Program-made: the position numbers and the translations under genes
In this document: in pieces, positions 1-64,000 of the stretch
How the letters are laid out: every line of letters starts with the position of its first letter
How positions within the stretch are numbered: the stretch's first letter is position 1
Notes under the pieces: model-generated
Seen by the model: the letters and a program-made list of their open reading frames with translations, nothing else
Told to the model about the DNA's origin: nothing
Database searches by the model: none
NCBI GenBank assembly: GCA_007618135.1
Contig: PHFX01000001.1
Location: 1 to 64,000 of the forward strand
Source of the DNA: Candidatus Brocadia sp. WS118
GTDB lineage: Bacteria; Planctomycetota; Brocadiia; Brocadiales; Brocadiaceae
Direction of reading: 5' to 3'
DNA: 64,000 bases

Positions 1-39
1 CAGGGAAAAAATTATTTGATGAAGTGGAAAACGAGTGGT

Positions 40-90
40 GATTGTGGCTAACTCCAGTCGGGCTACGCCCTCCTTCCGTTAGCCACAATC
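40..90. repeat. attC-like hairpin at the left edge
   Basis: The 13-bp arms at 40-52 and 78-90 (GATTGTGGCTAAC / GTTAGCCACAATC) are perfectly complementary. The loop contains a second small stem (GGGC-tac-GCCC). The AAC...GTT arrangement resembles an integron attC site, but the boxes GGCTAAC and GTTAGCC each differ by one base from the RYYYAAC / GTTRRRY consensus. A plus-strand frame open from base 1 ends with TAA at 49-51 inside the left arm, as cassette genes often do. Only 16 codons of it are visible, so it is not called as a gene. The rest of 91-205 shows nothing recognisable. Confidence 0.5.
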
Positions 91-205
91 AAATTAATCT
101 TAAATTATTATTAATAATACTTGACTGGAATAAACTAGGGGGATTCAGGGGGTTGTTTGGTCGCCATAGTACAAACATTGAAATTCCTTCACATCTTCCA
201 AAATA

Positions 206-982
206 TTACCACGGCTTTAAGGTAAAGAATCCGCGTTCCTTTACCTGATAGTCCTTTGGTGTCTTGGCAAGTTCCACGCACTCGTTTGCCCAGTCCTTGA
301 TAATGTCTTTTGCGTGCCCCCACCAGGTAACGGCCTTCAGGTCAATGATACGCATTTGGGCCTCTTTGCGGTCGGCAAACATGAAGAGCGTTTCGCCGGT
401 TACACTGTCTTTCAGACGACCTTCGATTGCCACGCTTGGCCGCCCACCTGCAGCAGCCGCCCCGCCACCAACTACTATTCCAGCAGGGCCCAAAGCAGGG
501 GCAGCCAGCCTGAGTGCTCCCATCGTTGCCTTGCTCGGCACCAGTTCCACGATAGCCAGTTCAAGTACTACCGTTCGGGGACCTGATGAGCTCACTAATT
601 TCCATCCCGGTCTCTCGTCTTTTTGAAATGCCTCGCAAAAGTTTTCTTCCGTATACTGCGCCAGTTTATGGGCGCTTTCCTCAAGGTCATGATTGCCGGG
701 ATTTGCGGCCTTCCAGCCGGTATTTTCCATGAGATAGTCTGTGTTGACTGGGGCGATTACCATGTAATCATAATCTTCCTTTTGCACGTCCGGCTTCACC
801 CAGACCCTGTCAAAAGGGAATCGCTCTTTCTGTGGCGCCATTTTTTCCGGTTCCTTTATAAATCCGGCATCAGGCGCCGGGGCTGTTTTGCAGCCCAGGG
901 GGATGCTCAGAAGTGTTGCCCCCAATAAAATGCATCCACAGCTCATGGTAATGCGCCTAACCATCGTTTCCCTTCTACCCAT
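206..982 (-). CDS. DUF3313-like outer-membrane lipoprotein
   Basis: Predicted exported lipoprotein of about 258 residues. After a basic N-terminus and a hydrophobic stretch there is a lipobox (IPLGC), then a soluble domain resembling the DUF3313 family: a conserved VWVKPD/YDYMVIAPVNT-type start, an Ala/Gly-rich central segment (LGPAGIVVGGGAAAAGG) and the DSVTGETLFMFADR segment. The family is of unknown function and sits in Gram-negative envelopes. The start at 982 is preferred because AGGAG lies about 9 bases upstream; an upstream ATG at 1027 has no such site, and the ATG at 964 is also possible. It stands alone, with repeat-rich DNA upstream. Confidence 0.8.
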   Translation of the reverse strand: MGRRETMVRRITMSCGCILLGATLLSIPLGCKTAPAPDAGFIKEPEKMAPQKERFPFDRVWVKPDVQKEDYDYMVIAPVNTDYLMENTGWKAANPGNHDLEESAHKLAQYTEENFCEAFQKDERPGWKLVSSSGPRTVVLELAIVELVPSKATMGALRLAAPALGPAGIVVGGGAAAAGGRPSVAIEGRLKDSVTGETLFMFADRKEAQMRIIDLKAVTWWGHAKDIIKDWANECVELAKTPKDYQVKERGFFTLKPW

Positions 983-1096
983 ACTCCTATGCTCCTTTCT
1001 TTTTAAATGAAACTTCAAATTATTCACACAATCCGCAAGGAATCAAAATTGAGATACACCCTGTTGTTTTTGTATTTTGGAAAAACCCATTTCCCA

Positions 1097-1163
1097 GTCA
1101 TTGCGAGGGTTTTGTCCGAAGCAATCTCCATAGTGGGATTGCTTCGCTGTCGCTCGCAATGAC
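1097..1163. repeat. REP-like palindromic pair, family A
   Basis: Two inward-facing units: GTCATTGCGAGGG...GAAGCAATCT at 1097-1127 and ATTGCTTCGCTGTCGCTCGC...GAC ending at 1163. They form a complete palindrome about 67 bp long. The left unit is identical over 31 bases to the reverse complement of the arm at 1717-1747. The same arrangement occurs at 4710-4776, so this is a dispersed REPIN/MITE-like unit rather than a local hairpin. Confidence 0.85.
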
Positions 1164-1221
1164 GATAACGTATGCAGTCACTTTAATAAAACAATACACC
1201 AAATTTAAAAATTCCTTATCT

Positions 1222-1317
1222 GGTTATCCGCTTGATTACTACAACCGCAACATAATATATATTTTTAGTACCTAAGAGTGCTATATTATAGTATAAATTG
1301 CGGTCAAGCGGATAACC
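1222..1317. repeat. long inverted repeat
   Basis: Arms GGTTATCCGCTTGA (1222-1235) and TCAAGCGGATAACC (1304-1317) pair perfectly over 14 bp. An inner pair, ACCGCAA / TTGCGGT, extends the structure. The centre is AT-rich (TATATATTTTTAG). Together with the family A units on either side this fills the 380-bp gap between the DUF3313-like lipoprotein and the GIY-YIG gene. No gene is visible there. Confidence 0.7.
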
Positions 1318-1361
1318 ATTATTCCTTAATTATTTTAGTATTTAAAAAGACACATTCCCTT

Positions 1362-1392
1362 GTCATTGCGAGGGTCTTGTCCGAAGCAATCT
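1362..1392 (+). repeat. family A REP-like unit, left arm of the GIY-YIG element
   Basis: The 31-base unit GTCATTGCGAGGG...GAAGCAATCT matches the reverse complement of 1717-1747 at 30 of 31 positions. Its last base is also part of the stop codon of the minus-strand GIY-YIG gene, so gene and repeat abut exactly. Confidence 0.85.
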
Positions 1393-1679
1393 CATAAACA
1401 ATCATATAAATCCTTCCATCCCGCATTCATTTCATTAATTAATGCTAATTTTTTAGCCCTGGAGCCACCTTTAATTTGCTTCTCTCGGAATATGGCATTT
1501 TTCACATCACGAAATAGTTCATAGTATACTAACTTGGTAACATTATACTTTTTTGTAAATCCTTCTACCTGCTTCTCTTTGTGCACATAGACTCTTCTTT
1601 TGAGATCATTCGTTACCCCCGTATAAAGTACTGTATTGCTTTTATTTGTCATTATGTAAACAGAATATATTGTATCCAT
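1392..1679 (-). CDS. GIY-YIG nuclease family protein
   Basis: Small protein of about 95 residues that is essentially one GIY-YIG domain. It has the VYI and LYTGVT strands of the motif near the N-terminus, the following basic DLKRR helix, and the REKQIKGGSRAKK segment holding the conserved Glu. The family (UPF0213/URI-like) contains predicted DNA endonucleases. The ATG at 1679 is favoured because AAGG lies about 8 bases upstream; the ATG at 1685 is possible. The stop codon TGA at 1392-1394 overlaps the left family A repeat, and the right arm starts about 30 bases upstream of the start. The gene is therefore framed by an inverted repeat, like the cargo of a small mobile unit. The substrate is unknown. 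Confidence 0.85.
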   Translation of the reverse strand: MDTIYSVYIMTNKSNTVLYTGVTNDLKRRVYVHKEKQVEGFTKKYNVTKLVYYELFRDVKNAIFREKQIKGGSRAKKLALINEMNAGWKDLYDCL

Positions 1680-1716
1680 GAGCATTGCCTTGACTGAATC
1701 CAGCGGTTTTAAAAGG

Positions 1717-1747
1717 AGATTGCTTCGGACAAAACCCTCGCAATGAC
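1717..1747 (-). repeat. family A REP-like unit, right arm of the GIY-YIG element
   Basis: Inverted copy of the unit at 1362-1392 (30/31 identity when reverse-complemented). With it, this arm encloses 386 bp carrying only the GIY-YIG gene. Confidence 0.85.
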
Positions 1748-1916
1748 AGTTTTATGCTCACTTATTTCTCATATAACGTTTCAGTAAGGTGTATAAGTAA
1801 AATATTGCCATTGTGAGAATTGGAGCGGTTGCGAAGCGAAACTGAAGCAAACCCGGAGATTCCTCGCTGATACGCTTAGAACAGTCCCCACAATCTCTTA
1901 TTCATTATAGACTTTA

Positions 1917-1948
1917 AGATTGCTTCTGGCTATCACCCGCGCAATGAC
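1917..1948 (-). repeat. single diverged family A REP-like unit
   Basis: AGATTGCTTC...GCAATGAC in the same orientation as 1717-1747 with several internal changes. It lies in the roughly 250-bp gap between the nuclease and patatin genes. A more degenerate match (CATTGTGAGAATTGG...) sits near 1813. Confidence 0.7.
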
Positions 1949-1997
1949 ACTTGCATGTATACTTAATTACTACATTTTTACCACACTTACTAGACCT

Positions 1998-3395
1998 TTA
2001 TTTTAACTCCGCTAAAAGCTGCTGGAATTCCTCTGATTCGGCGAGGATTCGATGGGCGGCGTCACGTAAATCATCGACTTGTTTATCGGACAATTTGAAC
2101 GATGTTGGCATCCCCTTGAAATAGTGGCGTTCCGCCTCATCCCGTAATGCATCAAACTTGACCTCCACGAGATAAAATTTGATATCACCGCATCCGCCAG
2201 GTTCCGTTGATATCGGGCCATCCCCGCACCTGCTCTTCTGAATTTCTTCAGTCCACCTGCGGAAACTCTCCCGCAGCAGCATAACAGTCTCGTAATTATA
2301 TCTCGTAACCGATACGGAAGAATATGCGCCAAACATTGCGGATATCGTAGGCGCCTTCCCCAGGAGACTCCAATGGCTGGGCACCTCCGTCTCCGCATTC
2401 ACAACAACAAAAACCACCTTGCGGGTGTTTTCGAGTTTCAGATATTTCAGCGTATTCCACACACTTCCGAAGGCAAGCACCCTGTCAATGGCTGCCCGCA
2501 GGCCGAGGTTGTCCGAGACGCCGCCATCAACGAGATGGATATATTTATGCTTCGCAACATCCTGATAGACAGCGACATTGCTTATCTGATGAAACGACCG
2601 TGACGAAATATCATGCTCCCTCTGAACTCTCGCTGCTTCTTCAGGGAGGGTAAAACCGCAATTGTTGGAGTAATTGCGAAGGGTGATAGGTGTAAGGACA
2701 ACGGGCACTGCAGATGATGCCGTTACGGCACGCGCAACTGGATAACTGGAAAGATCAGAACAGATGATATCAAATGCATCCTGCTGAAATGCCACTCGTA
2801 TACCCGTTACCATATCCGTTGCGTTAATAAAGACCATAGGGCCTTTGCTTGCTGTCATATCCTGAAAGGTCTTCTTTTCAAAAAGGATCTTATCGTAATA
2901 CTCCGCAGCAAGGTCACTTCGTGAAAAAAATGGAGAGGAGAGGCGCACCCAGTTGTCAGGCCGTATCAAAAACCTTCGCGTAAGCCCACCCTGCACATTC
3001 TTTTTCAGAAATTTTGTCTCGAAATCCTCAAAGATACGATCACCAAAGAGGCCGTAGTACGCAGCAGTGAAACTACCTCCTGACACACCAGAAATGCCGT
3101 CAATCTCATGGAGAAGCATCCGTTTTTGGCCATTCATGGTGACTTCTGTATTTCTCAGTTCTTCAAGGACACCATACGAAAAGGCAGAAGCCCGTGTGCC
3201 TCCACCTGAAAAGCTAAGAAATATGAGCATTTCGTCTGAATTCCCAGGCTGAACCTTAAACTTTCCACGATAGCCACTGTTCGGATCAACCGTTGCGAGT
3301 GGTTTGTTGATAGGATAATGTAGACAACCTGATAGGGAAAAAATTGCAGTTGAAATACTTGTCCAAAGGGTGAAAAGGCGAAATACTTTACTCAT
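1998..3395 (-). CDS. patatin-like phospholipase, lipoprotein
   Basis: Exported lipoprotein of about 465 residues with a hydrophobic leader ending in a lipobox (SLSGC) about 25 residues in. The patatin fold is marked by the glycine-rich oxyanion motif SGGGTRA, the nucleophile elbow GVSGG (GXSXG) and the catalytic Asp motif VDGGVSDN. A serine-aspartate acyl hydrolase acting on membrane lipids at the outer membrane is therefore expected. The start at 3395 (ATG) is chosen because GGAGGG sits 6-7 bases upstream; a GTG one codon earlier is too close. There is no obvious operon partner; repeat-filled gaps lie on both sides. Confidence 0.9.
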   Translation of the reverse strand: MSKVFRLFTLWTSISTAIFSLSGCLHYPINKPLATVDPNSGYRGKFKVQPGNSDEMLIFLSFSGGGTRASAFSYGVLEELRNTEVTMNGQKRMLLHEIDGISGVSGGSFTAAYYGLFGDRIFEDFETKFLKKNVQGGLTRRFLIRPDNWVRLSSPFFSRSDLAAEYYDKILFEKKTFQDMTASKGPMVFINATDMVTGIRVAFQQDAFDIICSDLSSYPVARAVTASSAVPVVLTPITLRNYSNNCGFTLPEEAARVQREHDISSRSFHQISNVAVYQDVAKHKYIHLVDGGVSDNLGLRAAIDRVLAFGSVWNTLKYLKLENTRKVVFVVVNAETEVPSHWSLLGKAPTISAMFGAYSSVSVTRYNYETVMLLRESFRRWTEEIQKSRCGDGPISTEPGGCGDIKFYLVEVKFDALRDEAERHYFKGMPTSFKLSDKQVDDLRDAAHRILAESEEFQQLLAELK

Positions 3396-3463
3396 CACAG
3401 CCCTCCTCTGATTTCATGGTGATAATTTTTGGGCAATATTATTGTTTATTAAGATTATGAATC

Positions 3464-3549
3464 AGGCCTTCGGCGGCTTTCCCCCCTGTTTCCCCCCGTA
3501 AACGGGGGGATTATGGGGGGTAATTGAAATTCCTGTACATAAATTAGGC
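3464..3549. repeat. C/G-run hairpin plus flanking repeat, copy 1
   Basis: The C-run CCCCCCGTAAACGGGGGG forms a hairpin (3491-3509 region). It is followed by TAATTGAAATTCCTGTACAT and AAATTAGGCCTTCGG. The same composite, in the same order, occurs near 6156-6270. Confidence 0.75.
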
Positions 3550-3600
3550 CTTCGGTGACTTATTTAAAGAGAACATCGAACCGCAGAACAAGGAATTTAG

Positions 3601-3627
3601 CAGGGACACGGTGCTCCGTGTCCCTAC
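3601..3627. repeat. hairpin ending in CTAC (stem GGGACACGG)
   Basis: GGGACACGG / CCGTGTCCC pair across a 4-base loop, and the element ends in CTAC. It belongs to a group of hairpins in this region with different stems but similar ends. Confidence 0.6.
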
Positions 3628-3676
3628 TTCATCATTCAACATTCCTTGTTCGATATTTGGCGTACTGCTTTTCACT

Positions 3677-3703
3677 GTAAAGCGACGAGGCTCGTCGCTC
3701 TAC
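3677..3703. repeat. hairpin ending in CTAC (stem AGCGACGAG), copy 1
   Basis: GTAAAGCGACGAG / CTCGTCGCTCTAC. Compared with the copy at 6000-6026, one stem pair changes from G-C to C-G, so pairing is kept by compensatory substitution. Confidence 0.65.
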
Positions 3704-3735
3704 AACCGCAACTTTGAAATTTCGTAATAATTAAG

Positions 3736-3805
3736 CAGGGGCGAAGCATTTGCTGGCTTGTGTAGGAACGCATGTATACCACCGATAGCAAATGCTTCTC
3801 CCCTA
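3736..3805. repeat. 70-bp palindromic element, family B, copy 1
   Basis: Terminal arms AGGGGCGAAGCATTTGC and GCAAATGCTTCTCCCCT enclose about 35 variable bases. Further copies lie at 4920-4991 and 7131-7200. No open frame runs through the unit, so it is a MITE/REPIN-like non-coding element. Confidence 0.8.
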
Positions 3806-3884
3806 CCCTGCGCGGTAAACAGGCGCTAAAAATGACAAAGTCCACATCATCGCCTGATGCCGTTACTACCGTCCTGCGGGTTTT

Positions 3885-4649
3885 CTAATCAATCCAGCCC
3901 TGTTCCTCGAATCGTGTCTTGAGGTGGTCAGCAATTTCTTTGGCGGCCTGCTTGGCCCGGCCTCCGATCTTGGCTTTGCCGCTCGCCTCTCCGTACACCT
4001 TCATACCACCACTGACGATGAGTCCAGCAGGGTTGGCAGTGGCAATAAAGGCGGCAGCCCCCAAAGCCGCCCCGGGGCCTTTACTGCCGCCGGCGTCCAC
4101 GGTGCCTGATCCAAGTTTCTGCAGCCCCTGAGCCGTTACCTGATAGCCTTCTGCCGCTACCTGCAACTTGGATGAGCCTGAGCCAAATCCAATAGTCATG
4201 CGTTTGGCGGCACTGCCCTCGCTCATCGTGAGAAGATAGCCCCGGATCAGAATGTCGTTGATTTCAGGCATCGTTTCCTTGCCAGCCCGCACTGCTGGCA
4301 TTCCCATACCGAGAATCTCCTCTACCAACTGTGTCGCAATTTCAGCCCCTATCTGGCGACCGGTCTCGATCTCCTCAGCGGTTTGGGGCGCTTCATGCTC
4401 GTCATACTCTCCAGCAACCGAGGAATCCATGGGGACATCTCCGGACGAGGCGACAAAATCATACACCAGGATGTGATCAGGCCGGGGAAGCTTTCCGTGC
4501 ACGAGCTGTTCGTTGGTGATCTTGGTGGAGGCACACCCGGCAAGAAATGCCAGGGCGAACAGACCCGCCACGACAACAGGCATTTTTTTTCGAAGTACCG
4601 AGTTATGCGGCAGGTGGTCATGTGCACTGTTTTTGTTTTGATTATTCAT
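3885..4649 (-). CDS. DUF4410-like lipoprotein
   Basis: Predicted lipoprotein of about 254 residues: hydrophobic leader and lipobox (LAGC) near residue 40, then a domain resembling DUF4410. That domain begins with an ILVYDF strand after a short PRPDHI linker, continues with IGAEIATQLVEEILGMG, and carries a repeated Gly/Ser segment (GFGSGSSKLQVAAEGYQ). The Ala/Gly-rich C-terminal half (GPGAALGAAAFIATANPAG) could insert in or lie against a membrane. Function is unknown. The start at 4649 has AAAGGAAAA upstream; the longer frame to 4703 is unlikely. It has the same organisation (lipobox plus Ala/Gly insert) as the DUF3313-like protein at 206-982. Confidence 0.75.
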   Translation of the reverse strand: MNNQNKNSAHDHLPHNSVLRKKMPVVVAGLFALAFLAGCASTKITNEQLVHGKLPRPDHILVYDFVASSGDVPMDSSVAGEYDEHEAPQTAEEIETGRQIGAEIATQLVEEILGMGMPAVRAGKETMPEINDILIRGYLLTMSEGSAAKRMTIGFGSGSSKLQVAAEGYQVTAQGLQKLGSGTVDAGGSKGPGAALGAAAFIATANPAGLIVSGGMKVYGEASGKAKIGGRAKQAAKEIADHLKTRFEEQGWID

Positions 4650-4709
4650 GACTGTTTTCCTTTCGTTTTGGTTGTATTGTAAACGTACTAAATAATTTAA
4701 CATGAATCC

Positions 4710-4776
4710 GTCATTGCGAGGAGGAACGACGAAGCAATCTCAAGACAGGGATTGCTTCGCTGTCGCTCGCAATGAC
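4710..4776. repeat. REP-like palindromic pair, family A, second complete copy
   Basis: GTCATTGCGAGG...GAAGCAATCT followed by GGATTGCTTCGCTGTCGCTCGCAATGAC: the same inward-facing pair, at the same total length, as 1097-1163. The right half is identical over its 20-plus central bases. It lies in the intergenic gap upstream of the DUF4410-like gene. Confidence 0.85.
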
Positions 4777-4919
4777 AACTTTCTTTAAGCAGTTATCGAG
4801 AATCCTATGACACACCGCTCTTTGATACTTATGCCATAGGGACGAAAACCATTTTTTGCCATTTCTTGTTACCCTCTCCTTTCTTCCAGGTCTTTGACTG
4901 TAGTGTTTGAAGTCATATG

Positions 4920-4991
4920 CAGGGGCGAAGCATTTGCTGCTCAGGATATGAGACGGACTTCAAAGTTAATATCAACAAATGCTTCGCCCCT
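4920..4991. repeat. 70-bp palindromic element, family B, copy 2
   Basis: CAGGGGCGAAGCATTTGC at the left and CAAATGCTTCGCCCCT at the right, with an unrelated central sequence of about 38 bases, in the gap between two minus-strand genes. Confidence 0.8.
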
Positions 4992-5021
4992 ACAAAATGT
5001 CAAAATTATCTTTGGATGATA

Positions 5022-5456
5022 CTAACGGGGTATACAGGCGCCAAAGATGACAAAGCCCACATCATCGCCTGATGCCGTTACTACAGCCCTGCCTGTGTCC
5101 TCTGAAATTGAAGCCGTCCAGCCCACACCATCACGGACATTTTCGATACCATCATCAGCCCCCTGCAGGATTAATTTTCCATCGATATGTTCCAGCCGCT
5201 TGATTACGGAATCGCGTCTGCCGGGAATCGTGGGGAAAGGGCTAATCGTCATTTTCTTACAATCAACGATGAGAAAGTTCGGTACCTGCATTTCCTCTGA
5301 CGTTACTATGCGGGATTCACCGTTTGGTTCGCACTCAAGAATGGTTTTTACCGAAAAGATTAACGGTTTTGATCCGTCATAATCGCCCGCATAGGAAAGC
5401 GTTGAAACAAGACATGCAAATACAAAAGTCACCATAATTAATTTTTGTGTTTTCAT
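5022..5456 (-). CDS. small exported protein of unknown function
   Basis: Predicted secreted protein of 144 residues with a classical signal peptide (MKTQKLIMVTFVFACLV, cleavage after LSYA). The mature part has two widely separated cysteine positions (CEPNGES, VDCKKMTI) and a C-terminal GACIPR, so a disulphide is possible. The middle (HIDGKLILQGADDG, SGDDVGFVIFGAC) looks like a beta-rich small domain. I do not recognise the family. The start at 5456 follows GGAG at good distance; the ATG at 5468 lacks one. It directly follows the glycine-zipper gene (15-base gap), so the two are probably co-transcribed. Confidence 0.7.
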   Translation of the reverse strand: MKTQKLIMVTFVFACLVSTLSYAGDYDGSKPLIFSVKTILECEPNGESRIVTSEEMQVPNFLIVDCKKMTISPFPTIPGRRDSVIKRLEHIDGKLILQGADDGIENVRDGVGWTASISEDTGRAVVTASGDDVGFVIFGACIPR

Positions 5457-5471
5457 TGTTTTCTCCATTCT

Positions 5472-5930
5472 TTATTTTACCGTATATCCTTTTGCCTCAA
5501 GACACGCGCCGTATGCGCGGTTATATTCGCTGATTCTCTGATTCGTTTGAGACACCTGCTGCTGCTGTACCTGCTCAGCCTCCCTTCTCTGTCTATGGCC
5601 CCTTAGACCACCAAAAGCTGCCCCAACGGCAGCGCCCTTGCCTGCATCTCCCGCAATGGCGCCAATACCTGCACCAACCGCTGCGCCTCTCGCCGCTCCT
5701 CTTACGGTACTCCCCTGGCTCCCAGCCGGTTGCTGTGAAGCAGCGGAGGCAACCATGGGGTCAACTCCCGTCTGCTGCTTTGCCCAGGAATAACAGTCAA
5801 ATTTGTCCTTTTCCATCTGCTCCTGGCTCTGGCCTTTTGCAGGGTAAATAATCAGGTTCTGGGCCAGAACCGGGATTGTTGTGCCTAATGTTACGAATAA
5901 TATACACCCGAAACAAACTATTCTCTTCAT
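5472..5930 (-). CDS. glycine-zipper exported protein
   Basis: Exported protein of 152 residues: signal peptide to about residue 23 (PVLAQ), a short polar region with YSWAKQQTGVDP, then a Gly/Ala zipper (GAAVGAGIGAIAGDAGKG and GAAVGAAFGG, residues about 80-110). A Gln-rich linker (QVQQQQVSQ) follows, and a C-terminal CLEAKGYTV segment common in small YMGG-like/glycine-zipper envelope proteins. Such zippers pack as membrane-inserting helical hairpins in outer-membrane proteins of the OmpA/SlyB/Rcs type. It is first in a two-gene unit with the small exported protein downstream. Confidence 0.75.
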   Translation of the reverse strand: MKRIVCFGCILFVTLGTTIPVLAQNLIIYPAKGQSQEQMEKDKFDCYSWAKQQTGVDPMVASAASQQPAGSQGSTVRGAARGAAVGAGIGAIAGDAGKGAAVGAAFGGLRGHRQRREAEQVQQQQVSQTNQRISEYNRAYGACLEAKGYTVK

Positions 5931-5999
5931 GGTTTTTCTCCTTTCATGAAACCTTTTTGATTAAGCTGCCTTTGGCAGCGACTTTAAGCTCCCCTCATT

Positions 6000-6026
6000 G
6001 TAAAGCGACCAGACTGGTCGCTCTAC
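6000..6026. repeat. hairpin ending in CTAC (stem AGCGACCAG), copy 2
   Basis: GTAAAGCGACCAG-A-CTGGTCGCTCTAC; partner of 3677-3703 with a compensated stem substitution. Confidence 0.65.
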
Positions 6027-6077
6027 ATGGGCCAGGGTGTGTTATGGCATTGTGTACACACCTCTTAATCCCATAAG

Positions 6078-6133
6078 GTAGGTCAACCGTCCTCGGTTGA
6101 CATCATAATGACAAGCGGGGACGCTTGTCCTAC
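6078..6133. repeat. double hairpin with GTAG...CTAC ends
   Basis: Two consecutive perfect 8-bp stems: GTCAACCG/CGGTTGAC (6082-6101) and GACAAGCG/CGCTTGTC (6110-6129). The whole is bounded by GTAG at 6078 and CTAC ending at 6133, which can also pair. Confidence 0.6.
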
Positions 6134-6155
6134 CGATAGAGGGAATTACAAAAGA

Positions 6156-6270
6156 TTGAAATTCCTGTACATTATATTAGACCTTCGGTTACTTTCCCCC
6201 CTGTTTCCCCCCGTAAACGGGGGGATTATGGTGGGGGGGGTAATTGAAATTCCTATACACTAAATTAGGC
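6156..6270. repeat. C/G-run hairpin with direct repeats, copy 2
   Basis: ATTGAAATTCCTGTACAT...ATTAGACCTTCGG, then CCCCCCGTAAACGGGGGG and a run of G, then a second ATTGAAATTCCTATACAC...AAATTAGGC. Compared with 3464-3549 the flanking unit is present on both sides of the C/G hairpin here. It lies in the gap between the PqiC-like gene and the glycine-zipper gene. Confidence 0.75.
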
Positions 6271-6293
6271 AAATCCTTTCTTGTAACACACGA

Positions 6294-6905
6294 CTATTTT
6301 AACTTCTCAATCGCTGATGCGATTTCCCGGCTTAATCCTTCAAACGTCCGGCTCATGGCTGCTACGATCATACCATAACTATTTTCATTTACTGTTTCCG
6401 TAAATTCAGAGGTACGGGTTATGTACTCCTTTTTACCGCGGTCACCTAATATTGTCCAGTGCGCCTTCATGGTAACAGCATCACCGGGTATAACGTCTAA
6501 ACGGATTATCTCAACATGGAGCCAGTAATTGACCGCATCGTCAGGCATCCACGGATGGGCAAAGACGCGGGCGGTCGAGAGCAGGAGAGAGAGGTTTTCG
6601 GCAAGCACCAAGGATATATTTTCTTTGAGAGAGCCTGCCCACCGGTTAAACTCGTCAACCTTCAGTTCACTGCGGCTGCTCCGGATTACGATTTGCGCCC
6701 TGTCTAAATAGTCAGGGATTTCGATGGAGCCGATTCCTATCGTAACCTGCTGCATTGCATCTGAACCCTTCTGCTGTGTCTCCTGCTTTTCCATGGAATT
6801 CAGGACATAAAAGTTTGACGGCGGGGTGCTCGCGCACCCAAGAATGAGCGTAAGCGCGCCTATCAGGATGAAACGAGCAAGAAATGAACCAGCATAATTT
6901 TTCAT
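6294..6905 (-). CDS. PqiC-like (DUF330/YmbA) lipoprotein component of MCE transport
   Basis: Lipoprotein of 203 residues with lipobox LILGC near residue 24, followed by the family signature STPPSNFYVLNSM. The rest matches the ABC-transport auxiliary/PqiC fold: IGIGSIEIPDYLDRAQIVIR, then FNRWAGSLKENISLVLAENL and a late NYWLHVEIIRLDV strand. In proteobacteria PqiC is the outer-membrane lipoprotein partner of an MCE protein in lipid traffic. It lies downstream of mlaE-mlaF-mlaD in the same orientation, separated by a roughly 390-bp repeat-rich gap. It probably serves this transporter even if transcribed separately. Confidence 0.85.
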   Translation of the reverse strand: MKNYAGSFLARFILIGALTLILGCASTPPSNFYVLNSMEKQETQQKGSDAMQQVTIGIGSIEIPDYLDRAQIVIRSSRSELKVDEFNRWAGSLKENISLVLAENLSLLLSTARVFAHPWMPDDAVNYWLHVEIIRLDVIPGDAVTMKAHWTILGDRGKKEYITRTSEFTETVNENSYGMIVAAMSRTFEGLSREIASAIEKLK

Positions 6906-6943
6906 TGGGAAACTCCTCCCTATAAAACCATGTTGTCAATAAG

Positions 6944-6975
6944 AGATTGCTTCGGGCTATCGCCCTTGCAATGAC
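6944..6975 (-). repeat. single family A REP-like unit
   Basis: AGATTGCTTCGGGCTATCGCCCTTGCAATGAC, most similar to the diverged unit at 1917-1948 (both carry GGCTATC..CC in the middle). It lies just upstream of the PqiC-like gene. Confidence 0.7.
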
Positions 6976-6989
6976 ACGTTCAGAGAAAC

Positions 6990-7042
6990 CCCAAACTCCC
7001 GTTTGGGAGTGTAATGAATGAGTAACTCAGTTTTTCTGCAAA
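6990..7042. repeat. dispersed repeat, family E, copy 1
   Basis: CCAAACTCCCGTTTGGGAG hairpin followed by TGTAATGAATGAGTAACTCAG. It is matched with few changes at 27890-27940. Confidence 0.65.
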
Positions 7043-7073
7043 TGTGTAAGACAAAATTAGTAACATAATATTC

Positions 7074-7226
7074 TTGTTACAATTTAGTTTTTTGAAAATC
7101 TCCAATAATTGCGATATTTGTCCTGCGGGGCAGGGGCGAAGCATTTGCCCGTTTTGGTATGAATGCGTTCATGACAATTATAGCAAATGCTTCGCCCCTA
7201 CTTTTTCAAAAAACTAAATTGTTACA
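7074..7226. repeat. outer inverted repeat enclosing a family B element
   Basis: The arms at 7074-7098 (TTGTTACAATTTAGTTTTTT...) and 7202-7226 pair at 24 of 25 positions. Between them lies a complete family B copy at 7131-7200 plus about 30 bases. The right outer arm starts 1-2 bases after the family B end. Confidence 0.75.
7131..7200. repeat. 70-bp palindromic element, family B, copy 3
   Basis: CAGGGGCGAAGCATTTGC at the left and GCAAATGCTTCGCCCCTA at the right; nested inside the larger inverted repeat 7074-7226. Confidence 0.8.
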
Positions 7227-7240
7227 AATTCTTGAGGTAT

Positions 7241-7269
7241 CCCTGTCAGGGTTTTAAACCCTGACAGGG
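7241..7269. repeat. perfect palindrome downstream of mlaD
   Basis: CCCTGTCAGGG-TTTTAAA-CCCTGACAGGG: 11-bp perfect arms 26 bases past the mlaD stop. There is no U-run on either strand, so it is not a classical terminator, although it could stall RNA polymerase or protect the 3' end. Confidence 0.6.
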
Positions 7270-7294
7270 TTAAATTGCTAAAAACCTGACATTT

Positions 7295-8077
7295 TCATCG
7301 GGGTTTTCCTTTAAGAATGGAATCGGGATGCTGCTGGAGATACTCTGTCAGGGACTTCATAGACCGGCCTGTCTCGGAAAATGTTGTAAGGGTTTTTTCT
7401 GTTTGCTTTAACGTAGCTTGCATACTCTCGAGGGTGTTCTGAGTAATCTCGGACGTTTCTGAGACATTCGCTATAAGTGGATCAATCTTTTTATCTATGT
7501 GCTGGATGAGTTTCCTTAGCGAATTCAGGGTTAGATTTAATTTCTTGATAATTTCCTTAATGGGAAGTTCCTGGATCGTCTTTCTTAATTCCTCAAAGGG
7601 GGTGGAGACTGTTGGAATTTCCAGACATTCTTTTACAAAACCAACATATCGGGCAGGCTTATCAGGAAAGAAATCAAGGGCGATCATGAGCTGACCGGTA
7701 ACCATACTCTGCATCTGGAGTTGTGCCTTCAATCCCCTTTCTATAAGCATTTTCATACCTTCCTCCGGCCGCCGTTTAACTACGTCGGTCCTTTCGATTT
7801 TTTCCGGCTCAAGTTCGACGATCACCGGTATCCGGAGAGAGTTGTTAACAGGATCGTAAACCAAACGGATATCTGTCACAGTGCCTATCTTCACCCCTTT
7901 GAAAATAACCGGTGCTCCTTCATTAAGTCCCTTAAGAGAACCTTCAAAGAACATCACTACACGATACGTCTTTTCCAGGAATTTGCCTGATCCAAAAATA
8001 AGCACTGCAAGAACCAGTAAGGCGATAGCCCCGATGATAAAAGCGCCAATAAGTGTCTTATTTGCCGGTTTACTCAT
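7295..8077 (-). CDS. mlaD: MlaD-like MCE-domain substrate-binding protein
   Basis: Protein of 260 residues with one N-terminal transmembrane anchor (about residues 9-29, LIGAFIIGAIALLVLAVLIF) followed by a single MCE domain starting YRVVMFFEGSLKGL and containing GAPVIFKGVKIGTV. The C-terminal third (SLRKLIQHIDKKID..., SMQATLKQTEKTL) is long helical and probably coiled. MlaD proteins form a periplasm-facing hexamer that shuttles phospholipid between membranes. The start codon overlaps the mlaF stop as ATGA, so translation is coupled. Confidence 0.9.
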   Translation of the reverse strand: MSKPANKTLIGAFIIGAIALLVLAVLIFGSGKFLEKTYRVVMFFEGSLKGLNEGAPVIFKGVKIGTVTDIRLVYDPVNNSLRIPVIVELEPEKIERTDVVKRRPEEGMKMLIERGLKAQLQMQSMVTGQLMIALDFFPDKPARYVGFVKECLEIPTVSTPFEELRKTIQELPIKEIIKKLNLTLNSLRKLIQHIDKKIDPLIANVSETSEITQNTLESMQATLKQTEKTLTTFSETGRSMKSLTEYLQQHPDSILKGKPR

Positions 8078-8868
8078 GATTCCACCCCCTGTGATGTTTT
8101 TTCTCCCCTTGTTAAAAAACTCATTACCTTCGGATCCTTTGATTCTGCAAGCAGTCTTTTCGGGTCGCCCGATGCGATGATGGTCTTGGTATCGGGGTCG
8201 AGAAAGACCGAGTTGTTCCCGATTGCAAAGATACTCTGGAGTTCATGTGTGACAACCACGACCGTGGCGCCAAGACTGTCCCGCAGTTCAATGATAAGAT
8301 CGTCAAGAAGGCGTGCGCTGACCGGATCGAGACCGGCAGAAGGCTCGTCAAAAAAGAGGATATCCGGATCAAGCGCCATTGCCCGCGCAAGTCCTGCCCG
8401 CTTTCGCATCCCTCCGCTTATTTCCGAGGGATAAAATTCTTCAAACCCCGCGAGTCCCACTAACGCAAGTTTCAATGATGCCAGCTCGCGGATATGGTTC
8501 TTGCTGAGGTTGGTATATTGTTCGAGCGGAAGCGCAACATTTTCAGCCAGGGTCATGGAACTCCATAATGCACTGCTCTGGTAGAGGATGCCAAACCTCC
8601 TCATGATGCGGTCTTTTTGCTGGGCGTCTCCTTCCCAGAAATTCGCGCCGTCATAAAATACCTGTCCGCGCAACGGCTCCAGTAGTCCTATGAGCACCTT
8701 CAAGAGCGTGCTCTTCCCGCAACCGCTTCCTCCCATAATGATAAAAATATCTCCCTTGCTAACCGTGAAGTTCATATCACGCATCAGCACAAAACTGCCG
8801 TACCCCATATCAAGGTCGCGCACTGAGATCTTTACTTCCTGTCCCGTACTTCCTCTTTTTTCATCCAT
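8074..8868 (-). CDS. mlaF: MlaF-like ABC transporter ATP-binding protein
   Basis: ABC ATPase of about 264 residues with all motifs: Walker A GGSGCGKST, Q-loop YQSSALW, signature ISGGMRKR (the SGGM form is typical of MlaF/Mkl ATPases), Walker B ILFFDEP and switch His VTHEL. It energises lipid transport with the MlaE permease and MlaD. The start at 8868 lies one base after the mlaE stop (TGA-T-ATG), which implies coupled translation. An ATG at 8895 inside mlaE would give a non-homologous extension. Confidence 0.9.
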   Translation of the reverse strand: MDEKRGSTGQEVKISVRDLDMGYGSFVLMRDMNFTVSKGDIFIIMGGSGCGKSTLLKVLIGLLEPLRGQVFYDGANFWEGDAQQKDRIMRRFGILYQSSALWSSMTLAENVALPLEQYTNLSKNHIRELASLKLALVGLAGFEEFYPSEISGGMRKRAGLARAMALDPDILFFDEPSAGLDPVSARLLDDLIIELRDSLGATVVVVTHELQSIFAIGNNSVFLDPDTKTIIASGDPKRLLAESKDPKVMSFLTRGEKTSQGVES

Positions 8869-8869
8869 A

Positions 8870-10012
8870 TCAGATGCCAAGCACTTCACAGACAATGGTA
8901 ATAATTGCCGTTGAGACGATGATACTCACAATGCTCGTTACCACCGCCGATGTGGTGGCTGTCCCAACCGCAGATGCGCTCCTTCCGCACTGCATCCCTT
9001 TCAGGCACCCGCAGAGCGCTATGAGCACGCCAAACACCGCGCTATGAAAAAGTCCTACCCAGAGATGGGTGAGGGCAACTGCCGATTTTGTCTGATTATA
9101 GTATTCCATAAAATTCAGATCGAGCATAAATACGCCCACAATCATCCCGCCGATGATGCCCATGAGGTCTGCATACAGGCACAGGAGCGGCATCATGAGG
9201 GCCAGGGCAAGCATGCGGGGCAGCACCAGGAATTCCATCGGTGATATGCCCAGGGTTTTGAGTGCATCAACCTCTTCGTTCACCTGCATTGTTCCAATCT
9301 GGGCGGCAAACGAAGCGCCGGTACGGCCTGCCATGATGATGCCGGTCATAATCGCCCCCATAACCCTGACCATGGCTATCCCTACAATATCCGCTACGTA
9401 AATTTGTGCGCCAAACAACTTCAGTTGCAAGGCGCCCACAAATGCAAAGATCAAACCCACCAGCGCACTGATCAGCGTGACAATGGGAAGCGCCTGCGCG
9501 CCACTCTCCTGAATGACATTCATAAAATCGACCCGACGGAAATTCGCCCTGCCGCACAGCAACTTTCCAAAGGCAAGCGCTGCCTCGCCGATGAATGCAA
9601 GCATTTCCTTCGACGTCTGTATGGTATCACCGGTTGTATCAGCCACCCTTACGAGAAAGGTCTTTTTTTCTCCTTTCCCGGTTATTCCTTTTCGCTGGCG
9701 TTTTGGCGAGGCAAGATCGAGCAGTTTCCGCACTCCCTGGGGAATGCCTTCCATTTGGATGTTGATGTTGTGTTGCGCGCAGATCTCAGATGCCTTTGAC
9801 AGGAATATGAGCAGGCTGCTATCCCAATTGGCCAGATTCGATGTATCGAAATTAATCGTATGGACTGTTGTGGCTTTTATCTCATTTTCGAGCAGTTTAA
9901 CGGAAGGGAGTGATGCTTCCAAAAGCCAGTCTCCGCCAACATGGACAACAAGTGTGTCCTGTGACGGATGGCTGAAACGCATCTCTGTCTTATTCTGATG
10001 TTGTGTGTGCAT
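8870..10012 (-). CDS. mlaE: MlaE-like permease with N-terminal STAS (MlaB-like) domain
   Basis: Fusion protein of 380 residues. Residues about 15-105 form a STAS domain (VVHVGGDWLLEASLP..., TINFDTSNLANWDSSLLIFL). Residues about 140-375 form a MlaE permease with conserved IVTLISALVGLIFAFVGALQ, AIMTGIIMAGRTGASFAAQIG, EEVDALKTLGISPMEFLVLP and a set of hydrophobic helices. In E. coli the STAS subunit MlaB is separate; fused forms are known in other phyla. First gene of mlaE-mlaF-mlaD. No strong ribosome-binding site is visible, and a second ATG at 9982 is possible. Confidence 0.9.
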   Translation of the reverse strand: MHTQHQNKTEMRFSHPSQDTLVVHVGGDWLLEASLPSVKLLENEIKATTVHTINFDTSNLANWDSSLLIFLSKASEICAQHNINIQMEGIPQGVRKLLDLASPKRQRKGITGKGEKKTFLVRVADTTGDTIQTSKEMLAFIGEAALAFGKLLCGRANFRRVDFMNVIQESGAQALPIVTLISALVGLIFAFVGALQLKLFGAQIYVADIVGIAMVRVMGAIMTGIIMAGRTGASFAAQIGTMQVNEEVDALKTLGISPMEFLVLPRMLALALMMPLLCLYADLMGIIGGMIVGVFMLDLNFMEYYNQTKSAVALTHLWVGLFHSAVFGVLIALCGCLKGMQCGRSASAVGTATTSAVVTSIVSIIVSTAIITIVCEVLGI

Positions 10013-10131
10013 GTTCGGAATGACAATTCCCGGACTGCCTGTTAAGATACAAACGTGAAATGCTGAATATAACCCGATACTATGACATCTCTTACTAAAA
10101 ATGTCAAATTATTTTTAGACCAGTTATATTA

Positions 10132-11229
10132 CTAACCCCCGACAGGAATCGTCACAATCGGAGCACCTTCTTTCGTTTCTGTCTCCGTGAGGGTAAAGAC
10201 AAACATGAGGGAGGAAAACAATCTCTTGGATGACAGGTCCTTATCGTCAATCCAAAACCAGTAACCACGATAGGGAATGGAAATGAAGGCATCCGAAGGT
10301 CTTTCCTGAGTGCTGTGTATCCGAATCAGAGGCACAGGAGGCGGGGCGCCGGCAACCGGCTGGTCCTTCAGGGTTGAATTCACGCGCTTCTCTGCCACAT
10401 GCACATCGGGCACCTCGATATAAGAAGCCAGATCAGAAAGGACTTCTAAAACCGAACGGGTGAGGATTGCAACCTCTTTGTCATTTGTGGAAAAAGAGCC
10501 ATAGAACACCCTGAATTCATGGGTGCGAGGGTCGAGTCCAAGTGTCTGCCGGGTAGAGAGGATGTCCGCCTCCAACGGGGGATCCACCTTTTCGCGGAAA
10601 AAGAGTTCGAGGGTCGCCTCTTCTTTGTCTCTCTTTTTTATCCGCATTCCCATAACTCCGGCACTCTGAACTTTTCTCATCCGTTCAAGCAAAGGATAGA
10701 ACTCCGGATCTGCCGGACGAATCCTCGCTCCCCCTCCGAAACGATTCTGCACGCCGTTTATGGCGTGTATACAGAGCCTGAAAACAAGATCGATGGGAAA
10801 ACCGGTTTGAACCAAGCTGAGGAGAGAAGGAGGGGGAATGGGATTCATCAGTTTTTGGGCAAATTTTTCTCCCGTCATGGGACTATAGGTTATCGTGGGG
10901 CGATCAAAGTATCTTCCAATACCTCCAATACCGAGGATATTACCCCCGCCAAACCCCTCTTTGGGGCTGCTCCAGGAACTATTCAAACTGATTGCGCTAT
11001 CCAGTGCGTACTGACTGATAATAGAGTTCACATCAAGAAAAACGGGGGCATCGGCATAACGTATCTTTACCATGTTGAGAAGCATCTGGTCCTTCCATGA
11101 ATCAGAAATGGCCGTGGTATAATCAAACCGGTCCCGCTCCAAGGACCTTGGGCCAATGCTGAAGCAACCAGTAAGACCGGCGACCGATATAAGAAGCCAT
11201 GCGCTGAGAAATCGATCTGTGCGAATCAT
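10132..11229 (-). CDS. lipoprotein of unknown function
   Basis: Predicted lipoprotein of about 365 residues with lipobox LTGC near residue 22 followed by FSIGPRSLERDRFDYTTAI. The start at 11229 has AAGGAG 7 bases upstream; the ATG at 11235 is too close to it. The body contains VKIRYADAPVFLDVNSI and, near the C-terminus, SIPYRGYWFWIDDKDLSSK followed by a FSSLMFVFTLTET strand, which suggests a mixed alpha/beta periplasmic domain. I do not recognise a named family. It is the gene upstream of mlaE (119-bp gap, same strand), so a link with the MCE transporter is possible but not shown. Confidence 0.75.
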   Translation of the reverse strand: MIRTDRFLSAWLLISVAGLTGCFSIGPRSLERDRFDYTTAISDSWKDQMLLNMVKIRYADAPVFLDVNSIISQYALDSAISLNSSWSSPKEGFGGGNILGIGGIGRYFDRPTITYSPMTGEKFAQKLMNPIPPPSLLSLVQTGFPIDLVFRLCIHAINGVQNRFGGGARIRPADPEFYPLLERMRKVQSAGVMGMRIKKRDKEEATLELFFREKVDPPLEADILSTRQTLGLDPRTHEFRVFYGSFSTNDKEVAILTRSVLEVLSDLASYIEVPDVHVAEKRVNSTLKDQPVAGAPPPVPLIRIHSTQERPSDAFISIPYRGYWFWIDDKDLSSKRLFSSLMFVFTLTETETKEGAPIVTIPVGG

Positions 11230-11314
11230 GAGCATTCTCCTTCCCCGTTAAAGCAATATACTATTGCTCTGTAAAAACTTCTTTTCCCCATTTTCATGAG
11301 GACAAGTTTTAGCA

Positions 11315-11385
11315 GATTTTTTCACAACCCCCCCTAGACCCCTTTACTAAAGGGGATTTAGTTGCGGCTGTGCTGCGTTATGTTT
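11315..11385 (-). repeat. dispersed repeat, family F, reverse copy
   Basis: Read on the minus strand this is GCAGCACAGCCGCAACTAAA, then a CCCCTTTAGTAAAGGGG hairpin, then a G-run and TTGTGAAAAAAT. The same order (CGCAGC, AGCCGCAAC, CCCCT hairpin, GTGTTTAAAAACTT) appears at 50455-50520 and in part at 50700-50750. It lies in the 390-bp divergent gap before the polysaccharide locus. Confidence 0.6.
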
Positions 11386-11488
11386 ATACAGGAGCCAAGC
11401 ATAGCGCAACCACATCTTCCGCAAGTCAGTTTTCACGGATTTCCATTTCTCCTTCTTCAAGAATATTTATTAATACCATAATTCTCTA

Positions 11489-11517
11489 TTGTTTACCTAG
11501 CAAAATTTTTATATAAT
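11489..11517 (+). promoter_or_regulatory. candidate sigma-70 promoter of the polysaccharide locus
   Basis: A perfect -10 (TATAAT, 11512-11517) lies 17 bp from a weak -35 (TTGTTT, 11489-11494) in AT-rich DNA, about 100 bases upstream of the first gene of the plus-strand run. The poor -35 leaves this tentative. Confidence 0.4.
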
Positions 11518-11620
11518 ATTCAAAAATAAGTTGCAATTTGACCGGTAAAAATCTAGGATAGTTTAGTAAAATAACGTTTCCATTTCCGACCATAAAAATA
11601 TCCGCTCACGTTGAGTAACT

Positions 11621-12427
11621 ATGAATAGTACGCCAGGATGGCATTTCTTCATAAAAAAAATATTTATTTCCATACCATTACTCTTAAGCCTTTCGTGTTC
11701 CCCTATCCAGAAAACAACAGACATCAAGGAAAATACCCTTTCAGAATCTGCCGAAACCGCCCAGGAAAAGGAAGTTGTGGTATCTGAATTTATCTTAGGT
11801 GTCGGCGATGAAGTGGAATTAACGGTATACCGGCATGATGACCTTAATAAAAAGGTGCGCATTCCACCCGACGGGATTAACACCTTTCCCCTCATTGGTG
11901 CAATGCAGACAAAGGGAACAAGCATACACAACCTTCGGGGGAAAATAAAGGATGCCCTTTCCGTTTATCTCGTAGATCCCCAGGTAAACCTGGAAATCAC
12001 GTCATTCAGAAGCCAGAAGATTTTTATCTTAGGAGAGGTACACATGCCGGGGGTATATCAAATCGATACACCAACAACCATAATTGAGGCCATTGCAAAG
12101 GCGGGCGGGTATACCCTGGATGGAAAATATTCCAGCGTCATGCTCATCCGAAACGGGCAGGAGAAACCTGAATTAAAGAGGCTTGATTTAAAAAAGACCT
12201 TTGCGACAGGGGATCTATCCCGGAATATCTTCCTGAAAAGCGGGGATGTCGTCTATGTCCCGCGGACATTCATTGCCGATGTTGACAGATTCTTCCTGCA
12301 CTTTGAGCACATTGTCCGGCCGCTTGCATGGACTGAACAGGGTATCCTTTTGGGCGATCGCATTGATGCAGAGGTTTTTGGGGGGGCAAGAAGCGCGCCG
12401 ACACAAATTGTCGTTACGCCGCCTTAG
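11621..12427 (+). CDS. Wza-like polysaccharide export lipoprotein (SLBB)
   Basis: Protein of 268 residues: hydrophobic leader with lipobox-like LSLSC near residue 27, then a Poly_export domain (FILGVGDEVELTVYRHDDL, VRIPPDGINTFPLIGAMQ) and one SLBB domain (IFILGEVHMPGVYQID, TIIEAIAKAGGYTLDG). It ends with an IFLKSGDVVYVPR segment and a C-terminal tail of about 45 residues without obvious similarity. Wza/OPX proteins form the outer-membrane exit channel for capsule or exopolysaccharide. It heads the plus-strand locus. There is no clear Shine-Dalgarno. Confidence 0.9.
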   Translation: MNSTPGWHFFIKKIFISIPLLLSLSCSPIQKTTDIKENTLSESAETAQEKEVVVSEFILGVGDEVELTVYRHDDLNKKVRIPPDGINTFPLIGAMQTKGTSIHNLRGKIKDALSVYLVDPQVNLEITSFRSQKIFILGEVHMPGVYQIDTPTTIIEAIAKAGGYTLDGKYSSVMLIRNGQEKPELKRLDLKKTFATGDLSRNIFLKSGDVVYVPRTFIADVDRFFLHFEHIVRPLAWTEQGILLGDRIDAEVFGGARSAPTQIVVTPP

Positions 12428-12523
12428 GACAAATTATTGTAACGTCTAATTCATTATCTACCTATCAAATGTTTCACACTGTGCAAGCATCACACTAATC
12501 AATTCTATAATTGAGGTTGTCCA

Positions 12524-13978
12524 TTGCAAATCGGTAGCAGGCTGATAAAAAACACAGGACTTGTCTTCGTTTCCGGGATAACCACCAAACTCTTTTCCTT
12601 CTTTTTCATCGCCTATGCTGCAAGGGTTCTTGGTCCGGGGGATTTTGGTTTGTACGCCCTCATTGGCACCATAACGTTTCTGTTTTCCTATTTTGGCAAT
12701 CTGGGCATTACGCCGATGGCCATACGGGAGATATCCAAAAATAAACATAAGGCGCATGAACTCTTCAATCATATCATTTCCCTCAGATTGGCTCTGGTTA
12801 TGGTGAGCTATCCCCTGCTTGTGCTCGCCGTTAATCTTCTCGGATACCGGGAGGATGTTAAAGGTCTCATCTATATCGCTGGTTTATCCGCTATCTTGGG
12901 GACATTTTCGCATTCTTTGGGAATACTCTATATAGCCTTTGAGAGATTTAAGATACCCTCCCTCGTCTCCATAGTCGTATCCTTTTTGGGTAATGCCACC
13001 AATATCCTCGTTCTTTACCTGGGTTACGGCCTGAAGGGTATTATATGGGTCGCGCTATTGGAAAGTCTCCTGGGGGCAGTTGTTTCAGGCCTGTGGGTAA
13101 GGATGCGGTTCCTTAAATACCGGCTTGCCTTTCATTCCTTAGTTTGGAATGATTTGATGTCGCAGGCATTACCTTTTGCCATCCTTTCATTCTTTCAACA
13201 AGCTATTATGCAGATAAATACCATCCTCCTTTCTAAACTCCCGGGGTTATTTCCCGGAGAGATAGCAATAGGATACTATAATCCTGCCGCATCTCTCTGT
13301 AAGGCCGCATTGATGCTTCCTGATAGTCTTAGACAGGCGGCTCTTCCCACAATAGCCTCAAACGCTGAGAATCTGGAAATGGTTAAGGGAATTATAGACA
13401 AATCTACCCATGTCCTCCTTATCATGATAATTTTCCCCTTAATTCTGATAACTACATTTTTTCCAAAAGAGATAATAACCATAGTATTTGGAAAGGAATA
13501 CTTACCATCCGCCCCTGCCCTGACCATCATGGGCTGGGCCTATGCCTTTCAGGTCTTTAATACCCCGGTTAATGTCGCCCTTGCTGCAACGCGGGAAATC
13601 AAGAAATTTATCCCGTGGGTTATTCTCCTGTTCGGCATAAACATCCTCTTCGCAGTACCATTGATCTTATATTACAGCTTCACCGGCGCAGCAATTGCCT
13701 TTCTCGTAACAAAGGTAATTGAAACCATCTTCAGGAATTATCTCTTACGCACCATCTGGGGCATAAAAAGGCTGGAGATAGGAAAATTGGTGAAAATCAT
13801 CTTTCCTATGACCATAATATTTGTTGTACTGCTCTTTGCTTACCTTGGTTCTCTGAGTTCTTTTAGACTTTTCATATTAACCCTGGTATTATATGTTGTT
13901 TTTTTATGCTTCATGAAAGACATTCGCCAGAGATTTGTTGCTTTCATTGATAAATTCAGACGAAGAAGTTACCTTTAA
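12524..13978 (+). CDS. Wzx-type polysaccharide flippase
   Basis: Membrane protein of 484 residues with about 12-14 hydrophobic helices, starting with the family pattern GLVFVSGITTKLFSFFFIAY and ARVLGPGDFGLYALIG. It belongs to the MATE-like polysaccharide flippases (Polysacc_synt) that move lipid-linked repeat units across the inner membrane. It has a TTG start with GAGG about 7 bases upstream; no ATG is available near the homologous N-terminus. The Wza-like gene lies 96 bases upstream. Confidence 0.9.
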   Translation: MQIGSRLIKNTGLVFVSGITTKLFSFFFIAYAARVLGPGDFGLYALIGTITFLFSYFGNLGITPMAIREISKNKHKAHELFNHIISLRLALVMVSYPLLVLAVNLLGYREDVKGLIYIAGLSAILGTFSHSLGILYIAFERFKIPSLVSIVVSFLGNATNILVLYLGYGLKGIIWVALLESLLGAVVSGLWVRMRFLKYRLAFHSLVWNDLMSQALPFAILSFFQQAIMQINTILLSKLPGLFPGEIAIGYYNPAASLCKAALMLPDSLRQAALPTIASNAENLEMVKGIIDKSTHVLLIMIIFPLILITTFFPKEIITIVFGKEYLPSAPALTIMGWAYAFQVFNTPVNVALAATREIKKFIPWVILLFGINILFAVPLILYYSFTGAAIAFLVTKVIETIFRNYLLRTIWGIKRLEIGKLVKIIFPMTIIFVVLLFAYLGSLSSFRLFILTLVLYVVFLCFMKDIRQRFVAFIDKFRRRSYL

Positions 13979-14110
13979 TTACCTTGATATACCGGATAAA
14001 CTGACGGCTGCGCTTTCTTCAGGAGATATCGTCTTGAGGTGTTGAGGGTGTTTAAATAAGGCAGGAAACATCGTGTCTTTCAAAATATATTTTTACATTT
14101 TCGGCAAAAA

Positions 14111-14167
14111 CGTAGCGCCGATCCCTTGTGGCCGGCCTTGGGCGGGGGATAAACCACCCGCGCTACG
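14111..14167. repeat. GC-rich inverted repeat between flippase and GNAT genes
   Basis: CGTAGCG (14111-14117) and CGCTACG (14161-14167) bound a GC-rich segment with GGCCGGCC and GGGCGGGG in AT-rich surroundings. It occupies part of a 223-bp gap with no gene. It may be a repeat or attenuator-like hairpin; there is no U-run. Confidence 0.4.
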
Positions 14168-14201
14168 CATTCCGATTCGTTCGGGTTAGGGATACTACAG
14201 A

Positions 14202-15290
14202 ATGAATAAAAAAAGCGCGCTCGATAATATAACAATAGATGCTTACCAGGATGGTGATGAGGAAGAGTTAAACGATCTGTTTTGTGAGGTTTTTTCCCAA
14301 AATCGCAGTTTGAGGCAATGGGAGTGGAAATTTAAGGAATCGCCCCTAGATTCACGACCTTTTATTATTCTGGCAAGGAACGGGGGTAAAATCGTTGGTC
14401 AATATGCCTGCATCTCGTTTTGGTTGAAATATCAGGATAAATTAGTTAAGGCCCTTCAACCCGTTGACAACTTTGTTCATAGCAATTACCGGGGTGGGGT
14501 AAAGGGTGTTCAGGCCAAGCTAATGCAGAAGTCTAATGAGAATGCCGTAGAAAATGGAGTTGATATAGGTTTTGGATTTCCCAACAGGACAGGCTATACC
14601 ATTGGTAAGAGGTTGTTTAACCACAAGGATTTAATTAAGATAGAAGTGATCTTCAAGAGACTAAGCTGGGGATCAGCTTTAAAAAGGAGGGTAAAGTGGC
14701 GCTTCCTGGTTAACGTTGTGGGGTGGATAAGCAGCCTTGTCATAAGATTTTTTCTTGCTACGAGGGGAAAATCTGTAGCAGGTGTCAAATATAGATGGGT
14801 TAGCACTTTTGATGAAAGCATTAATCTGTTCTGGGAAAAAGTTAAGGATCAATATGCAATTATGGTGAAGAGGGACTTCGTTTACCTCAACTGGCGATAT
14901 TGCAGAAAACCCGGCAATGCCTATCATATTCTCCAGGCCGAACTTGATGGCAGCATGGTCGGCTTGCTCATCCTAAAATACGCAGACTATGAGGATGCCA
15001 GGATCGGTTTTATCATGGAGGCTCTTGCTATTAAGGATTCTATGGTTCTCGATAGTCTGCTGAAAAGAGGATTGATGTTTCTTTCCCGAAACAAAGTAGA
15101 TTTTGTGCTTGCAAGGGTATCTGCTTCTGACCCGGTTAAGCGCGCCTTTTATAAAAAAGGTTTTTTTCCGAAAGAGGGCATATGGAATTCTAACATGGTA
15201 TATGTAAGATATACAGCTCATGTTGAGGATTCTGTTCTCTGTGATACTTCTCTGTGGCACGTATCCTTTGGGGACTGTGACGCTGCTTAG
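14202..15290 (+). CDS. GNAT-family acyltransferase
   Basis: Protein of 362 residues. The N-terminal half has a GNAT fold (ITIDAYQDGDEEELNDLF start; FIILARNGGKIVGQYACIS as the beta4/A-motif region; VENGVDIGFGFPNRTGYTIG). The C-terminal half repeats GNAT-like features (MVGLLILKYADYEDARIGFI, KRAFYKKGFFPKEG), so it may be a double-GNAT acyltransferase. By context it probably acylates an amino-sugar or a lipid-linked glycan precursor. The substrate cannot be told. Confidence 0.8.
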   Translation: MNKKSALDNITIDAYQDGDEEELNDLFCEVFSQNRSLRQWEWKFKESPLDSRPFIILARNGGKIVGQYACISFWLKYQDKLVKALQPVDNFVHSNYRGGVKGVQAKLMQKSNENAVENGVDIGFGFPNRTGYTIGKRLFNHKDLIKIEVIFKRLSWGSALKRRVKWRFLVNVVGWISSLVIRFFLATRGKSVAGVKYRWVSTFDESINLFWEKVKDQYAIMVKRDFVYLNWRYCRKPGNAYHILQAELDGSMVGLLILKYADYEDARIGFIMEALAIKDSMVLDSLLKRGLMFLSRNKVDFVLARVSASDPVKRAFYKKGFFPKEGIWNSNMVYVRYTAHVEDSVLCDTSLWHVSFGDCDAA

Positions 15291-15371
15291 TGAATTCTTC
15301 TCCAGAGCTTTAACGAATAATTTAAGCAATAAACAATTTTTATTGTTTCCTATCATCAACGAAAGCGTTAC

Positions 15372-16247
15372 ATGGGCGTACAGGCAAAACATATCTATCA
15401 AGTTGAGTTGACCAATCTTTGCAATCTGAAGTGTTCGTATTGCCCGATTCCTACATCGAAACGTCAGAAAGGTTACATGAGCGAAGAGGTATTTCAAAAA
15501 GTATTGAACTACATGACAAAAATCGGGCAAAAATTATTAATATTACATAATTTCGGCGAACCATTGTTACATCCGGATTTGGAGCGCTTTGTCTTCATGG
15601 CGTTTCATTGTGGTTTGTTGCCAGGTTTTTCCACCAACGGTTTGCTTTTAACAGAAGAGAGATTTGGTGCCCTGGTGGCTGCTGGACTACATTGGATGTG
15701 TATCTCGATACACAACAGGGAGGCTGCGGAAAAATATCGTCATTTTTTGCCTTACGCACGAAAAAAAGGGGTGGTGCTTTTTGCTAGAAATTTTTCAGAC
15801 ACCTCGTACCTCCTGGACGAAAGCACGAATGTTCCCCTTACGGAAAAACACGATTTTGCAGGAACTGCGCCAAATCTCAATGCGAAAAACACTGGCCGCA
15901 ATGGATATAAACATTGTGATTTTCTGCTGAGCAACTACTATGTTGTATTGTGGAACGGTACAGTAGTTGCCTGCTGTAACGATGAAGGCGGGCTCACCCG
16001 GCTAGGGCATATTGATTCGATTGAGACCATATCCCATAAACCGAAGTACCCGCTATGCGATAATTGCGCCGGCGGACTCTACCACAACGACTTTCTCTTC
16101 AAGGAGCGATTCCTTGCACGTCGGTTTCTGTTCGGTAAGCATCCCTTTGGCAGGCATATGGTTGCCAACATCTTTTATTTAATAGAATTTTTAAAGAATT
16201 CCAAACATTCCATTTCTGCTATGGTACAGAAGAGACATACATCATGA
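15372..16247 (+). CDS. radical SAM protein with SPASM-like C-terminal cysteines
   Basis: Protein of 291 residues. The 4Fe-4S motif C17-x3-C21-x2-C24 (LCNLKCSYC) follows the ELTN strand, and the GEP motif (FGEPLLHP) and STNG are typical of radical SAM enzymes. The C-terminal part has ACCNDEGG and LCDNCAGG, which look like a reduced SPASM/Twitch auxiliary cluster site. No precursor-peptide gene is visible nearby. It lies 81 bases after the GNAT gene inside the glycan locus, so a carbohydrate or lipid modification is more likely than RiPP maturation. Confidence 0.85.
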   Translation: MGVQAKHIYQVELTNLCNLKCSYCPIPTSKRQKGYMSEEVFQKVLNYMTKIGQKLLILHNFGEPLLHPDLERFVFMAFHCGLLPGFSTNGLLLTEERFGALVAAGLHWMCISIHNREAAEKYRHFLPYARKKGVVLFARNFSDTSYLLDESTNVPLTEKHDFAGTAPNLNAKNTGRNGYKHCDFLLSNYYVVLWNGTVVACCNDEGGLTRLGHIDSIETISHKPKYPLCDNCAGGLYHNDFLFKERFLARRFLFGKHPFGRHMVANIFYLIEFLKNSKHSISAMVQKRHTS

Positions 16248-16327
16248 CAGGATCAACAAAAATGGTGTGAGTTAAAAACATTATCTCTCTAGCAATCGTA
16301 TAACATTGTTTATTATTAATTATATTT

Positions 16328-17977
16328 ATGAAAACCAAAAAGGTAATGGTAATAGGGATAGATGGGGGCACGTTCGCCGTTATATTGCCGCTCATAAAAA
16401 AGGGTAAATTGCCTCATTTGGCAAAATTGATCAATACTGGCGCATGGGGAGAGCTCAAATCTTCTATTCCTCCTGTGACGCCACCTGCGTGGGTTTCTTT
16501 TATGACTGGACAGGGACCCGGCAAACATGGCATTTATAATTTTACATCCCACACTTTCGACTTAACGCAGGAGTTTGACAGAAACCTTGTCTCTTCAAAA
16601 TCGATCAAGACTCAAACCCTGTGGCATATCCTGGGTGATCAGGGAAAGAAGATGCTTCTCGTAAATATACCCACTACCTATCCAGCTTTCAAAATTAATG
16701 GAATTATGATATCCGGACTTCTGGCGCCAGACGAATCCTCTGATTTTGTTTATCCTGAAGATATGAAGCAGAAAATCGTTGGGATGGGTTACAGAGTGGA
16801 TAGAACGCCAAATATCCATGAGGTGCTTAAAAATAGAAAGCTTTGGCTTGAGAGAATTTTTGATACCGATGAGAGGCGCCATAACGTGACACTTCAATTG
16901 CTCGGGAAATATCCCTGGGATGTCTTTATGGTCGTATATAGTGTTACGGATAGGGTCTCTCATTTATTTTGGCATGAACAAAACGCGCCCGGTGTTGACG
17001 AAGAGTTTGCTTCTGCAGTAGAACGGGCATATGTACGGGTGGATGAGAGGATTGGTGATTTATTAAAATTTACCGATGAAGAGACACTTGTGTTTGTTAT
17101 GTCTGATCATGGTTTTGGGCCGAATGAGGAATCTATATCTATGAATAAATGGTTGTATGACGAAGGCTTCCTTAGACTTAAAAAACCCGAGTGCTTTTCA
17201 TTTCTCAGACGTTTAAAATTACATAAGAAAAAGATTCCCGTTGAAAGGATTCTCCAAAGGTTTGGTGTTGGCAGCCTATCGAGGATAATACCTCAGAAAA
17301 TAAATACTTTCCCTGTTCCCGTGTTAAGAGGTACCAATGAATCGCCTTTTTATCTGGTTGACTGGCAAAATACGGTTGCGTATGCCCACAATTGGGGGAT
17401 TTATATTAACCAAAAAGGGCGTGAAAACCTCGGGATTGTAAATAGTTCCGATTATCACGACGTACGGGGAAAAATTATTACCCGATTGAAAGAGTTAAGA
17501 GATCCCGTGTCAGGTAAAAAAATTATTGACGAGATTTTCCTGAATGAGAAAATATATCAGGGCCCTCTGGCTAAATACGGACCAGATTTAATGTATAGTT
17601 TCAGGGATTTTCTTTACCTTCAGAATAACGCCTTTCATTTTAAGCAGCTTTTTACCGCTAACAAAGAAGGTAGTCACAGAATGGAGGGGCTATGTATGGT
17701 TTCAGGCAAAGTAATCAAGAAAGGGATTCATATACGAGGGGCAGAGATAATCGATATTGCACCAACTCTGCTTCACTCTATGGGATATCCAATTCCGGGC
17801 GAGATGGATGGCAAGGTACTGACAGATATATTTGAAGATACTTTTTTGAAAGATAACCCCCCGGAATTTGAGAAAGCAGGGAGAGAATATCAAGCGGAAG
17901 TTGAAACTGATGTGTTTAATGATGAAGAGCGGCAGAAAATTATGGCAGATTTGCGTGGGCTTGGGTATTTAGATTAA
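16328..17977 (+). CDS. cytosolic alkaline-phosphatase-superfamily enzyme (type I phosphodiesterase), paralog 1
   Basis: Protein of 549 residues without signal peptide. The metal-site pattern is complete: Asp12 in GIDGGTF, putative nucleophile Thr51 in SIPPVTPPAW, TDRVSH (Asp/His), SDHGFG and a late GSHRMEG His. This matches type I phosphodiesterase/nucleotide pyrophosphatases, which hydrolyse or transfer phosphoester groups. It is followed 66 bases later by a paralog with the same layout. The lack of an export signal suggests action on cytosolic nucleotide-sugars or lipid-linked intermediates. Confidence 0.85.
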   Translation: MKTKKVMVIGIDGGTFAVILPLIKKGKLPHLAKLINTGAWGELKSSIPPVTPPAWVSFMTGQGPGKHGIYNFTSHTFDLTQEFDRNLVSSKSIKTQTLWHILGDQGKKMLLVNIPTTYPAFKINGIMISGLLAPDESSDFVYPEDMKQKIVGMGYRVDRTPNIHEVLKNRKLWLERIFDTDERRHNVTLQLLGKYPWDVFMVVYSVTDRVSHLFWHEQNAPGVDEEFASAVERAYVRVDERIGDLLKFTDEETLVFVMSDHGFGPNEESISMNKWLYDEGFLRLKKPECFSFLRRLKLHKKKIPVERILQRFGVGSLSRIIPQKINTFPVPVLRGTNESPFYLVDWQNTVAYAHNWGIYINQKGRENLGIVNSSDYHDVRGKIITRLKELRDPVSGKKIIDEIFLNEKIYQGPLAKYGPDLMYSFRDFLYLQNNAFHFKQLFTANKEGSHRMEGLCMVSGKVIKKGIHIRGAEIIDIAPTLLHSMGYPIPGEMDGKVLTDIFEDTFLKDNPPEFEKAGREYQAEVETDVFNDEERQKIMADLRGLGYLD

Positions 17978-18043
17978 AGTTTTAAATCTATTGAACAGCA
18001 AGAGAAGAGTAGTGAGGTGAATAAGGAGATGCTACAATAAATT

Positions 18044-19717
18044 ATGAATAAAAACAAGGTTTTTGTGATAGGGATAGATGGCGGAACATTCGATATAATC
18101 CTTCCCATGATAGAAAGAGGAGAGCTTCCGACTATAGCTTCCTTTATGGAAAAAGGGGTATGGGGGAATCTTTGTTCAACAATTCCTTCGGTAACGGTAC
18201 CCGCATGGATATCGTGCGTTACCGGTATGAATCCAGGGAAATTTGGCCTCTTCTACTTTACCGGCAATTCACACTTCTATGACGAAGGCTGTATACAGGA
18301 CGCAACCAAGGTGAAGGCAAAATCGATATGGCATTTGCTATCCGATCATCAGAAAAAGAGTATCATTGTTAATGTCCCTTTTACTGTCCCTCCTGCAAAC
18401 ATACATGGAGTTATGGTTGCTCTCAGAGGTTTAACGGTCGGTTCATCCAAGAAATTATTGAGCACCCATCCGCCGGAGCTGGAGGAACAGATAATGAAAA
18501 CTTTTTTCCTGGATGAGGCGATACATGAATTTAAAAGATTTAGTAGCGCCGAAGGACGGCTGACTCAAGAAGTTGCTTTAAACAGGTGTATCGAATTAGG
18601 AAGTATTATAACAGAAAAAACGAGGGATGTTTGTCTGTATCTGTTGAAAAAGTATGATATGGATTTTTTTATGTCTGTATTTAGATCTACAGATTGGTTA
18701 CAACACTATTTCTTCGGCTATACAGATCCTCATCACCCTTTATATACGGAAGAATTATTTAAGAGATACGGGAACGTGATACAGAAGGAATATCAAAGGG
18801 TAGATTCTGCTCTTGGGGATATTCTGAATGAAGTGCAAGATGCAACGATTATTCTGCTTTCAGACCATGGCGGCGGTCCTCTTTACAGTTATTTTTATGC
18901 CAATGTATGGTTAAGACAAAAGAACCACCTTAAAATCATAGGAAATAGAACGAAACCTTCTTTACACTGGGAAAAAACACCTCTTACTAAATGCCTTTCA
19001 AAAATTGGAGTAAAAACTAAATTTTTTCAAAACGTGAAAATTCCTGTTCTCAGAAAAATCTTAAATCCAGCATATAAAGAGATTGACTGGAGCAGAACTA
19101 CGGCTTATGCGACAGCGATCGGGATAAATATAAATCTAAAGGGGAGGGAACCCTGTGGAATTGTCAGTGAGAGTGATTATGATTGCATATGTGAGAAGAT
19201 TCGGGATGAGCTTTACCAACTAAAGGACAATGCTGGCAGGGAAATAATTGATACGGTCTATAGACGAGAAGAGATTTATTCAGGACCATATGTGAATGAA
19301 GCCACTGACATTATTTATTTATTTAAAGATACTCATTATGTTCCTCAGTTAGATGTTTTTTATCCGGGTATTTTCCAGGAAATACCCTTGAACACAACAA
19401 TTACTGGTCAACACATAAGCAGCAAAGTAGATGGCATTATCATGATGAAAGGCCCTACTATTAAACCAGGTTCAAAGATAAACGATGCCCACATTATGGA
19501 TATAACACCAACCATTCTTTATCTGATGGGATTGCCTATACCGAAAAACATGGATGGCCGCATCTTAACCGGTTTTTTGAAGGAAGAGTTTATTGCTAAG
19601 AATCCGCCGGTTTATTCGGACCCAGGCGAATTACCACATTGGGAGAATGCAGATATGACGCAGGAAGAAGAAAGCATGGTAAAGGACCAACTAAAACAGC
19701 TTGGTTACCTGTCTTGA
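18044..19717 (+). CDS. cytosolic alkaline-phosphatase-superfamily enzyme, paralog 2
   Basis: Protein of 557 residues that parallels the preceding gene: GIDGGTF with Asp12, Thr51 in TIPSVTVPAW, STDWLQHYFF, SDHGGGPL and GQHISSKVDG supply the expected metal ligands. The C-terminal regulatory-looking segment (DITPTILYLMGLPIPKNMDG) is shared with paralog 1. There is no signal peptide. The two are clearly diverged, so not a recent duplication. A further broken copy of the 5' end follows at about 19771. Confidence 0.85.
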   Translation: MNKNKVFVIGIDGGTFDIILPMIERGELPTIASFMEKGVWGNLCSTIPSVTVPAWISCVTGMNPGKFGLFYFTGNSHFYDEGCIQDATKVKAKSIWHLLSDHQKKSIIVNVPFTVPPANIHGVMVALRGLTVGSSKKLLSTHPPELEEQIMKTFFLDEAIHEFKRFSSAEGRLTQEVALNRCIELGSIITEKTRDVCLYLLKKYDMDFFMSVFRSTDWLQHYFFGYTDPHHPLYTEELFKRYGNVIQKEYQRVDSALGDILNEVQDATIILLSDHGGGPLYSYFYANVWLRQKNHLKIIGNRTKPSLHWEKTPLTKCLSKIGVKTKFFQNVKIPVLRKILNPAYKEIDWSRTTAYATAIGININLKGREPCGIVSESDYDCICEKIRDELYQLKDNAGREIIDTVYRREEIYSGPYVNEATDIIYLFKDTHYVPQLDVFYPGIFQEIPLNTTITGQHISSKVDGIIMMKGPTIKPGSKINDAHIMDITPTILYLMGLPIPKNMDGRILTGFLKEEFIAKNPPVYSDPGELPHWENADMTQEEESMVKDQLKQLGYLS

Positions 19718-19770
19718 CAGGAAGAGTTCGATGCCCGCATTAAAAAAGCCAATACCAAACAAATTTTTTA

Positions 19771-19860
19771 ATGAAAATAACGAAAAAAAGAGCGTGACGC
19801 TTTGACGTTATCCTTCCAATGATTGAAAAGCAGATATATACCGCATTCTTTCAAGGAAAA
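19771..19860 (+). pseudogene. remnant of a third phosphodiesterase gene 5' end
   Basis: Starting at ATG 19771 and interrupted by TGA at 19795, the same frame resumes at 19801 with FDVILPMIEK. This is nearly identical to FDIILPMIER at residues 16-25 of the preceding gene, and the distance from the start is only slightly shorter. It ends in unrelated sequence. This looks like the decayed start of a former third paralog. Confidence 0.65.
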
Positions 19861-19897
19861 TGAACTTTTAAGCTTTGAGTTAATTTAAGGAGTGTAC

Positions 19898-21382
19898 ATG
19901 GTTATTTTTCAAGAAGTCAAGGGAAGAAACAAAATATTTCTCTTTTTCCCGAAGCTCGATCCCACGGAATCGAGCGCGGCTAAAACATGGGAACCTATTT
20001 CCGCGATAACCTTAGCAGGGCATCTTATAAATAAGGGATTTTCCGTTGAAATCTATGATAGTCGAACTCGAGATGATCTTGAGGATACCCTGGCAAAGAA
20101 TAAGGATGATTTGCTTTGCGTTGGAGTCAGCGCAATGGCAGGATATCAAGTAGTCGATGGCTATAATTTTTCCAAATATATAAAAGAACATTTTCCTCAC
20201 ATACCGGTGATATGGGGTGGTTGGTATTCATCAATTGTACCTGACCAATGCCTTGAAAGCCCATATATTGATATCGTGCTTAAGGGACAAGGAGAAGAAC
20301 TTCTCCCCGAAATTGCTGCCAAAATAAAAACTGTTACCCCGATCGATGATACAACTGGAATTTCTTTCAAGCAAAACAACAAAGTTATCCATAATTCTAC
20401 TCGACCTTTGGAAGATTTGAATAACTTTTTGCCTGTCAATTACAAATTGCTCGAAGAATCCCGTTACACCATTAGTGAAGGCATTTTGCATTATATTTCA
20501 AGCGTTGGATGCCCCTACGCCTGCACTTTCTGTGGCGTTTCTGCCTATTTAAAGCGGAAATGGTATGGCCTAAACCCCGAAAGAGTTGTGAGTGAAATAA
20601 AAGGACTTTATGAAAAGTATCAATTGAATGAAATAATATTTTTTGATAGTACCTTTTTTGTAAATCTTGAAAGAGCAAAGGAAATTATGAAGGGATTTGT
20701 CCGTGAAAATTTAAAGTTCAGGTGGTTTGCAAATTCCTATGTAAATCAAGTAGTTAATTTTGACGACGAAATGCTTGCACTCTTGCAGGAGACCAACTGT
20801 TACTGTATCGAATTAGGTATAGAAAGTGGCTCAAAACGGATCAGGGAGCTGTTTCAGAAAAATTTTAGTGACGATACTATCAACAAAGCACTTGAAATGC
20901 TCAGCAAAATCAATATTTCTGTAAAAGGGAATTATATCATTGCCCCCCCTAATGAAAAAAAGGAAGATTTTCTGGCAACAATACGCTCCATGACCCGCGT
21001 AAAAAAAGCGCACCCAAACAATATCCTAGCTTTGTACCAGTATACACCTATTCCTGGTACACAACTTGGGACTTATGAAAAAGAAGAAAAAAAGATGTTA
21101 TTGCCAAAAAGCATTGCGGAGTGGAGTGACTACTATATTTATATCTCGAAAAACTTGACTTCGCCCTGGTTGTCAGAAAAAGATGAACTAGGTCGTCAAC
21201 CTGTTTTGCTTTATTTTAAATTGGCTTTTATGGAACCGCAGAAACACGGAAGAATAATAGCTTTCCCATTAAAAGTGATCCGGAGATTAGCAGCATTCCG
21301 GCTAAGGCACGAAATATTTATACTGCCTATCGAATGGTATCTCTTTCGGGTTCTTAAGTGGTTCTTTAGGAAACTATTTTGA
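19898..21382 (+). CDS. B12-binding-type radical SAM protein (BchE-like)
   Basis: Protein of about 494 residues. Residues about 15-140 form a Rossmann-like B12-binding domain (AGHLINKGFSVEIYDSRT, LLCVGVSAMAGYQ, VIWGGWYSSIVPDQCLES, GQGEELL). From about 200 a radical SAM domain carries C205-x3-C209-x2-C212 (GCPYACTFC), ELGIESGS and APPNEKKEDF. The DxHxxG cobalamin motif is not visible, as in many BchE-like proteins. The start at 19898 has AAGGAG 6 bases upstream, one of the clearest ribosome-binding sites in the locus; an in-frame GTG six bases earlier overlaps it. Likely a methylase or rearrangement enzyme of the glycan or a lipid; substrate unknown. Confidence 0.85.
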   Translation: MVIFQEVKGRNKIFLFFPKLDPTESSAAKTWEPISAITLAGHLINKGFSVEIYDSRTRDDLEDTLAKNKDDLLCVGVSAMAGYQVVDGYNFSKYIKEHFPHIPVIWGGWYSSIVPDQCLESPYIDIVLKGQGEELLPEIAAKIKTVTPIDDTTGISFKQNNKVIHNSTRPLEDLNNFLPVNYKLLEESRYTISEGILHYISSVGCPYACTFCGVSAYLKRKWYGLNPERVVSEIKGLYEKYQLNEIIFFDSTFFVNLERAKEIMKGFVRENLKFRWFANSYVNQVVNFDDEMLALLQETNCYCIELGIESGSKRIRELFQKNFSDDTINKALEMLSKINISVKGNYIIAPPNEKKEDFLATIRSMTRVKKAHPNNILALYQYTPIPGTQLGTYEKEEKKMLLPKSIAEWSDYYIYISKNLTSPWLSEKDELGRQPVLLYFKLAFMEPQKHGRIIAFPLKVIRRLAAFRLRHEIFILPIEWYLFRVLKWFFRKLF

Positions 21383-21590
21383 AAATACTGGAGATAATAT
21401 TTCTGCCTATCATATATCTGTTATGGGCAGGTATTCAGCAGATCCAGAGGTAAATTTTAAAAGGCGTTCCGTTTGACAATAACACCTTTTATCCCGCTAC
21501 TCATAGTTCAAGTTCAGAAAACGAGATGATGCGTGCGGGTAATTGAAACCGAGAAACCAAGAGAATCCTTAAGTGACCTGGATACGTTGA

Positions 21591-22364
21591 TTGAAAAGAC
21601 TTCTTAAATACATCTATAAACACCTTCTCCCCTCTAGGATAAGCCAATCCATAGACTTATTTGCCAACCTAAGAATGTCAAAGGTGGATGGTCTTCGCGA
21701 AAAGAAAGTTCTTGTGCTTGCCCCTCATCCTGACGACGACATCATCGGATGCGGCGGTACTCTCTATCAGTATCACCTGATGGGATCCGAGATCGTCGTG
21801 GTATACATGACTGATGGCAGAAAGGGAAATAACCGGCACAGGGAAGATGAATTGGTATGTATGCGGCAAGAAGAGGCCAAGAGGGCATCTAAGATTATTG
21901 GTGTCAACAGACTCATATTTCTCGATAACAGGGATACGGAGCTCTCTCCTTCTCCCAAAACTATCAAAGAGCTTTCCGAAATACTTGGTGACCTTAAGCC
22001 AGAGGCAATCTTCCTTCCGTTTTTTCTTGATAACCATCACGACCATATTGCAACCAGTCAGATATTCTTTTCAATATCAAAATCGTTTACTTCCTGCATG
22101 TGCTATTCTTACGGGATATGGACACCGCTGCCCACTTTTAATATAATTTCAGACATAACCACCTGTTTGCAGACAAAAATCATGGCTTTACACGAACATA
22201 AATCACAACTTGAACTCTTTAATTTTACAGAAGCTGTCAAGGGAATCGCGAGATACCATTCAGCAATGAGCGGTAGAGATGGATATGCTGAAATATTTAT
22301 CGCCTGTCCAGTGAATGAATATCAGAGGCTTGGAAAGGCAATAGGATGGCAGATACACCAATAA
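21591..22364 (+). CDS. PIG-L family deacetylase
   Basis: Protein of up to 257 residues with the zinc motif APHPDDDIIGCGG, the VYMTDGRKGN strand and the distal HHDHIATS motif, all expected for PIG-L/LmbE N-acetyl-hydrolases that deacetylate GlcNAc conjugates. The long frame uses TTG at 21591; an ATG at 21675 (MSKVDG) is closer to the family N-terminus and equally likely. About 200 bases upstream hold no recognised gene, only short broken hydrophobic frames. It precedes two GT4 genes, consistent with making an amino-sugar. Confidence 0.85.
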   Translation: MKRLLKYIYKHLLPSRISQSIDLFANLRMSKVDGLREKKVLVLAPHPDDDIIGCGGTLYQYHLMGSEIVVVYMTDGRKGNNRHREDELVCMRQEEAKRASKIIGVNRLIFLDNRDTELSPSPKTIKELSEILGDLKPEAIFLPFFLDNHHDHIATSQIFFSISKSFTSCMCYSYGIWTPLPTFNIISDITTCLQTKIMALHEHKSQLELFNFTEAVKGIARYHSAMSGRDGYAEIFIACPVNEYQRLGKAIGWQIHQ

Positions 22365-22424
22365 CGATCAGGCCATATAAACAAGGCGACACGTGCCTAT
22401 GGTAACATGGATGGGTTTTGAGGA

Positions 22425-23609
22425 ATGAAGGTATTGCACATGCATCATCTTTACCGGCCATTTGGAGGCGGAGAGCGGTATCTTCTTGACCTTTGCGATA
22501 TCCTGGAAGAAAAAGGACACAGAACAGTTATTGTCTCTTCCAAACACCCCGCAAATTATCATAGAGAAAACAGAAAGGAATTTTTTATAGAGCGTTCATT
22601 TGGGCTGCGGACAGGATATAAGATGTGGGGGGTGATTAACGGCATTGTAAAACAAGAAAACCCTGACATCATACATCTCCATGAAACATTCGTCTTTATG
22701 AGCCCCTTTATTATAAGGAGATTAATACACCTTAAACCAACGGTCCAAACGATTCATACATCGTTTTTCTTTTGCCCCAAAGATACAAAGATATTGCCCG
22801 GCGGGGATTTTTGTTATGATGCCATGGGAACCTGGTGCATAAGAAACGGTTGCATGCGAGAATTTAATTTACGCTTAGCCTTCAATAAATCATGGAGAAA
22901 TTGGGTTACGAGAAAAGTTGATAAGATAATTGTACCGTCTCATTATCTGAAAGAAGAGGCAATAGGAAACGGTATCCCGGCGGAAAAACTGGAAGTCATC
23001 CCACATTTTACCGGAAAGAATATCCAGGATGAATATGTGGAGACAGAAAGGGATTCCATTCTGTTTGTGGGCAGGACAGACCCGATAAAAGGTATCTGTG
23101 AACTGCTCCAGTCATTAAGCTTTATCAGAGATCGGACATGGAAGACATATATCGTCGGGCTGGGGGATGGACTGCAAAAATACGAAAAGATGGCGCATGA
23201 TCTGGGAATTAAAGAGAAGGTGGTATTTTTAAGCAACATTGATTATGCCGATCTGGATACCTATTATCAAAAGGCATCGATCGTTGTGTTTCCTTCCATG
23301 AGTCCGGAATCTTTTGGCCTTGTAGGAATAGAAGCCATGAGTTTTGGAAGGCCAGTTGTCGCCTTTGACGTTGGCGGTCCCCGGGAATGGCTTGTAGATG
23401 GAAAAACAGGGTTTCTTGTTAAACGAGGAGACGTAAAAGAATTCTCTCTACGAATTGAGCACTTGCTGGAAGACGCTTCCATGGCAAAACAGATGGGACT
23501 CGAAGGCCAAAGACGGGTAAACGAGCACTATCGTAAAGAAATACACCTTAAAAGACTTCTTTCAATTTATGAAGATGCAATACAAAAGAGAGGGCTGAAA
23601 GGCAATTGA
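22425..23609 (+). CDS. glycosyltransferase family 4
   Basis: Retaining GT-B enzyme of 394 residues: N-terminal HMHHLYRPFGGGERYLLDL with the GGGE acceptor-side loop, then the C-terminal nucleotide-sugar domain with LFVGRTDPIKG and the E-x7-E motif in ESFGLVGIEAMSFGRPVV. The cysteine-rich segment (FFCPKDTK, GTWCIRNGCMREF) also occurs in family members from polysaccharide loci. It starts 61 bases after the deacetylase. The sugar donor cannot be read from sequence. Confidence 0.88.
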   Translation: MKVLHMHHLYRPFGGGERYLLDLCDILEEKGHRTVIVSSKHPANYHRENRKEFFIERSFGLRTGYKMWGVINGIVKQENPDIIHLHETFVFMSPFIIRRLIHLKPTVQTIHTSFFFCPKDTKILPGGDFCYDAMGTWCIRNGCMREFNLRLAFNKSWRNWVTRKVDKIIVPSHYLKEEAIGNGIPAEKLEVIPHFTGKNIQDEYVETERDSILFVGRTDPIKGICELLQSLSFIRDRTWKTYIVGLGDGLQKYEKMAHDLGIKEKVVFLSNIDYADLDTYYQKASIVVFPSMSPESFGLVGIEAMSFGRPVVAFDVGGPREWLVDGKTGFLVKRGDVKEFSLRIEHLLEDASMAKQMGLEGQRRVNEHYRKEIHLKRLLSIYEDAIQKRGLKGN

Positions 23610-23616
23610 AAAAACG

Positions 23617-23778
23617 ATGTTGTCTAAAATTTTACCTGAATTGGCATTCCAAAAAATAGAAAGGCTGGACTTTGTCTTTATAGATGGTGACCGCTCCATA
23701 CTAAGCACTATCAGTAATTTTGCCGTTGTAGTAAATTATTTAAGGATAAACGGCATGTGTGCAATACGTTTTGCATAA
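23617..23778 (+). pseudogene. remnant of a SAM-dependent methyltransferase gene
   Basis: A 53-codon frame between two GT4 genes reads LPELAFQKIERLDFVFIDGD, then VVVNYLRINGMCAI. The IDGDxS followed about 20 residues later by a YLxxxGxCAI segment is the Methyltransf_24-type core (FVFIDGDHSY...YLKPGGICAIHD). The Gly-rich SAM site and everything N-terminal to it are absent and the frame stops before the usual HD motif. It is a fragment; the adjacent 23779-23849 holds no further recognisable part. Confidence 0.6.
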
Positions 23779-23849
23779 CTATTGTATTTCTTTAGACACG
23801 CATCGCCAATTTCAGGAGTTAACGATCGAAGTCGAGCAGGAAAGGTAAA

Positions 23850-25175
23850 ATGGAATCCCTACGTATTACGTATGTATTACCCGTTTATTGGCCTGTCATA
23901 GGTGGGTGCGAGCTCCACACCCATGAACTGGTTAAGAAGCTATGCGAGAGGCATACGGTTAATGTTATCACCCTGATCAGCAATCAAAAAGACAAGGAAA
24001 GAGGCCGAGAATTCTGGCATTCGTGTATCCTTTCAGCTCCTTCTACCCCTGAGATTTATTATGACCACAAAGCCACGGTAACAAGAATTGCGCTCAAGCC
24101 CTATGAAAAATATTTTTTGTATCTCCTGCTTCGTCTTCAAAGTCCGTGGTTACCAGGGAAGTTACGCAGATATGCTATGAATTTTCTGACGAATTTTTAC
24201 AAGAGAAAATTAATGAATAGTATAGGCGAGTGCGACGTTATCCATGGCATCCATGGCGATGTATCCTGGATAAGTTATGCAGCACTGAGAGTTGCGCGAA
24301 TGAGAGGCATCCCTTTCGTTTATACCCCCGTTTCTCATATTTTTCAGAAAGAAAAGGTGCTGAATCATTCATATATGAACACACGTTCTCTGCATATTTC
24401 AAATCTTCCCATGTCCATAAGGGGTTCCGTAAATGAAATCTGGCTTAAAACGTGTTATGAAGCAGATGCATTACTTACCATGACAGAGTTTGAAAGAAAT
24501 TTTTTTCTTGAGAATCATATCAATAAATATGCACATACCATAGGGGTGGGGCCAATCGTATCTGAGCGCCCTCCTGAAGATTTTAAAGAAAGATACGGGA
24601 TTAAATATAATCGGCTTGTTTTATTCCTTGGAAGAAATAATCGGGACAAGGGAATTCAAGAAATATTACTGGCAACACGGTTGGTATGGGAAAAGTTTCC
24701 AGACACCTGTTTCCTCTTCGCAGGTCCAATGGAATGGGGGATTGAAGAATTATTTCATCGCTACCAGGATTCCCGAATAATAACCGCAGGACCGCTTGAT
24801 GTGCATGAAAAATCCGCGGCCTTAAAGGCATGCGATATTCTCTGTGTGCCCTCCGTCACAGAAAGCCTGGGCGGTGTCTATCTGGAGGCATGGTTTTATG
24901 GAAAACCTATTATAGGAGCTGACATTTTATCTTCCCGTGAAATTACTGAAAATGGGAAAGGGGGGTTACTTGTTAAACCATCTCCTGATGAAATTGCTAA
25001 GGCCCTTCGGTTTTTATTAGAAAATCCCACGATAAGAGAAAAGATGGGATTGTGGGGAAGGCAACGAGTTTTAGAAAGATATAACTGGGAGATCATTTCC
25101 AGGAAGGTAGAAAAAATATATTATACCCTCTTACCCAAAAATCAAAATCTATCAAAGCAGAGAGAAACGAACTAA
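23850..25175 (+). CDS. glycosyltransferase family 4
   Basis: GT-B glycosyltransferase of 441 residues beginning YVLPVYWPVIGGCELHTHEL. The donor domain contains VLFLGRNNRDKGIQEIL and an E-x7-E motif in ESLGGVYLEAWFYGKPIIG. It follows the methyltransferase fragment and ends 30 bases before the next GT gene. The glycine-rich acceptor loop is GGCELH instead of the more usual GGxE-R. Confidence 0.87.
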   Translation: MESLRITYVLPVYWPVIGGCELHTHELVKKLCERHTVNVITLISNQKDKERGREFWHSCILSAPSTPEIYYDHKATVTRIALKPYEKYFLYLLLRLQSPWLPGKLRRYAMNFLTNFYKRKLMNSIGECDVIHGIHGDVSWISYAALRVARMRGIPFVYTPVSHIFQKEKVLNHSYMNTRSLHISNLPMSIRGSVNEIWLKTCYEADALLTMTEFERNFFLENHINKYAHTIGVGPIVSERPPEDFKERYGIKYNRLVLFLGRNNRDKGIQEILLATRLVWEKFPDTCFLFAGPMEWGIEELFHRYQDSRIITAGPLDVHEKSAALKACDILCVPSVTESLGGVYLEAWFYGKPIIGADILSSREITENGKGGLLVKPSPDEIAKALRFLLENPTIREKMGLWGRQRVLERYNWEIISRKVEKIYYTLLPKNQNLSKQRETN

Positions 25176-25204
25176 CCTATAATTTTGATTACACCATAAA
25201 AAGC

Positions 25205-26401
25205 ATGAGAAATAGAGAACAGGAAAAGAGGAAAACCATTATCTGCTTTTCTCATCTGGGCTGGGATCGTAATCTTTTTCAGCGCCCACAGCAGTTAATG
25301 CTACGGTTTTCAAAAAGGTTTAATGTCCTTTATGTCAGCGGTCATTCATTCCGGCAAATTTTTATTGATTTATTCCGCAGGAAAAAAATCCATAGCTACC
25401 ACGTCACGGATAATCTTGCAGTGTATTCACCCTTTGCACTACCTCCCATCCGAAAGTACTCTTCTCTCATAATACGTCTGAATAAAATTCTGTTGTCGTT
25501 CCTGGTCAAAAGAAGGCTGAAAAGGTTGAAATTTAAAGATCCGATATTGTGGATATACCACCCTAGGTACATTCATACGATTGGAGAATTTAAAGAGGAA
25601 TTAATTGTTTATGACTGCATGGACGATTTTACGTCACTCCTTTCCGCTTATGAAGACAGGGAAAGAAACGCCGGAAACGAAGAAGCGCTTTTAAAAAAAG
25701 CGGATATGGTTTTCGCGGGGGGCTATAGCATAGCAAATCTCAAAAGAGATTCCAGAGAGCGTATCCACGTATTCCCATCTGCTGTTGAAATAGATCATTT
25801 TAAGAATGCCCTTTCAGACGACCTGATATTGCCGGATGATATTAAAAATATTCCACACCCGATTCTCGGATACTGGGGCGCAATTGATGAGAGGGTGGAT
25901 CATGATTTGTTAAAAAAGCTGGCAATCAAGCATCCTGAGTGGTCGATTGTACTGTTAGGCCCCATTGTTAGGCATAATGCCGGAGACTTCTCTTATTTAC
26001 ATGAGATTAAAAACATCTTTTGGCTGGGACCAAAAGACTATTCTTTGCTCCCCAGTTATGCAAAGTCATTTGATGTCTGCCTGATTCCCTTTGTCCTGAC
26101 AAGAGAAGGAAGATCCCTGAGTCCTACAAAAACACTTGAATATCTCGCAACCGGCAAGCCTGTAGTTTCTACACCCGTAACTGACGTTGTAAGGTTTTAT
26201 GACAGTGTAATCGGGATTGCGGATGGCCCGGATGAGTTTGGAATGGCAGTATTGAGGTGCATGAAAGAAGATAACACGTCTATGAAACAAAAAAGAATAA
26301 ACTTTACCAGGAACAGATCCTGGGAGGATACCGTAGATAACATGGAAAAGCTGATCCTGGATAAGATACAAGAAAAGACATCTGTGAGGCAAAGCCTATG
26401 A
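25205..26401 (+). CDS. TuaH-like glycosyltransferase, paralog 1
   Basis: GT-B-type protein of 398 residues starting TIICFSHLGWDRNLFQRPQQ, the pattern of family-1/TuaH-like glycosyltransferases. It shares the layout ILWIYHPRYIHTIGEFKEEL, VYDCMDDF, HVFPSAVEIDHFK, GYWGAIDERVDHDLL and SPTKTLEYLATGKPVVST with the gene at 28080, so these are two paralogs flanking the FAD protein. A hairpin follows at 26422-26465. Confidence 0.85.
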   Translation: MRNREQEKRKTIICFSHLGWDRNLFQRPQQLMLRFSKRFNVLYVSGHSFRQIFIDLFRRKKIHSYHVTDNLAVYSPFALPPIRKYSSLIIRLNKILLSFLVKRRLKRLKFKDPILWIYHPRYIHTIGEFKEELIVYDCMDDFTSLLSAYEDRERNAGNEEALLKKADMVFAGGYSIANLKRDSRERIHVFPSAVEIDHFKNALSDDLILPDDIKNIPHPILGYWGAIDERVDHDLLKKLAIKHPEWSIVLLGPIVRHNAGDFSYLHEIKNIFWLGPKDYSLLPSYAKSFDVCLIPFVLTREGRSLSPTKTLEYLATGKPVVSTPVTDVVRFYDSVIGIADGPDEFGMAVLRCMKEDNTSMKQKRINFTRNRSWEDTVDNMEKLILDKIQEKTSVRQSL

Positions 26402-26421
26402 CCGATAAAACACAGTTGTAA

Positions 26422-26465
26422 GTTGTAAGATTTAAGTTTTCAACTTACAACTTAAATCTCACAAC
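26422..26465. repeat. 17-bp inverted repeat between glycosyltransferase and FAD-protein genes
   Basis: Arms 26422-26438 and 26449-26465 (GTTGTAAGATTTAAGTT / AACTTAAATCTCACAAC) pair at 16 of 17 positions with a 10-base loop. There is no U-run, so read-through is likely. It may modulate expression within the transcript. Confidence 0.6.
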
Positions 26466-26518
26466 TATTCTTAACAACTTGACTCATTTGTAAAGATAAA
26501 CCGCAGATAAAGATTTTA

Positions 26519-27874
26519 ATGAAAGGGCATATGAAAAAAATTATCGTTTTAGGTGCCGGCCCTACTGGTCTTGGGGCAGCTTACAGATTACACGAAATCG
26601 GATATGAGAACTGGAATATTTATGAAAAAAACCATTACGTTGGCGGTCTCTCTGCTAGTTTTAAGGATAAACAAGGATTTACCTGGGACATAGGGGGACA
26701 CATAATATTTTCAAACAACGACCGGTTTAATCGATTACTAGACAATGTGTTATACAATGAGGCGCTTACTTTTAAAAGAGAGAGCTGGATTTGGCTCAAG
26801 GATAGTTTTATTCAGTACCCTTTTCAGAACAATTTTCACACGCACCCGGATAAGGAGCTTGTATTTGAATGCGTTTCAGGGCTTTTCGATGTACTTCATA
26901 AAAAAGGCTCTTACAAAAACTTCGAGGAATGGATTTACCATTTTTTTGGTGAAGGAATTGCCAGATATTTTATGATTCCTTACAATAACAAGGTATGGGC
27001 ATGTCCCTTAAACAAAATGGATTATAACTGGATAGCCGAAAGGGTAAGCATTATCGACCTCAAGAGGATCCTTAAAAATATCATCTCTCAGAAAGATGAC
27101 AGCGACTGGGGACCGAATAATACCTTCCGGTATCCTCTTTTTGGGGGCACAGGCGGCTTGTTTCATAAGTTCTTGCCCCATACGCACGGCCATCTTTCCT
27201 TAAAGAAAAATGCCGTAAAAATCGCCTCTGACAGAAAGGAGGTCATTTTTGAAGACGGAGAAAAGACTTCTTATGACGTGTTAATCACCACGATACCTCT
27301 GACCGAACTCCTGGATAAAATGGAAGACAAACCTGATTGGCTAGGAAGATCTGCGGAAGAATTCTTCTGGAATAGAGGATACATGGTAGGCATTGGCATT
27401 AAAAAGCCTTGCCCCAGCAATAAAAACTGGATCTATTTCCCCGGGAACGATTCTCCTTTTTATCGGGTTACCTATCTCTCCAACTATTCCCCAAACATGA
27501 CACCGAAGGGAGAATTTTTTTCTTTTCTGGCAGAGACTTCTTACTCAAGACTTAAGACCGTGTCAAAAGAAACCATCGTAGAGGAAACTATTCAGGGATT
27601 GATCAACTCAAAACTCTTACAAGAGGAAGACAGGTCCCTGATAACTTCAATTTTTCTCATTGATGTGCCTTATTCTTTTCCTATTCCTTTCTTGGGGAGA
27701 GACAACGCGGTAAAGAATATTCAGTCATTTCTGTCAGAACGTAAAATCTATTCACGGGGAAGATTTGGGGGTTGGAAATACGAGGTTGGCAATATGGACC
27801 ATTCGGTAATGCAGGGGATGGAGATTGTAGATAAAATACTGCTGGATAAAGAAGAGACGGTATATAAAATCTGA
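26519..27874 (+). CDS. FAD-dependent UGM/protoporphyrinogen-oxidase-like protein
   Basis: Protein of 451 residues with an N-terminal dinucleotide-binding motif (VLGAGPTGLGAAYRL), the GGLSASF loop, a conserved TWDIGGHIIFSN segment and late GRFGGWKYEVGNMDHSVMQG, as in the amine-oxidase/protoporphyrinogen-oxidase/UDP-galactopyranose-mutase superfamily. Such proteins often stand next to TuaH-like GTs and are thought to rearrange or oxidise nucleotide-sugars. Two in-frame ATGs, 26519 and 26531, are possible; the second has AAGGG close by. Confidence 0.82.
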   Translation: MKGHMKKIIVLGAGPTGLGAAYRLHEIGYENWNIYEKNHYVGGLSASFKDKQGFTWDIGGHIIFSNNDRFNRLLDNVLYNEALTFKRESWIWLKDSFIQYPFQNNFHTHPDKELVFECVSGLFDVLHKKGSYKNFEEWIYHFFGEGIARYFMIPYNNKVWACPLNKMDYNWIAERVSIIDLKRILKNIISQKDDSDWGPNNTFRYPLFGGTGGLFHKFLPHTHGHLSLKKNAVKIASDRKEVIFEDGEKTSYDVLITTIPLTELLDKMEDKPDWLGRSAEEFFWNRGYMVGIGIKKPCPSNKNWIYFPGNDSPFYRVTYLSNYSPNMTPKGEFFSFLAETSYSRLKTVSKETIVEETIQGLINSKLLQEEDRSLITSIFLIDVPYSFPIPFLGRDNAVKNIQSFLSERKIYSRGRFGGWKYEVGNMDHSVMQGMEIVDKILLDKEETVYKI

Positions 27875-27888
27875 TCCAACTGCTCGCA

Positions 27889-27966
27889 ACCAAACTCCTG
27901 TTTGGGAGCGTAATGGACGAGAAACTCAGTTTCTCTGCAATTGCGTTCACAAACGGAGTTTGGGAA
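27889..27966. repeat. dispersed repeat, family E, copy 2
   Basis: CCAAACTCCTGTTTGGGAG hairpin, then CGTAATGGACGAGAAACTCAG and CTCTGCAA, matching 6990-7042 with few differences. Here an extra ACAAACGGAGTTTGGGAAC closes a larger palindrome. It occupies the 200-bp gap after the FAD-protein gene; no gene is seen in the rest. Confidence 0.65.
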
Positions 27967-28079
27967 CAAGCAGTGGCGGTTTATTGAAAGGCAATTTCCA
28001 AATCTCTAAAATGTTGCTTACTATGTAATAAAAGGCCTTTGGCCTCTGTGGTTTGCAGTTTTTAGGGGTAAACAATTTG

Positions 28080-29270
28080 ATGCTAAAAAATGAAAATATC
28101 ATCTGCATCTCGTGGCTGGTCTGGGATTCAATTCCTCTTGTGATGCATCAGATGATGACAAGGCTGGCAAGGAACAACAGGGTCTTGTTTGTAGACCCAC
28201 CCGTGGCGTATAGCAACCTGATCATCCGCCCTTCCCTGTGGAAAGACCGCCTGAAAAAAACATTTCTGTGGTTGCGAGGTGTGCGCCAAATAAACGACAC
28301 CATGTATGTTTATTATCCGCCTCCGCTGTTATTACAGTACGGGCACGTTAAAAAAGTAGATACCTTAAACCAGTCTTTTATTGCATCCGCCATTGCAAAA
28401 ACGGCCAAACGCCTGAGTTTTACAAATCCAATCGTATGGATCTATCATCCCTATGCCATCCATCCCGGGGGAGAGTTTGGAGAAAAATTGGTTTGTTATG
28501 ATTGCAATGACGACGTGGGTTTTTTCTTTTGCTATCACTTCAATAAAAAGAACCGATTGTCCGATATTGAGGAGAGACTGGTGAAAAGTGCTGACGTCGT
28601 ATTTACCACGTCTAAATATCTCTATCGGATCCGAAGGGGACAAAATCCCAACACGCATTATCTTCCTTCCGGCGTTGATATTGAACTCTTTAAACAAACT
28701 CAATCCCCGGCCTGTAAGATTGCACCAGAATTGGAAGGTATTCCCACTCCGGTTATTGGTTTTATTGGTGGCATGATCAACTCCAAGATGAATTGGGGAT
28801 GGATAAAAGAGGCCTCAATCGCAAGGCCACAGTGGAACTTTGTCTTCGTTGGACCATGCGTCGAGAACCCTCCCACCTACATTATACAGCAAAATAATAT
28901 TGTATTTGCAGGAGCTAAACCGCAAAATCTTTTACCATCTTATATCAAAGGTTTTGACGTATGCCTAATTCCTTACCAGGGAGAGGATTTTTTAAAGGCA
29001 TGCCAGCCAACAAAGGCATTTGAATATCTTGCTGCTGGAAAACCTGTCGTGTCCTCCTGGATTCCAGAGCTGGAAGATTACCAGGATATAATCTTTCTGT
29101 CCCGAGATTCAAAGGAATTCATGGAGAATATTGAGGCTGCGTTAGTGCATGGGAAAAATGATGAGATTGTTAAATCATATATTCAAACTGTTCAGGAATA
29201 TACCTGGGATGATCGGGTGGAAAAGGCTTCAGAACTTATTCGTGGATTACTAAAAGCAGAAACTTTATAA
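28080..29270 (+). CDS. TuaH-like glycosyltransferase, paralog 2
   Basis: Protein of about 396 residues with ICISWLVWDSIPLVMHQMM, IVWIYHPYAIHPGGEFGEKL, VCYDCNDDVGFFF, HYLPSGVDIELFK, GFIGGMINSKMNWGWI and QPTKAFEYLAAGKPVVSS, each aligning with the gene at 25205. The ATG at 28080 is taken as start; an in-frame TTG at 28053 would add 9 residues. It is 8 bases from the GT9 gene downstream, so they are co-transcribed. Confidence 0.85.
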   Translation: MLKNENIICISWLVWDSIPLVMHQMMTRLARNNRVLFVDPPVAYSNLIIRPSLWKDRLKKTFLWLRGVRQINDTMYVYYPPPLLLQYGHVKKVDTLNQSFIASAIAKTAKRLSFTNPIVWIYHPYAIHPGGEFGEKLVCYDCNDDVGFFFCYHFNKKNRLSDIEERLVKSADVVFTTSKYLYRIRRGQNPNTHYLPSGVDIELFKQTQSPACKIAPELEGIPTPVIGFIGGMINSKMNWGWIKEASIARPQWNFVFVGPCVENPPTYIIQQNNIVFAGAKPQNLLPSYIKGFDVCLIPYQGEDFLKACQPTKAFEYLAAGKPVVSSWIPELEDYQDIIFLSRDSKEFMENIEAALVHGKNDEIVKSYIQTVQEYTWDDRVEKASELIRGLLKAETL

Positions 29271-29278
29271 TAAGAAAA

Positions 29279-30436
29279 ATGTGCAGTATTATTAAATTAA
29301 AAAAGGTATTGGGACATTTCGTACTCATCGTTTTGGAAAGAATATGTTATTTTTTCGTTAAAAATACCCAAATTGATTCACAAGCGATTAAGAAGATTCT
29401 TGTTTCAAGCGGCGGAGGCGGTATCGGCGATCTTCTTCTTGCTCTGCCTGCAATAGAATTTTTCAGTTTAAATTTTCCTCATGCTTCAATTTCCCTGCTA
29501 GCTTCTTCTGAAAATCTGGAGGTTTTACCACTTTTTCCTGGGAGGGCAATCATTTCAGAGGTAATAGATTATGATGCAAGGGGAAGGCACAAAGGTCTTC
29601 TCAAAAAGCTGTTGCTCATACTTTCTTTAAGAAAGAGACATTTTAACCTTTCTTATTTTCCAAGCAGGGGAGAAGGCATGAGAAAAGAGGCTCTTATGAG
29701 CTTCTTTATCGGCGCTTCAAATAGACTTGGATTTAGTAAAGGACCTGTCGGATTGTTAAATACGGTAAACGTAGAATTACAAGATGATGTCTCCCTCTTA
29801 GACCAAAATTTGGCCATTTTGAGTGCAGCAAAATTAAGCGTACAAAGGCCAGCAAAGATGTTAGCAATACCAGGAAAAGACTTATTGGAAGCACGAATCG
29901 CATTAGAGCATCTGATTCCAAACAATATGTTTCCGATAATTTCAATTCATCCTGGTGCTGTGTGGCATTCTAAGAATAAATGTTGGCCGATTGAAAAATT
30001 CATTTCCCTTATAAGATGCCTTCTTGAAGAATTTAATGCTAAGATACTTATCGTTGGCAGTAAGAATGAACTACCAATAAGCAGGATACTTTCTGAGCAT
30101 ATTCAAAATCCGTCTGTTTTAGATATGATAGGGAAGACGACGATTGTGCAAATGGCTGCCTTTATTCAGCAATCTCATTTGTTTATAGGGAATGATTCAG
30201 GACCACTTCATATTGCCCTTTTTTTAAATGTGCCTTCTATTGCAATATTTGGTTCTACCTCCCCAAAACAGATTTTACATTCAGAAAAAAATTGTACTAT
30301 CGTACGGAAAAATCTCACTTGCAGCCCATGCTATTTGCATCAGCCTTCGTTTCAATATCTCTGTAATGACATTCGCTGTTTAAAAGAAATAACCGTAGAT
30401 GAAGTTTTGGGTGTAGCAAAAAAGGTATTAACGTAA
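29279..30436 (+). CDS. glycosyltransferase family 9 (heptosyltransferase-like)
   Basis: Protein of 385 residues with GGGGIGDLLLALPAIEFF, ISIHPGAVWHSKNKCWP (donor-domain signature) and LFIGNDSGPLHIALFLNVPSIAIFG, all hallmarks of the GT9 ADP-heptose transferase fold. A C-terminal CSPCYLHQP...CNDIRC cysteine cluster is common in this family. It presumably adds a heptose or similar sugar to the repeat unit or lipid core. It starts 8 bases after the previous gene and ends 5 bases before the GT2. Confidence 0.88.
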   Translation: MCSIIKLKKVLGHFVLIVLERICYFFVKNTQIDSQAIKKILVSSGGGGIGDLLLALPAIEFFSLNFPHASISLLASSENLEVLPLFPGRAIISEVIDYDARGRHKGLLKKLLLILSLRKRHFNLSYFPSRGEGMRKEALMSFFIGASNRLGFSKGPVGLLNTVNVELQDDVSLLDQNLAILSAAKLSVQRPAKMLAIPGKDLLEARIALEHLIPNNMFPIISIHPGAVWHSKNKCWPIEKFISLIRCLLEEFNAKILIVGSKNELPISRILSEHIQNPSVLDMIGKTTIVQMAAFIQQSHLFIGNDSGPLHIALFLNVPSIAIFGSTSPKQILHSEKNCTIVRKNLTCSPCYLHQPSFQYLCNDIRCLKEITVDEVLGVAKKVLT

Positions 30437-30441
30437 AAATC

Positions 30442-31626
30442 ATGGTATGCAGCATTCTCTTGTTCATCGGGTTCCTCTTTTTTCCTATATCTTTTTACCT
30501 GTTTATTACCATACTCATGGGTGTGTGGAGGATAAAAGATAGTGCTGAAATACCTTCCCCATTGAAGAAATTTGCCGTTATAATTCCAGCACATAATGAA
30601 GAGAAAATCATTGAAAATGCATTACACAGCATCATAAATGTTGAATATCCATCTTCTCTTTTTGATATTTATACGATTGCAGATAATTGCACTGATAATA
30701 CTGCTGAAATATCCAGAAAAATGAACGTTCAATGCCTTGAAAGATTCGATCCAGAGCACAGGGGGAAGGGGCATGCATTGAAATGGTTTTTAAAATACGC
30801 TATAGAAAACAATTTCTCACATGATGTTTTTTTAATAATCGATGCCGATTCCGTTGTGGATAAAAATATTCTCAAAGTTATGAATAAGAAATTTTGCGAA
30901 GGCACGCTGGCATTAAACGCACGATATGAGATTCTGTCCCCGGAAAGTTCTGTTACCGCAAGCATTGCCTTTCTTGGTTTTCTGCTAAGAAACCTCAGAT
31001 ACAAAGGATTGAGTTTACTGGGAGGTTCGGCACAGTTCCTGGGCAATGGCATGGCTTTCACCTTCGATGTGATAAAAAAAAACGGCTGGTGTGCTACTTC
31101 AATAACCGAGGATAGGGAACAATGGGCAATTCTTCATCTTAATGGAGTAAGAGTAGAATTTGTTGACGATGTGTGTGTTTCGGCTATTATGCCAGGAACA
31201 TTTGAAGATTTCAGGGTACCCAGGGCAAGATGGGACATAGGAAGTTTCGCAGTAAATAAAAAATACATCGTTCCCTTTTTTAAAATCTTTCTGGAAAAGA
31301 GGGATTTAGCCTCTTTTTTCACCTTCCTTGAAATATTAACACCACCTTTTACCTATTATTTCTCTCTGAATATAATGTTTTTGCTTGTTGATTTATTTAT
31401 TCGATCAGATCATCTTACCTTTTTTCCTGATCTATTATGGACGGCAAATAATCTTCTCTTGTTTATAAGTGTAATTTTAAGCTTATTGAGCACAAAGAAG
31501 AATTTTAGGCTGTATAAGAATCTATTATTTTATATTCCTGTATTTGTTCCCTGGAGAATTTGGAATCTTATAAGGGGTTATCTGCTAAGTAGCAGGTCAG
31601 AATGGATAAGGTCAAAAAGAGGCTAA
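30442..31626 (+). CDS. glycosyltransferase family 2, membrane-associated
   Basis: Protein of 394 residues: N-terminal transmembrane helix (about residues 1-25), GT-A domain with FAVIIPAHNEEKIIENAL, DNCTDNT, LIIDADS, ITEDREQW and PRARWDIGS (RW motif), then two or three C-terminal helices (PPFTYYFSLNIMFLLVDLFI..., LLFISVILSLLS). The arrangement resembles cellulose/hyaluronan-synthase-like GT2s, which polymerise or transfer from the cytosolic face. Confidence 0.88.
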   Translation: MVCSILLFIGFLFFPISFYLFITILMGVWRIKDSAEIPSPLKKFAVIIPAHNEEKIIENALHSIINVEYPSSLFDIYTIADNCTDNTAEISRKMNVQCLERFDPEHRGKGHALKWFLKYAIENNFSHDVFLIIDADSVVDKNILKVMNKKFCEGTLALNARYEILSPESSVTASIAFLGFLLRNLRYKGLSLLGGSAQFLGNGMAFTFDVIKKNGWCATSITEDREQWAILHLNGVRVEFVDDVCVSAIMPGTFEDFRVPRARWDIGSFAVNKKYIVPFFKIFLEKRDLASFFTFLEILTPPFTYYFSLNIMFLLVDLFIRSDHLTFFPDLLWTANNLLLFISVILSLLSTKKNFRLYKNLLFYIPVFVPWRIWNLIRGYLLSSRSEWIRSKRG

Positions 31627-31708
31627 CTTGCCTTTCCTTTCAAAATTTGGATTTTTACAAAACGAATGAGGGAAATGAGAGGAGATACATCCTTTCAAAA
31701 GTACTTTT

Positions 31709-32812
31709 ATGAAAATACTGCACATCTTTAAGGATTATTATCCCGTAGTAGGTGGAATAGAGAATCACATTAAAATACTTGCTGAATCTGAATCAGAAAA
31801 TGGCTTTGATGTTACCGTGCTTACAACTTCGCCTTCGAAAGAAACAACTATAGAAATTATAAATTCGGTTAGAGTAATTAAAGCATCGCGTATAACAACG
31901 GTTTCCCGTGCGCCAATAAGCATTTCTCTTTTCAAGTGGATTCGCAAATTAAATGTAGATATCACCCATATTCATTTTCCTTACCCTATCGGCGAATTTG
32001 CACACTTATTGTTTGGGCATTCATTACGCACTATTATTACTTACCACAATGACATAATAAAGCAAAAATACTTATTAAAACTCTATAAACCGTTTCTTTT
32101 GAGCGTCTTCAAAAAGGCAGATTGTATCATTACAACTTCTCCACAATTAATTCAGACTTCTCCGATTCTTAATTATTTTAGGGATAAATGCAAAGTGATT
32201 CCGTATGGCATCGATATTGATAGATTTAGCAAACCCGATAAAGTTGTATCGGACACGTTAAGAAAAAGATTCAATTCTGATTCTATTGTATTATTCGTTG
32301 GTCGTCTCCGTTATTTTAAAGGTTTGGAATACTTGATAGATGCGATGAAGTTGGTAAATGCCACATTATTGATAATCGGAAAAGGTAACGAAGAAAGTAC
32401 CTTAAAAGCAAAGGTATCTAAGGAAGGGTTGAAGAATAAAGTGGTTTTTTTAGGAGAAATTGCTCATAATGATCTGCCAGAATATTTTGATTTGTGTGAT
32501 ATTTTTGTCTTGCCATCTTCTCACAGGAGCGAATCATTCGGTATTGTTTTAATCGAAGCAATGGCATGCGGCAAGGCGGTGATATCAACAGAATTAGGAA
32601 CAGGCACTAGTTTTATAAATATCCATGAAAAAACTGGGGTCGTTGTGCCGCCAAGAAATGCAGGTGAATTAGCAAACGCAATAAATCGGTTATTAATAAA
32701 TGAATCATTTAGAAAAGAATGCGAAACAAATGCAAAGAAACGTTCATTGGAATTTTCAAAGGAACATTTAACGAAAAGAATAATAGGCTTATATACAGAG
32801 GTTTTAAAATAA
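31709..32812 (+). CDS. glycosyltransferase family 4
   Basis: GT-B enzyme of 367 residues with HIFKDYYPVVGGIENHI, VLFVGRLRYFKGLEYLI and the E-x7-E motif in ESFGIVLIEAMACGKAVIS. It is shorter than the two upstream GT4 enzymes. A glycoside-hydrolase-like gene follows after 41 bases, probably in the same transcript. The acceptor and sugar are not known. Confidence 0.88.
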   Translation: MKILHIFKDYYPVVGGIENHIKILAESESENGFDVTVLTTSPSKETTIEIINSVRVIKASRITTVSRAPISISLFKWIRKLNVDITHIHFPYPIGEFAHLLFGHSLRTIITYHNDIIKQKYLLKLYKPFLLSVFKKADCIITTSPQLIQTSPILNYFRDKCKVIPYGIDIDRFSKPDKVVSDTLRKRFNSDSIVLFVGRLRYFKGLEYLIDAMKLVNATLLIIGKGNEESTLKAKVSKEGLKNKVVFLGEIAHNDLPEYFDLCDIFVLPSSHRSESFGIVLIEAMACGKAVISTELGTGTSFINIHEKTGVVVPPRNAGELANAINRLLINESFRKECETNAKKRSLEFSKEHLTKRIIGLYTEVLK

Positions 32813-32853
32813 TCCTACTCAAAATTATCACCTCTCATGAAAGGTATTTTAAA

Positions 32854-35139
32854 ATGAAACTCTTATTACCCGGTTTTTTTACCCTTTTTACTTTGTTAGC
32901 ATCTCTCCTGTATGCTGAAGATGTAACCATTACCGTGGACGGATCGAAAAATCTAGGTCCTGTACCTGAAATTCTTAACAGTAGTATATGGATACAAAAC
33001 CTTGACAACCCAGGGTCTGCTTATGTAATCGATAAATTTCTTAACGATAATAGACCCCGCACTGTGCAACTTAGTCTCCCGATATTAAAAAACACAAAGA
33101 GTTTCGCAGATTTTAAAACTTCCCTGCAGAAATACCTTAAGACGCCATCGGCAGTTTCTTTTGTCGAGAAAGCAAAGAAATACAATACTTTAGTAACCGT
33201 AGGATTCGATCCATGCCAAATGCCAAAATGGCTCTCATCTCGTCCCGGAGATAATCGTCCAGCATCATTTGTGGGATTCACCATTCAGACATGCTCACCC
33301 CCAAGAGATTATAACTTGTGGGCTAATATCGTAGAATACACGCTAACATACCTTAAGACCACCTTGGGAATAAAAAATTTAGGTTTTTATATAGGACATG
33401 AACAGGAGAGAGACTGGTTAGGAGATGAGAAAAGTTTTTTCAAATATTATCAATATGCTGCTATGGCTGCAAAAAAAGTAGATGAAAGTATAAAAATTGG
33501 CGGCATAGGGTGCGGTCATTGGCACGAGAAAAAGTGCGCATGTGATTCTTATCCACCAGTTTCACGAGAAATCTGCTTAAAAGAAGGGGGCTGGGCAAAC
33601 CCTAATAATGAACCTTTTATGAAAAATTTTATTGAATATACTGCCAGAAACAATGTACCGCTCGATTTTCTAATTTGGCATTCTTTCGGCGAGACCCCAC
33701 AAAAATTTCCAGAAATAGCGGAAACGGTAAGAACGTGGCTTAGAGATTATGGATTTGATGATAAAAAAGTGAAACTCTACCAATCCGACTGGACATACTG
33801 GGAAGTCAAATATCCTGCCGATTATTTAGACACCCAAGAAACTGCGGCGTACATTCCACATTCCCTCTACTACATGTGGAAAGCGGGGATTAACTGGCAT
33901 GGACATGACTTTGATGTGATCGATTATGGTGGTTATGGTGGGGGGGAAGATCGCATTAAAAAAACTCGATACGGGGCCACCTTCATAGGAGACTGGAGTT
34001 TGTTTACTTGGGGGGGTGGAATAAATGGTGGAATTATAAAACCTATGTACAATGCTTTCAAAGCAATTAGTATGGCAACCCATGGCAATGAAAATGAGAC
34101 ATACAACCTATTAGAAACTAAATTTGCCGAAGAAGAAAATATAGTAGCCTTTTCAACTATTACAAATAACAGGGAAAAAATTTCCCTTCTCGTATCGAAC
34201 TTTATCCCGACCGAACCGCAACAACTCGACCGACACCTTCTTAACACGATACTGATCCGGAACAGCTTCTTGAAAAAAGAAATAACCTATATAAAAAATT
34301 GCACAAAAGAATCTACGGGTCGTTTGAAAGATAGGGAAAAAGCTTTCTTGTATTGCAAAGAGAAGTTGCTATCAACCCTGGAGGATCCCAAAAAAAAAGA
34401 ATGTATCAATTTTATTGCGGAGACCTATAAGTGCTTAAACAACAAAAAAGAGGGATTAGATTCCATACATAATGAATCCAAAAAGGTAAAATATCCCGAA
34501 ACACAAAAAATAGCAAATACAATTATTAATCTCCTGAATGCACAAACGAAATCAATTCAAGCACAAGTTAACTTTTCCAATATACCCTTTGCTGGGAAAG
34601 CAAGGTTAACAACTTACAGAATAGATAGCAACCATGGTAATGCATGCACCTATAACAAAAGATCAGAACACACTAAATCATCTGCCGCTTGTGGAATTGG
34701 CGGCGCAGTGGACCAAGCCATCCAGGAGGCAAAAGATACATCAAAAAAAGAAGGTATAAAAGCAGCAAAAGGCTATCTGTTATCAACCGGGTACTCAGAC
34801 AATGAAATCCAGTTAATAGAAAAAGCTGTTAAAAATTATAACAGGAAAACCCGCATAAGAGAATATGTGAACAACTTGCTTTTAAAAAATTCAGCTCAGT
34901 TTTCTTTTCCACCGGAAAAGGTAAAAAAAGATTTACAATCAGCATTCAACAGATACCTGGAAACCTACCGTAGACACTATTACCAGTCTATAGATACTAT
35001 CAACAACTGGGAAAAAATCTCGTTGGAGGGCACTAAAAAGTCAGAAAAAATTATTATCAGCGACAATCATTATACCTTAAGCATTCCTATGGAACCAAAC
35101 GCGATATGCCTTATCGTACTGGAACAAGAAAGAAACTAA
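32854..35139 (+). CDS. exported GH39-like glycoside hydrolase with C-terminal extension
   Basis: Secreted protein of about 761 residues: signal peptide (LLPGFFTLFTLLASLLYAE), then a TIM-barrel-like domain of roughly 430 residues with LGFYIGHEQERDW (possible acid/base Glu183) and YQSDWTYWE (possible nucleophile region near residue 317). These positions resemble GH39/PslG-type hydrolases but the motifs are not canonical. The last 300 residues are Lys-rich, predicted helical and have several Cys (IKNCTKES, FLYCKEK, KKECINF). The start at 32854 has AAAGG upstream. By position in the locus it may trim the secreted polymer, as PslG does. Confidence 0.7.
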   Translation: MKLLLPGFFTLFTLLASLLYAEDVTITVDGSKNLGPVPEILNSSIWIQNLDNPGSAYVIDKFLNDNRPRTVQLSLPILKNTKSFADFKTSLQKYLKTPSAVSFVEKAKKYNTLVTVGFDPCQMPKWLSSRPGDNRPASFVGFTIQTCSPPRDYNLWANIVEYTLTYLKTTLGIKNLGFYIGHEQERDWLGDEKSFFKYYQYAAMAAKKVDESIKIGGIGCGHWHEKKCACDSYPPVSREICLKEGGWANPNNEPFMKNFIEYTARNNVPLDFLIWHSFGETPQKFPEIAETVRTWLRDYGFDDKKVKLYQSDWTYWEVKYPADYLDTQETAAYIPHSLYYMWKAGINWHGHDFDVIDYGGYGGGEDRIKKTRYGATFIGDWSLFTWGGGINGGIIKPMYNAFKAISMATHGNENETYNLLETKFAEEENIVAFSTITNNREKISLLVSNFIPTEPQQLDRHLLNTILIRNSFLKKEITYIKNCTKESTGRLKDREKAFLYCKEKLLSTLEDPKKKECINFIAETYKCLNNKKEGLDSIHNESKKVKYPETQKIANTIINLLNAQTKSIQAQVNFSNIPFAGKARLTTYRIDSNHGNACTYNKRSEHTKSSAACGIGGAVDQAIQEAKDTSKKEGIKAAKGYLLSTGYSDNEIQLIEKAVKNYNRKTRIREYVNNLLLKNSAQFSFPPEKVKKDLQSAFNRYLETYRRHYYQSIDTINNWEKISLEGTKKSEKIIISDNHYTLSIPMEPNAICLIVLEQERN

Positions 35140-35184
35140 AACCGTGACTTCCATGTAAATATAAATCTTTGATAAAGATTTTTT

Positions 35185-36669
35185 ATGAACTCTCTTTCTT
35201 TTTTTTCTCCTGTAAAATTGTCGATAAAGACAGTTCCCTTATTTCTGGGACTTTTTATAGGAGTACAGGTTGTATTGAGTCCACACCTTGATGTTTTACT
35301 TGCGTCTTATTTAAGAAACATCGGTATAGAATTGCCCTATACGCTGCGCGGATTTCCTTTTAAATCCCTTTTGTTTTTTTGCCCATTAAATTTCGTGTTT
35401 TTGATTATATTCATTAAAAGAAACTACCCCTGGTTCATTAATAATAAAGAGAAGGTATTCATCGCATCTATAATCGCATCTACTCAACTTAAGGCTTTAA
35501 CGGGCAGTAAGACAGAAATTTCTGATCTTGTGATAGCAGTTGTTTTGTTCTTGTGGTTTATTTTTACATTAATTAACGATTATAAACTTGCCTGGAATCC
35601 TTCATTTATACTCCTTCCTCTTTTGTTGTGTAGTATATTATTATCCTACACAAATGCTGGACTATTCAAATTTCTTTCAAGCTTCCCTTCTGTTTTCAAG
35701 TCCTTCTTGGCATTTTTTATTATAATAAATATAATTACAAAAAGAGAGCTTGTCATATTTTCGTTAAAGATATTTTTTATCGTAATGACCCTTTCCGCGA
35801 TTGTAGGAATAACACAAGAAATAGTTCTTATGACCACAGGTGTAGCAATTGTCGGAAATATACCAGATGAGGCAAAGGATTACATGTGGGAAAAAGGAAC
35901 ACCTTTTGGGCAGTTATTGAGAGTTCCTGCGTTTACTGGTTGGTATATACTATTTGCTGGTTATCTTTTAATAGCAATAATACTTGGAGTAAATTGGAGA
36001 TTATATTCCCTGGTAAAAGAGAAAAAAAAGAGATTTTTCCTCGATATAGCCATAGTATTAATGTGTATTGCTCTTTACTGTACCTTTTCTTATTCTGCTT
36101 TGGTTTCTGCATTGCTTGGAGTACTCGCTTCAATATTTATAAGATGGTGGCCTTCCGCTATCTATTTTATAATCGTCATCTTAATTGGAATTCTTATAGC
36201 ATGTTTCTCTGGAGTTGCAACAGATTTTGTAAGCGATCCAAAGAAGTATATAATATCCAGAGATATTGAAATACGATCCATATTACTGAGAAATGGGCTT
36301 TTCGGCTTTATTTACCAGCACCCTTTTATTGGTGTTGGAGTAGGAAAGGGAGATAGATATTGTAGCGATGTAAATTCCTGGCCTGTTCATAATAACATTA
36401 CCCTGGTTGCTGATGAATGCGGAATTTTGGGCGTCCTCATTTATGGCCTATTCTTTCTTACCCTTATCTATAGGCAAATTTCAACTGTTTTACTGCTGAA
36501 AAACAAGAAAGATACCGTTATTTTGTTGTCATTACTCATTGGCTTGTTTGTTTATATGGTTAATTTACAAGCACAAGCTACTTTTATCGAAGTCTTTTTA
36601 TTCATTTATTTAGGCATTTTAGAAGCTACCAACAGAGTCTTACTTAGTTCGGTTCACAGGGGGAAATAG
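35185..36669 (+). CDS. O-antigen ligase/polymerase (Wzy/WaaL-like) membrane protein
   Basis: Protein of 494 residues with about 10-12 hydrophobic helices and a long soluble loop after residue 370. The loop has the family pattern HPFIGVGVGKGDRY...VHNNITLVADECGILGVLIYG, typical of the Wzy_C/O-antigen ligase domain. It probably polymerises flipped repeat units or ligates the glycan at the periplasmic face. It completes Wza, Wzx, Wzy and Wzz components within one locus. Confidence 0.88.
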   Translation: MNSLSFFSPVKLSIKTVPLFLGLFIGVQVVLSPHLDVLLASYLRNIGIELPYTLRGFPFKSLLFFCPLNFVFLIIFIKRNYPWFINNKEKVFIASIIASTQLKALTGSKTEISDLVIAVVLFLWFIFTLINDYKLAWNPSFILLPLLLCSILLSYTNAGLFKFLSSFPSVFKSFLAFFIIINIITKRELVIFSLKIFFIVMTLSAIVGITQEIVLMTTGVAIVGNIPDEAKDYMWEKGTPFGQLLRVPAFTGWYILFAGYLLIAIILGVNWRLYSLVKEKKKRFFLDIAIVLMCIALYCTFSYSALVSALLGVLASIFIRWWPSAIYFIIVILIGILIACFSGVATDFVSDPKKYIISRDIEIRSILLRNGLFGFIYQHPFIGVGVGKGDRYCSDVNSWPVHNNITLVADECGILGVLIYGLFFLTLIYRQISTVLLLKNKKDTVILLSLLIGLFVYMVNLQAQATFIEVFLFIYLGILEATNRVLLSSVHRGK

Positions 36670-36703
36670 ATAATCATGGAACAAAATCTTGACCCAATAA
36701 ATA

Positions 36704-36940
36704 GTGCCTAAAGCTTTGGTTATCTCACATTTTGATGCACACTATATAACGGTTTTTCTTGGGAATGGGAATGGTTCTTTTGTTAAAAAAGAAAATATTG
36801 ATATTACAGGAAGTCGGCTCTCTGTATTAATTGAAGATATAAACTTTGAAAGGGGGGATATCGACCAAAAAGTAGAACAGATTTATTATTTTTCTCAGTA
36901 TATTTTAAACCCTAAAAGCAAAGAGGAGGAAAAATTATGA
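36704..36940 (+). CDS. short FG-GAP/VCBS-like stub
   Basis: Frame of 78 codons with a GTG start; its stop overlaps the ATG of the EF-hand gene as ATGA. It reads KALVISHFDAHYITVFLGNG, NGSF..., then GSRLSVLIEDINFERGDID, which follows the FG-GAP repeat rhythm (ANFDxxxITVFLGNGDGSF, then VxVxDFNxDGxxD) but with most Asp/Gly calcium positions lost. It has no signal peptide or partner repeats. It is either a degraded fragment of a larger beta-propeller protein or a small upstream frame coupled to the EF-hand gene. Confidence 0.5.
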   Translation: MPKALVISHFDAHYITVFLGNGNGSFVKKENIDITGSRLSVLIEDINFERGDIDQKVEQIYYFSQYILNPKSKEEEKL

Positions 36941-37488
36941 AAATAAAAGGATTATTACCTGTGACATTACTTTTACCATTTTTTGCAATCCCGTCTTATG
37001 CCGCGGAGCAGACAGCAACTCCATCTGCAAAAACTGCAAGTGCTCCTGAAACTTCTGCACAAGCTGAGGCCCCTGCACCACCGCAGACTGAAGCCCCCGC
37101 ACTGCCACCAAAACTCGCCTTCATTGATGGAGACCAGGACAGAAAAGTCTCCAGAGAGGAGTTAGTCTCTTTTATAACAAAAAAAGCGAAAGAGAAAATC
37201 GCTGAAAAAGCCAGAAAATTGGATACCGACGGAGACAAGTGCTTATCAAAAGAAGAACTCAAAGGAAAAAACAAGTTGAAGGTTCGTTTTGACGACGTTG
37301 ACGCCGACAAAGATGGAAAGATTTCGAAGGATGAAGCAATTGCCTTTGTCCAGAAAAAAGCAGACGAAAGGGCTGATCATCTTTTCCAAAAGATAGACTC
37401 TAATAAAGATGGTTTTATCACTGCTGATGAAGTAAAAAAGAAAACAGAAAACAACGTGGAAGAAAGTGCGGAAGAAGAGGACTTATAA
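36937..37488 (+). CDS. exported protein with four EF-hands
   Basis: Protein of 183 residues with a signal peptide (LLPVTLLLPFFAIPSYAA), a Pro/Ala/Glu-rich linker (about residues 23-58) and four canonical 12-residue EF-hand loops at 64-75, 96-107, 122-133 and 154-165, each D-x-D/N-x-D with a final Glu. The C-terminus is acidic. A secreted calcium-binding or calcium-sensing protein within a polysaccharide locus may bridge or stiffen acidic polymer. It has a weak AGGAGG-type ribosome-binding site and overlaps the upstream stub by 4 bases. Confidence 0.85.
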   Translation: MKIKGLLPVTLLLPFFAIPSYAAEQTATPSAKTASAPETSAQAEAPAPPQTEAPALPPKLAFIDGDQDRKVSREELVSFITKKAKEKIAEKARKLDTDGDKCLSKEELKGKNKLKVRFDDVDADKDGKISKDEAIAFVQKKADERADHLFQKIDSNKDGFITADEVKKKTENNVEESAEEEDL

Positions 37489-37643
37489 TATGCCATCGTG
37501 CACGAACCCTCAGTGGCCATCGTGACATAATGGCTGCAGTTAGAAAAAGAGATTTGTCAGGAAGGGAAAAGGCTACATAACCCCTCCAAGGGAGGGGATG
37601 TGCACTGTTGCGGAGAAAGAATGGAGGTGGAAGAAGAGACTTT

Positions 37644-39362
37644 GTGATCGTTCTTGGTATAAATAATATGCATGATGCATCAGCTGCTATTGTTGCGGAT
37701 GGTATCGTGGTAGCCGCCGCAGAGGAAGAGAGATTCAGCAGGTGTAAACACCACGTTGGCTTTCCCGCCGGTGCCATTAAGTATTGTCTTGAAGAAGCAG
37801 GTGTAACCATTAAAGATTTAGATGCGGTGGCTTTATCTTGGAGACCGTGGGTATTGGGAACAAGGATCTTGAATGCCCTGCGGTCCGTTTCTTTTTCAAA
37901 AAAAGCTTTCCAGGCCAAAGCAAGTCGCGGTATGGGACAGATGGGAAATGAGTGGTACGAGCTCTTTACCATGAAACGGCTTATTAAGCAGCACTTTGGT
38001 ATGCTAAACGGTAAGCTTCTTTATATTGATCACCATCTCTGCCATGCCGTAAGCGCCTTTTACGCCTCTCCATTCGAAAAGGCTGCCGTACTAACCGTTG
38101 ACGGGGCAGGCGAAGAAAACACAACCGTTTTTTGGATCTGTGAAGGTACAACGGTAAAACGGATCGCCGCAATAAAAATTCCTCATTCTCTTGGGCAGTT
38201 CTATGCAAGCATCACCGGCTTTCTTGGTTTTAAGATACAATCCGATGAATATAAAGTCATGGGAATGGCTCCGTACGGTAAACCTGTATTTGCGGATTTC
38301 TTCAGAAATAAAATATTCGTTTTGCGCAAAGATGGTACTTTTCAACTGAAAAGTCGTTTCCTCGATTATCACCTTGCCAGACAAGGGATATTTCTGGAAG
38401 AAACTGTAAAAACATTAGGGAAAAACCGTTTGCCGACCGAAGAAGTAACTAGCCAGCATATGGACATTGCAAAAAGCGCTCAGGTAGTTCTGGAAGAGGT
38501 ACTCTTTCACATGACAAATCATTTGTACAGTAAAACGAAAGCCGATAAGCTTTGCCTGGCTGGAGGAGTCGCTTTAAACTGTGTGGCAAATGGGAAACTG
38601 CTTGACAATACACCCTTTCGCCAGATATTTGTCCAGCCTGCGGCGGGAGATGCAGGAACATCCCTTGGTGCCGCCCTTCATGTATACCACCGGCATACCA
38701 ATGAACCAAGAAGCTATCAAATGAAAGACGCCTATTTGGGTCCATCCTATCCTAATCAACGGTGTATTAATATCCTCAATGAGTTCGGCCTTTCTTACAA
38801 AGAGTTGACAAAAGAGGAGTTATGCAGTAAAATTGCCACCTCCTTGTCTGAAGGCAAGCTTGTTTGCTGGTTTCAGGGTCGAATGGAATGGGGACCAAGG
38901 GCATTAGGAAATCGGAGCCTTCTGGCTGATCCCCGAAGGCCTGAGATGAGAGATATTATAAACCTCAAGGTAAAACAACGGGAACCATTCAGACCATTCG
39001 CCCCATCTGTTTTGGAAGAGAAGAGCTATGATTATTTCGGAAACCCCATCCCCTCACCCTTCATGCTCTTTGCCTTCAAGGTAAATCCAAACAGACAGAA
39101 GGATATCCCCGCAGTAACCCATGTGGATGGAACGGCAAGGCCACAAACCGTAAGGAAAGAGGCAAACCCGCTGTTTTGGAATCTCATTAAGGAATTTGAA
39201 AATCGCACCGGAGTGCCGGTATTACTAAACACCTCCTTTAATGTGCAAGAACCTATCGTATGTTCCCCGAGGGATGCGATATCCTGTTTCCTAAAGACAA
39301 AGGTGGATTATCTGGTTTTAAATAATCTTCTTATAGAACAACCCTATAAGGTACCTTCATAG
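37644..39362 (+). CDS. NodU-family carbamoyltransferase
   Basis: Protein of about 572 residues. The N-terminal Kae1-like domain has VLGINNMHDASAAIVADG and DHHLCHAVSAFYASP with the ATP/Fe-site histidines and TVDGAGE. The YrdC-like C-terminal part has GRMEWGPRALGNRSLLADPR and VLLNTSFNVQEPIV. These enzymes put a carbamoyl group from carbamoyl phosphate onto a sugar hydroxyl. The GTG at 37644 aligns with family N-termini; a TTG at 37608 would add 12 residues. The 150 bases upstream include a CCCCTCC/GGAGGGG hairpin. Confidence 0.88.
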   Translation: MIVLGINNMHDASAAIVADGIVVAAAEEERFSRCKHHVGFPAGAIKYCLEEAGVTIKDLDAVALSWRPWVLGTRILNALRSVSFSKKAFQAKASRGMGQMGNEWYELFTMKRLIKQHFGMLNGKLLYIDHHLCHAVSAFYASPFEKAAVLTVDGAGEENTTVFWICEGTTVKRIAAIKIPHSLGQFYASITGFLGFKIQSDEYKVMGMAPYGKPVFADFFRNKIFVLRKDGTFQLKSRFLDYHLARQGIFLEETVKTLGKNRLPTEEVTSQHMDIAKSAQVVLEEVLFHMTNHLYSKTKADKLCLAGGVALNCVANGKLLDNTPFRQIFVQPAAGDAGTSLGAALHVYHRHTNEPRSYQMKDAYLGPSYPNQRCINILNEFGLSYKELTKEELCSKIATSLSEGKLVCWFQGRMEWGPRALGNRSLLADPRRPEMRDIINLKVKQREPFRPFAPSVLEEKSYDYFGNPIPSPFMLFAFKVNPNRQKDIPAVTHVDGTARPQTVRKEANPLFWNLIKEFENRTGVPVLLNTSFNVQEPIVCSPRDAISCFLKTKVDYLVLNNLLIEQPYKVPS

Positions 39363-39373
39363 ATCAACAACTC

Positions 39374-40747
39374 ATGGCAGAAAAGACCTTACTAGAGTAC
39401 TGGTTTATATTATATAACAGAAGGGTGATAATATTCGTTATAACCCTTTCATCCATGATAACTGCCGGGGTGCTGTCAAAGGTCCTTTCCCCTGTCTATG
39501 AGGCAAAGGCCGTGTTCTTTGTCCCGAAAGAACCCGATACTACAACTTTTTTTGCGCCTCCGGGAGTGGAAATAGCGAGATCTCCCCTGATTCCTGAAGG
39601 CAAAGAAGAGATACAAGGGCCTTATATTGGTATCCTTAAGAGTAAGACTATAGCCGAAATGGTACAAAAGGAGTTTCCCCATAAAAGTGTTATTGATCTT
39701 ATTCGAAGGGATATGGACTTTGTCTTGAGTGATGAGTATATGATCGAGGTCTATGCAAGAGACAGAGACTCCGGCATGGCGGCTGGTATCGCTAATGCTT
39801 ATGTGAATTATTTCAAACAACTGATGGATGAGTATTCCCTGAAATCTCAGTCAGAAAGGCAATTAACGATAGAAAAAGAATTAGCCATAAACCAGAAGAA
39901 CCTTTTGGTAGCTAAGGAAACATTGAATATCTTCCAGCAAAAAAACAGGACTGCAAATCTGGACGAAGAGATAAAACAACTTATCTCCATGAAAATACTT
40001 TTTGAGTCTCAATTAGAAACTTCTCTAATTTCCTATAACGAGAATAAGAAGAAAACTTTGACAACGAAAAGGAAAATAAAAGAAGAAGCCCATGCATTCA
40101 ATACCTCTGAACTTATCATCAATAGCCCCCTTTTAGAAAAGTTAAGGGAACAACTGGTTGATATAGAAGCCAAGATGGCATCTCTCAGGGTGGAAATAAA
40201 AGATGCCCATCCAGACTATATGACCTTAAAGGAAAATTATGAAGAAGTTAAAAAAAACATCGACCAAGAAATGGAAATTATCATAAAGAGCCAGATAAAA
40301 ACCCCCGACACCTTTTACGAGAACCTGAGACGGCAGTTGATTAATCTCTATGTGGATAGAGAGGGGATAAAGGCAACCATAGAGGGAAACAAAAAAGCAC
40401 TCAAAAAATTAGAGGAACGGATTATTGAGATACCCACACTAAACACCCAACTTGACACCCTTACGACAGAGGTAGATAAATATAAAAGACTTGTTGACAC
40501 GCTTATTGTCAATTTGGCAGAGGTGAAGTCCCAGGCCAAAAGAGCCCCTCAGGTGGCAGTCTTAGTGGAGAAAGCAACTCCACCTCCACGACCTGCATTT
40601 CCTATTTTATGGTTAAATATGATTATCGCTGGCATAGTGGGTATTCTCGGAGGAATATTTTATTGTTTCTTTGTGAATTATCTGGATGAGACCCGCGAGA
40701 AAAGGATATTCAGATTGTGGAAGGTCATAAAATCAATAGAAGGGTAA
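39374..40747 (+). CDS. Wzz/GumC-like polysaccharide co-polymerase without kinase domain
   Basis: Protein of 457 residues: N-terminal helix (RRVIIFVITLSSMITAGVLS) followed by the Wzz motif SPVYEAKAVFFVP, a long coiled coil (about residues 150-370) and a second helix after the Pro-rich PRPAFPILWLNMIIAGIVG. It controls chain length and couples polymer to the Wza-like exporter. The cytosolic tail is only about 25 residues, so the BY-kinase fused in many Gram-positive and some Gram-negative systems is absent. It ends 6 bases before the next small membrane gene. Confidence 0.88.
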   Translation: MAEKTLLEYWFILYNRRVIIFVITLSSMITAGVLSKVLSPVYEAKAVFFVPKEPDTTTFFAPPGVEIARSPLIPEGKEEIQGPYIGILKSKTIAEMVQKEFPHKSVIDLIRRDMDFVLSDEYMIEVYARDRDSGMAAGIANAYVNYFKQLMDEYSLKSQSERQLTIEKELAINQKNLLVAKETLNIFQQKNRTANLDEEIKQLISMKILFESQLETSLISYNENKKKTLTTKRKIKEEAHAFNTSELIINSPLLEKLREQLVDIEAKMASLRVEIKDAHPDYMTLKENYEEVKKNIDQEMEIIIKSQIKTPDTFYENLRRQLINLYVDREGIKATIEGNKKALKKLEERIIEIPTLNTQLDTLTTEVDKYKRLVDTLIVNLAEVKSQAKRAPQVAVLVEKATPPPRPAFPILWLNMIIAGIVGILGGIFYCFFVNYLDETREKRIFRLWKVIKSIEG

Positions 40748-40753
40748 AGCATA

Positions 40754-40993
40754 ATGATAGAGGAAGAGATACTGACCATATTAGAAAAAAAGGAGCGAAA
40801 GAGGTTTTTTCATCAGATTCAGAATCAGGCCGAAGAAGAAGGACATGTACCGCCAACATCCTTTCTTTTCCTAAAAAAGATGTCTCATCCTTTACAATAT
40901 ATGGGAGGTATCCTTTTCGGTATCTTTTTAGGAGTTTTTATCTTGGTTTTTAACTATTTATTTTTTGTTTTCCTTTTACACTTGCAGTTTTAA
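40754..40993 (+). CDS. small single-pass membrane protein after Wzz
   Basis: Protein of 79 residues: a charged N-terminal half (EEEILTILEKKERKRFFHQI), then one strong C-terminal helix (GGILFGIFLGVFILVFNYLF). It starts 6 bases after the co-polymerase gene and is therefore almost certainly co-transcribed. I do not recognise a family. It may be an accessory subunit of the Wzz complex. Confidence 0.6.
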   Translation: MIEEEILTILEKKERKRFFHQIQNQAEEEGHVPPTSFLFLKKMSHPLQYMGGILFGIFLGVFILVFNYLFFVFLLHLQF

Positions 40994-41101
40994 TAGGGCA
41001 TTGCGATGCAATATCAACCAAAAATTTCTTCCTTGAATTGAATACCCGGACAATCATTTTTTGTTATACATTCGGTTCATTAACATACACCAACCCTTAC
41101 T

Positions 41102-41392
41102 ATGGCTAAAATGAAGAAAGACGATGCCCTTACCCTGAAGATCCGGGAATTGAGAGAGAGAGCAAGGGAAAAGGTACAAAAAGAGCTTATAAAGGAATTT
41201 GAAGCACACAAGACTCAGGGAATATATCCCTGGGAAGGAATCTGGCTTAGTCCTCAGGATATAAGAAAAGTTCAGGAAAAGATGAAGACGAGGGATAAGG
41301 TAGTCTTTCTGGAAATTATTCTCCTTTTCTTTGTATTTGGCTTTTTCTCTTATGTCCTTTACCGGTTGATGAAAATATTTCTTCTGCCGTAA
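41102..41392 (+). CDS. small membrane protein with coiled N-terminus
   Basis: Protein of 96 residues: highly charged helix (LKIRELRERAREKVQKELIK), conserved-looking GIYPWEGIWLSPQDIRKVQ and a C-terminal transmembrane helix (VVFLEIILLFFVFGFFSYVL). It is similar in layout to the 79-residue protein 109 bases upstream but not in sequence. It ends the plus-strand run. No family recognised. Confidence 0.6.
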   Translation: MAKMKKDDALTLKIRELRERAREKVQKELIKEFEAHKTQGIYPWEGIWLSPQDIRKVQEKMKTRDKVVFLEIILLFFVFGFFSYVLYRLMKIFLLP

Positions 41393-41419
41393 TTACGCCG
41401 GCAACACAACCTCTCTCCT

Positions 41420-41959
41420 TTAATTAGCCGAGTGAATCACATATCTGCCTATCATACCCGATTCAACCCCTATGAGCATGGCTTCAAAGGATTTTATACT
41501 TTCTTTCGGAAGATCCGGTATGGTAAATTCCTCTTTTTTCACGAGGATATCATGGTCACCGTAAATTTCTAATATAAATTTCGCAAAGCGATAATTTTTT
41601 TCAGACCTATTCGCCACCTCACCAGTAAAAAGTACGTTATCACCAAACGGATTGAAACGCACGTTTCTTATAAAAAACCCATTCCCAAGATCTTCAAACC
41701 CATCCTTAGGAACAGCCTTCGCAGGCTCTTTGCCAGTAATCTCTTTTTTGGGCGCTTTTGAGATTCCCGGAGAGAGATTTTTTTCTAATACATTGACCCG
41801 TTTTTCTAAAGCTTCTACTCGTGCTATAAGATTTGAAATAACGATCTCCAGCATATTCAATTTGTCGGATACATCTTGTGCGCTTAACGTAGTCCCCAGG
41901 AATACAGGAACTAGGAACACTACCAAGCCTATAAAAAACTCTCTTTTTACTATCTTCAT
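41420..41959 (-). CDS. exported FxLYD-type protein with coiled coil
   Basis: Protein of 179 residues: signal peptide (LVVFLVPVFLGTTLSA), heptad coiled coil (LNMLEIVISNLIARVEALEK), Pro/Lys-rich linker, then a beta-sandwich domain (VRFNPFGDNVLFTGEVANRS, FAKFILEIYGDHDILVKKEE) resembling the FxLYD family. Such domains are found in envelope proteins with no assigned role. It is convergent with the plus-strand locus; no terminator is evident in the 27-bp gap. Confidence 0.72.
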   Translation of the reverse strand: MKIVKREFFIGLVVFLVPVFLGTTLSAQDVSDKLNMLEIVISNLIARVEALEKRVNVLEKNLSPGISKAPKKEITGKEPAKAVPKDGFEDLGNGFFIRNVRFNPFGDNVLFTGEVANRSEKNYRFAKFILEIYGDHDILVKKEEFTIPDLPKESIKSFEAMLIGVESGMIGRYVIHSAN

Positions 41960-42160
41960 ATTTCACACCTTAAAGTGCCTTACCTTCTTTTTCAGTCAGA
42001 ATGATATTATCATACTCTAAACTGGAAGCGCAAGTGTAATCCATCGAAACGTTTGCACATAATCGCCCAAAAAGACCGTAAAACTTGACAAGACGTGATA
42101 TAGTTGTTATTATTGGAAATACGTAGTTGTCAGGATGCATCTCTTTTACACTACACCTTC

Positions 42161-43030
42161 ATGCGACATATTCTAACGATTCGATACGGTGTGCTGAAAA
42201 ACACATCCGATTTCTATACACCCTTTGACTCCCTCAAAAAAGGAGAACCGGTTATAATTCGGTCTCATCGAGGCGTAGAGTTTGGCGAGGTAGTCACGAA
42301 GGTTAAAGAAATTATGGATGATGTCTCAACGGAAGGTCTTGGAGAAATTTTACGAAAAGCCACTCCTGACGATAAGGAAAAACAGAAAAAAATCCAGGAC
42401 GAACTAATTCCTATTGAATTCAGGTTTTGCCAAAAAAAGATAAAAGATCACAAGCTCCTCATGAAATTGGCTAATGTTGAACACCTCTTTGGAACCAAAA
42501 AAATTATCTTCTACTATCTTGCTAATGGGCGCGTAGATTTCCGTGAGCTCGTAAAAGATTTGGCAAAAGAATACCAGGCCCGTATAGAAATGAAACAAAT
42601 CGGGGTTCGTGATGAAGCACGGCTTTTAGCTGATTATGAACACTGTGGACGAGAGCTGTGTTGCAGGTCCTTCCTTAAAAATCTCGAACCTGTTACGATG
42701 AAAATGGCAAAAAACCAGAAGGCCACGTTAGATCCCTCCAAGATATCAGGCAGATGTGGACGACTCATGTGTTGTTTACGTTACGAAGACAAAGTCTATG
42801 AAGAATTAAAGTATGCTTTGCCAAGAAAAGGTTCTGTTGTCAAAACTGCGCAAGGAATTGGTGAAGTTGTTAATCATGATGTCTTACAACAACAGGTTAC
42901 CATTGAATTGGAAAACGGAAGCAGGATTAACATATCAGTTTCCGAAATTATTGATAGGGGAAGAGACTCTTTGCGGCAAAAAGAGACAGCTTGTGATCAC
43001 CCCTGCGAAAAGGATTGTGGTCTTGAGTAA
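42161..43030 (+). CDS. PSP1/RicT-family protein
   Basis: Protein of about 289 residues: RYGVLKNTSDFYTPFDSLKK, GEPVIIRSHRGVEFGEV, EFRFCQKKIKDHKLLMKLAN, then the conserved cysteine cluster CGRELCC...SGRCGRLMCCLRYE of PSP1-domain proteins (YaaT/RicT in Bacillus, which binds an Fe-S cluster and affects RNA processing and phosphorelay). The start at ATG 42161 fits family N-termini; the longer TTG frame from 42104 is unlikely. Its 3' end overlaps metG by 8 bases. Confidence 0.88.
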   Translation: MRHILTIRYGVLKNTSDFYTPFDSLKKGEPVIIRSHRGVEFGEVVTKVKEIMDDVSTEGLGEILRKATPDDKEKQKKIQDELIPIEFRFCQKKIKDHKLLMKLANVEHLFGTKKIIFYYLANGRVDFRELVKDLAKEYQARIEMKQIGVRDEARLLADYEHCGRELCCRSFLKNLEPVTMKMAKNQKATLDPSKISGRCGRLMCCLRYEDKVYEELKYALPRKGSVVKTAQGIGEVVNHDVLQQQVTIELENGSRINISVSEIIDRGRDSLRQKETACDHPCEKDCGLE

Positions 43031-44543
43031 AAATACCTTTTACCTTACCACACCCATTTATTATGTCAATGACATACCACATATCGGCCATTCTTATACT
43101 ACCATCGCCGCTGACGTACTGGCCCGATATAAAAGAGCCAGGAACTTCAACGTATTCTTCCTGACAGGAACAGACGAGCATGGGCAAAAAATCCAAAAGG
43201 CGGCACAGGCCTGCAATAAATCTCCTATAGAATTTGTGAACGATGTGGTAGAAAAATTCAAAACCTTGTGGAACGATCTCAATATCTCACATGATGATTT
43301 CATACGGACAACTGAGGAACGGCATTGCCGCCGCGTCAAAAAAATCTTTCAGCAAATCCGCGAGAACGGCGATATCTACCTGGGAGAATACGAAGGATGG
43401 TATTGCATCCCCTGCGAAAGTTTCTGGATCGAATCACAGCTGAAAGAAAAAAAATGCCCTGAATGCAACCGGTCTGTCGAAAAAGTAAAAGAAAAAAATT
43501 ATTTCTTTCGGTTGTCAAATTATCAGAAACGTCTCCTTGAATATTATGATAAACACCCTTCTTTTGTCCAGCCGGAGTCGAGAAGAAATGAATTATTGCA
43601 GAGAATCAAATCTCAGATAGAAGATGTCAGCATTAGCCGTTCTGCCGTAGAATGGGGCATTCCAGTTCCTTCGGATCCAACGCATACGATCTATGTCTGG
43701 ATTGATGCACTTTTGAACTATATTACTGCATTAGGTTATGATGATGACCTACCAACATTTCAAAAATACTGGCCTGCAAGCGTCCATATCATCGGGAAAG
43801 AAATCTTGTGGTTTCACGGAGTCATCTGGCCTGCAATACTCATGTCGTTAAAAATAGATTTGCCTTTTAAAATCTTTGCGCATGGCTGGTGGACGATTGA
43901 AGGACAAAAGATCTCAAAATCTTTAGGCAATGCCATAGACCCGCTCAGTATTATTCGATCGTATGGCACAGATGCTTATCGCTATTTTTTACTGAGGGAA
44001 GTCCCTTTTGGGTTAGATGGAAATTTCTCATACAGCGCTCTCATTCAGAGAATAAATTCCGATCTCGGTAACGATCTTGGCAATCTCTTACAACGCACAT
44101 TAACCATGATCGAAAAATATTTTCAGGGAATCATCCCTGATGTCCCTCGTGCTGACGATGAACTAAGAAGGGCATCACGAATTACCCTTGATGAAATGGA
44201 CCGAGAAATGGACGAACTCCAATTTAGCAGGGCGCTTGAGATTATTTGGGAATTTATTGGTGCTGCCAATAAATTCATAGAATACAAGAAACCCTGGTTG
44301 CTGGCTAAAACAAGCGAGACACGATCACAGCTTACCGCCGTCATCGGATCACTCGTACAAGCTATCAAAGACATTTCCGTTTTTATCTATCCGTTCATGC
44401 CAACAACAGCAGCGGAAATTCAACGGCAACTTGGTATCTTAGAAAGCAATCAACTCCCTTGTTTGGAGTTTCAACAAAGTTTTAAGGAAGGCATGGTCAC
44501 GCGAAAGGGGAGACCCTTATTCCCGAGAATCGAACCTGTTTAA
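43023..44543 (+). CDS. metG: methionyl-tRNA synthetase
   Basis: Protein of about 506 residues charging tRNA-Met. The HIGH motif (HIGHSY) is near residue 20 and the KISKS form of the KMSKS loop at about 300. A zinc-knuckle CIPCESFW...KKCPECNRS belongs to the short (type 2b) form without C-terminal EMAP domain. The start is TTG at 43023: AAGGA is 8 bases upstream and no ATG lies near the homologous start. It overlaps the stop region of the PSP1 gene by 8 bases, so expression is probably coupled. A GTG at 43017 is the alternative. Confidence 0.93.
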   Translation: MSKNTFYLTTPIYYVNDIPHIGHSYTTIAADVLARYKRARNFNVFFLTGTDEHGQKIQKAAQACNKSPIEFVNDVVEKFKTLWNDLNISHDDFIRTTEERHCRRVKKIFQQIRENGDIYLGEYEGWYCIPCESFWIESQLKEKKCPECNRSVEKVKEKNYFFRLSNYQKRLLEYYDKHPSFVQPESRRNELLQRIKSQIEDVSISRSAVEWGIPVPSDPTHTIYVWIDALLNYITALGYDDDLPTFQKYWPASVHIIGKEILWFHGVIWPAILMSLKIDLPFKIFAHGWWTIEGQKISKSLGNAIDPLSIIRSYGTDAYRYFLLREVPFGLDGNFSYSALIQRINSDLGNDLGNLLQRTLTMIEKYFQGIIPDVPRADDELRRASRITLDEMDREMDELQFSRALEIIWEFIGAANKFIEYKKPWLLAKTSETRSQLTAVIGSLVQAIKDISVFIYPFMPTTAAEIQRQLGILESNQLPCLEFQQSFKEGMVTRKGRPLFPRIEPV

Positions 44544-44578
44544 CCTTTTTTAATATTTGGAGTTTTGGAGTTACGGAT

Positions 44579-45016
44579 ATGACAAAAGCATGGCACAAGA
44601 TAAAAGAAATTATTAATAAAGACCCGCGCTATTCTTTGCAAGCTTACCAATTTGTATTTGAGGCCCTTGACTATACCACAAACATGCTTGGTAAAAATCA
44701 ACATAAAACAACTGATGCAGATCGCCATGTAACCGGGAAACAACTCATGGAGGGTATCAGAAAATACGCCTTAAAACAATTCGGTTACATGTCGTTAACC
44801 GTATTCGAACTATGGGGTATAAAACAAGATGCAGATTTTGGAAATATCGTTTTTAACCTGGTGGAAAGCGGCCTTATGGGGAAAACCGAAACAGACTCAC
44901 CGGATGACTTTAAAAATACTTACGATTTCAAAAAGGCCTTTGATGAAGGATTCAAGTTTGACGGGAAATATGATATCCATTTATCGCTCAAAGCATTGGG
45001 AATCAAGAAAAGATAG
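44579..45016 (+). CDS. Minf_1886-type conserved protein of PVC bacteria
   Basis: Protein of 145 residues with the pattern RYSLQAYQFVFEALDYT, HVTGKQLMEGIRKYALKQFG and DFGNIVFNLVESGLMGKTE, then KKAFDEGF near the C-terminus, as in the small uncharacterised family seen in Planctomycetes and Verrucomicrobia. Function unknown. It follows metG by 35 bases in the same direction. Confidence 0.78.
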   Translation: MTKAWHKIKEIINKDPRYSLQAYQFVFEALDYTTNMLGKNQHKTTDADRHVTGKQLMEGIRKYALKQFGYMSLTVFELWGIKQDADFGNIVFNLVESGLMGKTETDSPDDFKNTYDFKKAFDEGFKFDGKYDIHLSLKALGIKKR

Positions 45017-45019
45017 TCG

Positions 45020-45658
45020 TTAAGCATCTTTCACACAACGAAATCCGACATTGTTATCTTTCCCTTCGGGATAGCTACAACTTCGATAGGCACTCCTCAG
45101 AATATAATGATGGTTAAGCCATGACCCGCCCCTCACCACGCGAAACTTTGCTTCTTCATACCAGTCTTCACACCATTCCCAAACATTGCCAGCCATATCA
45201 AAACAACCATACGGACTCGCACCTTCTTTTCGGTTGCCAACCGGCGCCGGGGCACCCGTATTGGGATCCTGATTATAAACAGCTTTCATACTATCTGGTT
45301 GTATATTTCCCCACGGATACTCCCTGCCATCGGTTCCACGTGCCGCTTTTTCCCATTCCACTTCCCTGGGAAGTCGCTTGCCTGCCCATTTTGCATACGA
45401 AACAGCATCCTTCCAGCTAATACCCACCACCGGCTGCGCTGGTTTATTAAATCGCTCGTTGTTCCAAAATAACGGTTCCTGCGACCGTGTCTCACCGAGA
45501 AATTTTTTATATTGAAAATTCGTTACGGGAAATCTATCAATATAAAAAGCTTCAACAGAAACAACCTTTCTTTCCTCACCCATAATAAATTCCCCCGACG
45601 GCACAAGAACCATTTCCGAGCCGTCTTTCTCATTAATGATATTTGCCAACATCGTCAT
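45020..45658 (-). CDS. SUMF1/FGE-fold protein lacking the active-site cysteines
   Basis: Protein of 212 residues: MVLVPSGEFIMGEE, YIDRFPVTNFQYKKFL, VVGISWKDAVSYAKWAGKRL, GNVWEWCEDW and RGGSWLNHHYILRSAYRS, GFRC: the complete FGE-sulfatase fold. The cysteine pair that in true formylglycine-generating enzymes follows RGGS is replaced by LNHHYI, so sulfatase maturation is not expected. It is last of a minus-strand group with the TPR lipoprotein and DUF192 protein. Confidence 0.87.
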   Translation of the reverse strand: MTMLANIINEKDGSEMVLVPSGEFIMGEERKVVSVEAFYIDRFPVTNFQYKKFLGETRSQEPLFWNNERFNKPAQPVVGISWKDAVSYAKWAGKRLPREVEWEKAARGTDGREYPWGNIQPDSMKAVYNQDPNTGAPAPVGNRKEGASPYGCFDMAGNVWEWCEDWYEEAKFRVVRGGSWLNHHYILRSAYRSCSYPEGKDNNVGFRCVKDA

Positions 45659-45693
45659 GCTTGTAACACCTATAGCAAAGAAATGGTTTAAGA

Positions 45694-46434
45694 TTATTTC
45701 TCTTTCTTCTCTGTTGTTTTCTTGCTTTTACCGGAGCTTTTTTTCCCTCTCTTCTGAGTCAGTTGCCGAAAGAGTTTTCTTGCATCTGCATCTTTTACAT
45801 CACCTGCGAGGGCTTTTTCTGCCTCAGTTAATGCACGCTCCAGTTGTCCCTTATCACGATAAGCAACACCAAGATTATAGTGAAGCACCTTGTCGTCCGG
45901 ATCTTCCTTGAGCAGCGATTCCCATATCACTATTGCATCATCTACTTTTTTACAATCGTAGTACGCATCCGCCAGGCTATACGAAATGTCTTCATATTTT
46001 GGGTCTATCTCCAAGACCTTTTTTAACTCCTCAATCCCTTCTGCACAGGAGCCTTTGTCTAAAAGAATAAAACCCAAATTATAATGCGCCTCGATGTGAT
46101 TTGGTTCTAATTCAATAACTCTTTTATACATGGTGATTGCATCATCTATCATCTCCTCATCAGAATATGCTGATGCAAGCTCAAAACACACCTCCGCATC
46201 GCCCGGATTGTCTGCCAGCGCTTTTTTAAATTCCTCAATTGCCTCTCGGTTTTTTCCATTCTCATAAAGTGATAAACCGAGTTCCTTATGTCCTTTTGTT
46301 GTTCCCGTTGACAGTAACGTTTCCTCTCCTGTTGTCCGGGACGGCTCTTTTTTGCATCCCTGAAAACTGCATGAAATAATGCATAGAAAAAAGACCCCAT
46401 TTATGCCAAACATTCTTGCTCGCTTTGTATCCAT
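45694..46434 (-). CDS. TPR lipoprotein
   Basis: Protein of 246 residues: lipobox FQGC at about residue 27, then about five tetratricopeptide repeats (LGLSLYENGKNREAIEEF, DAEVCFELASAYSDEEMIDD, HIEAHYNLGFILLDKGSCAE, DISYSLADAYYDCKKVDD, VLHYNLGVAYRDKGQLER), and a Lys-rich tail. It is an adaptor at the envelope. AAGGA lies 9 bases before ATG. It begins 25 bases after the DUF192 gene and ends 35 bases before the SUMF1 gene. Confidence 0.85.
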   Translation of the reverse strand: MDTKRARMFGINGVFFLCIISCSFQGCKKEPSRTTGEETLLSTGTTKGHKELGLSLYENGKNREAIEEFKKALADNPGDAEVCFELASAYSDEEMIDDAITMYKRVIELEPNHIEAHYNLGFILLDKGSCAEGIEELKKVLEIDPKYEDISYSLADAYYDCKKVDDAIVIWESLLKEDPDDKVLHYNLGVAYRDKGQLERALTEAEKALAGDVKDADARKLFRQLTQKRGKKSSGKSKKTTEKKEK

Positions 46435-46459
46435 GCAACATATCCTTTTTTATAAAGAA

Positions 46460-46936
46460 TTATCGTACCTCAGCCCGTGGTATCTTTACGGTATCACCCT
46501 CTCTTACGTTATGTGCTTTGAACCAGCCATCTTTCATCTCAAGGGCATATTTGACTTTTTCCCTTGAAACATGGGTATCCAAACTATAGGGTTTCATGGA
46601 TTCTATTTGCACAATTCGGCCATCTGCCTTAATAAAGGCTATAGAAAGGGGAATACGGGTGTCTTTCATCCAGAAAGATACATGCTTCTCTTTCTGAAAA
46701 ATAAAAAGCATTCCTTCATTATCGCCTAATATATCACGATACATCAAACCTAAAATTTGCTCTTCAGAAGTAGTTGCCAACTCTATTTCCAGCTCGATTC
46801 CGGCTACATTTATCGGCACCATTTTGTTTCTTTTTGACGCATCACAACAAATCTCTCTGCTACCGGCGCATATTACCACGGTGCAAATGAAAAGTATCAT
46901 GAGGGAAATATAGCCATACCTTCTTTCTGTATCCAT
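46460..46936 (-). CDS. DUF192 exported protein
   Basis: Protein of 158 residues: N-terminal hydrophobic segment (SLMILFICTVVICAG) with a Cys pair, then a DUF192 domain: IELATTSEEQILGLMYRD, MLFIFQKEKHVSFWMKDTRI and the ALEMKDGWFKAHNVREGD end. The family is widespread in exported form and of unknown function. It heads the DUF192-TPR-SUMF1 unit. Confidence 0.87.
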   Translation of the reverse strand: MDTERRYGYISLMILFICTVVICAGSREICCDASKRNKMVPINVAGIELEIELATTSEEQILGLMYRDILGDNEGMLFIFQKEKHVSFWMKDTRIPLSIAFIKADGRIVQIESMKPYSLDTHVSREKVKYALEMKDGWFKAHNVREGDTVKIPRAEVR

Positions 46937-47046
46937 ATCATCATTCTCTAAAAATTATACCCAGAGAATATTTTACGAACCTCAAAACTAAAGTCAACCT
47001 ATTTCTAAACTTGACTTACTCCAACCAACCAGATATAGTTCTGATC

Positions 47047-48507
47047 ATGCGCTTAGATAACCTCTCTTATAAGATTTTCAACACCATAACGAAATACCAG
47101 ATTATTAAGCCTCGTGATTCCCTCATTGTCGGAGTATCTGGGGGACCCGATTCTGTAGCTCTCATTAAAATTCTCCATGCTATTAACTCGGCAAAAAACC
47201 TCCATCTCAGTATATTTCTAGCGCATCTTAATCACCAACTACGGGGAACGTCTTCCGAAGAGGACGCACAATTTGTCCAAAATTTATCGAACGAACTTTC
47301 CCTGCCCTTTATCCTAAAAAGCGTAAATATAGAAAAGATTGCAGCCCAAACGAAGCGTTCAATTGAAGAAACCGCCCGGAGAGAGCGATATAAATTTTTT
47401 ATGGAATCGGCACAAGTACATAGCGCTTCTGCCGTAGTAACCGGGCATACTGCAGATGATAACGCTGAAACCATTCTTCACCGGATAATCCGGGGAACAG
47501 GAACGCTGGGACTCGGAGGAATACCCCTTAAACGTCCATTAACTACAGGTTCTCCGATATACCTTGTACGTCCCCTTCTCTTCGTCTGGAGAAAAGAAAT
47601 TATTGAATATCTCGGCGAAAAGCACTGCAACTACAGAACAGATGCCTCCAATGACGATCGGATATACCTCCGGAATAAGATACGGCTCGAATTGATCCCT
47701 TTCCTGGAAAACCAGTATAACCCCAATGTTAAAAACCTCTTGATACAACTATGCCAAATTCTCAATCTACAGAATGAGTTTTTCGTTACGGAAGCAAAAA
47801 AAATATTGCAAGCTTCTACCGTGGAAATAAAGCATGATTCGTATACCCTTGACACCCGCTATTTAACACAATATCCGAAGATCTTGCAGTATTTCGCATT
47901 GAGGGAAATTTTGAACACCTTGCATGCCCCATTAAACGAGATCACGTATAGCCACTATACAAAGATATTGGATGAAATAACCAGGAAAGGGAAGGGGCGC
48001 CATTTCCAATTACCCGAAAGACTTTCCTTATGGTACGAACACGGCATGCTTCATTTTCAAAAAGACCTCCTCCCTACACGAAGCAGACCATCATCAGAAA
48101 CCACGATCCAAATACCAGGCATAACACCCGTTCCGCCTTCGGGACATTTGGTCGCTGAAATTTCAGACATACAAAATTTCTCCCTGGAAACCTATAAAAA
48201 GCACAAAACAAGGGATGAAGAAGCGCTTGATTTGCAGCGTATCATTATGCCGCTTTCTGTAAGGATGCGCAAAGACGGGGACACGATTTCCCCGCTCGGT
48301 ACCCAGGGACACAAAAAACTGAAAGACCTCTTTATTGATAAAAAAGTCCCGGCAAAAGAACGCGATGCTATCCCCATTATTGTAATGAATAATCAGCCGG
48401 TTTGCGTTATGGGAATCTGTATTGACAACAAGGTAAAGGTTACTGCCAACACGAAAAAAATTTTAACCCTCACCTTCCATAGGCACTATGAGAAAACAAT
48501 ACTATGA
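47047..48507 (+). CDS. tilS: tRNA(Ile)-lysidine synthase
   Basis: Protein of about 486 residues. The PP-loop SGGPDS at residues 31-36, FLAHLNHQLRG, GHTADDNAETILHRIIRGTG and ASNDDRIYLRNKIR are the TilS N-terminal signatures. A C-terminal TilS domain ends with VRMRKDGDTISPLGTQGHKKL, FIDKKVPAKERD. It makes lysidine in the CAU anticodon of tRNA-Ile2. Start at ATG 47047; a TTG at 47011 is less likely. Confidence 0.92.
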   Translation: MRLDNLSYKIFNTITKYQIIKPRDSLIVGVSGGPDSVALIKILHAINSAKNLHLSIFLAHLNHQLRGTSSEEDAQFVQNLSNELSLPFILKSVNIEKIAAQTKRSIEETARRERYKFFMESAQVHSASAVVTGHTADDNAETILHRIIRGTGTLGLGGIPLKRPLTTGSPIYLVRPLLFVWRKEIIEYLGEKHCNYRTDASNDDRIYLRNKIRLELIPFLENQYNPNVKNLLIQLCQILNLQNEFFVTEAKKILQASTVEIKHDSYTLDTRYLTQYPKILQYFALREILNTLHAPLNEITYSHYTKILDEITRKGKGRHFQLPERLSLWYEHGMLHFQKDLLPTRSRPSSETTIQIPGITPVPPSGHLVAEISDIQNFSLETYKKHKTRDEEALDLQRIIMPLSVRMRKDGDTISPLGTQGHKKLKDLFIDKKVPAKERDAIPIIVMNNQPVCVMGICIDNKVKVTANTKKILTLTFHRHYEKTIL

Positions 48508-48569
48508 AATACCCTTTTCACCGATCTGTAAGTGGATTTCGCCGTTTCAAATATTTTTCATGAGAGCAA

Positions 48570-50399
48570 CTATTCGTTTACCAGCTTTTTAAATTCAGGA
48601 TTTTCACCAAGGGTTACAAGATCAGGATTCTTCCTTGCTAAATCTTTGTATTGAGGATTCAACTCGACTGCTTTTTTTAGAGAAACCAAGGCATCTTCCT
48701 TATTTGAAAGCAAGGCGTATGCGCAGGCCTTATTGAACCATGCCGCATCAAAATCCGGCTTTATTTTTAAAGCCTTATCATATTCCGCTATCGCCTCCCT
48801 ATGATTTCCCATGGTATCCAATAAAAGCCCTTTATTGTTGAATGCCACAAAGAAGTCCGGTTTAACCTGGACAGCTCTGGTATACGATTCAAGCGCTTCT
48901 TGTTTTTTCCCCATTTCCTCAAACACATATCCCCTATAATTCCATGCTTCATGAACATTCCCGCTCAGTGTCGTTGCCTTATCAAAGGCTTGCAACGCTT
49001 CGGAATATTTTTTTAATTGCTTGAGAGCAAGCCCCTTATAGACCCAGACGTCAAAAGAATCAGGTTTAATATTCAGTGCCTCATCAAGCGTCTTAATCGC
49101 GCCTTCATATTTTTGAAGTTGTACGAGGGCATAACCCTTTTCTACCAGTGCCTCATTTTTGATCTTCGCCAGTCGCGGTATGTTTGCCGCTTCTTCATCG
49201 GTAACGATTTGGCACACTTTATCGAAAGCCTGCACAGCATCCGTATATTTTCCCAAACTCAACAAAGTAAATCCCTTTTTATTCCATACCTGAGGATAAT
49301 CAGGTCTTAATTTTATAGCAGCATCAAAAACCTTTATTGCATCTTCAGGCTTACCTAATTTAAACAACTCACAGCCCTTGTTCGTCATCGTTTCATATGA
49401 GTCAGGCTGTATTTTTAATGCCCTGTCATACGCCGTAACTGCTTCTGTATATTTTCCGAGACGAGACAATGCCAATCCTTTATTAGTCCATGCTCCATAA
49501 GAGTCTGGTTGAATATCTATGGTCTTTTCGTAGGCAGCAAGCGCTTCCTCATACCTGCCTAAGGCATCCAGGGCAAGCCCCTTCCCGTTCCAGGCGGCAT
49601 AAGAATCAGGTTTTAATTCAATTGCCTTGTTGAATGCATGCACAGCCCCTTCGTAATTGCCAAGGTCGGCAAGAGTAAAACCTTTATCCGCCCACGCTGC
49701 GTGTTCTGTGGGTTTTATCTCAATGGCTTTATCATAAGCCTCAACGGCCTCCTTATATTTCCGTAATCTTACATAACAGTTTCCCTTGTTTATCCACGCT
49801 TCATAATACTTTGGTTGAATAGCAATGGCCTTATCATACGCCGCCAGCGCCTCTGTTCTCCTCTCAGGGATTTTTACCAAAGCCAATCCCTTGTTATTCC
49901 ATGCTTCGTGCTCATCTGGCCGTATCTTGAGAATCCGATCATAGGTCTCAACTGCTCCCTCAATATCACCGATATGATCCTGTACATTCCCCTTGTTGTA
50001 AAGCGCCATCAGATCATCGGGTTTTATTTCCAATGCCTTGTTGACTGCCCTTATTGCTTCATCATACTTACCCGCATGGTCCAGAGATCTTCCCTTCATA
50101 TACCATGCCTCATAATATTCCGGCTTGTACTTAAGCGCTTCTTCAAACGATGCGATAGCTTCCGGATATTTGCCAAAATAATCAAGCACAACCCCTTTAC
50201 TACACCACGCCTCGGCAGAATCGGGTTTCAGCCGTATTGCATCCTCGTAAGCACCAAGGGCTTCCTGATACAGCTGCTTTCGAACGTACGCATCCCCCTC
50301 TTCCATAAACGCTTCATAATTTTCAGCGGTGTGTACTATGCCTTTTATGTTAGCAAGCAGTACGCACACCATAATTGGTACTATCATCACTTTTTTCAT
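48570..50399 (-). CDS. exported protein of about 16 tetratricopeptide repeats
   Basis: Protein of about 609 residues: signal peptide (VMIVPIMVCVLLANI), then TPR units each about 34 residues with the consensus AW-x-KG at the start of helix A and EAI/AL-x-x-Y-D-KA-I-x-I-KPD. One irregular repeat near residue 400 has a longer loop (VCQIVTDEEAANIPRL). It is a large periplasmic or surface scaffold for protein complexes; partner unknown. The start at ATG 50399 is 7 bases from AGGAGG; the preceding ATG at 50402 is 4 bases from it. Confidence 0.88.
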   Translation of the reverse strand: MKKVMIVPIMVCVLLANIKGIVHTAENYEAFMEEGDAYVRKQLYQEALGAYEDAIRLKPDSAEAWCSKGVVLDYFGKYPEAIASFEEALKYKPEYYEAWYMKGRSLDHAGKYDEAIRAVNKALEIKPDDLMALYNKGNVQDHIGDIEGAVETYDRILKIRPDEHEAWNNKGLALVKIPERRTEALAAYDKAIAIQPKYYEAWINKGNCYVRLRKYKEAVEAYDKAIEIKPTEHAAWADKGFTLADLGNYEGAVHAFNKAIELKPDSYAAWNGKGLALDALGRYEEALAAYEKTIDIQPDSYGAWTNKGLALSRLGKYTEAVTAYDRALKIQPDSYETMTNKGCELFKLGKPEDAIKVFDAAIKLRPDYPQVWNKKGFTLLSLGKYTDAVQAFDKVCQIVTDEEAANIPRLAKIKNEALVEKGYALVQLQKYEGAIKTLDEALNIKPDSFDVWVYKGLALKQLKKYSEALQAFDKATTLSGNVHEAWNYRGYVFEEMGKKQEALESYTRAVQVKPDFFVAFNNKGLLLDTMGNHREAIAEYDKALKIKPDFDAAWFNKACAYALLSNKEDALVSLKKAVELNPQYKDLARKNPDLVTLGENPEFKKLVNE

Positions 50400-50454
50400 C
50401 ATGGCTACCTCCTTTCGCTACGCACGAAATGAAAAAATTCCGCATAATATCATA

Positions 50455-50554
50455 GCGCAGCAAAGCCGCAACCAAGTCCCCTCTATCAAGAGGGGATTTA
50501 GGGGTGTGTTTAAAAACTTACAAAAAAAGGAAGTTTTTAAACAGTAATACTATA
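50455..50554. repeat. dispersed repeat, family F, forward copy
   Basis: Begins CGCAGCAAAGCCGCAAC, then CCCCTCTATCAAGAGGGG hairpin, GGTGTGTTTAAAAACTTACA, a small hairpin AAAACTT/AAGTTTT, and AGTAATACTATA. A second AGCAGCGAAGCCGCACC block follows at 50556. The gap upstream of the 16-TPR gene carries only repeats. Confidence 0.65.
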
Positions 50555-50595
50555 CAGCAGCGAAGCCGCACCCAATTCTCCGTTGTGAAAGCGGG

Positions 50596-50626
50596 AGATT
50601 GCTTCGGAAAAGACCCTCGCAATGAC
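50596..50626 (-). repeat. family A REP-like unit, reverse
   Basis: AGATTGCTTCGG...CCTCGCAATGAC. The partner unit at 50660-50686 faces away from it, the opposite arrangement to 1097-1163 and 4710-4776. Confidence 0.8.
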
Positions 50627-50659
50627 ACAGACTATGCCTTTGATGACATATGGTGCGTT

Positions 50660-50686
50660 GTCATTGCGAGCGAAGCGAAGCAATCT
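50660..50686 (+). repeat. family A REP-like unit, forward
   Basis: GTCATTGCGAGCGAAGCGAA followed by GCAATCT, without the insert present in the longer units. Confidence 0.8.
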
Positions 50687-50732
50687 TTCTCTCATAAACC
50701 ATCTGTACCGCCTGATAAGGGATAAATAGGGT

Positions 50733-50780
50733 TGTGAAAAAACTTACAAAAAAAAGAAGTTTTTACACCGTAATACTATA
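50733..50780. repeat. repeat family F, partial copy at the PLD-like gene 3' end
   Basis: TGTGAAAAAACTTACAAAAA, GAAGTTTTTAC, TAATACTATA: same as 50505-50554 except for a few positions. It runs directly into the stop codon of the next minus-strand gene (50776). Confidence 0.7.
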
Positions 50781-52224
50781 AACCACCAAACCCTGTGTTC
50801 GATGCTTTTATCGTTATGATATCCCCGTCTTCCAAAATAAACGGCGTATTATTTCCGCGCCTTTCCACCAATTTACCGGTATAAAGTATTGTTTCACCGT
50901 CATGGAATTTTAATACTTTATCTTTTTTAGCCAAACTGATCTTTACCTCTACGTCTCCTTTTTCCTTATGCATAATTCCCATGCGCAAACCAGTAGCAAC
51001 ATTTACATTTTTATACACAATCTGTCCCGTCCAACTAACATATTTCCCCTTGTATTTCTCCCATGCAATTTCCTTTTGCGCTTCTGATACCTTACTCTCC
51101 TTGCCAAAGATACTGTCCAGATCCTCAAACGAGTCTATAAGGAATATTTTTTTTGGTCCTTGCGAAACAGGTACAACAAAAGGATCCTCAGTTAAATTGC
51201 TGCCATGCGCCGGCTTGGGAAGGGTATTCACGATTTCAAGCACATCACCATCTTCCAGTTTATACGGAAACACCCTGGTTACCCGAGAAGCAAGCTTTCC
51301 GGTATAAGTCACGGTATTACCAAGTTTCGCATGAGAAAAATGTTGCTTGTGTGCTGAATTTAATTTTATCTCAACGCTGGTATCCCCGTACTTTATACTC
51401 ATCATCCAGCCGGTAACCAGTCCCCATCCAATATATGCCACCTCTCCCTTCCATTTAACTCTTTTACCCTCACATCGACTCCACAAACTCTCTTTTTGCT
51501 CATCAGATAAGTCACTTGCCATTCCAAAGACTTTATCAAATTCTTCAAAACTCATATTGATAAACCCCTGAGCGGTCTCTGTTATAACAACCCCATAGTT
51601 CGATGCTACTACCTGACTTTCCGGTTCCAATTCTTTTGGAACAATTTCTGATATCGCTGTATCTGCAGGTCTCCCGACCTCTTTTCCTTCAATAACCGCA
51701 CGCTCTTTTCTACCCGTGGTTCCTCTCTCCTGAAATAATTGGTCAAATTTCCTTTGATACTTAACCACGAGTTTTGTTTCGTCACTAAAAATCATATCAT
51801 AACGATTATCGTTGCTAACATTTTTCCTCCAGGGATATGACCCCATAGCCAGTACCTGAGCATCAAAAATAGCAAAATTATTTTGCATGCTTTCTTTTTG
51901 AGACAAGACCTTTATTGCAAACTTCTTATCCTTGTCAAGACCCGCCAACGGTCCTTTCGTTAAGGCGTGTTTTTTACTAACGATGACCCTGACATGAACC
52001 CCCCGTTTCTGCGCCTTAACAAGGGCATTGAGAAAATCATGAGCGGTTATATCAGAAACCGCTATATCTATAGAGTCGCGGCACCCTTCAATAGCGCTTA
52101 AAATTTGCCCTTTAATCTCCTGGGATGCAAAATACACATCTGAAGAAAAGGCCCTCTCGTGCATATAAAAAAATGAAATCGATGTTGTAATAATAATAGG
52201 CCAACACACTTTCTTAAAATTCAT
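50776..52224 (-). CDS. exported degenerate-PLD protein with two OB-like repeats
   Basis: Protein of 482 residues: signal peptide (IIITTSISFFYMHERAFS), a PLD-like domain (about residues 29-165) and two tandem repeats, at about 222-331 and 361-472. The HxKx4D motif should sit at MQNNFAIFD (residues 113-121), where His is Gln, Lys is Asn and only Asp remains, so catalysis is unlikely. The repeats share SFEEFD-VFG, GK-V-W-G, a VE-IK-L strand, V-YTGKL, and LEDGD-I, a pattern like tRNA_anti-like OB folds. Function unknown. It ends in a repeat sequence. Confidence 0.75.
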   Translation of the reverse strand: MNFKKVCWPIIITTSISFFYMHERAFSSDVYFASQEIKGQILSAIEGCRDSIDIAVSDITAHDFLNALVKAQKRGVHVRVIVSKKHALTKGPLAGLDKDKKFAIKVLSQKESMQNNFAIFDAQVLAMGSYPWRKNVSNDNRYDMIFSDETKLVVKYQRKFDQLFQERGTTGRKERAVIEGKEVGRPADTAISEIVPKELEPESQVVASNYGVVITETAQGFINMSFEEFDKVFGMASDLSDEQKESLWSRCEGKRVKWKGEVAYIGWGLVTGWMMSIKYGDTSVEIKLNSAHKQHFSHAKLGNTVTYTGKLASRVTRVFPYKLEDGDVLEIVNTLPKPAHGSNLTEDPFVVPVSQGPKKIFLIDSFEDLDSIFGKESKVSEAQKEIAWEKYKGKYVSWTGQIVYKNVNVATGLRMGIMHKEKGDVEVKISLAKKDKVLKFHDGETILYTGKLVERRGNNTPFILEDGDIITIKASNTGFGGL

Positions 52225-52463
52225 AATTCCCCTTTTCGTGATGTTTCCTGGAACAAAATACGGTTTGATTCCTGTTTTTAACAGAAAATATATCTTCCTT
52301 ACGCGTTTACGCTCCCTGACTTCGCCTCCTTTATTATAAGGGAAAGAAGTGAGGGCTATTTTAGCTGCAATGCATTACACAGCGTAATGAATGAAAACTC
52401 CATGATTTTATCAATGCATAAGAGAGAATGCAAGCTTTATGGAAGTCTTATCCAACTTTTGAT

Positions 52464-52492
52464 TTGACAAAAAGTTATATCTAACATAAAAT
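52464..52492 (+). promoter_or_regulatory. sigma-70-type promoter of degQ
   Basis: -35 TTGACA (52464-52469), 17-bp spacer, -10 TAAAAT (52487-52492), with AAAGGAG 8 bases before the ATG at 52541. This is the best promoter match seen in the window; a leader of about 40 bases follows. Confidence 0.7.
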
Positions 52493-52540
52493 CGCTTTAG
52501 CCATTAATAATCTCAATTTTTATGTAAAGGAGCCTCGTTT

Positions 52541-54103
52541 ATGATTTACCGTTCAAAAAGATATGGTGTTTGTCTTCTTTTCATTTTTAGCTTCTGCTTT
52601 GGAATAGGTATTTGTTTGTCTCAAACCACAAAAACCTATGCCGCAAATAAGCAGGCAAGTGAAACCACTACGGAACAATTAAACACCGCACTCCATTTTG
52701 AGCATGTATTTGAAAATGTGGTTAACCAGGTTAAACCTGCCGTTGTTTCCATCACCTCGGTAAAGACCTTTAAACACAGCAAGCAAAAGCAACGGCAAAT
52801 GCCAAATGACCGGTTTCATTCTCAACCAAGACCAGGTCCGAATCAGGAACAAGAACAGGATGACGATCAGTTTCAGCAGTTCAGGGACTTTTTTGGCGAC
52901 GACTTCTTTGACCGGTTTTTCAGGCCACGATTTCCCGAAGGTGACTACAAAATACAAGGGCTTGGTTCCGGAGTAATTATTGATAGCGAAAAAGGTTACA
53001 TTATAACGAATAACCATGTTGTGGAAGATGCCGATGAGCTTAAGATTAATTTAGGTGACAAGCGTGAATTTGACGGAAAGGTCGTTGGTACCGATCCTCA
53101 AACAGATGTTGCCGTGGTAAAGATCGAAGGAAAGAACCTGCCTTCCGCGAAATTAGGAGATTCTGACACCATTCGGGTTGGACAATGGGCAATTGCCATT
53201 GGAAACCCTTTTGGCTTATCACAAACCGTTTCCATCGGTGTTATCAGCGCTACAGGGAGGGCAAATGTGGGCGTTGCAGCGTATGAAGACATGATTCAGA
53301 CAGACGCGGCCATCAATCCCGGCAATAGTGGCGGGCCCCTTGTGAATATCAAAGGCGAAATCATTGGAATCAATACCGCGATCTTTACCAGAAGTGGTGG
53401 TTATCAGGGAATCGGATTCGCGATCCCCATCAATATGGTAAAAATTATCATGAGAGACCTTGTGGAAAAGGGTAAAGTTACCCGCGGTTGGCTTGGGGTT
53501 GTTATCCAGGACATCGATCCTGCTCTGGCAAAATCATTCAACGTTACCGTTACGGAAGGCGTCCTGGTAAGTGATATTCAAGAAAATTCTCCGGCAAAAG
53601 AGGCAAGCTTTGAACGAGGTGATATTGTCATTGAATACGACGGGAAATCTATCCGGGACGTAAATCACCTCCGTAACTCAGTTGCGCAAACGGAGGTTAA
53701 TAAAAAAGTAAAGGTAAAAGTTCTGAGGGATGGCAAAGAGAAAGAATTGACCGTCAAGATTGGCGAACAGCCAGCCGATTTGTTTGCTGCCGGGCCTGGC
53801 GCTGCTCCATCCGGGAAAGATCTCGGAATGACCGTACAAAACCTCACCAAAGAACTTGCCAAAAGTCTTGGTGTTGAAGAAGATAGTGGAGTAATCGTTG
53901 CCGAGGTTCAGCCCGGCAGTCCGGCAGCTCTCTCTGAGATACGGGAAGGAGACCTCATTAAGGAAGTAAACCGGAAAAAAATTGGTAATGTTACAGAATT
54001 TAAAAAGGCTTTGAGCGAAGCAGATAAGGAAAAAGGCGTCCTGATGCTGATAAAACGAGGGGAGTTTTCACGATACGTTATTATTAAGGCGAAGGAAAAA
54101 TAA
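52541..54103 (+). CDS. periplasmic serine protease of the DegP/HtrA family
   Basis: Protein of 520 residues: signal sequence (VCLLFIFSFCFGIGICLS), a low-complexity linker (PGPNQEQEQDDDQFQQF), trypsin-like domain with His159 (NNHVVEDA), Asp189 (DPQTDVAVV) and Ser263 (INPGNSGGPL), then two PDZ domains (about 310-400 and 425-515; LGVVIQDI and LGMTVQNL start). It degrades or refolds damaged periplasmic proteins. It has its own promoter and terminator, so it is a monocistronic gene. Confidence 0.92.
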   Translation: MIYRSKRYGVCLLFIFSFCFGIGICLSQTTKTYAANKQASETTTEQLNTALHFEHVFENVVNQVKPAVVSITSVKTFKHSKQKQRQMPNDRFHSQPRPGPNQEQEQDDDQFQQFRDFFGDDFFDRFFRPRFPEGDYKIQGLGSGVIIDSEKGYIITNNHVVEDADELKINLGDKREFDGKVVGTDPQTDVAVVKIEGKNLPSAKLGDSDTIRVGQWAIAIGNPFGLSQTVSIGVISATGRANVGVAAYEDMIQTDAAINPGNSGGPLVNIKGEIIGINTAIFTRSGGYQGIGFAIPINMVKIIMRDLVEKGKVTRGWLGVVIQDIDPALAKSFNVTVTEGVLVSDIQENSPAKEASFERGDIVIEYDGKSIRDVNHLRNSVAQTEVNKKVKVKVLRDGKEKELTVKIGEQPADLFAAGPGAAPSGKDLGMTVQNLTKELAKSLGVEEDSGVIVAEVQPGSPAALSEIREGDLIKEVNRKKIGNVTEFKKALSEADKEKGVLMLIKRGEFSRYVIIKAKEK

Positions 54104-54138
54104 TTTCTTTTGTTTTACCACATAACGAAATACTTCTA

Positions 54139-54171
54139 AAGGGCGATCTCTATGATCGCCCTTATTTTTTT
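54139..54171 (+). terminator. Rho-independent terminator of degQ
   Basis: AAGGGCGATC / GATCGCCCTT form a 10-bp stem with a 5-base loop, directly followed by ATTTTTTT, 35 bases past the stop. The complementary strand has no U-run, so it acts only on the plus strand. Confidence 0.88.
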
Positions 54172-54227
54172 GACTATTTTGACCAATCTACCGTGAAAAA
54201 GATATAGGTTAACAGGTGAATGCAGTA

Positions 54228-55427
54228 CTATATCCCTGCCGATACCCTACTGGCTTGTTCTTTCATTTTCATTTCCCTGCCGTAAGGAGATATTTCCCTT
54301 AATCTTCTGATGATTGGAGGAAGATGCTCGATAATATAATGAACATCTTCTATCGTGTTATATCGGCTCAAACTGAGCCTTACAGAACCATGGACTGCAG
54401 TAAAAGGAACACCCATAGCCCTTAATACGTGTGATGGCTCCAGAGAACCAGAGGTGCAGGCAGAACCTGACGAGGCACAGATCCCTTTTTCGTTCAACAA
54501 TAATAAAATAGCCTCTCCCTCCACAAATTCAAAACTCAAATTCGTGGTATTTGGAAGACGATGTGTTTTATGTCCATTCAACCTGGCATCCGGTGCCTTC
54601 TCCAGGATTTCTCCTTCCAGTTTATCCCTAAAATGTTTTACCTGGGTCAATTCCTTGTCCATATAATTCTTTGCCAGTTCACATGCCTTACCAAGACCAA
54701 CAATCGAAGGAACATTTTCTGTGCCTCCCCGGCGATTCTTTTCCTGATGCCCCCCTACAATAAAAGGAGCAAACGTAATTCCCTTTCTCACAAAGAGAGC
54801 TCCTACCCCTTTCGGAGCGTGCAATTTGTGCCCCGACAGAGTTAACAGGTCTATGGTACTTTTCGAAAGATTAATTGGTATCTTACCCACGGCTTGAACC
54901 GCATCGGTATGGAGGACAGAGCCCTTACTCTTCACAATATGACCAATCTCCTCGATGGGAAAAATTACTCCTGTCTCATTATTGGCATACATAATTGACA
55001 CGATTGCTGTATCTTCCCGTATTGCGTCGGATAATTCATCCAAATTAAGCATCCCGTTGCTATCTACACCCACCTCCGTAACGTGATACCCGCTCTGGGC
55101 CAAATATTTACCCAAATTATAAACGGCAGGATGCTCTACCCTCGTAATTACGATGTGTCTCTTCCGCGGATTTGCCCGAAGTATACCCCAAATCGCCGCG
55201 TTATCACTTTCCGTGCCACAACTCGTAAATACTATCTCTACAGGATCTGCGCCAACGAGCTCTGCCACTTGCTGTCGTGCGACATCCATTTTTTTCGCTA
55301 CCTGGCCTCCAAAGGTGTGCATACTTGAAGGATTTCCATAGTACTCAGTAAAATACGGCAACATAGCGTCTACAACCTCAGGGGCGACCCTTGTCGTAGC
55401 ATTGTTATCTGCGTATACAACCTTCAT
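54228..55427 (-). CDS. nifS: cysteine desulfurase of the NifS/IscS family
   Basis: PLP enzyme of 399 residues that supplies sulfur for Fe-S clusters. Lys201 (LSGHKLHAPKG) is the PLP-binding lysine, with His99 and Asp175 (VLHTDAVQAVG), and the mobile loop has Cys324 (SSGSACTSGS). The ATG overlaps the nifU stop as ATGA, giving coupled expression. Confidence 0.93.
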   Translation of the reverse strand: MKVVYADNNATTRVAPEVVDAMLPYFTEYYGNPSSMHTFGGQVAKKMDVARQQVAELVGADPVEIVFTSCGTESDNAAIWGILRANPRKRHIVITRVEHPAVYNLGKYLAQSGYHVTEVGVDSNGMLNLDELSDAIREDTAIVSIMYANNETGVIFPIEEIGHIVKSKGSVLHTDAVQAVGKIPINLSKSTIDLLTLSGHKLHAPKGVGALFVRKGITFAPFIVGGHQEKNRRGGTENVPSIVGLGKACELAKNYMDKELTQVKHFRDKLEGEILEKAPDARLNGHKTHRLPNTTNLSFEFVEGEAILLLLNEKGICASSGSACTSGSLEPSHVLRAMGVPFTAVHGSVRLSLSRYNTIEDVHYIIEHLPPIIRRLREISPYGREMKMKEQASRVSAGI

Positions 55428-56278
55428 GAAGCCACCTCCTCAACGATAAGCGTATCTGTAACAAATTCTCTTAATTTCGCCTCCACCGTAGATTTTAAAG
55501 TAACTTTTGAACTGGGACATTCCACACAACTTCCCCGAAATGAAACCATAACACGGTCACCGTCAATATCAATCAGCTCAATATCGCCTCCGTCCGATTG
55601 AAGGGTTGGACGAATATCTCGCTCGATGGTTTCCTGTATTAATTTCACCTTTTGAATATTGGTCAGTTTTTTAACCGGTTTCCTTGCCATTTCAAATATG
55701 GTCTTCTCTTTTTCTTTTTGCCATACCTCGTCTATGATAGCCTGGATTTGAGGATGACATGAGCCGCATCCGCCGCCCGCTTTACAGAAATTTGTCACTT
55801 GCTCGATGGTCGTTAATTTATGCTCCCTCACTTCATGTGCAATCTTATTATCCGTTACGCCAAAACACTTACAAACAATCGTCCCTTCATCAACGGGTTT
55901 CTCTATTTTAACTCCCTGGTAATTTGCAATAGCTGCCTCCAGGGCTTCCCGGCCCATCACGGAACAATGCATCTTTTGTTCCGGCAGACCATCAAGATAT
56001 TCTGCGATGTCATTATCCGTAATTTTCCCCGCCTCATCCAATGTCTTTCCCTTCACCATCTCCGTCAACGCGCTCGCGGAGGCGATAGCGCTGCCGCAGC
56101 CAAATGTCTTAAATTTTACGTCAGCAATGCGGCCAGATCTGTCCAGTTTTAGCATTAATTTTAAAGCGTCTCCGCAGGCTAAACTGCCTACTTCACCAAC
56201 TGCATCCGGATTTTCAATTTCACCGACATTTCTTGGATGAAAAAAATGCTCTTTTACCTTTTCAGAATAATCCCACAC
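55424..56278 (-). CDS. nifU: NifU-type Fe-S scaffold
   Basis: Three-domain protein of 284 residues: IscU scaffold with Cys35, Asp37, Cys61 and Cys105; a Fer2_BFD [2Fe-2S] domain with Cys136, Cys138, Cys171 and Cys174; and a Nfu domain with Cys251-x2-Cys254. It has a GTG start with AAGGA 7 bases upstream. Full-length NifU next to NifS suggests the NIF-type system, here used without visible nitrogenase genes, so probably for general Fe-S supply. The 275-bp gap to uvrA holds no gene; a GCTTGCTCATC direct repeat is near 56452. Confidence 0.92.
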   Translation of the reverse strand: MWDYSEKVKEHFFHPRNVGEIENPDAVGEVGSLACGDALKLMLKLDRSGRIADVKFKTFGCGSAIASASALTEMVKGKTLDEAGKITDNDIAEYLDGLPEQKMHCSVMGREALEAAIANYQGVKIEKPVDEGTIVCKCFGVTDNKIAHEVREHKLTTIEQVTNFCKAGGGCGSCHPQIQAIIDEVWQKEKEKTIFEMARKPVKKLTNIQKVKLIQETIERDIRPTLQSDGGDIELIDIDGDRVMVSFRGSCVECPSSKVTLKSTVEAKLREFVTDTLIVEEVAS

Positions 56279-56554
56279 GCTGTATTCCTTTCCAAACTAA
56301 TTATTGAAAAGCCTTCCAGCTTTTCGTCTTTCTACCGTTTCTTTTTTCAGAATAACATCTATAATGAGTACTCTGTGCTTATATAGTAAACGTCTTAAAC
56401 AAGATGACATGAATTTTTTTAAATATATTCTTTTATACCTCGAATGTCAAGCTTGCTCATCGCACGTGCTTGCTCATCACGCGGCAAGCTGTCTCACGGA
56501 GCGAGCATACTGCCAAGATACAGGCTATTTTAGCCGCATACCGGTAATTTCTCA

Positions 56555-59359
56555 TTATTTTGCAGATCGCTGCAGGACTTTTTTCAAAAACTTCCCCGTG
56601 TAGGATCGTTCATTTTTCGCAACCTGTTCCGGCGTGCCTGCCTCCACAACTTCGCCTCCCTTAGCTCCTCCTTCCGGCCCCAAATCAATGATATGATCTG
56701 CTGTTTTAATGACCTCCAGGTTGTGCTCTATGACCAGCACCGTATTCCCCAAATCGACTAATCTATGTAAGATTTTCAAAAGCTGCTGAATGTCCGCAAA
56801 ATGGAGACCTGTTGTCGGTTCATCAAGAATATAAAGGGTCTTTCCTGTTTCCTGACGGGAAAGTTCCGTTGCAAGTTTTGTCCTTTGCGATTCACCGCCA
56901 GACAACGTAGTGCTTGCCTGCCCTAATTTAATGTAGCCCAGCCCAACTTCGTTGAGCGTACGCAGGATCCGTTCGATTGTGGAAATATTTTTAAAAAACT
57001 GGTGGGCCTCTTCAATGCGCATGTCCAGGACATCAGAAATACTTTTGTCTTTATAAGTAACTTCCAGGGTTACTTTGTTATACCTTTTCCCCTTGCATTC
57101 TTCACACATAACGTACATATCGGGTAAAAAATGCATCTCTACTTTTTTGATCCCTTGTCCCGTGCAACCCTCACATCGTCCGCCGCTGATATTAAAGCTG
57201 TATCTTCCGGCATTGTAACCGCGAACCTTTGCCTCCGGCGTACGTGCAAAAAGAGTACGGATCATATCAAATGCCTTTGTGTATGTTGCGGGATTCGAGC
57301 GCGGTGTACGTCCAATGGGTGATTGATCGATTTCTATAATTTTGTCAATATGTTCTGCGCCAAAAATTGCATCATGCTCTCCCGGCGCCTCGTGACTATC
57401 ATACAACAACCGGGAAATTGCCCGGTACAGAATATCGTTGACGAGGGTGCTCTTGCCGGAACCGGATACTCCCGTAACACAACAAAAAGTTTTCAACGGG
57501 ATTTTCACGGTAATAGCCTTTAAGTTATTGGCCCTGGCGCCTCTTATCTCAAGAGAATGTTTCAAATTAATCTTACGCCTCTTGGCAGGAATCTCGATTT
57601 TCACTGTTTGATTGAGATATTGCCCGGTTAATGAATCGGGATTGTCGGCGATTTCACGTAAGGTACCGCACGTGACGATACTGCCACCGCGCTCACCGGC
57701 TCCCGGTCCAAGGTCTATGATATAATCCGCATGGCGAATGGCATGTTCGTCATGCTCCACGAGGATGACCGTATTCCCATGGTCACGAAGACTTTTTAAT
57801 GCCCGTAAAAGCCGTTCGTTGTCTCGTGAATGAAGCCCTATGGTGGGCTCATCCAGTACGTAACAAACTCCGACAAGACCTGAGCCAATCTGTGTGGCGA
57901 GTCTCGTCCGCTGGGCTTCGCCTCCGGAAAGAGAATCGCTGCTGCGCCCCAGGGTTATATAATGTAATCCGACATCTATCATAAAGCGGAGCCTGTTTTG
58001 AATTTCCTTGAGGATCGGCCTGGCAATGATCTCCTGTTGTCCAGCCAATTTCAGCTTGGTAAAAAATGCAAGGGCTTCTTCTATCGTGAGATTCATAATC
58101 TCACGAATGGACTTGTGATCTATTTTTACCGAAAGGGACTCCGCTCGCAGTCTGGCTCCGTTACAGGTATTACATGACCTGTGGCTCATATAGCCGGAAA
58201 GACGTTTTAAAATGCTTTCACTCGCCGTTTTTCCATAGATTCGTCTGAGGTTGGGAATCACCCCTTCAAAATCTTTCGTGCCAAAGAGCAGGGCATCTGA
58301 TGCCTCTTTTGTTAGTTTTTCAAAAGGCTTATGCAAAGGAATGGAAAAGCTTTTTGAAAATACCTTGATTTGGTCATCATAATGATTCTGGGTTAGCGAT
58401 CCCCATCGCCTCCAGGCATCAATGGCGCCTTCTTTGATGCTCATGCTTTTATCAGGAACAATCAACTCTGGGTCAAAATCCAGGCTATTTCCCAGTCCAT
58501 TACAGCTCGGACAGGCACCATAAGGGCTATTAAAAGAAAACATACGCGGCGTCAGCTCATCGTAACCGATTCCACATGAGGGACAGGCATATCGTTCACT
58601 GAAGATAAGGTCTGTTAATGATTTTTCGCGTTCCTGACTTACCAACATGACCCCTTCTCCAATTTTAAGACATATTTCCACAGAATTGTATAGCCGTGTC
58701 TTGATATCATTTTTTATTACCAGCCGGTCGACAACTACATCAATTTTATGGATTTTATACCGTGCCAATTTCGGAATTGTTGTAAGATCGAGAAGCTCTC
58801 CGTCGACACGAGCGCGCACAAAACCTTTTTGCAGTATCGATTGAAACACCTCCCGGTGTTCTCCCTTTTTTCCTTTAATGAGAGGTGCAAGAAGCATGAT
58901 CCTGGTCCCCGCGGGAATTTCCATGATTCTCTGTATCATCTGGTCGATAGTCTGTCGGGAGATAATGCACTTGCACTGATAACAATAGGGTGTACCGATT
59001 CGCGCGTATAATAACCGCAAGTAGTCATAAATTTCTGTAACGGTTGCCACTGTAGAACGGGAACTAGACGGGCAGGTACGCTGTTCAATAGCAATGGTGG
59101 GAGGAAGTCCTTCAATAAGTTCAACGTCTGGTTTTTGGATTTGATCTAAAAACTGCCGTGCATACGTAGAAAGGCTTTCGATATAACGCCGTTGCCCCTC
59201 TGCATAAATGGTATCAAACGCAAGGGAAGATTTCCCTGATCCACTGATGCCGGTAATAACCGTGATCCGGTCGCGGGGGATATCGACGTTGATCCCTTTC
59301 AGATTATGCTCCCTGGCGCCTTTGATAACAATGGCATTATTACAATCGCTACCTTCCAT
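56555..59359 (-). CDS. uvrA: excinuclease ABC subunit A
   Basis: Protein of about 934 residues, the usual length for UvrA, which detects bulky DNA lesions with UvrB. Two ABC ATPase halves: Walker A GISGSGKSSLAF and GVSGSGKSTLVN, signature LSGGEAQRTRLA and LSGGESQRTKLA, zinc fingers CYQCKC...and CEECKG. The start at ATG 59359 has AAGGAG 8 bases upstream; the ATG at 59365 is 2 bases from it. It follows pepA by 37 bases. Confidence 0.95.
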   Translation of the reverse strand: MEGSDCNNAIVIKGAREHNLKGINVDIPRDRITVITGISGSGKSSLAFDTIYAEGQRRYIESLSTYARQFLDQIQKPDVELIEGLPPTIAIEQRTCPSSSRSTVATVTEIYDYLRLLYARIGTPYCYQCKCIISRQTIDQMIQRIMEIPAGTRIMLLAPLIKGKKGEHREVFQSILQKGFVRARVDGELLDLTTIPKLARYKIHKIDVVVDRLVIKNDIKTRLYNSVEICLKIGEGVMLVSQEREKSLTDLIFSERYACPSCGIGYDELTPRMFSFNSPYGACPSCNGLGNSLDFDPELIVPDKSMSIKEGAIDAWRRWGSLTQNHYDDQIKVFSKSFSIPLHKPFEKLTKEASDALLFGTKDFEGVIPNLRRIYGKTASESILKRLSGYMSHRSCNTCNGARLRAESLSVKIDHKSIREIMNLTIEEALAFFTKLKLAGQQEIIARPILKEIQNRLRFMIDVGLHYITLGRSSDSLSGGEAQRTRLATQIGSGLVGVCYVLDEPTIGLHSRDNERLLRALKSLRDHGNTVILVEHDEHAIRHADYIIDLGPGAGERGGSIVTCGTLREIADNPDSLTGQYLNQTVKIEIPAKRRKINLKHSLEIRGARANNLKAITVKIPLKTFCCVTGVSGSGKSTLVNDILYRAISRLLYDSHEAPGEHDAIFGAEHIDKIIEIDQSPIGRTPRSNPATYTKAFDMIRTLFARTPEAKVRGYNAGRYSFNISGGRCEGCTGQGIKKVEMHFLPDMYVMCEECKGKRYNKVTLEVTYKDKSISDVLDMRIEEAHQFFKNISTIERILRTLNEVGLGYIKLGQASTTLSGGESQRTKLATELSRQETGKTLYILDEPTTGLHFADIQQLLKILHRLVDLGNTVLVIEHNLEVIKTADHIIDLGPEGGAKGGEVVEAGTPEQVAKNERSYTGKFLKKVLQRSAK

Positions 59360-59396
59360 GGTCATAACTCCTTCGCCTCTGCTTCTGTCGTATTAC

Positions 59397-60917
59397 TCAC
59401 AGAGAATGTTTCTCTGGAAATTTAGCCCAGTTCCTGACTAATTGTACCAGCAATCGAACTCCAACGCCAGAAGCCCCTTTTTGGGTATAGGCGCCACCCT
59501 TTTCACACCATGCCGTGCCGGCAATATCCAGGTGCACCCAGGGATATTTCTCTGCAAACTTACTCAAAAAACAGGCCGCGGTAATAGCTCCTCCATGAGG
59601 GCCGCCCACATTTTTTATATCTGCAATGTCGCTCTTGATTTGTTCCTGATACTCTTCCCATAAGGGAAGTTCCCAGACCCTTTCCCATGATTTTTCACCG
59701 GCAATCTGAACTCTTTTTTTCAACGCCTCGTTATTTCCCATCATACCGGTGACAACCGTGCCCAAAGCCACCACACAGGATCCTGTCAGGGTCGCAAGAT
59801 CAATCACCGCCTGCGGACGATAGTTTTCTGCGTATACCAGCGCATCAGCTAAAATCAGGCGACCTTCCGCATCGGTATTTGCAATCTCAGCAGTCTTGCC
59901 GGAAGAGAATTTAATGATATCGCCCGGTTTCATTGCTGAACCACCGGGCATATTTTCAGTGCATGGCATCAGGCCAATAATACGCTGAGGCACCTTCATC
60001 TTCGACAGGGCCATAATCGCCCCCATCACAGCGGCAGCGCCGGACATATCGCTCTTCATCAGATCCATATCTTTGGCCTGTTTCAGGCAGATTCCACCCG
60101 AATCAAAGGTAATCCCTTTCCCGATAAATACCAGGGTATCCTGATTTTTAGCGCGGGCATTGTAGTCGAGAATAATAAACTTAGGAGGTTGAACGCTTCC
60201 TTGCGCGACTCCTAATAAACCACCCATCCCGAGCTTTTTCAGCTCCGGCAAAGACATCACTTTACATTGCATGCTATATTCCTTTGCCATTTTTACCGCA
60301 TAATCGGCTAAAATAGCAGGGGTTTTATCCCGGGAGGGCGTGTTGATGAGATCACGGGTGAAAGAGACAGCATCAGCTATAATTTCTCCGCAGGTAACGG
60401 CAACACGAACGGTCGTTAAAACGTCTTTCTGAGAGAAAAGAAGGTTTAATACCTTGAGTTCATGCCGTTCTTCAGGTGGGATATATTTATATCTCTGGAA
60501 TTTATACAGTGCAAGCCTGGCGCCTTCCGCATAAGCCTGGAACCACTCGCTTAACGGCGCAGTAATATCTATGGAGTCCATCACACAGGTACTTTCACTG
60601 ATGCCCATATCGCGCAGAATGCTGGCTGTAGTGCCTGCCGCTTGTCTTATTTTGTCAAGCGTCACGTCTTTTTTCTTTCCCAAACCCACTAACATAATGC
60701 GTTTTGCTGAAATCTTTCCGTAGGTAGGCAGTACTATTGTTTTACTAAGTCTGGCAATAAACTCCTTTTTCTTTATTAATTCAGAGATACTATTGTGCAA
60801 GGCTTTATTACAACGGGCAAGCGATTCGTTCGTGATTTTCATATCTTCAAACACGTGAAAAACCAGTATCTCTGCAGCTTCTTTTTCAACGGTCCCAACC
60901 TTTACGTTAATTTTCAT
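59397..60917 (-). CDS. pepA: leucyl aminopeptidase (M17 family)
   Basis: Protein of about 506 residues. The C-terminal catalytic domain has GKGITFDSGGICLK, MKSDMSGAAAVMGAI and NTDAEGRLILADAL, which carry the two-metal site. The N-terminal macro-like domain starts MKINVKVG. Releases N-terminal amino acids. The start at 60917 follows GGGAAGGAT at 6 bases; a GTG/ATG further upstream (60950) is unlikely. It is upstream of uvrA in one unit. The 370 bp upstream show no feature I can name. Confidence 0.94.
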   Translation of the reverse strand: MKINVKVGTVEKEAAEILVFHVFEDMKITNESLARCNKALHNSISELIKKKEFIARLSKTIVLPTYGKISAKRIMLVGLGKKKDVTLDKIRQAAGTTASILRDMGISESTCVMDSIDITAPLSEWFQAYAEGARLALYKFQRYKYIPPEERHELKVLNLLFSQKDVLTTVRVAVTCGEIIADAVSFTRDLINTPSRDKTPAILADYAVKMAKEYSMQCKVMSLPELKKLGMGGLLGVAQGSVQPPKFIILDYNARAKNQDTLVFIGKGITFDSGGICLKQAKDMDLMKSDMSGAAAVMGAIMALSKMKVPQRIIGLMPCTENMPGGSAMKPGDIIKFSSGKTAEIANTDAEGRLILADALVYAENYRPQAVIDLATLTGSCVVALGTVVTGMMGNNEALKKRVQIAGEKSWERVWELPLWEEYQEQIKSDIADIKNVGGPHGGAITAACFLSKFAEKYPWVHLDIAGTAWCEKGGAYTQKGASGVGVRLLVQLVRNWAKFPEKHSL

Positions 60918-61288
60918 ACCAATCCTTCCCGAATTTGCTTGCGTAGCCAATCTTCAATAAAGATGCGCCTTATCCGCCATCACCCTTGGTTTTCATATGG
61001 TAATTATTATCCATCCTTTGTGTCTCTTTACCTTTCTCGGAGAGAAAGCACAAAGATAAAACAATAAATTTAGCATTAAGCAGCCGTGCATGTCAATGTA
61101 ATAATTGGGGGGCATTTCTCTATGAATCTGTCTTTTGCATCGGGATAAAGATTAGCAGCGGGCGGATACCGGGGGGAGATACAGACCAGGGTTCGTAGAC
61201 AAGCAAGGGTAAAATGTAGAAGATGTTGTGCAATCTTGAGAGGTGATGTAACGGTGTGTATCGTACGCCTTTTTTAAAAGGCTTTACT

Positions 61289-61516
61289 CTAAACTTCCTT
61301 CAGTTGAAAGGTAATGATACATTGTACATATTCCTCGATGATCTTTGTTTGTTCTTCTGTCGATAACAAACGGTATGGGATAATTGCATCTTTCATCCAG
61401 AAACAGGTATTTTTGATAATCATACTGAGGTGAAGTATACGCGGAAGATGTTCCACTGGGTATTTTTTTAGATCTATTCCATTTACACCGATAGATTCCA
61501 GAAATTTATTATGCAT
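61289..61516 (-). CDS. small protein of unknown function
   Basis: Protein of 75 residues: SIGVNGIDLKKYPVEHLPRI, SMIIKNTCFWMKDAIIPYRL, a C-terminal helix (TEEQTKIIEEYVQCIITF). No signal peptide or transmembrane helix is certain. AAGGAAGGA lies at good distance from ATG, which supports a real gene. It follows the gspE gene by about 157 bases. Not recognised. Confidence 0.55.
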   Translation of the reverse strand: MHNKFLESIGVNGIDLKKYPVEHLPRILHLSMIIKNTCFWMKDAIIPYRLLSTEEQTKIIEEYVQCIITFQLKEV

Positions 61517-61673
61517 GCTTATCCTTCCTTAGATTAAACCATTACTGATAAAACAATAAAAATCTACCGCTGCACTGCTCACGTCCGCGGTTGGGTACTG
61601 GAAATTATCGGCATAAATACCATTTATATTAACAAAAAAATATGTCGCTGCTTTCCGGCTGTTTGTGCCCTTT

Positions 61674-63368
61674 TCAGCTTGCCGGCACAAACAATCTCTG
61701 TTCTTCTTGTGTATCTGACGATACCCGCAACAACTCTTCCAGCGTCGTTTCTCCCTTGCGAACCGACTCCAGTCCGTCCGTCCATAAGTTTTTTGTTCCA
61801 CCCCTGACAGCCTCTTTCATAATCTCACTGGAATCCTTATGGGCAAGAATGAGCCGGCGTATAGCGTCATCTACACAGAGAAACTCGGCAATACATTTTC
61901 GCCCTTTAAATCCGGTATTACCACACTCGTCGCAGCCTTTGGCCCTGAATAAATATTCCCCTGCATTTAATCTTGCTGTCTGGCGTAAATCCTCCCCTGG
62001 CACAAACGCCTCACGGCACTTCTCGCACATCTTTCTCACCAATCGCTGTGCAAGAACACCAATAATACACGAAGAGATCAGATAATCCTCCATCCCCATA
62101 TCCATCAGGCGGGTAAACGCCGATGCCGAATCGTTTGTATGGAGCGTCGACAAAACAAGGTGTCCGGTTAACGAGGCCTGTATGGCAATCGATGCTGTTT
62201 CCCGGTCCCTGATTTCTCCAATGAGAACAACATCAGGATCATGTCGTAAAATGGACCGCAGTCCGGAGGCAAAGGTTAAATTAATCTGAGGATTTACCTG
62301 TATCTGATTCACCCCCTCCATGCTGTATTCTACCGGGTCTTCCACGGTTATAATCTTGATCTCCGGAGAAACCAGCTCTTTAAGAACGGCGTACAGCGTT
62401 GTCGTTTTTCCGCTTCCCGTGGGACCAGTTACCAGCAGCATTCCCTCTGGTTTATTTACCATCCGTCGGAATTTTACTAAAAACTCCTGGTTAAAACCCA
62501 GTTTTTCCAAATCGAGCGTGACTGCCGTCCGGTCTAAAATCCTCATTACCACACCCTCACCACAGCTCATGGGAATGATTGAAACCCGTAAATCTACCTC
62601 TTTGCCAGCTACTTTCATCTTGATCCGGCCATCCTGCGGCAGCCGTTTTTCGGCAATATTCAGCTTTGCCATGATTTTAATACGCGAAATAATCGCATGG
62701 TAAAGCTCGCGGGGTGGTGGTGTTAGTTCCTGCAATACACCGTCCACGCGATACCGCAAGCGCGCGCTCCTCTCAAAAAGCTCCAGGTGGATATCGCTTG
62801 CACCGATTTCAATAGCCTTTGTCAGGATACTGTTTACCAGACGTATCACGGGGGCCTCTGAGGCCATATCCCGTAAATGCTCTACGTCCTCCATGACCTC
62901 GATGCTCGAGGCCGCTCCATCTTCTTCTTTAACCTCACCCTCATACATCGTTTCAAGAGAGGCTAAAATATCTTTTTCACAACCAGCGAAAATCCGTATT
63001 TCTTTATTTGTGGCGAGCGCAATCGTCTCCGCCAATAACGAATCCTGAGGGTCGGCAAGGGCAATATCCAGTACGCCATTATCCAAACACAGAGGAAGTA
63101 CACGGTTTGCCATGAGAAAGACCTTGGGGACATTTTCTATCAGTGGATACCGGTCATCCTTCTTTTTTTCCCAAATCGGTATCTGCAATAATCTGCTATA
63201 AGCAAGCCGAAGGTCTTCCTCAGAAACCGTCCCTAAATCAATGAAAATGCGTCCGAGCTTTTGTTTCGTTTGTCTTTGAACTTCCAGAGCACGATCCAAA
63301 TCAGCCCGATTCACTTTGCCAATTTCAAGCAACACCTCCCCGATAGTATTACTTGTTGTTTGGTTCAT
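61674..63368 (-). CDS. gspE: type II secretion/type IV pilus ATPase GspE
   Basis: Protein of about 564 residues: N-terminal GSPII_E_N/MshEN domain (IGEVLLEIGKVNRADLDRAL), Walker A GPTGSGKTTTLY, Asp box and Walker B VVLIGEIRDRETA, and a zinc knuckle CEKCREAF...GCDECGNTG between the ATPase core and tail. It powers pseudopilus assembly. The ATG at 63368 fits the family start; an in-frame TTG at 63425 that overlaps the gspG stop is the alternative. Confidence 0.9.
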   Translation of the reverse strand: MNQTTSNTIGEVLLEIGKVNRADLDRALEVQRQTKQKLGRIFIDLGTVSEEDLRLAYSRLLQIPIWEKKKDDRYPLIENVPKVFLMANRVLPLCLDNGVLDIALADPQDSLLAETIALATNKEIRIFAGCEKDILASLETMYEGEVKEEDGAASSIEVMEDVEHLRDMASEAPVIRLVNSILTKAIEIGASDIHLELFERSARLRYRVDGVLQELTPPPRELYHAIISRIKIMAKLNIAEKRLPQDGRIKMKVAGKEVDLRVSIIPMSCGEGVVMRILDRTAVTLDLEKLGFNQEFLVKFRRMVNKPEGMLLVTGPTGSGKTTTLYAVLKELVSPEIKIITVEDPVEYSMEGVNQIQVNPQINLTFASGLRSILRHDPDVVLIGEIRDRETASIAIQASLTGHLVLSTLHTNDSASAFTRLMDMGMEDYLISSCIIGVLAQRLVRKMCEKCREAFVPGEDLRQTARLNAGEYLFRAKGCDECGNTGFKGRKCIAEFLCVDDAIRRLILAHKDSSEIMKEAVRGGTKNLWTDGLESVRKGETTLEELLRVSSDTQEEQRLFVPAS

Positions 63369-63415
63369 ATTCAAAGTCTGTGATGTCCTCAAAAAAAATT
63401 TGCAGCCCTTTACCT

Positions 63416-63859
63416 CTATTCCCAACTTGCCACGTCTTTAGCTTCATCTTCTCCCCCTGTATTGCCGTCTGCTCCGTACGAGACAATGTCAAAATCTCCA
63501 TGTTCACCAGGATATATATAAGTATAATTATTCCCCCATGGATCCTTTGGAATAAACTTCTTCTTTAAATACGGTCCTTTCCAATTAGAAACACCCTGAG
63601 GTTCTGTTACTAATGCATCCAATCCCTGCTCCTGTGTGGGATATTTTGTCGTATCAAGTTTAAACATCTCCAGGGCGCTCGAAAAACCTTCGATTTGCTG
63701 TTTGGCAACCGTTTGGCGTGACTCACCAACACGACCGATCATCTTCGGCCCTATCAATGCCGCAAGTAATCCAATAATAATCATAACAATGAGCAATTCC
63801 AGTAAGGTAAAACCACCTTTTTTTAACAATTCCAGCCTTAGCCTATTTCCCATATTCAT
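63416..63859 (-). CDS. gspG: major pseudopilin GspG
   Basis: Protein of 147 residues with the class III signal KKGGFTLLELLIVMIIIGLL (prepilin cut after Gly, Glu at +5), the GspG helix and the calcium-site region PTQEQGLDAL, PKDPWGNNYTYIYPGEHGDF and GADGNTGGEDEAKD. It is the main subunit of the type II secretion pseudopilus. The ATG at 63859 or 63853 follows GGAG. gspE follows immediately. Confidence 0.93.
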   Translation of the reverse strand: MNMGNRLRLELLKKGGFTLLELLIVMIIIGLLAALIGPKMIGRVGESRQTVAKQQIEGFSSALEMFKLDTTKYPTQEQGLDALVTEPQGVSNWKGPYLKKKFIPKDPWGNNYTYIYPGEHGDFDIVSYGADGNTGGEDEAKDVASWE

Positions 63860-63891
63860 TCACTCCATATTAAGGTAATAAAGGTTCCACG

Positions 63892-64000
63892 CTATTCTTC
63901 CACATCTTCATCGTCTTCTTCATCAAAAGACTCTGATTCATCAGCAAATTCATAATCATCCTCTTGTTCAAAATCTATATCATCAAGACCACGGTCTCTC
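63892..64000 (-). CDS. acidic C-terminus of a gene truncated by the window edge
   Basis: Partial minus-strand frame: RGLDDIDFEQEDDYEF, then a tail DEEDDEDVEE and stop TAG at 63892-63894. About two thirds of the visible 35 residues are acidic. It belongs to the gene preceding gspG (33-bp gap), probably in the same operon, but the visible part has no domain. Confidence 0.6.
   Translation of the reverse strand, partial: RDRGLDDIDFEQEDDYEFADESESFDEEDDEDVEE

Follow-up and report, generated by a model that had tools for sequence, protein, structure and literature searches.

A phospholipase D-like domain lacking the catalytic lysine is joined to OB-like repeats in a probably exported protein family of the Brocadiales

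MAIN FINDING

Our analysis of a 64,000-nucleotide window of Candidatus Brocadia sp. WS118 (assembly GCA_007618135.1, contig PHFX01000001.1, positions 1 to 64,000) reveals a 482-residue protein in which a phospholipase D (PLD)-like domain that has lost its catalytic lysine is joined to two OB-like repeats. In everything sampled, the PLD proteins fused to an OB domain are, without exception, those that have lost the catalytic lysine. We tentatively propose, as the explanation that we favor, that the protein acts outside the cytoplasm as a pseudo-PLD/OB adaptor, in conjunction with the tetratricopeptide-repeat (TPR) protein encoded next to it. The constituent parts are of known kinds; what is new is the exception-free link between OB fusion and lysine loss, the order-wide distribution, and the conserved slot beside the TPR gene. 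Beyond what the initial annotation noted, we find conserved TPR and HtrA neighbors, a paralogue in the source genome, and an OB-only version.

RESULTS

Domain organization and probable export of the 482-residue protein

The open reading frame lies on the minus strand, the initial annotation having given no strand, and is flanked by a co-directional TPR gene and a divergent HtrA gene. The features are as follows:

50776..52224, minus strand: ATG-to-stop reading frame for the 482-residue protein ("type A"), a pseudo-PLD domain followed by two OB-like repeats, probably exported
52141..52224, minus strand: N-terminal hydrophobic export segment, approximately residues 1–28 (from sequence and hydropathy)
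51724..52137, minus strand: PLD-like domain of the NucT/Nuc-type, single-HKD kind, residues 30–167 (Pfam PLDc_2, 4.7e-15; family profile)
51862..51885, minus strand: degenerate HKD motif Q114-N-N116-FAIF-D121 (from sequence and family comparison)
51553..51723, minus strand: variable linker, residues 168–224 (type A median identity 0.34, median dN/dS 0.51)
51232..51552, minus strand: OB-like repeat 1, residues 225–331 (AlphaFold2 model of 51220–51573; Z 10.5 with 3f1z)
50809..51132, minus strand: OB-like repeat 2, residues 365–472 (37% identity to repeat 1)
50557..50781, strand unspecified: copy of a dispersed repeat, outside the protein, between the pseudo-PLD and TPR genes
48570..50402, minus strand: TPR protein of 610 residues, downstream and co-directional (TPR_1, 9.9e-123; adjacency)
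52541..54103, plus strand: Do-family (DegP/HtrA) serine endopeptidase, divergent (TIGR02037, 1.4e-150, above cut-off)

Identity to Candidatus Brocadia carolinensis is 88%; the named relatives are Candidatus Brocadia and Brocadiaceae metagenome-assembled genomes. Pfam rows for LapA, PP_kinase_C, Rep3_N, and WC-rich fell below cut-off for the 482-residue protein and were judged to be chance matches. A full-length model built from ten orthologues reached a pLDDT of 50 and was kept for strand order alone.

The exported look of the protein, remarked on in the initial annotation, extends to its family. In particular, a hydrophobic 12-mer is present in the 45 residues preceding the first domain in all 63 family proteins, the lowest mean 12-mer hydropathy among them (1.77) belonging to the source protein. 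Past that N-terminal region the most hydrophobic 19-mer in the 63 proteins reaches 1.61 at most, in a comparison whose window lengths differ (12 vs 19) and which only roughly approximates a signal-peptide prediction. The 482-residue protein is thus probably exported, and its export segment is perhaps cleaved near AFSS/D.

The catalytic lysine is absent from all PLD+OB proteins sampled

The 482-residue protein matches PLDc_2 (PF13091) with a score of 56 bits against a cut-off of 27, and its best sequence matches in the PDB are mitochondrial cardiolipin hydrolase (4ggj) and the nuclease NucT (6ehi), at 2.6e-8 each. It misses the NCBIfam cut-off for NucT (PRK13912; best model 50.9 vs 211 bits) and lacks the HxK(x4)D catalytic motif. 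Specifically, Q114-x-N116-x4-D121 takes the place of H-x-K-x4-D, in agreement with the initial annotation, which had described a dead PLD-like domain with its HKD motif reduced to Q-N...D.

To place this loss in the family, we compared 58 PLD+OB proteins, comprising 23 PLD-OB-OB proteins, 34 PLD-OB proteins, and one PLD-OB protein cut by a contig end (G308), with 21 PLD-only relatives. After removal of identical cores the full set comprises 23 PLD-OB-OB, 34 PLD-OB, 6 OB-OB-OB, and 21 PLD-only proteins. The counts omit loci L001–L009, which were left out because they are largely repeats of genomes already counted. The PLD-only controls are one protein from the order and the 20 best-scoring proteins from outside it, with no random draw; at most four candidates were scored per genome, and PLD-only proteins within the order, of which one is counted, are therefore under-sampled.

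The catalytic lysine is missing from all 58 PLD+OB proteins, whereas every one of the 21 PLD-only relatives has it. In the PLD+OB proteins the lysine position is occupied by N, S, D, E, T, A, or G; the HKD aspartate is retained in all 58, the G-x-Y-x-W stretch in most, and the HKD histidine in 14 of 23 PLD-OB-OB and 8 of 35 PLD-OB proteins. The PLD-only proteins have both histidine and lysine in all 21 cases and an aspartate at the aligned position in 20; in the PLD-only protein of L133 the HKD aspartate lies one residue earlier. The source genome presents the same division: nine PLDc_2 places were found, accounting for two OB-fused proteins and six others; both OB-fused proteins are without H-x-K, while the other six keep it, three of these with the aspartate at the usual distance.

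The initial annotation had raised the prospect that close homologues with a proper HKD motif would expose a local mutation; close homologues likewise lack the lysine. The loss is not local: it is old and common to the family, which suggests that an enzyme has become a protein for binding, or an adaptor. Most of the residues found at the lysine position could have arisen through an initial K-to-N change and then single-base steps to S, T, or D, and we infer a single ancestral loss. In the PLD tree, which is built from few columns and is not decisive, the PLD-only rows lie together to one side of a branch (94/77, 92% of bootstraps), an arrangement that allows one loss. Because 14 of the 23 type A proteins retain the histidine, some residual chemistry might persist in those 14.

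Comparison of type A proteins in pairs with dS below 1.5, which are not independent of one another, gives a median dN/dS of 0.20 for the PLD domain, 0.10 for OB repeat 1, 0.16 for OB repeat 2, and 0.51 for the linker. The dead PLD domain is therefore under purifying selection, and is less constrained than the OB domains.

The C-terminal repeats are predicted to adopt an OB fold

The local alignment of repeats 1 and 2 (37% identity) scores 204, compared with a mean of 28.4 (sd 5.2, largest 58) for 2000 shuffles of repeat 2. Both repeats contain the motifs GK-V-W-G, YTGKL, and LEDGD-[VI], as expected from the initial annotation, which had noted two repeats of about 110 residues with a common pattern.

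The AlphaFold2 model of repeat 1, folded from 20 repeat sequences of the source protein and nine relatives, has a pLDDT of 89.7 and a pTM of 0.83, and has the predicted element order of an OB fold: two leading helices, followed by b1-b2-b3-a-b4-b5. Foldseek returns 3f1z at the top (E 1.4e-4, TM 0.66), equaled in E by lysyl-tRNA synthetase (TM 0.52). VIA-align likewise places 3f1z foremost (Z 10.5 over 105 residues, 3.3 Å), followed by the OB domains of aspartyl- and asparaginyl-tRNA synthetase (Z 9 to 9.4). The entry 3f1z, which we take to belong to PF12869 (tRNA_anti-like), is titled "putative nucleic acid-binding lipoprotein". For repeat 2, a similar strand order is predicted in the low-confidence full-length model (pLDDT 50).

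Sequence profiles place the repeats near the tRNA_anti-like family. The Pfam scan, with E up to 10, gives no PF12869 row for the 482-residue protein, and the source genome contains no tRNA_anti-like match above cut-off. Single repeats matched in 1 of 20 cases (0.0013), and 8 of 63 family members match at E 0.01. All six OB-OB-OB homologues pass the Pfam gathering score for tRNA_anti-like (2.2e-10 to 5.4e-14), and the OB-OB-OB repeat profile matches the type A repeat profile with E 1.9e-35. PDB sequence searches with the repeat profiles gave three rows, at E 0.41 or worse, in one search and none in the second. The initial annotation had proposed OB-like repeats and a comparison with tRNA_anti-like OB domains; the predicted fold of repeat 1 and the scores of the OB-OB-OB homologues support repeats of that kind. 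The converse that it had entertained, repeats that are not OB-like, is at odds with the confident model.

In a tree of 98 repeats, type A repeat 1, type A repeat 2, and the first, second, and third repeats of the OB-OB-OB proteins (genome family f3) are each set apart by a branch. Repeats 1 and 2 of f3 pair separately (100/99), and the third groups weakly with both type A repeats and the long-branched L071 (86/59). The median net charge of the type A OB repeats is −0.3 and −0.5 (23 proteins), and that of the paralogue OB domains is mildly basic (+4.6 for PLD-OB, +2.3 for OB-OB-OB); for the PLD domain the median is +5.1 in type A vs −3.8 in the PLD-only relatives.

The family is distributed across the order

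Our search covered 392 Planctomycetota genomes. PLD-OB-OB proteins occur in 23 of the 24 genomes of the source family (f1), and PLD-OB proteins in four families of the order. The repeat profile matches 36 genomes of the order, with none of the order among the non-matches listed, which are ranked by kinship, and gives no match in the two other genomes of the class. Three weak matches occur among the 356 Planctomycetota genomes outside the order; these proteins (L112–L114) combine an OB-like domain with a zinc ribbon and a single probable membrane span.

The OB part has no match at E 0.1 among plasmids and phages, and one weak relative, without a PLD domain, in a viral collection. This relative (L146:1-513) is a probably membrane-anchored, 170-residue protein that has the OB leader motif and lies at the edge of a viral-collection contig. 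The whole 482-residue protein matches 394 plasmid records, which were set aside: the 10 listed are all annotated as phospholipase D family, and the match lies within residues 9–184.

A paralogue in the same genome (G000:C91:34009-35193, L011/L012) combines a dead PLD domain (V-D-D) with one OB domain; its neighbors are presumably an NNRD-like gene and a P-II-like gene. Paralogues labeled B1 adjoin what we take to be an NNRD-like or CBS-domain gene, and most of those labeled B3 adjoin a presumed metallophosphatase-like gene. The labels B1, B2, and B3 were given by neighbors or by family of genomes, and neither B1 nor B3 forms one group in the PLD tree; L071, assigned to B3 by family of genomes alone, sits on a long branch near type A in both trees.

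A TPR gene lies beside varied combinations of PLD and OB domains

The TPR gene is downstream and co-directional at 22 of 23 PLD-OB-OB loci. At the L016 locus the PLD-OB-OB gene is present and the TPR gene is missing, so the TPR gene is not obligatory; the adjacent gene there is presumably tilS-like. The HtrA gene is divergent at 22 of 23 loci, the remaining locus stopping at a contig edge, and this neighbor is limited to the source family of genomes.

In family f3, an OB-OB-OB gene without a PLD domain precedes the TPR gene at six of six loci, and the TPR proteins are 50–54% identical to that of the source. In family f2, four PLD-OB genes lie beside a TPR gene whose product has 31–41% identity. 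The f2 TPR protein of L079 (33% over its length) has the source TPR protein as its best match in the source genome (2.7e-81, with the next place at 3.9e-54) among 42 places matched, TPR genes being common there; the f2 match of L064 spans 157 residues only, and its orthology is unsure. The other PLD-OB paralogues do not adjoin that TPR gene. An OB domain is thus able to replace the PLD domain in the TPR-adjacent slot, which argues for a binding role, and the varied PLD/OB mixtures that the slot carries fit a binding function. The TPR protein also passes NCBIfam cut-offs for MamA and others; we rejected this identity because generic TPR arrays match many such models.

Beyond the OB-OB-OB gene, five of the six f3 loci (L073, L078, L080, L081, and L082, but not L075) contain a divergent gene for a protein of 559–584 residues, which is transglutaminase-like with TPRs in L073, L078, and L082 and was judged by position and length in L080 and L081. 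Separately, at L009:3009-4023, reading frames made of the repeated unit FQSSSSPKAGC are probably a CRISPR array read as ORFs; we take an ORF beside them to be Cas2-like.

The pseudo-PLD and TPR genes are separated here by 373 bp holding the dispersed repeat, which is approximately 225 bp long and has seven further matches in the genome (approximately 195–235 bp at 88–94% identity). The corresponding locus of Candidatus Brocadia carolinensis lacks the repeat and has a gap of 50 bp. Possibly the repeat is a mobile element of the small, non-autonomous kind.

DISCUSSION

A proposed route from secreted enzyme to binding module

The mechanism that we have in mind would begin with an ancestral secreted, NucT-like PLD domain to which a tRNA_anti-like OB domain was joined no later than in the common ancestor of the order. 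The OB-joined PLD domain would then have lost its catalytic lysine, drifted at the histidine, and survived as a binding module, and the OB domain would have duplicated later, in the source family of genomes. A protein, or another ligand of the envelope, would be bound by the OB domains and by the dead cleft of the PLD domain and so be kept alongside the TPR scaffold; the divergent HtrA/DegP protease-chaperone may belong to the same pathway, one of quality control or assembly. Both the choice of protein, rather than nucleic acid, as ligand and the partnership with the TPR and HtrA proteins are putative. Weighing against the partnership are the L016 locus without a TPR gene, the 373-bp gap with its dispersed repeat, the abundance of TPR genes in the source genome, the other PLD-OB paralogues that lie elsewhere, and the restriction of the HtrA neighbor to one family of genomes.

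A nucleic-acid-binding envelope protein, a possibility that the initial annotation had raised together with binding of an acidic polymer, would be a former secreted nuclease that grips extracellular DNA or RNA through its dead PLD cleft and OB domains; it is rather unlikely in our estimate. The near-zero net charge of the type A OB domains, the probable export of the protein, and the replaceability of its PLD domain by an OB domain all tell against this idea, even though the ancestor was NucT-like, the type A PLD domain (+5.1) and the paralogue OB domains (+4.6, +2.3) are mildly basic, and the nearest solved OB structure, 3f1z, is titled as nucleic acid-binding and is followed by the anticodon-binding OB domains of tRNA synthetases. 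Nor does the open-access literature found for tRNA_anti-like give a function; in passages of PMC8284424 it appears as a gene name. Somewhat less probable again is a binder of cell-envelope lipid or polysaccharide, whose dead PLD cleft would retain a ligand site of the phosphoester type. The PLD superfamily acts on phosphodiesters, the closest solved sequences are cardiolipin hydrolase and NucT, and probable export, the aspartate kept in 58 of 58 proteins, and the G-x-Y-x-W stretch kept in most would all suit such a ligand; but the active-site lysine is gone from all 58 and the histidine is variable, and the classical phosphate site is therefore broken.

We regard as improbable a pseudo-subunit that heterodimerizes with an active PLD nuclease and regulates it. 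Single-HKD Nuc dimerizes, as quoted in a passage of PMC6008594, and the source genome encodes PLD-like proteins with intact motifs (e.g. L137), but the neighborhood showed no further PLD gene, and the OB-only version holds the same slot without any PLD domain. That the protein is a decaying, functionless remnant is scarcely credible: the lost HKD motif and drifting histidine would be expected of decay, but all except one of the 24 genomes in its family carry the protein, which has median dN/dS values of 0.10–0.20 across its three domains and keeps its synteny.

Returning to the adaptor that we favor, a broader and more doubtful form of the proposal is that the proteins constitute an order-wide exported adaptor family, built from a former secreted PLD nuclease and OB domains, that would serve envelope assembly or quality control together with the TPR scaffold and, in some genomes, HtrA. 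If this is true, the exchange of the PLD domain for extra OB domains in one family would mean that what the slot requires is binding modules rather than catalysis. Among bacteria the family is a clear example of a former enzyme domain that has become a fixed module without catalysis, and it points to an uncharacterized, probably exported TPR/OB/HtrA gene set in an anammox order with an unusual cell plan.

Comparison with known systems

The PLD domain resembles NucT/Nuc (PLDc_2) in being homologous over its length, in following an N-terminal hydrophobic segment, and in keeping the HKD aspartate; it differs in lacking the catalytic lysine, in its changed histidine, and in its fusion to OB domains. 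The OB repeats share with the tRNA_anti-like family, and with the Klebsiella pneumoniae lipoprotein 3f1z, an OB fold with leading helices, but the Pfam model does not report the source protein, and here the OB domain is repeated and fused to a dead PLD domain. The anchored OB proteins L112–L114 and L146 have the same OB leader and strand motifs as the pseudo-PLD family, but similarity is weak, and they have a membrane anchor and no PLD domain; L146 scores 21.5 bits with tRNA_anti-like, for which the cut-off is 23.5.

The initial annotation had regarded the architecture as undescribed, and no pseudo-PLD and OB architecture of this kind appears among the open-access literature matches listed, which in one search were 8 of 1,065. 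CoCoNuT restriction systems use both OB folds and PLD nucleases, according to passages of PMC11090510, but are intracellular helicase/GTPase systems whose PLD domains are described as nucleases; those passages mention no exported dead PLD domain with a tRNA_anti-like OB domain.

For the OB half, a closer precedent is wolframin, a protein with TPR-like Sel1 repeats, whose lumenal OB domain is argued in passages of PMC7016017 to bind protein and not nucleic acid. Five of the six OB-OB-OB homologues pass the whole-protein cut-off for this domain (WCOB), with no single stretch passing alone, and the Pfam scan gives no WCOB row for the 482-residue protein; the relation is likely one of shared OB superfamily only.

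For the PLD half, the precedent is FAM83 (SACK1, DUF1669), a family of vertebrate scaffolds. As passages of PMC6008594 describe, its pseudo-PLD domains are protein-binding anchors that bind CK1, and they likewise keep the HKD aspartate, which is needed for this binding. FAM83 loses the histidine and, in the same passages, seemingly keeps a basic residue at the lysine position, whereas here the lysine is always lost and the histidine varies; the parallel is one of outcome only. The Pfam scan gives no SACK1 row for the 482-residue protein. SACK1 matches occur in 32 of 63 family members, but we rejected them as evidence of a scaffold family, since the match is generic, being no less frequent in HKD-bearing controls (17 of 21). 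By analogy, the precedents for both halves, FAM83 and wolframin, are protein-binding, which would count in favor of an adaptor.
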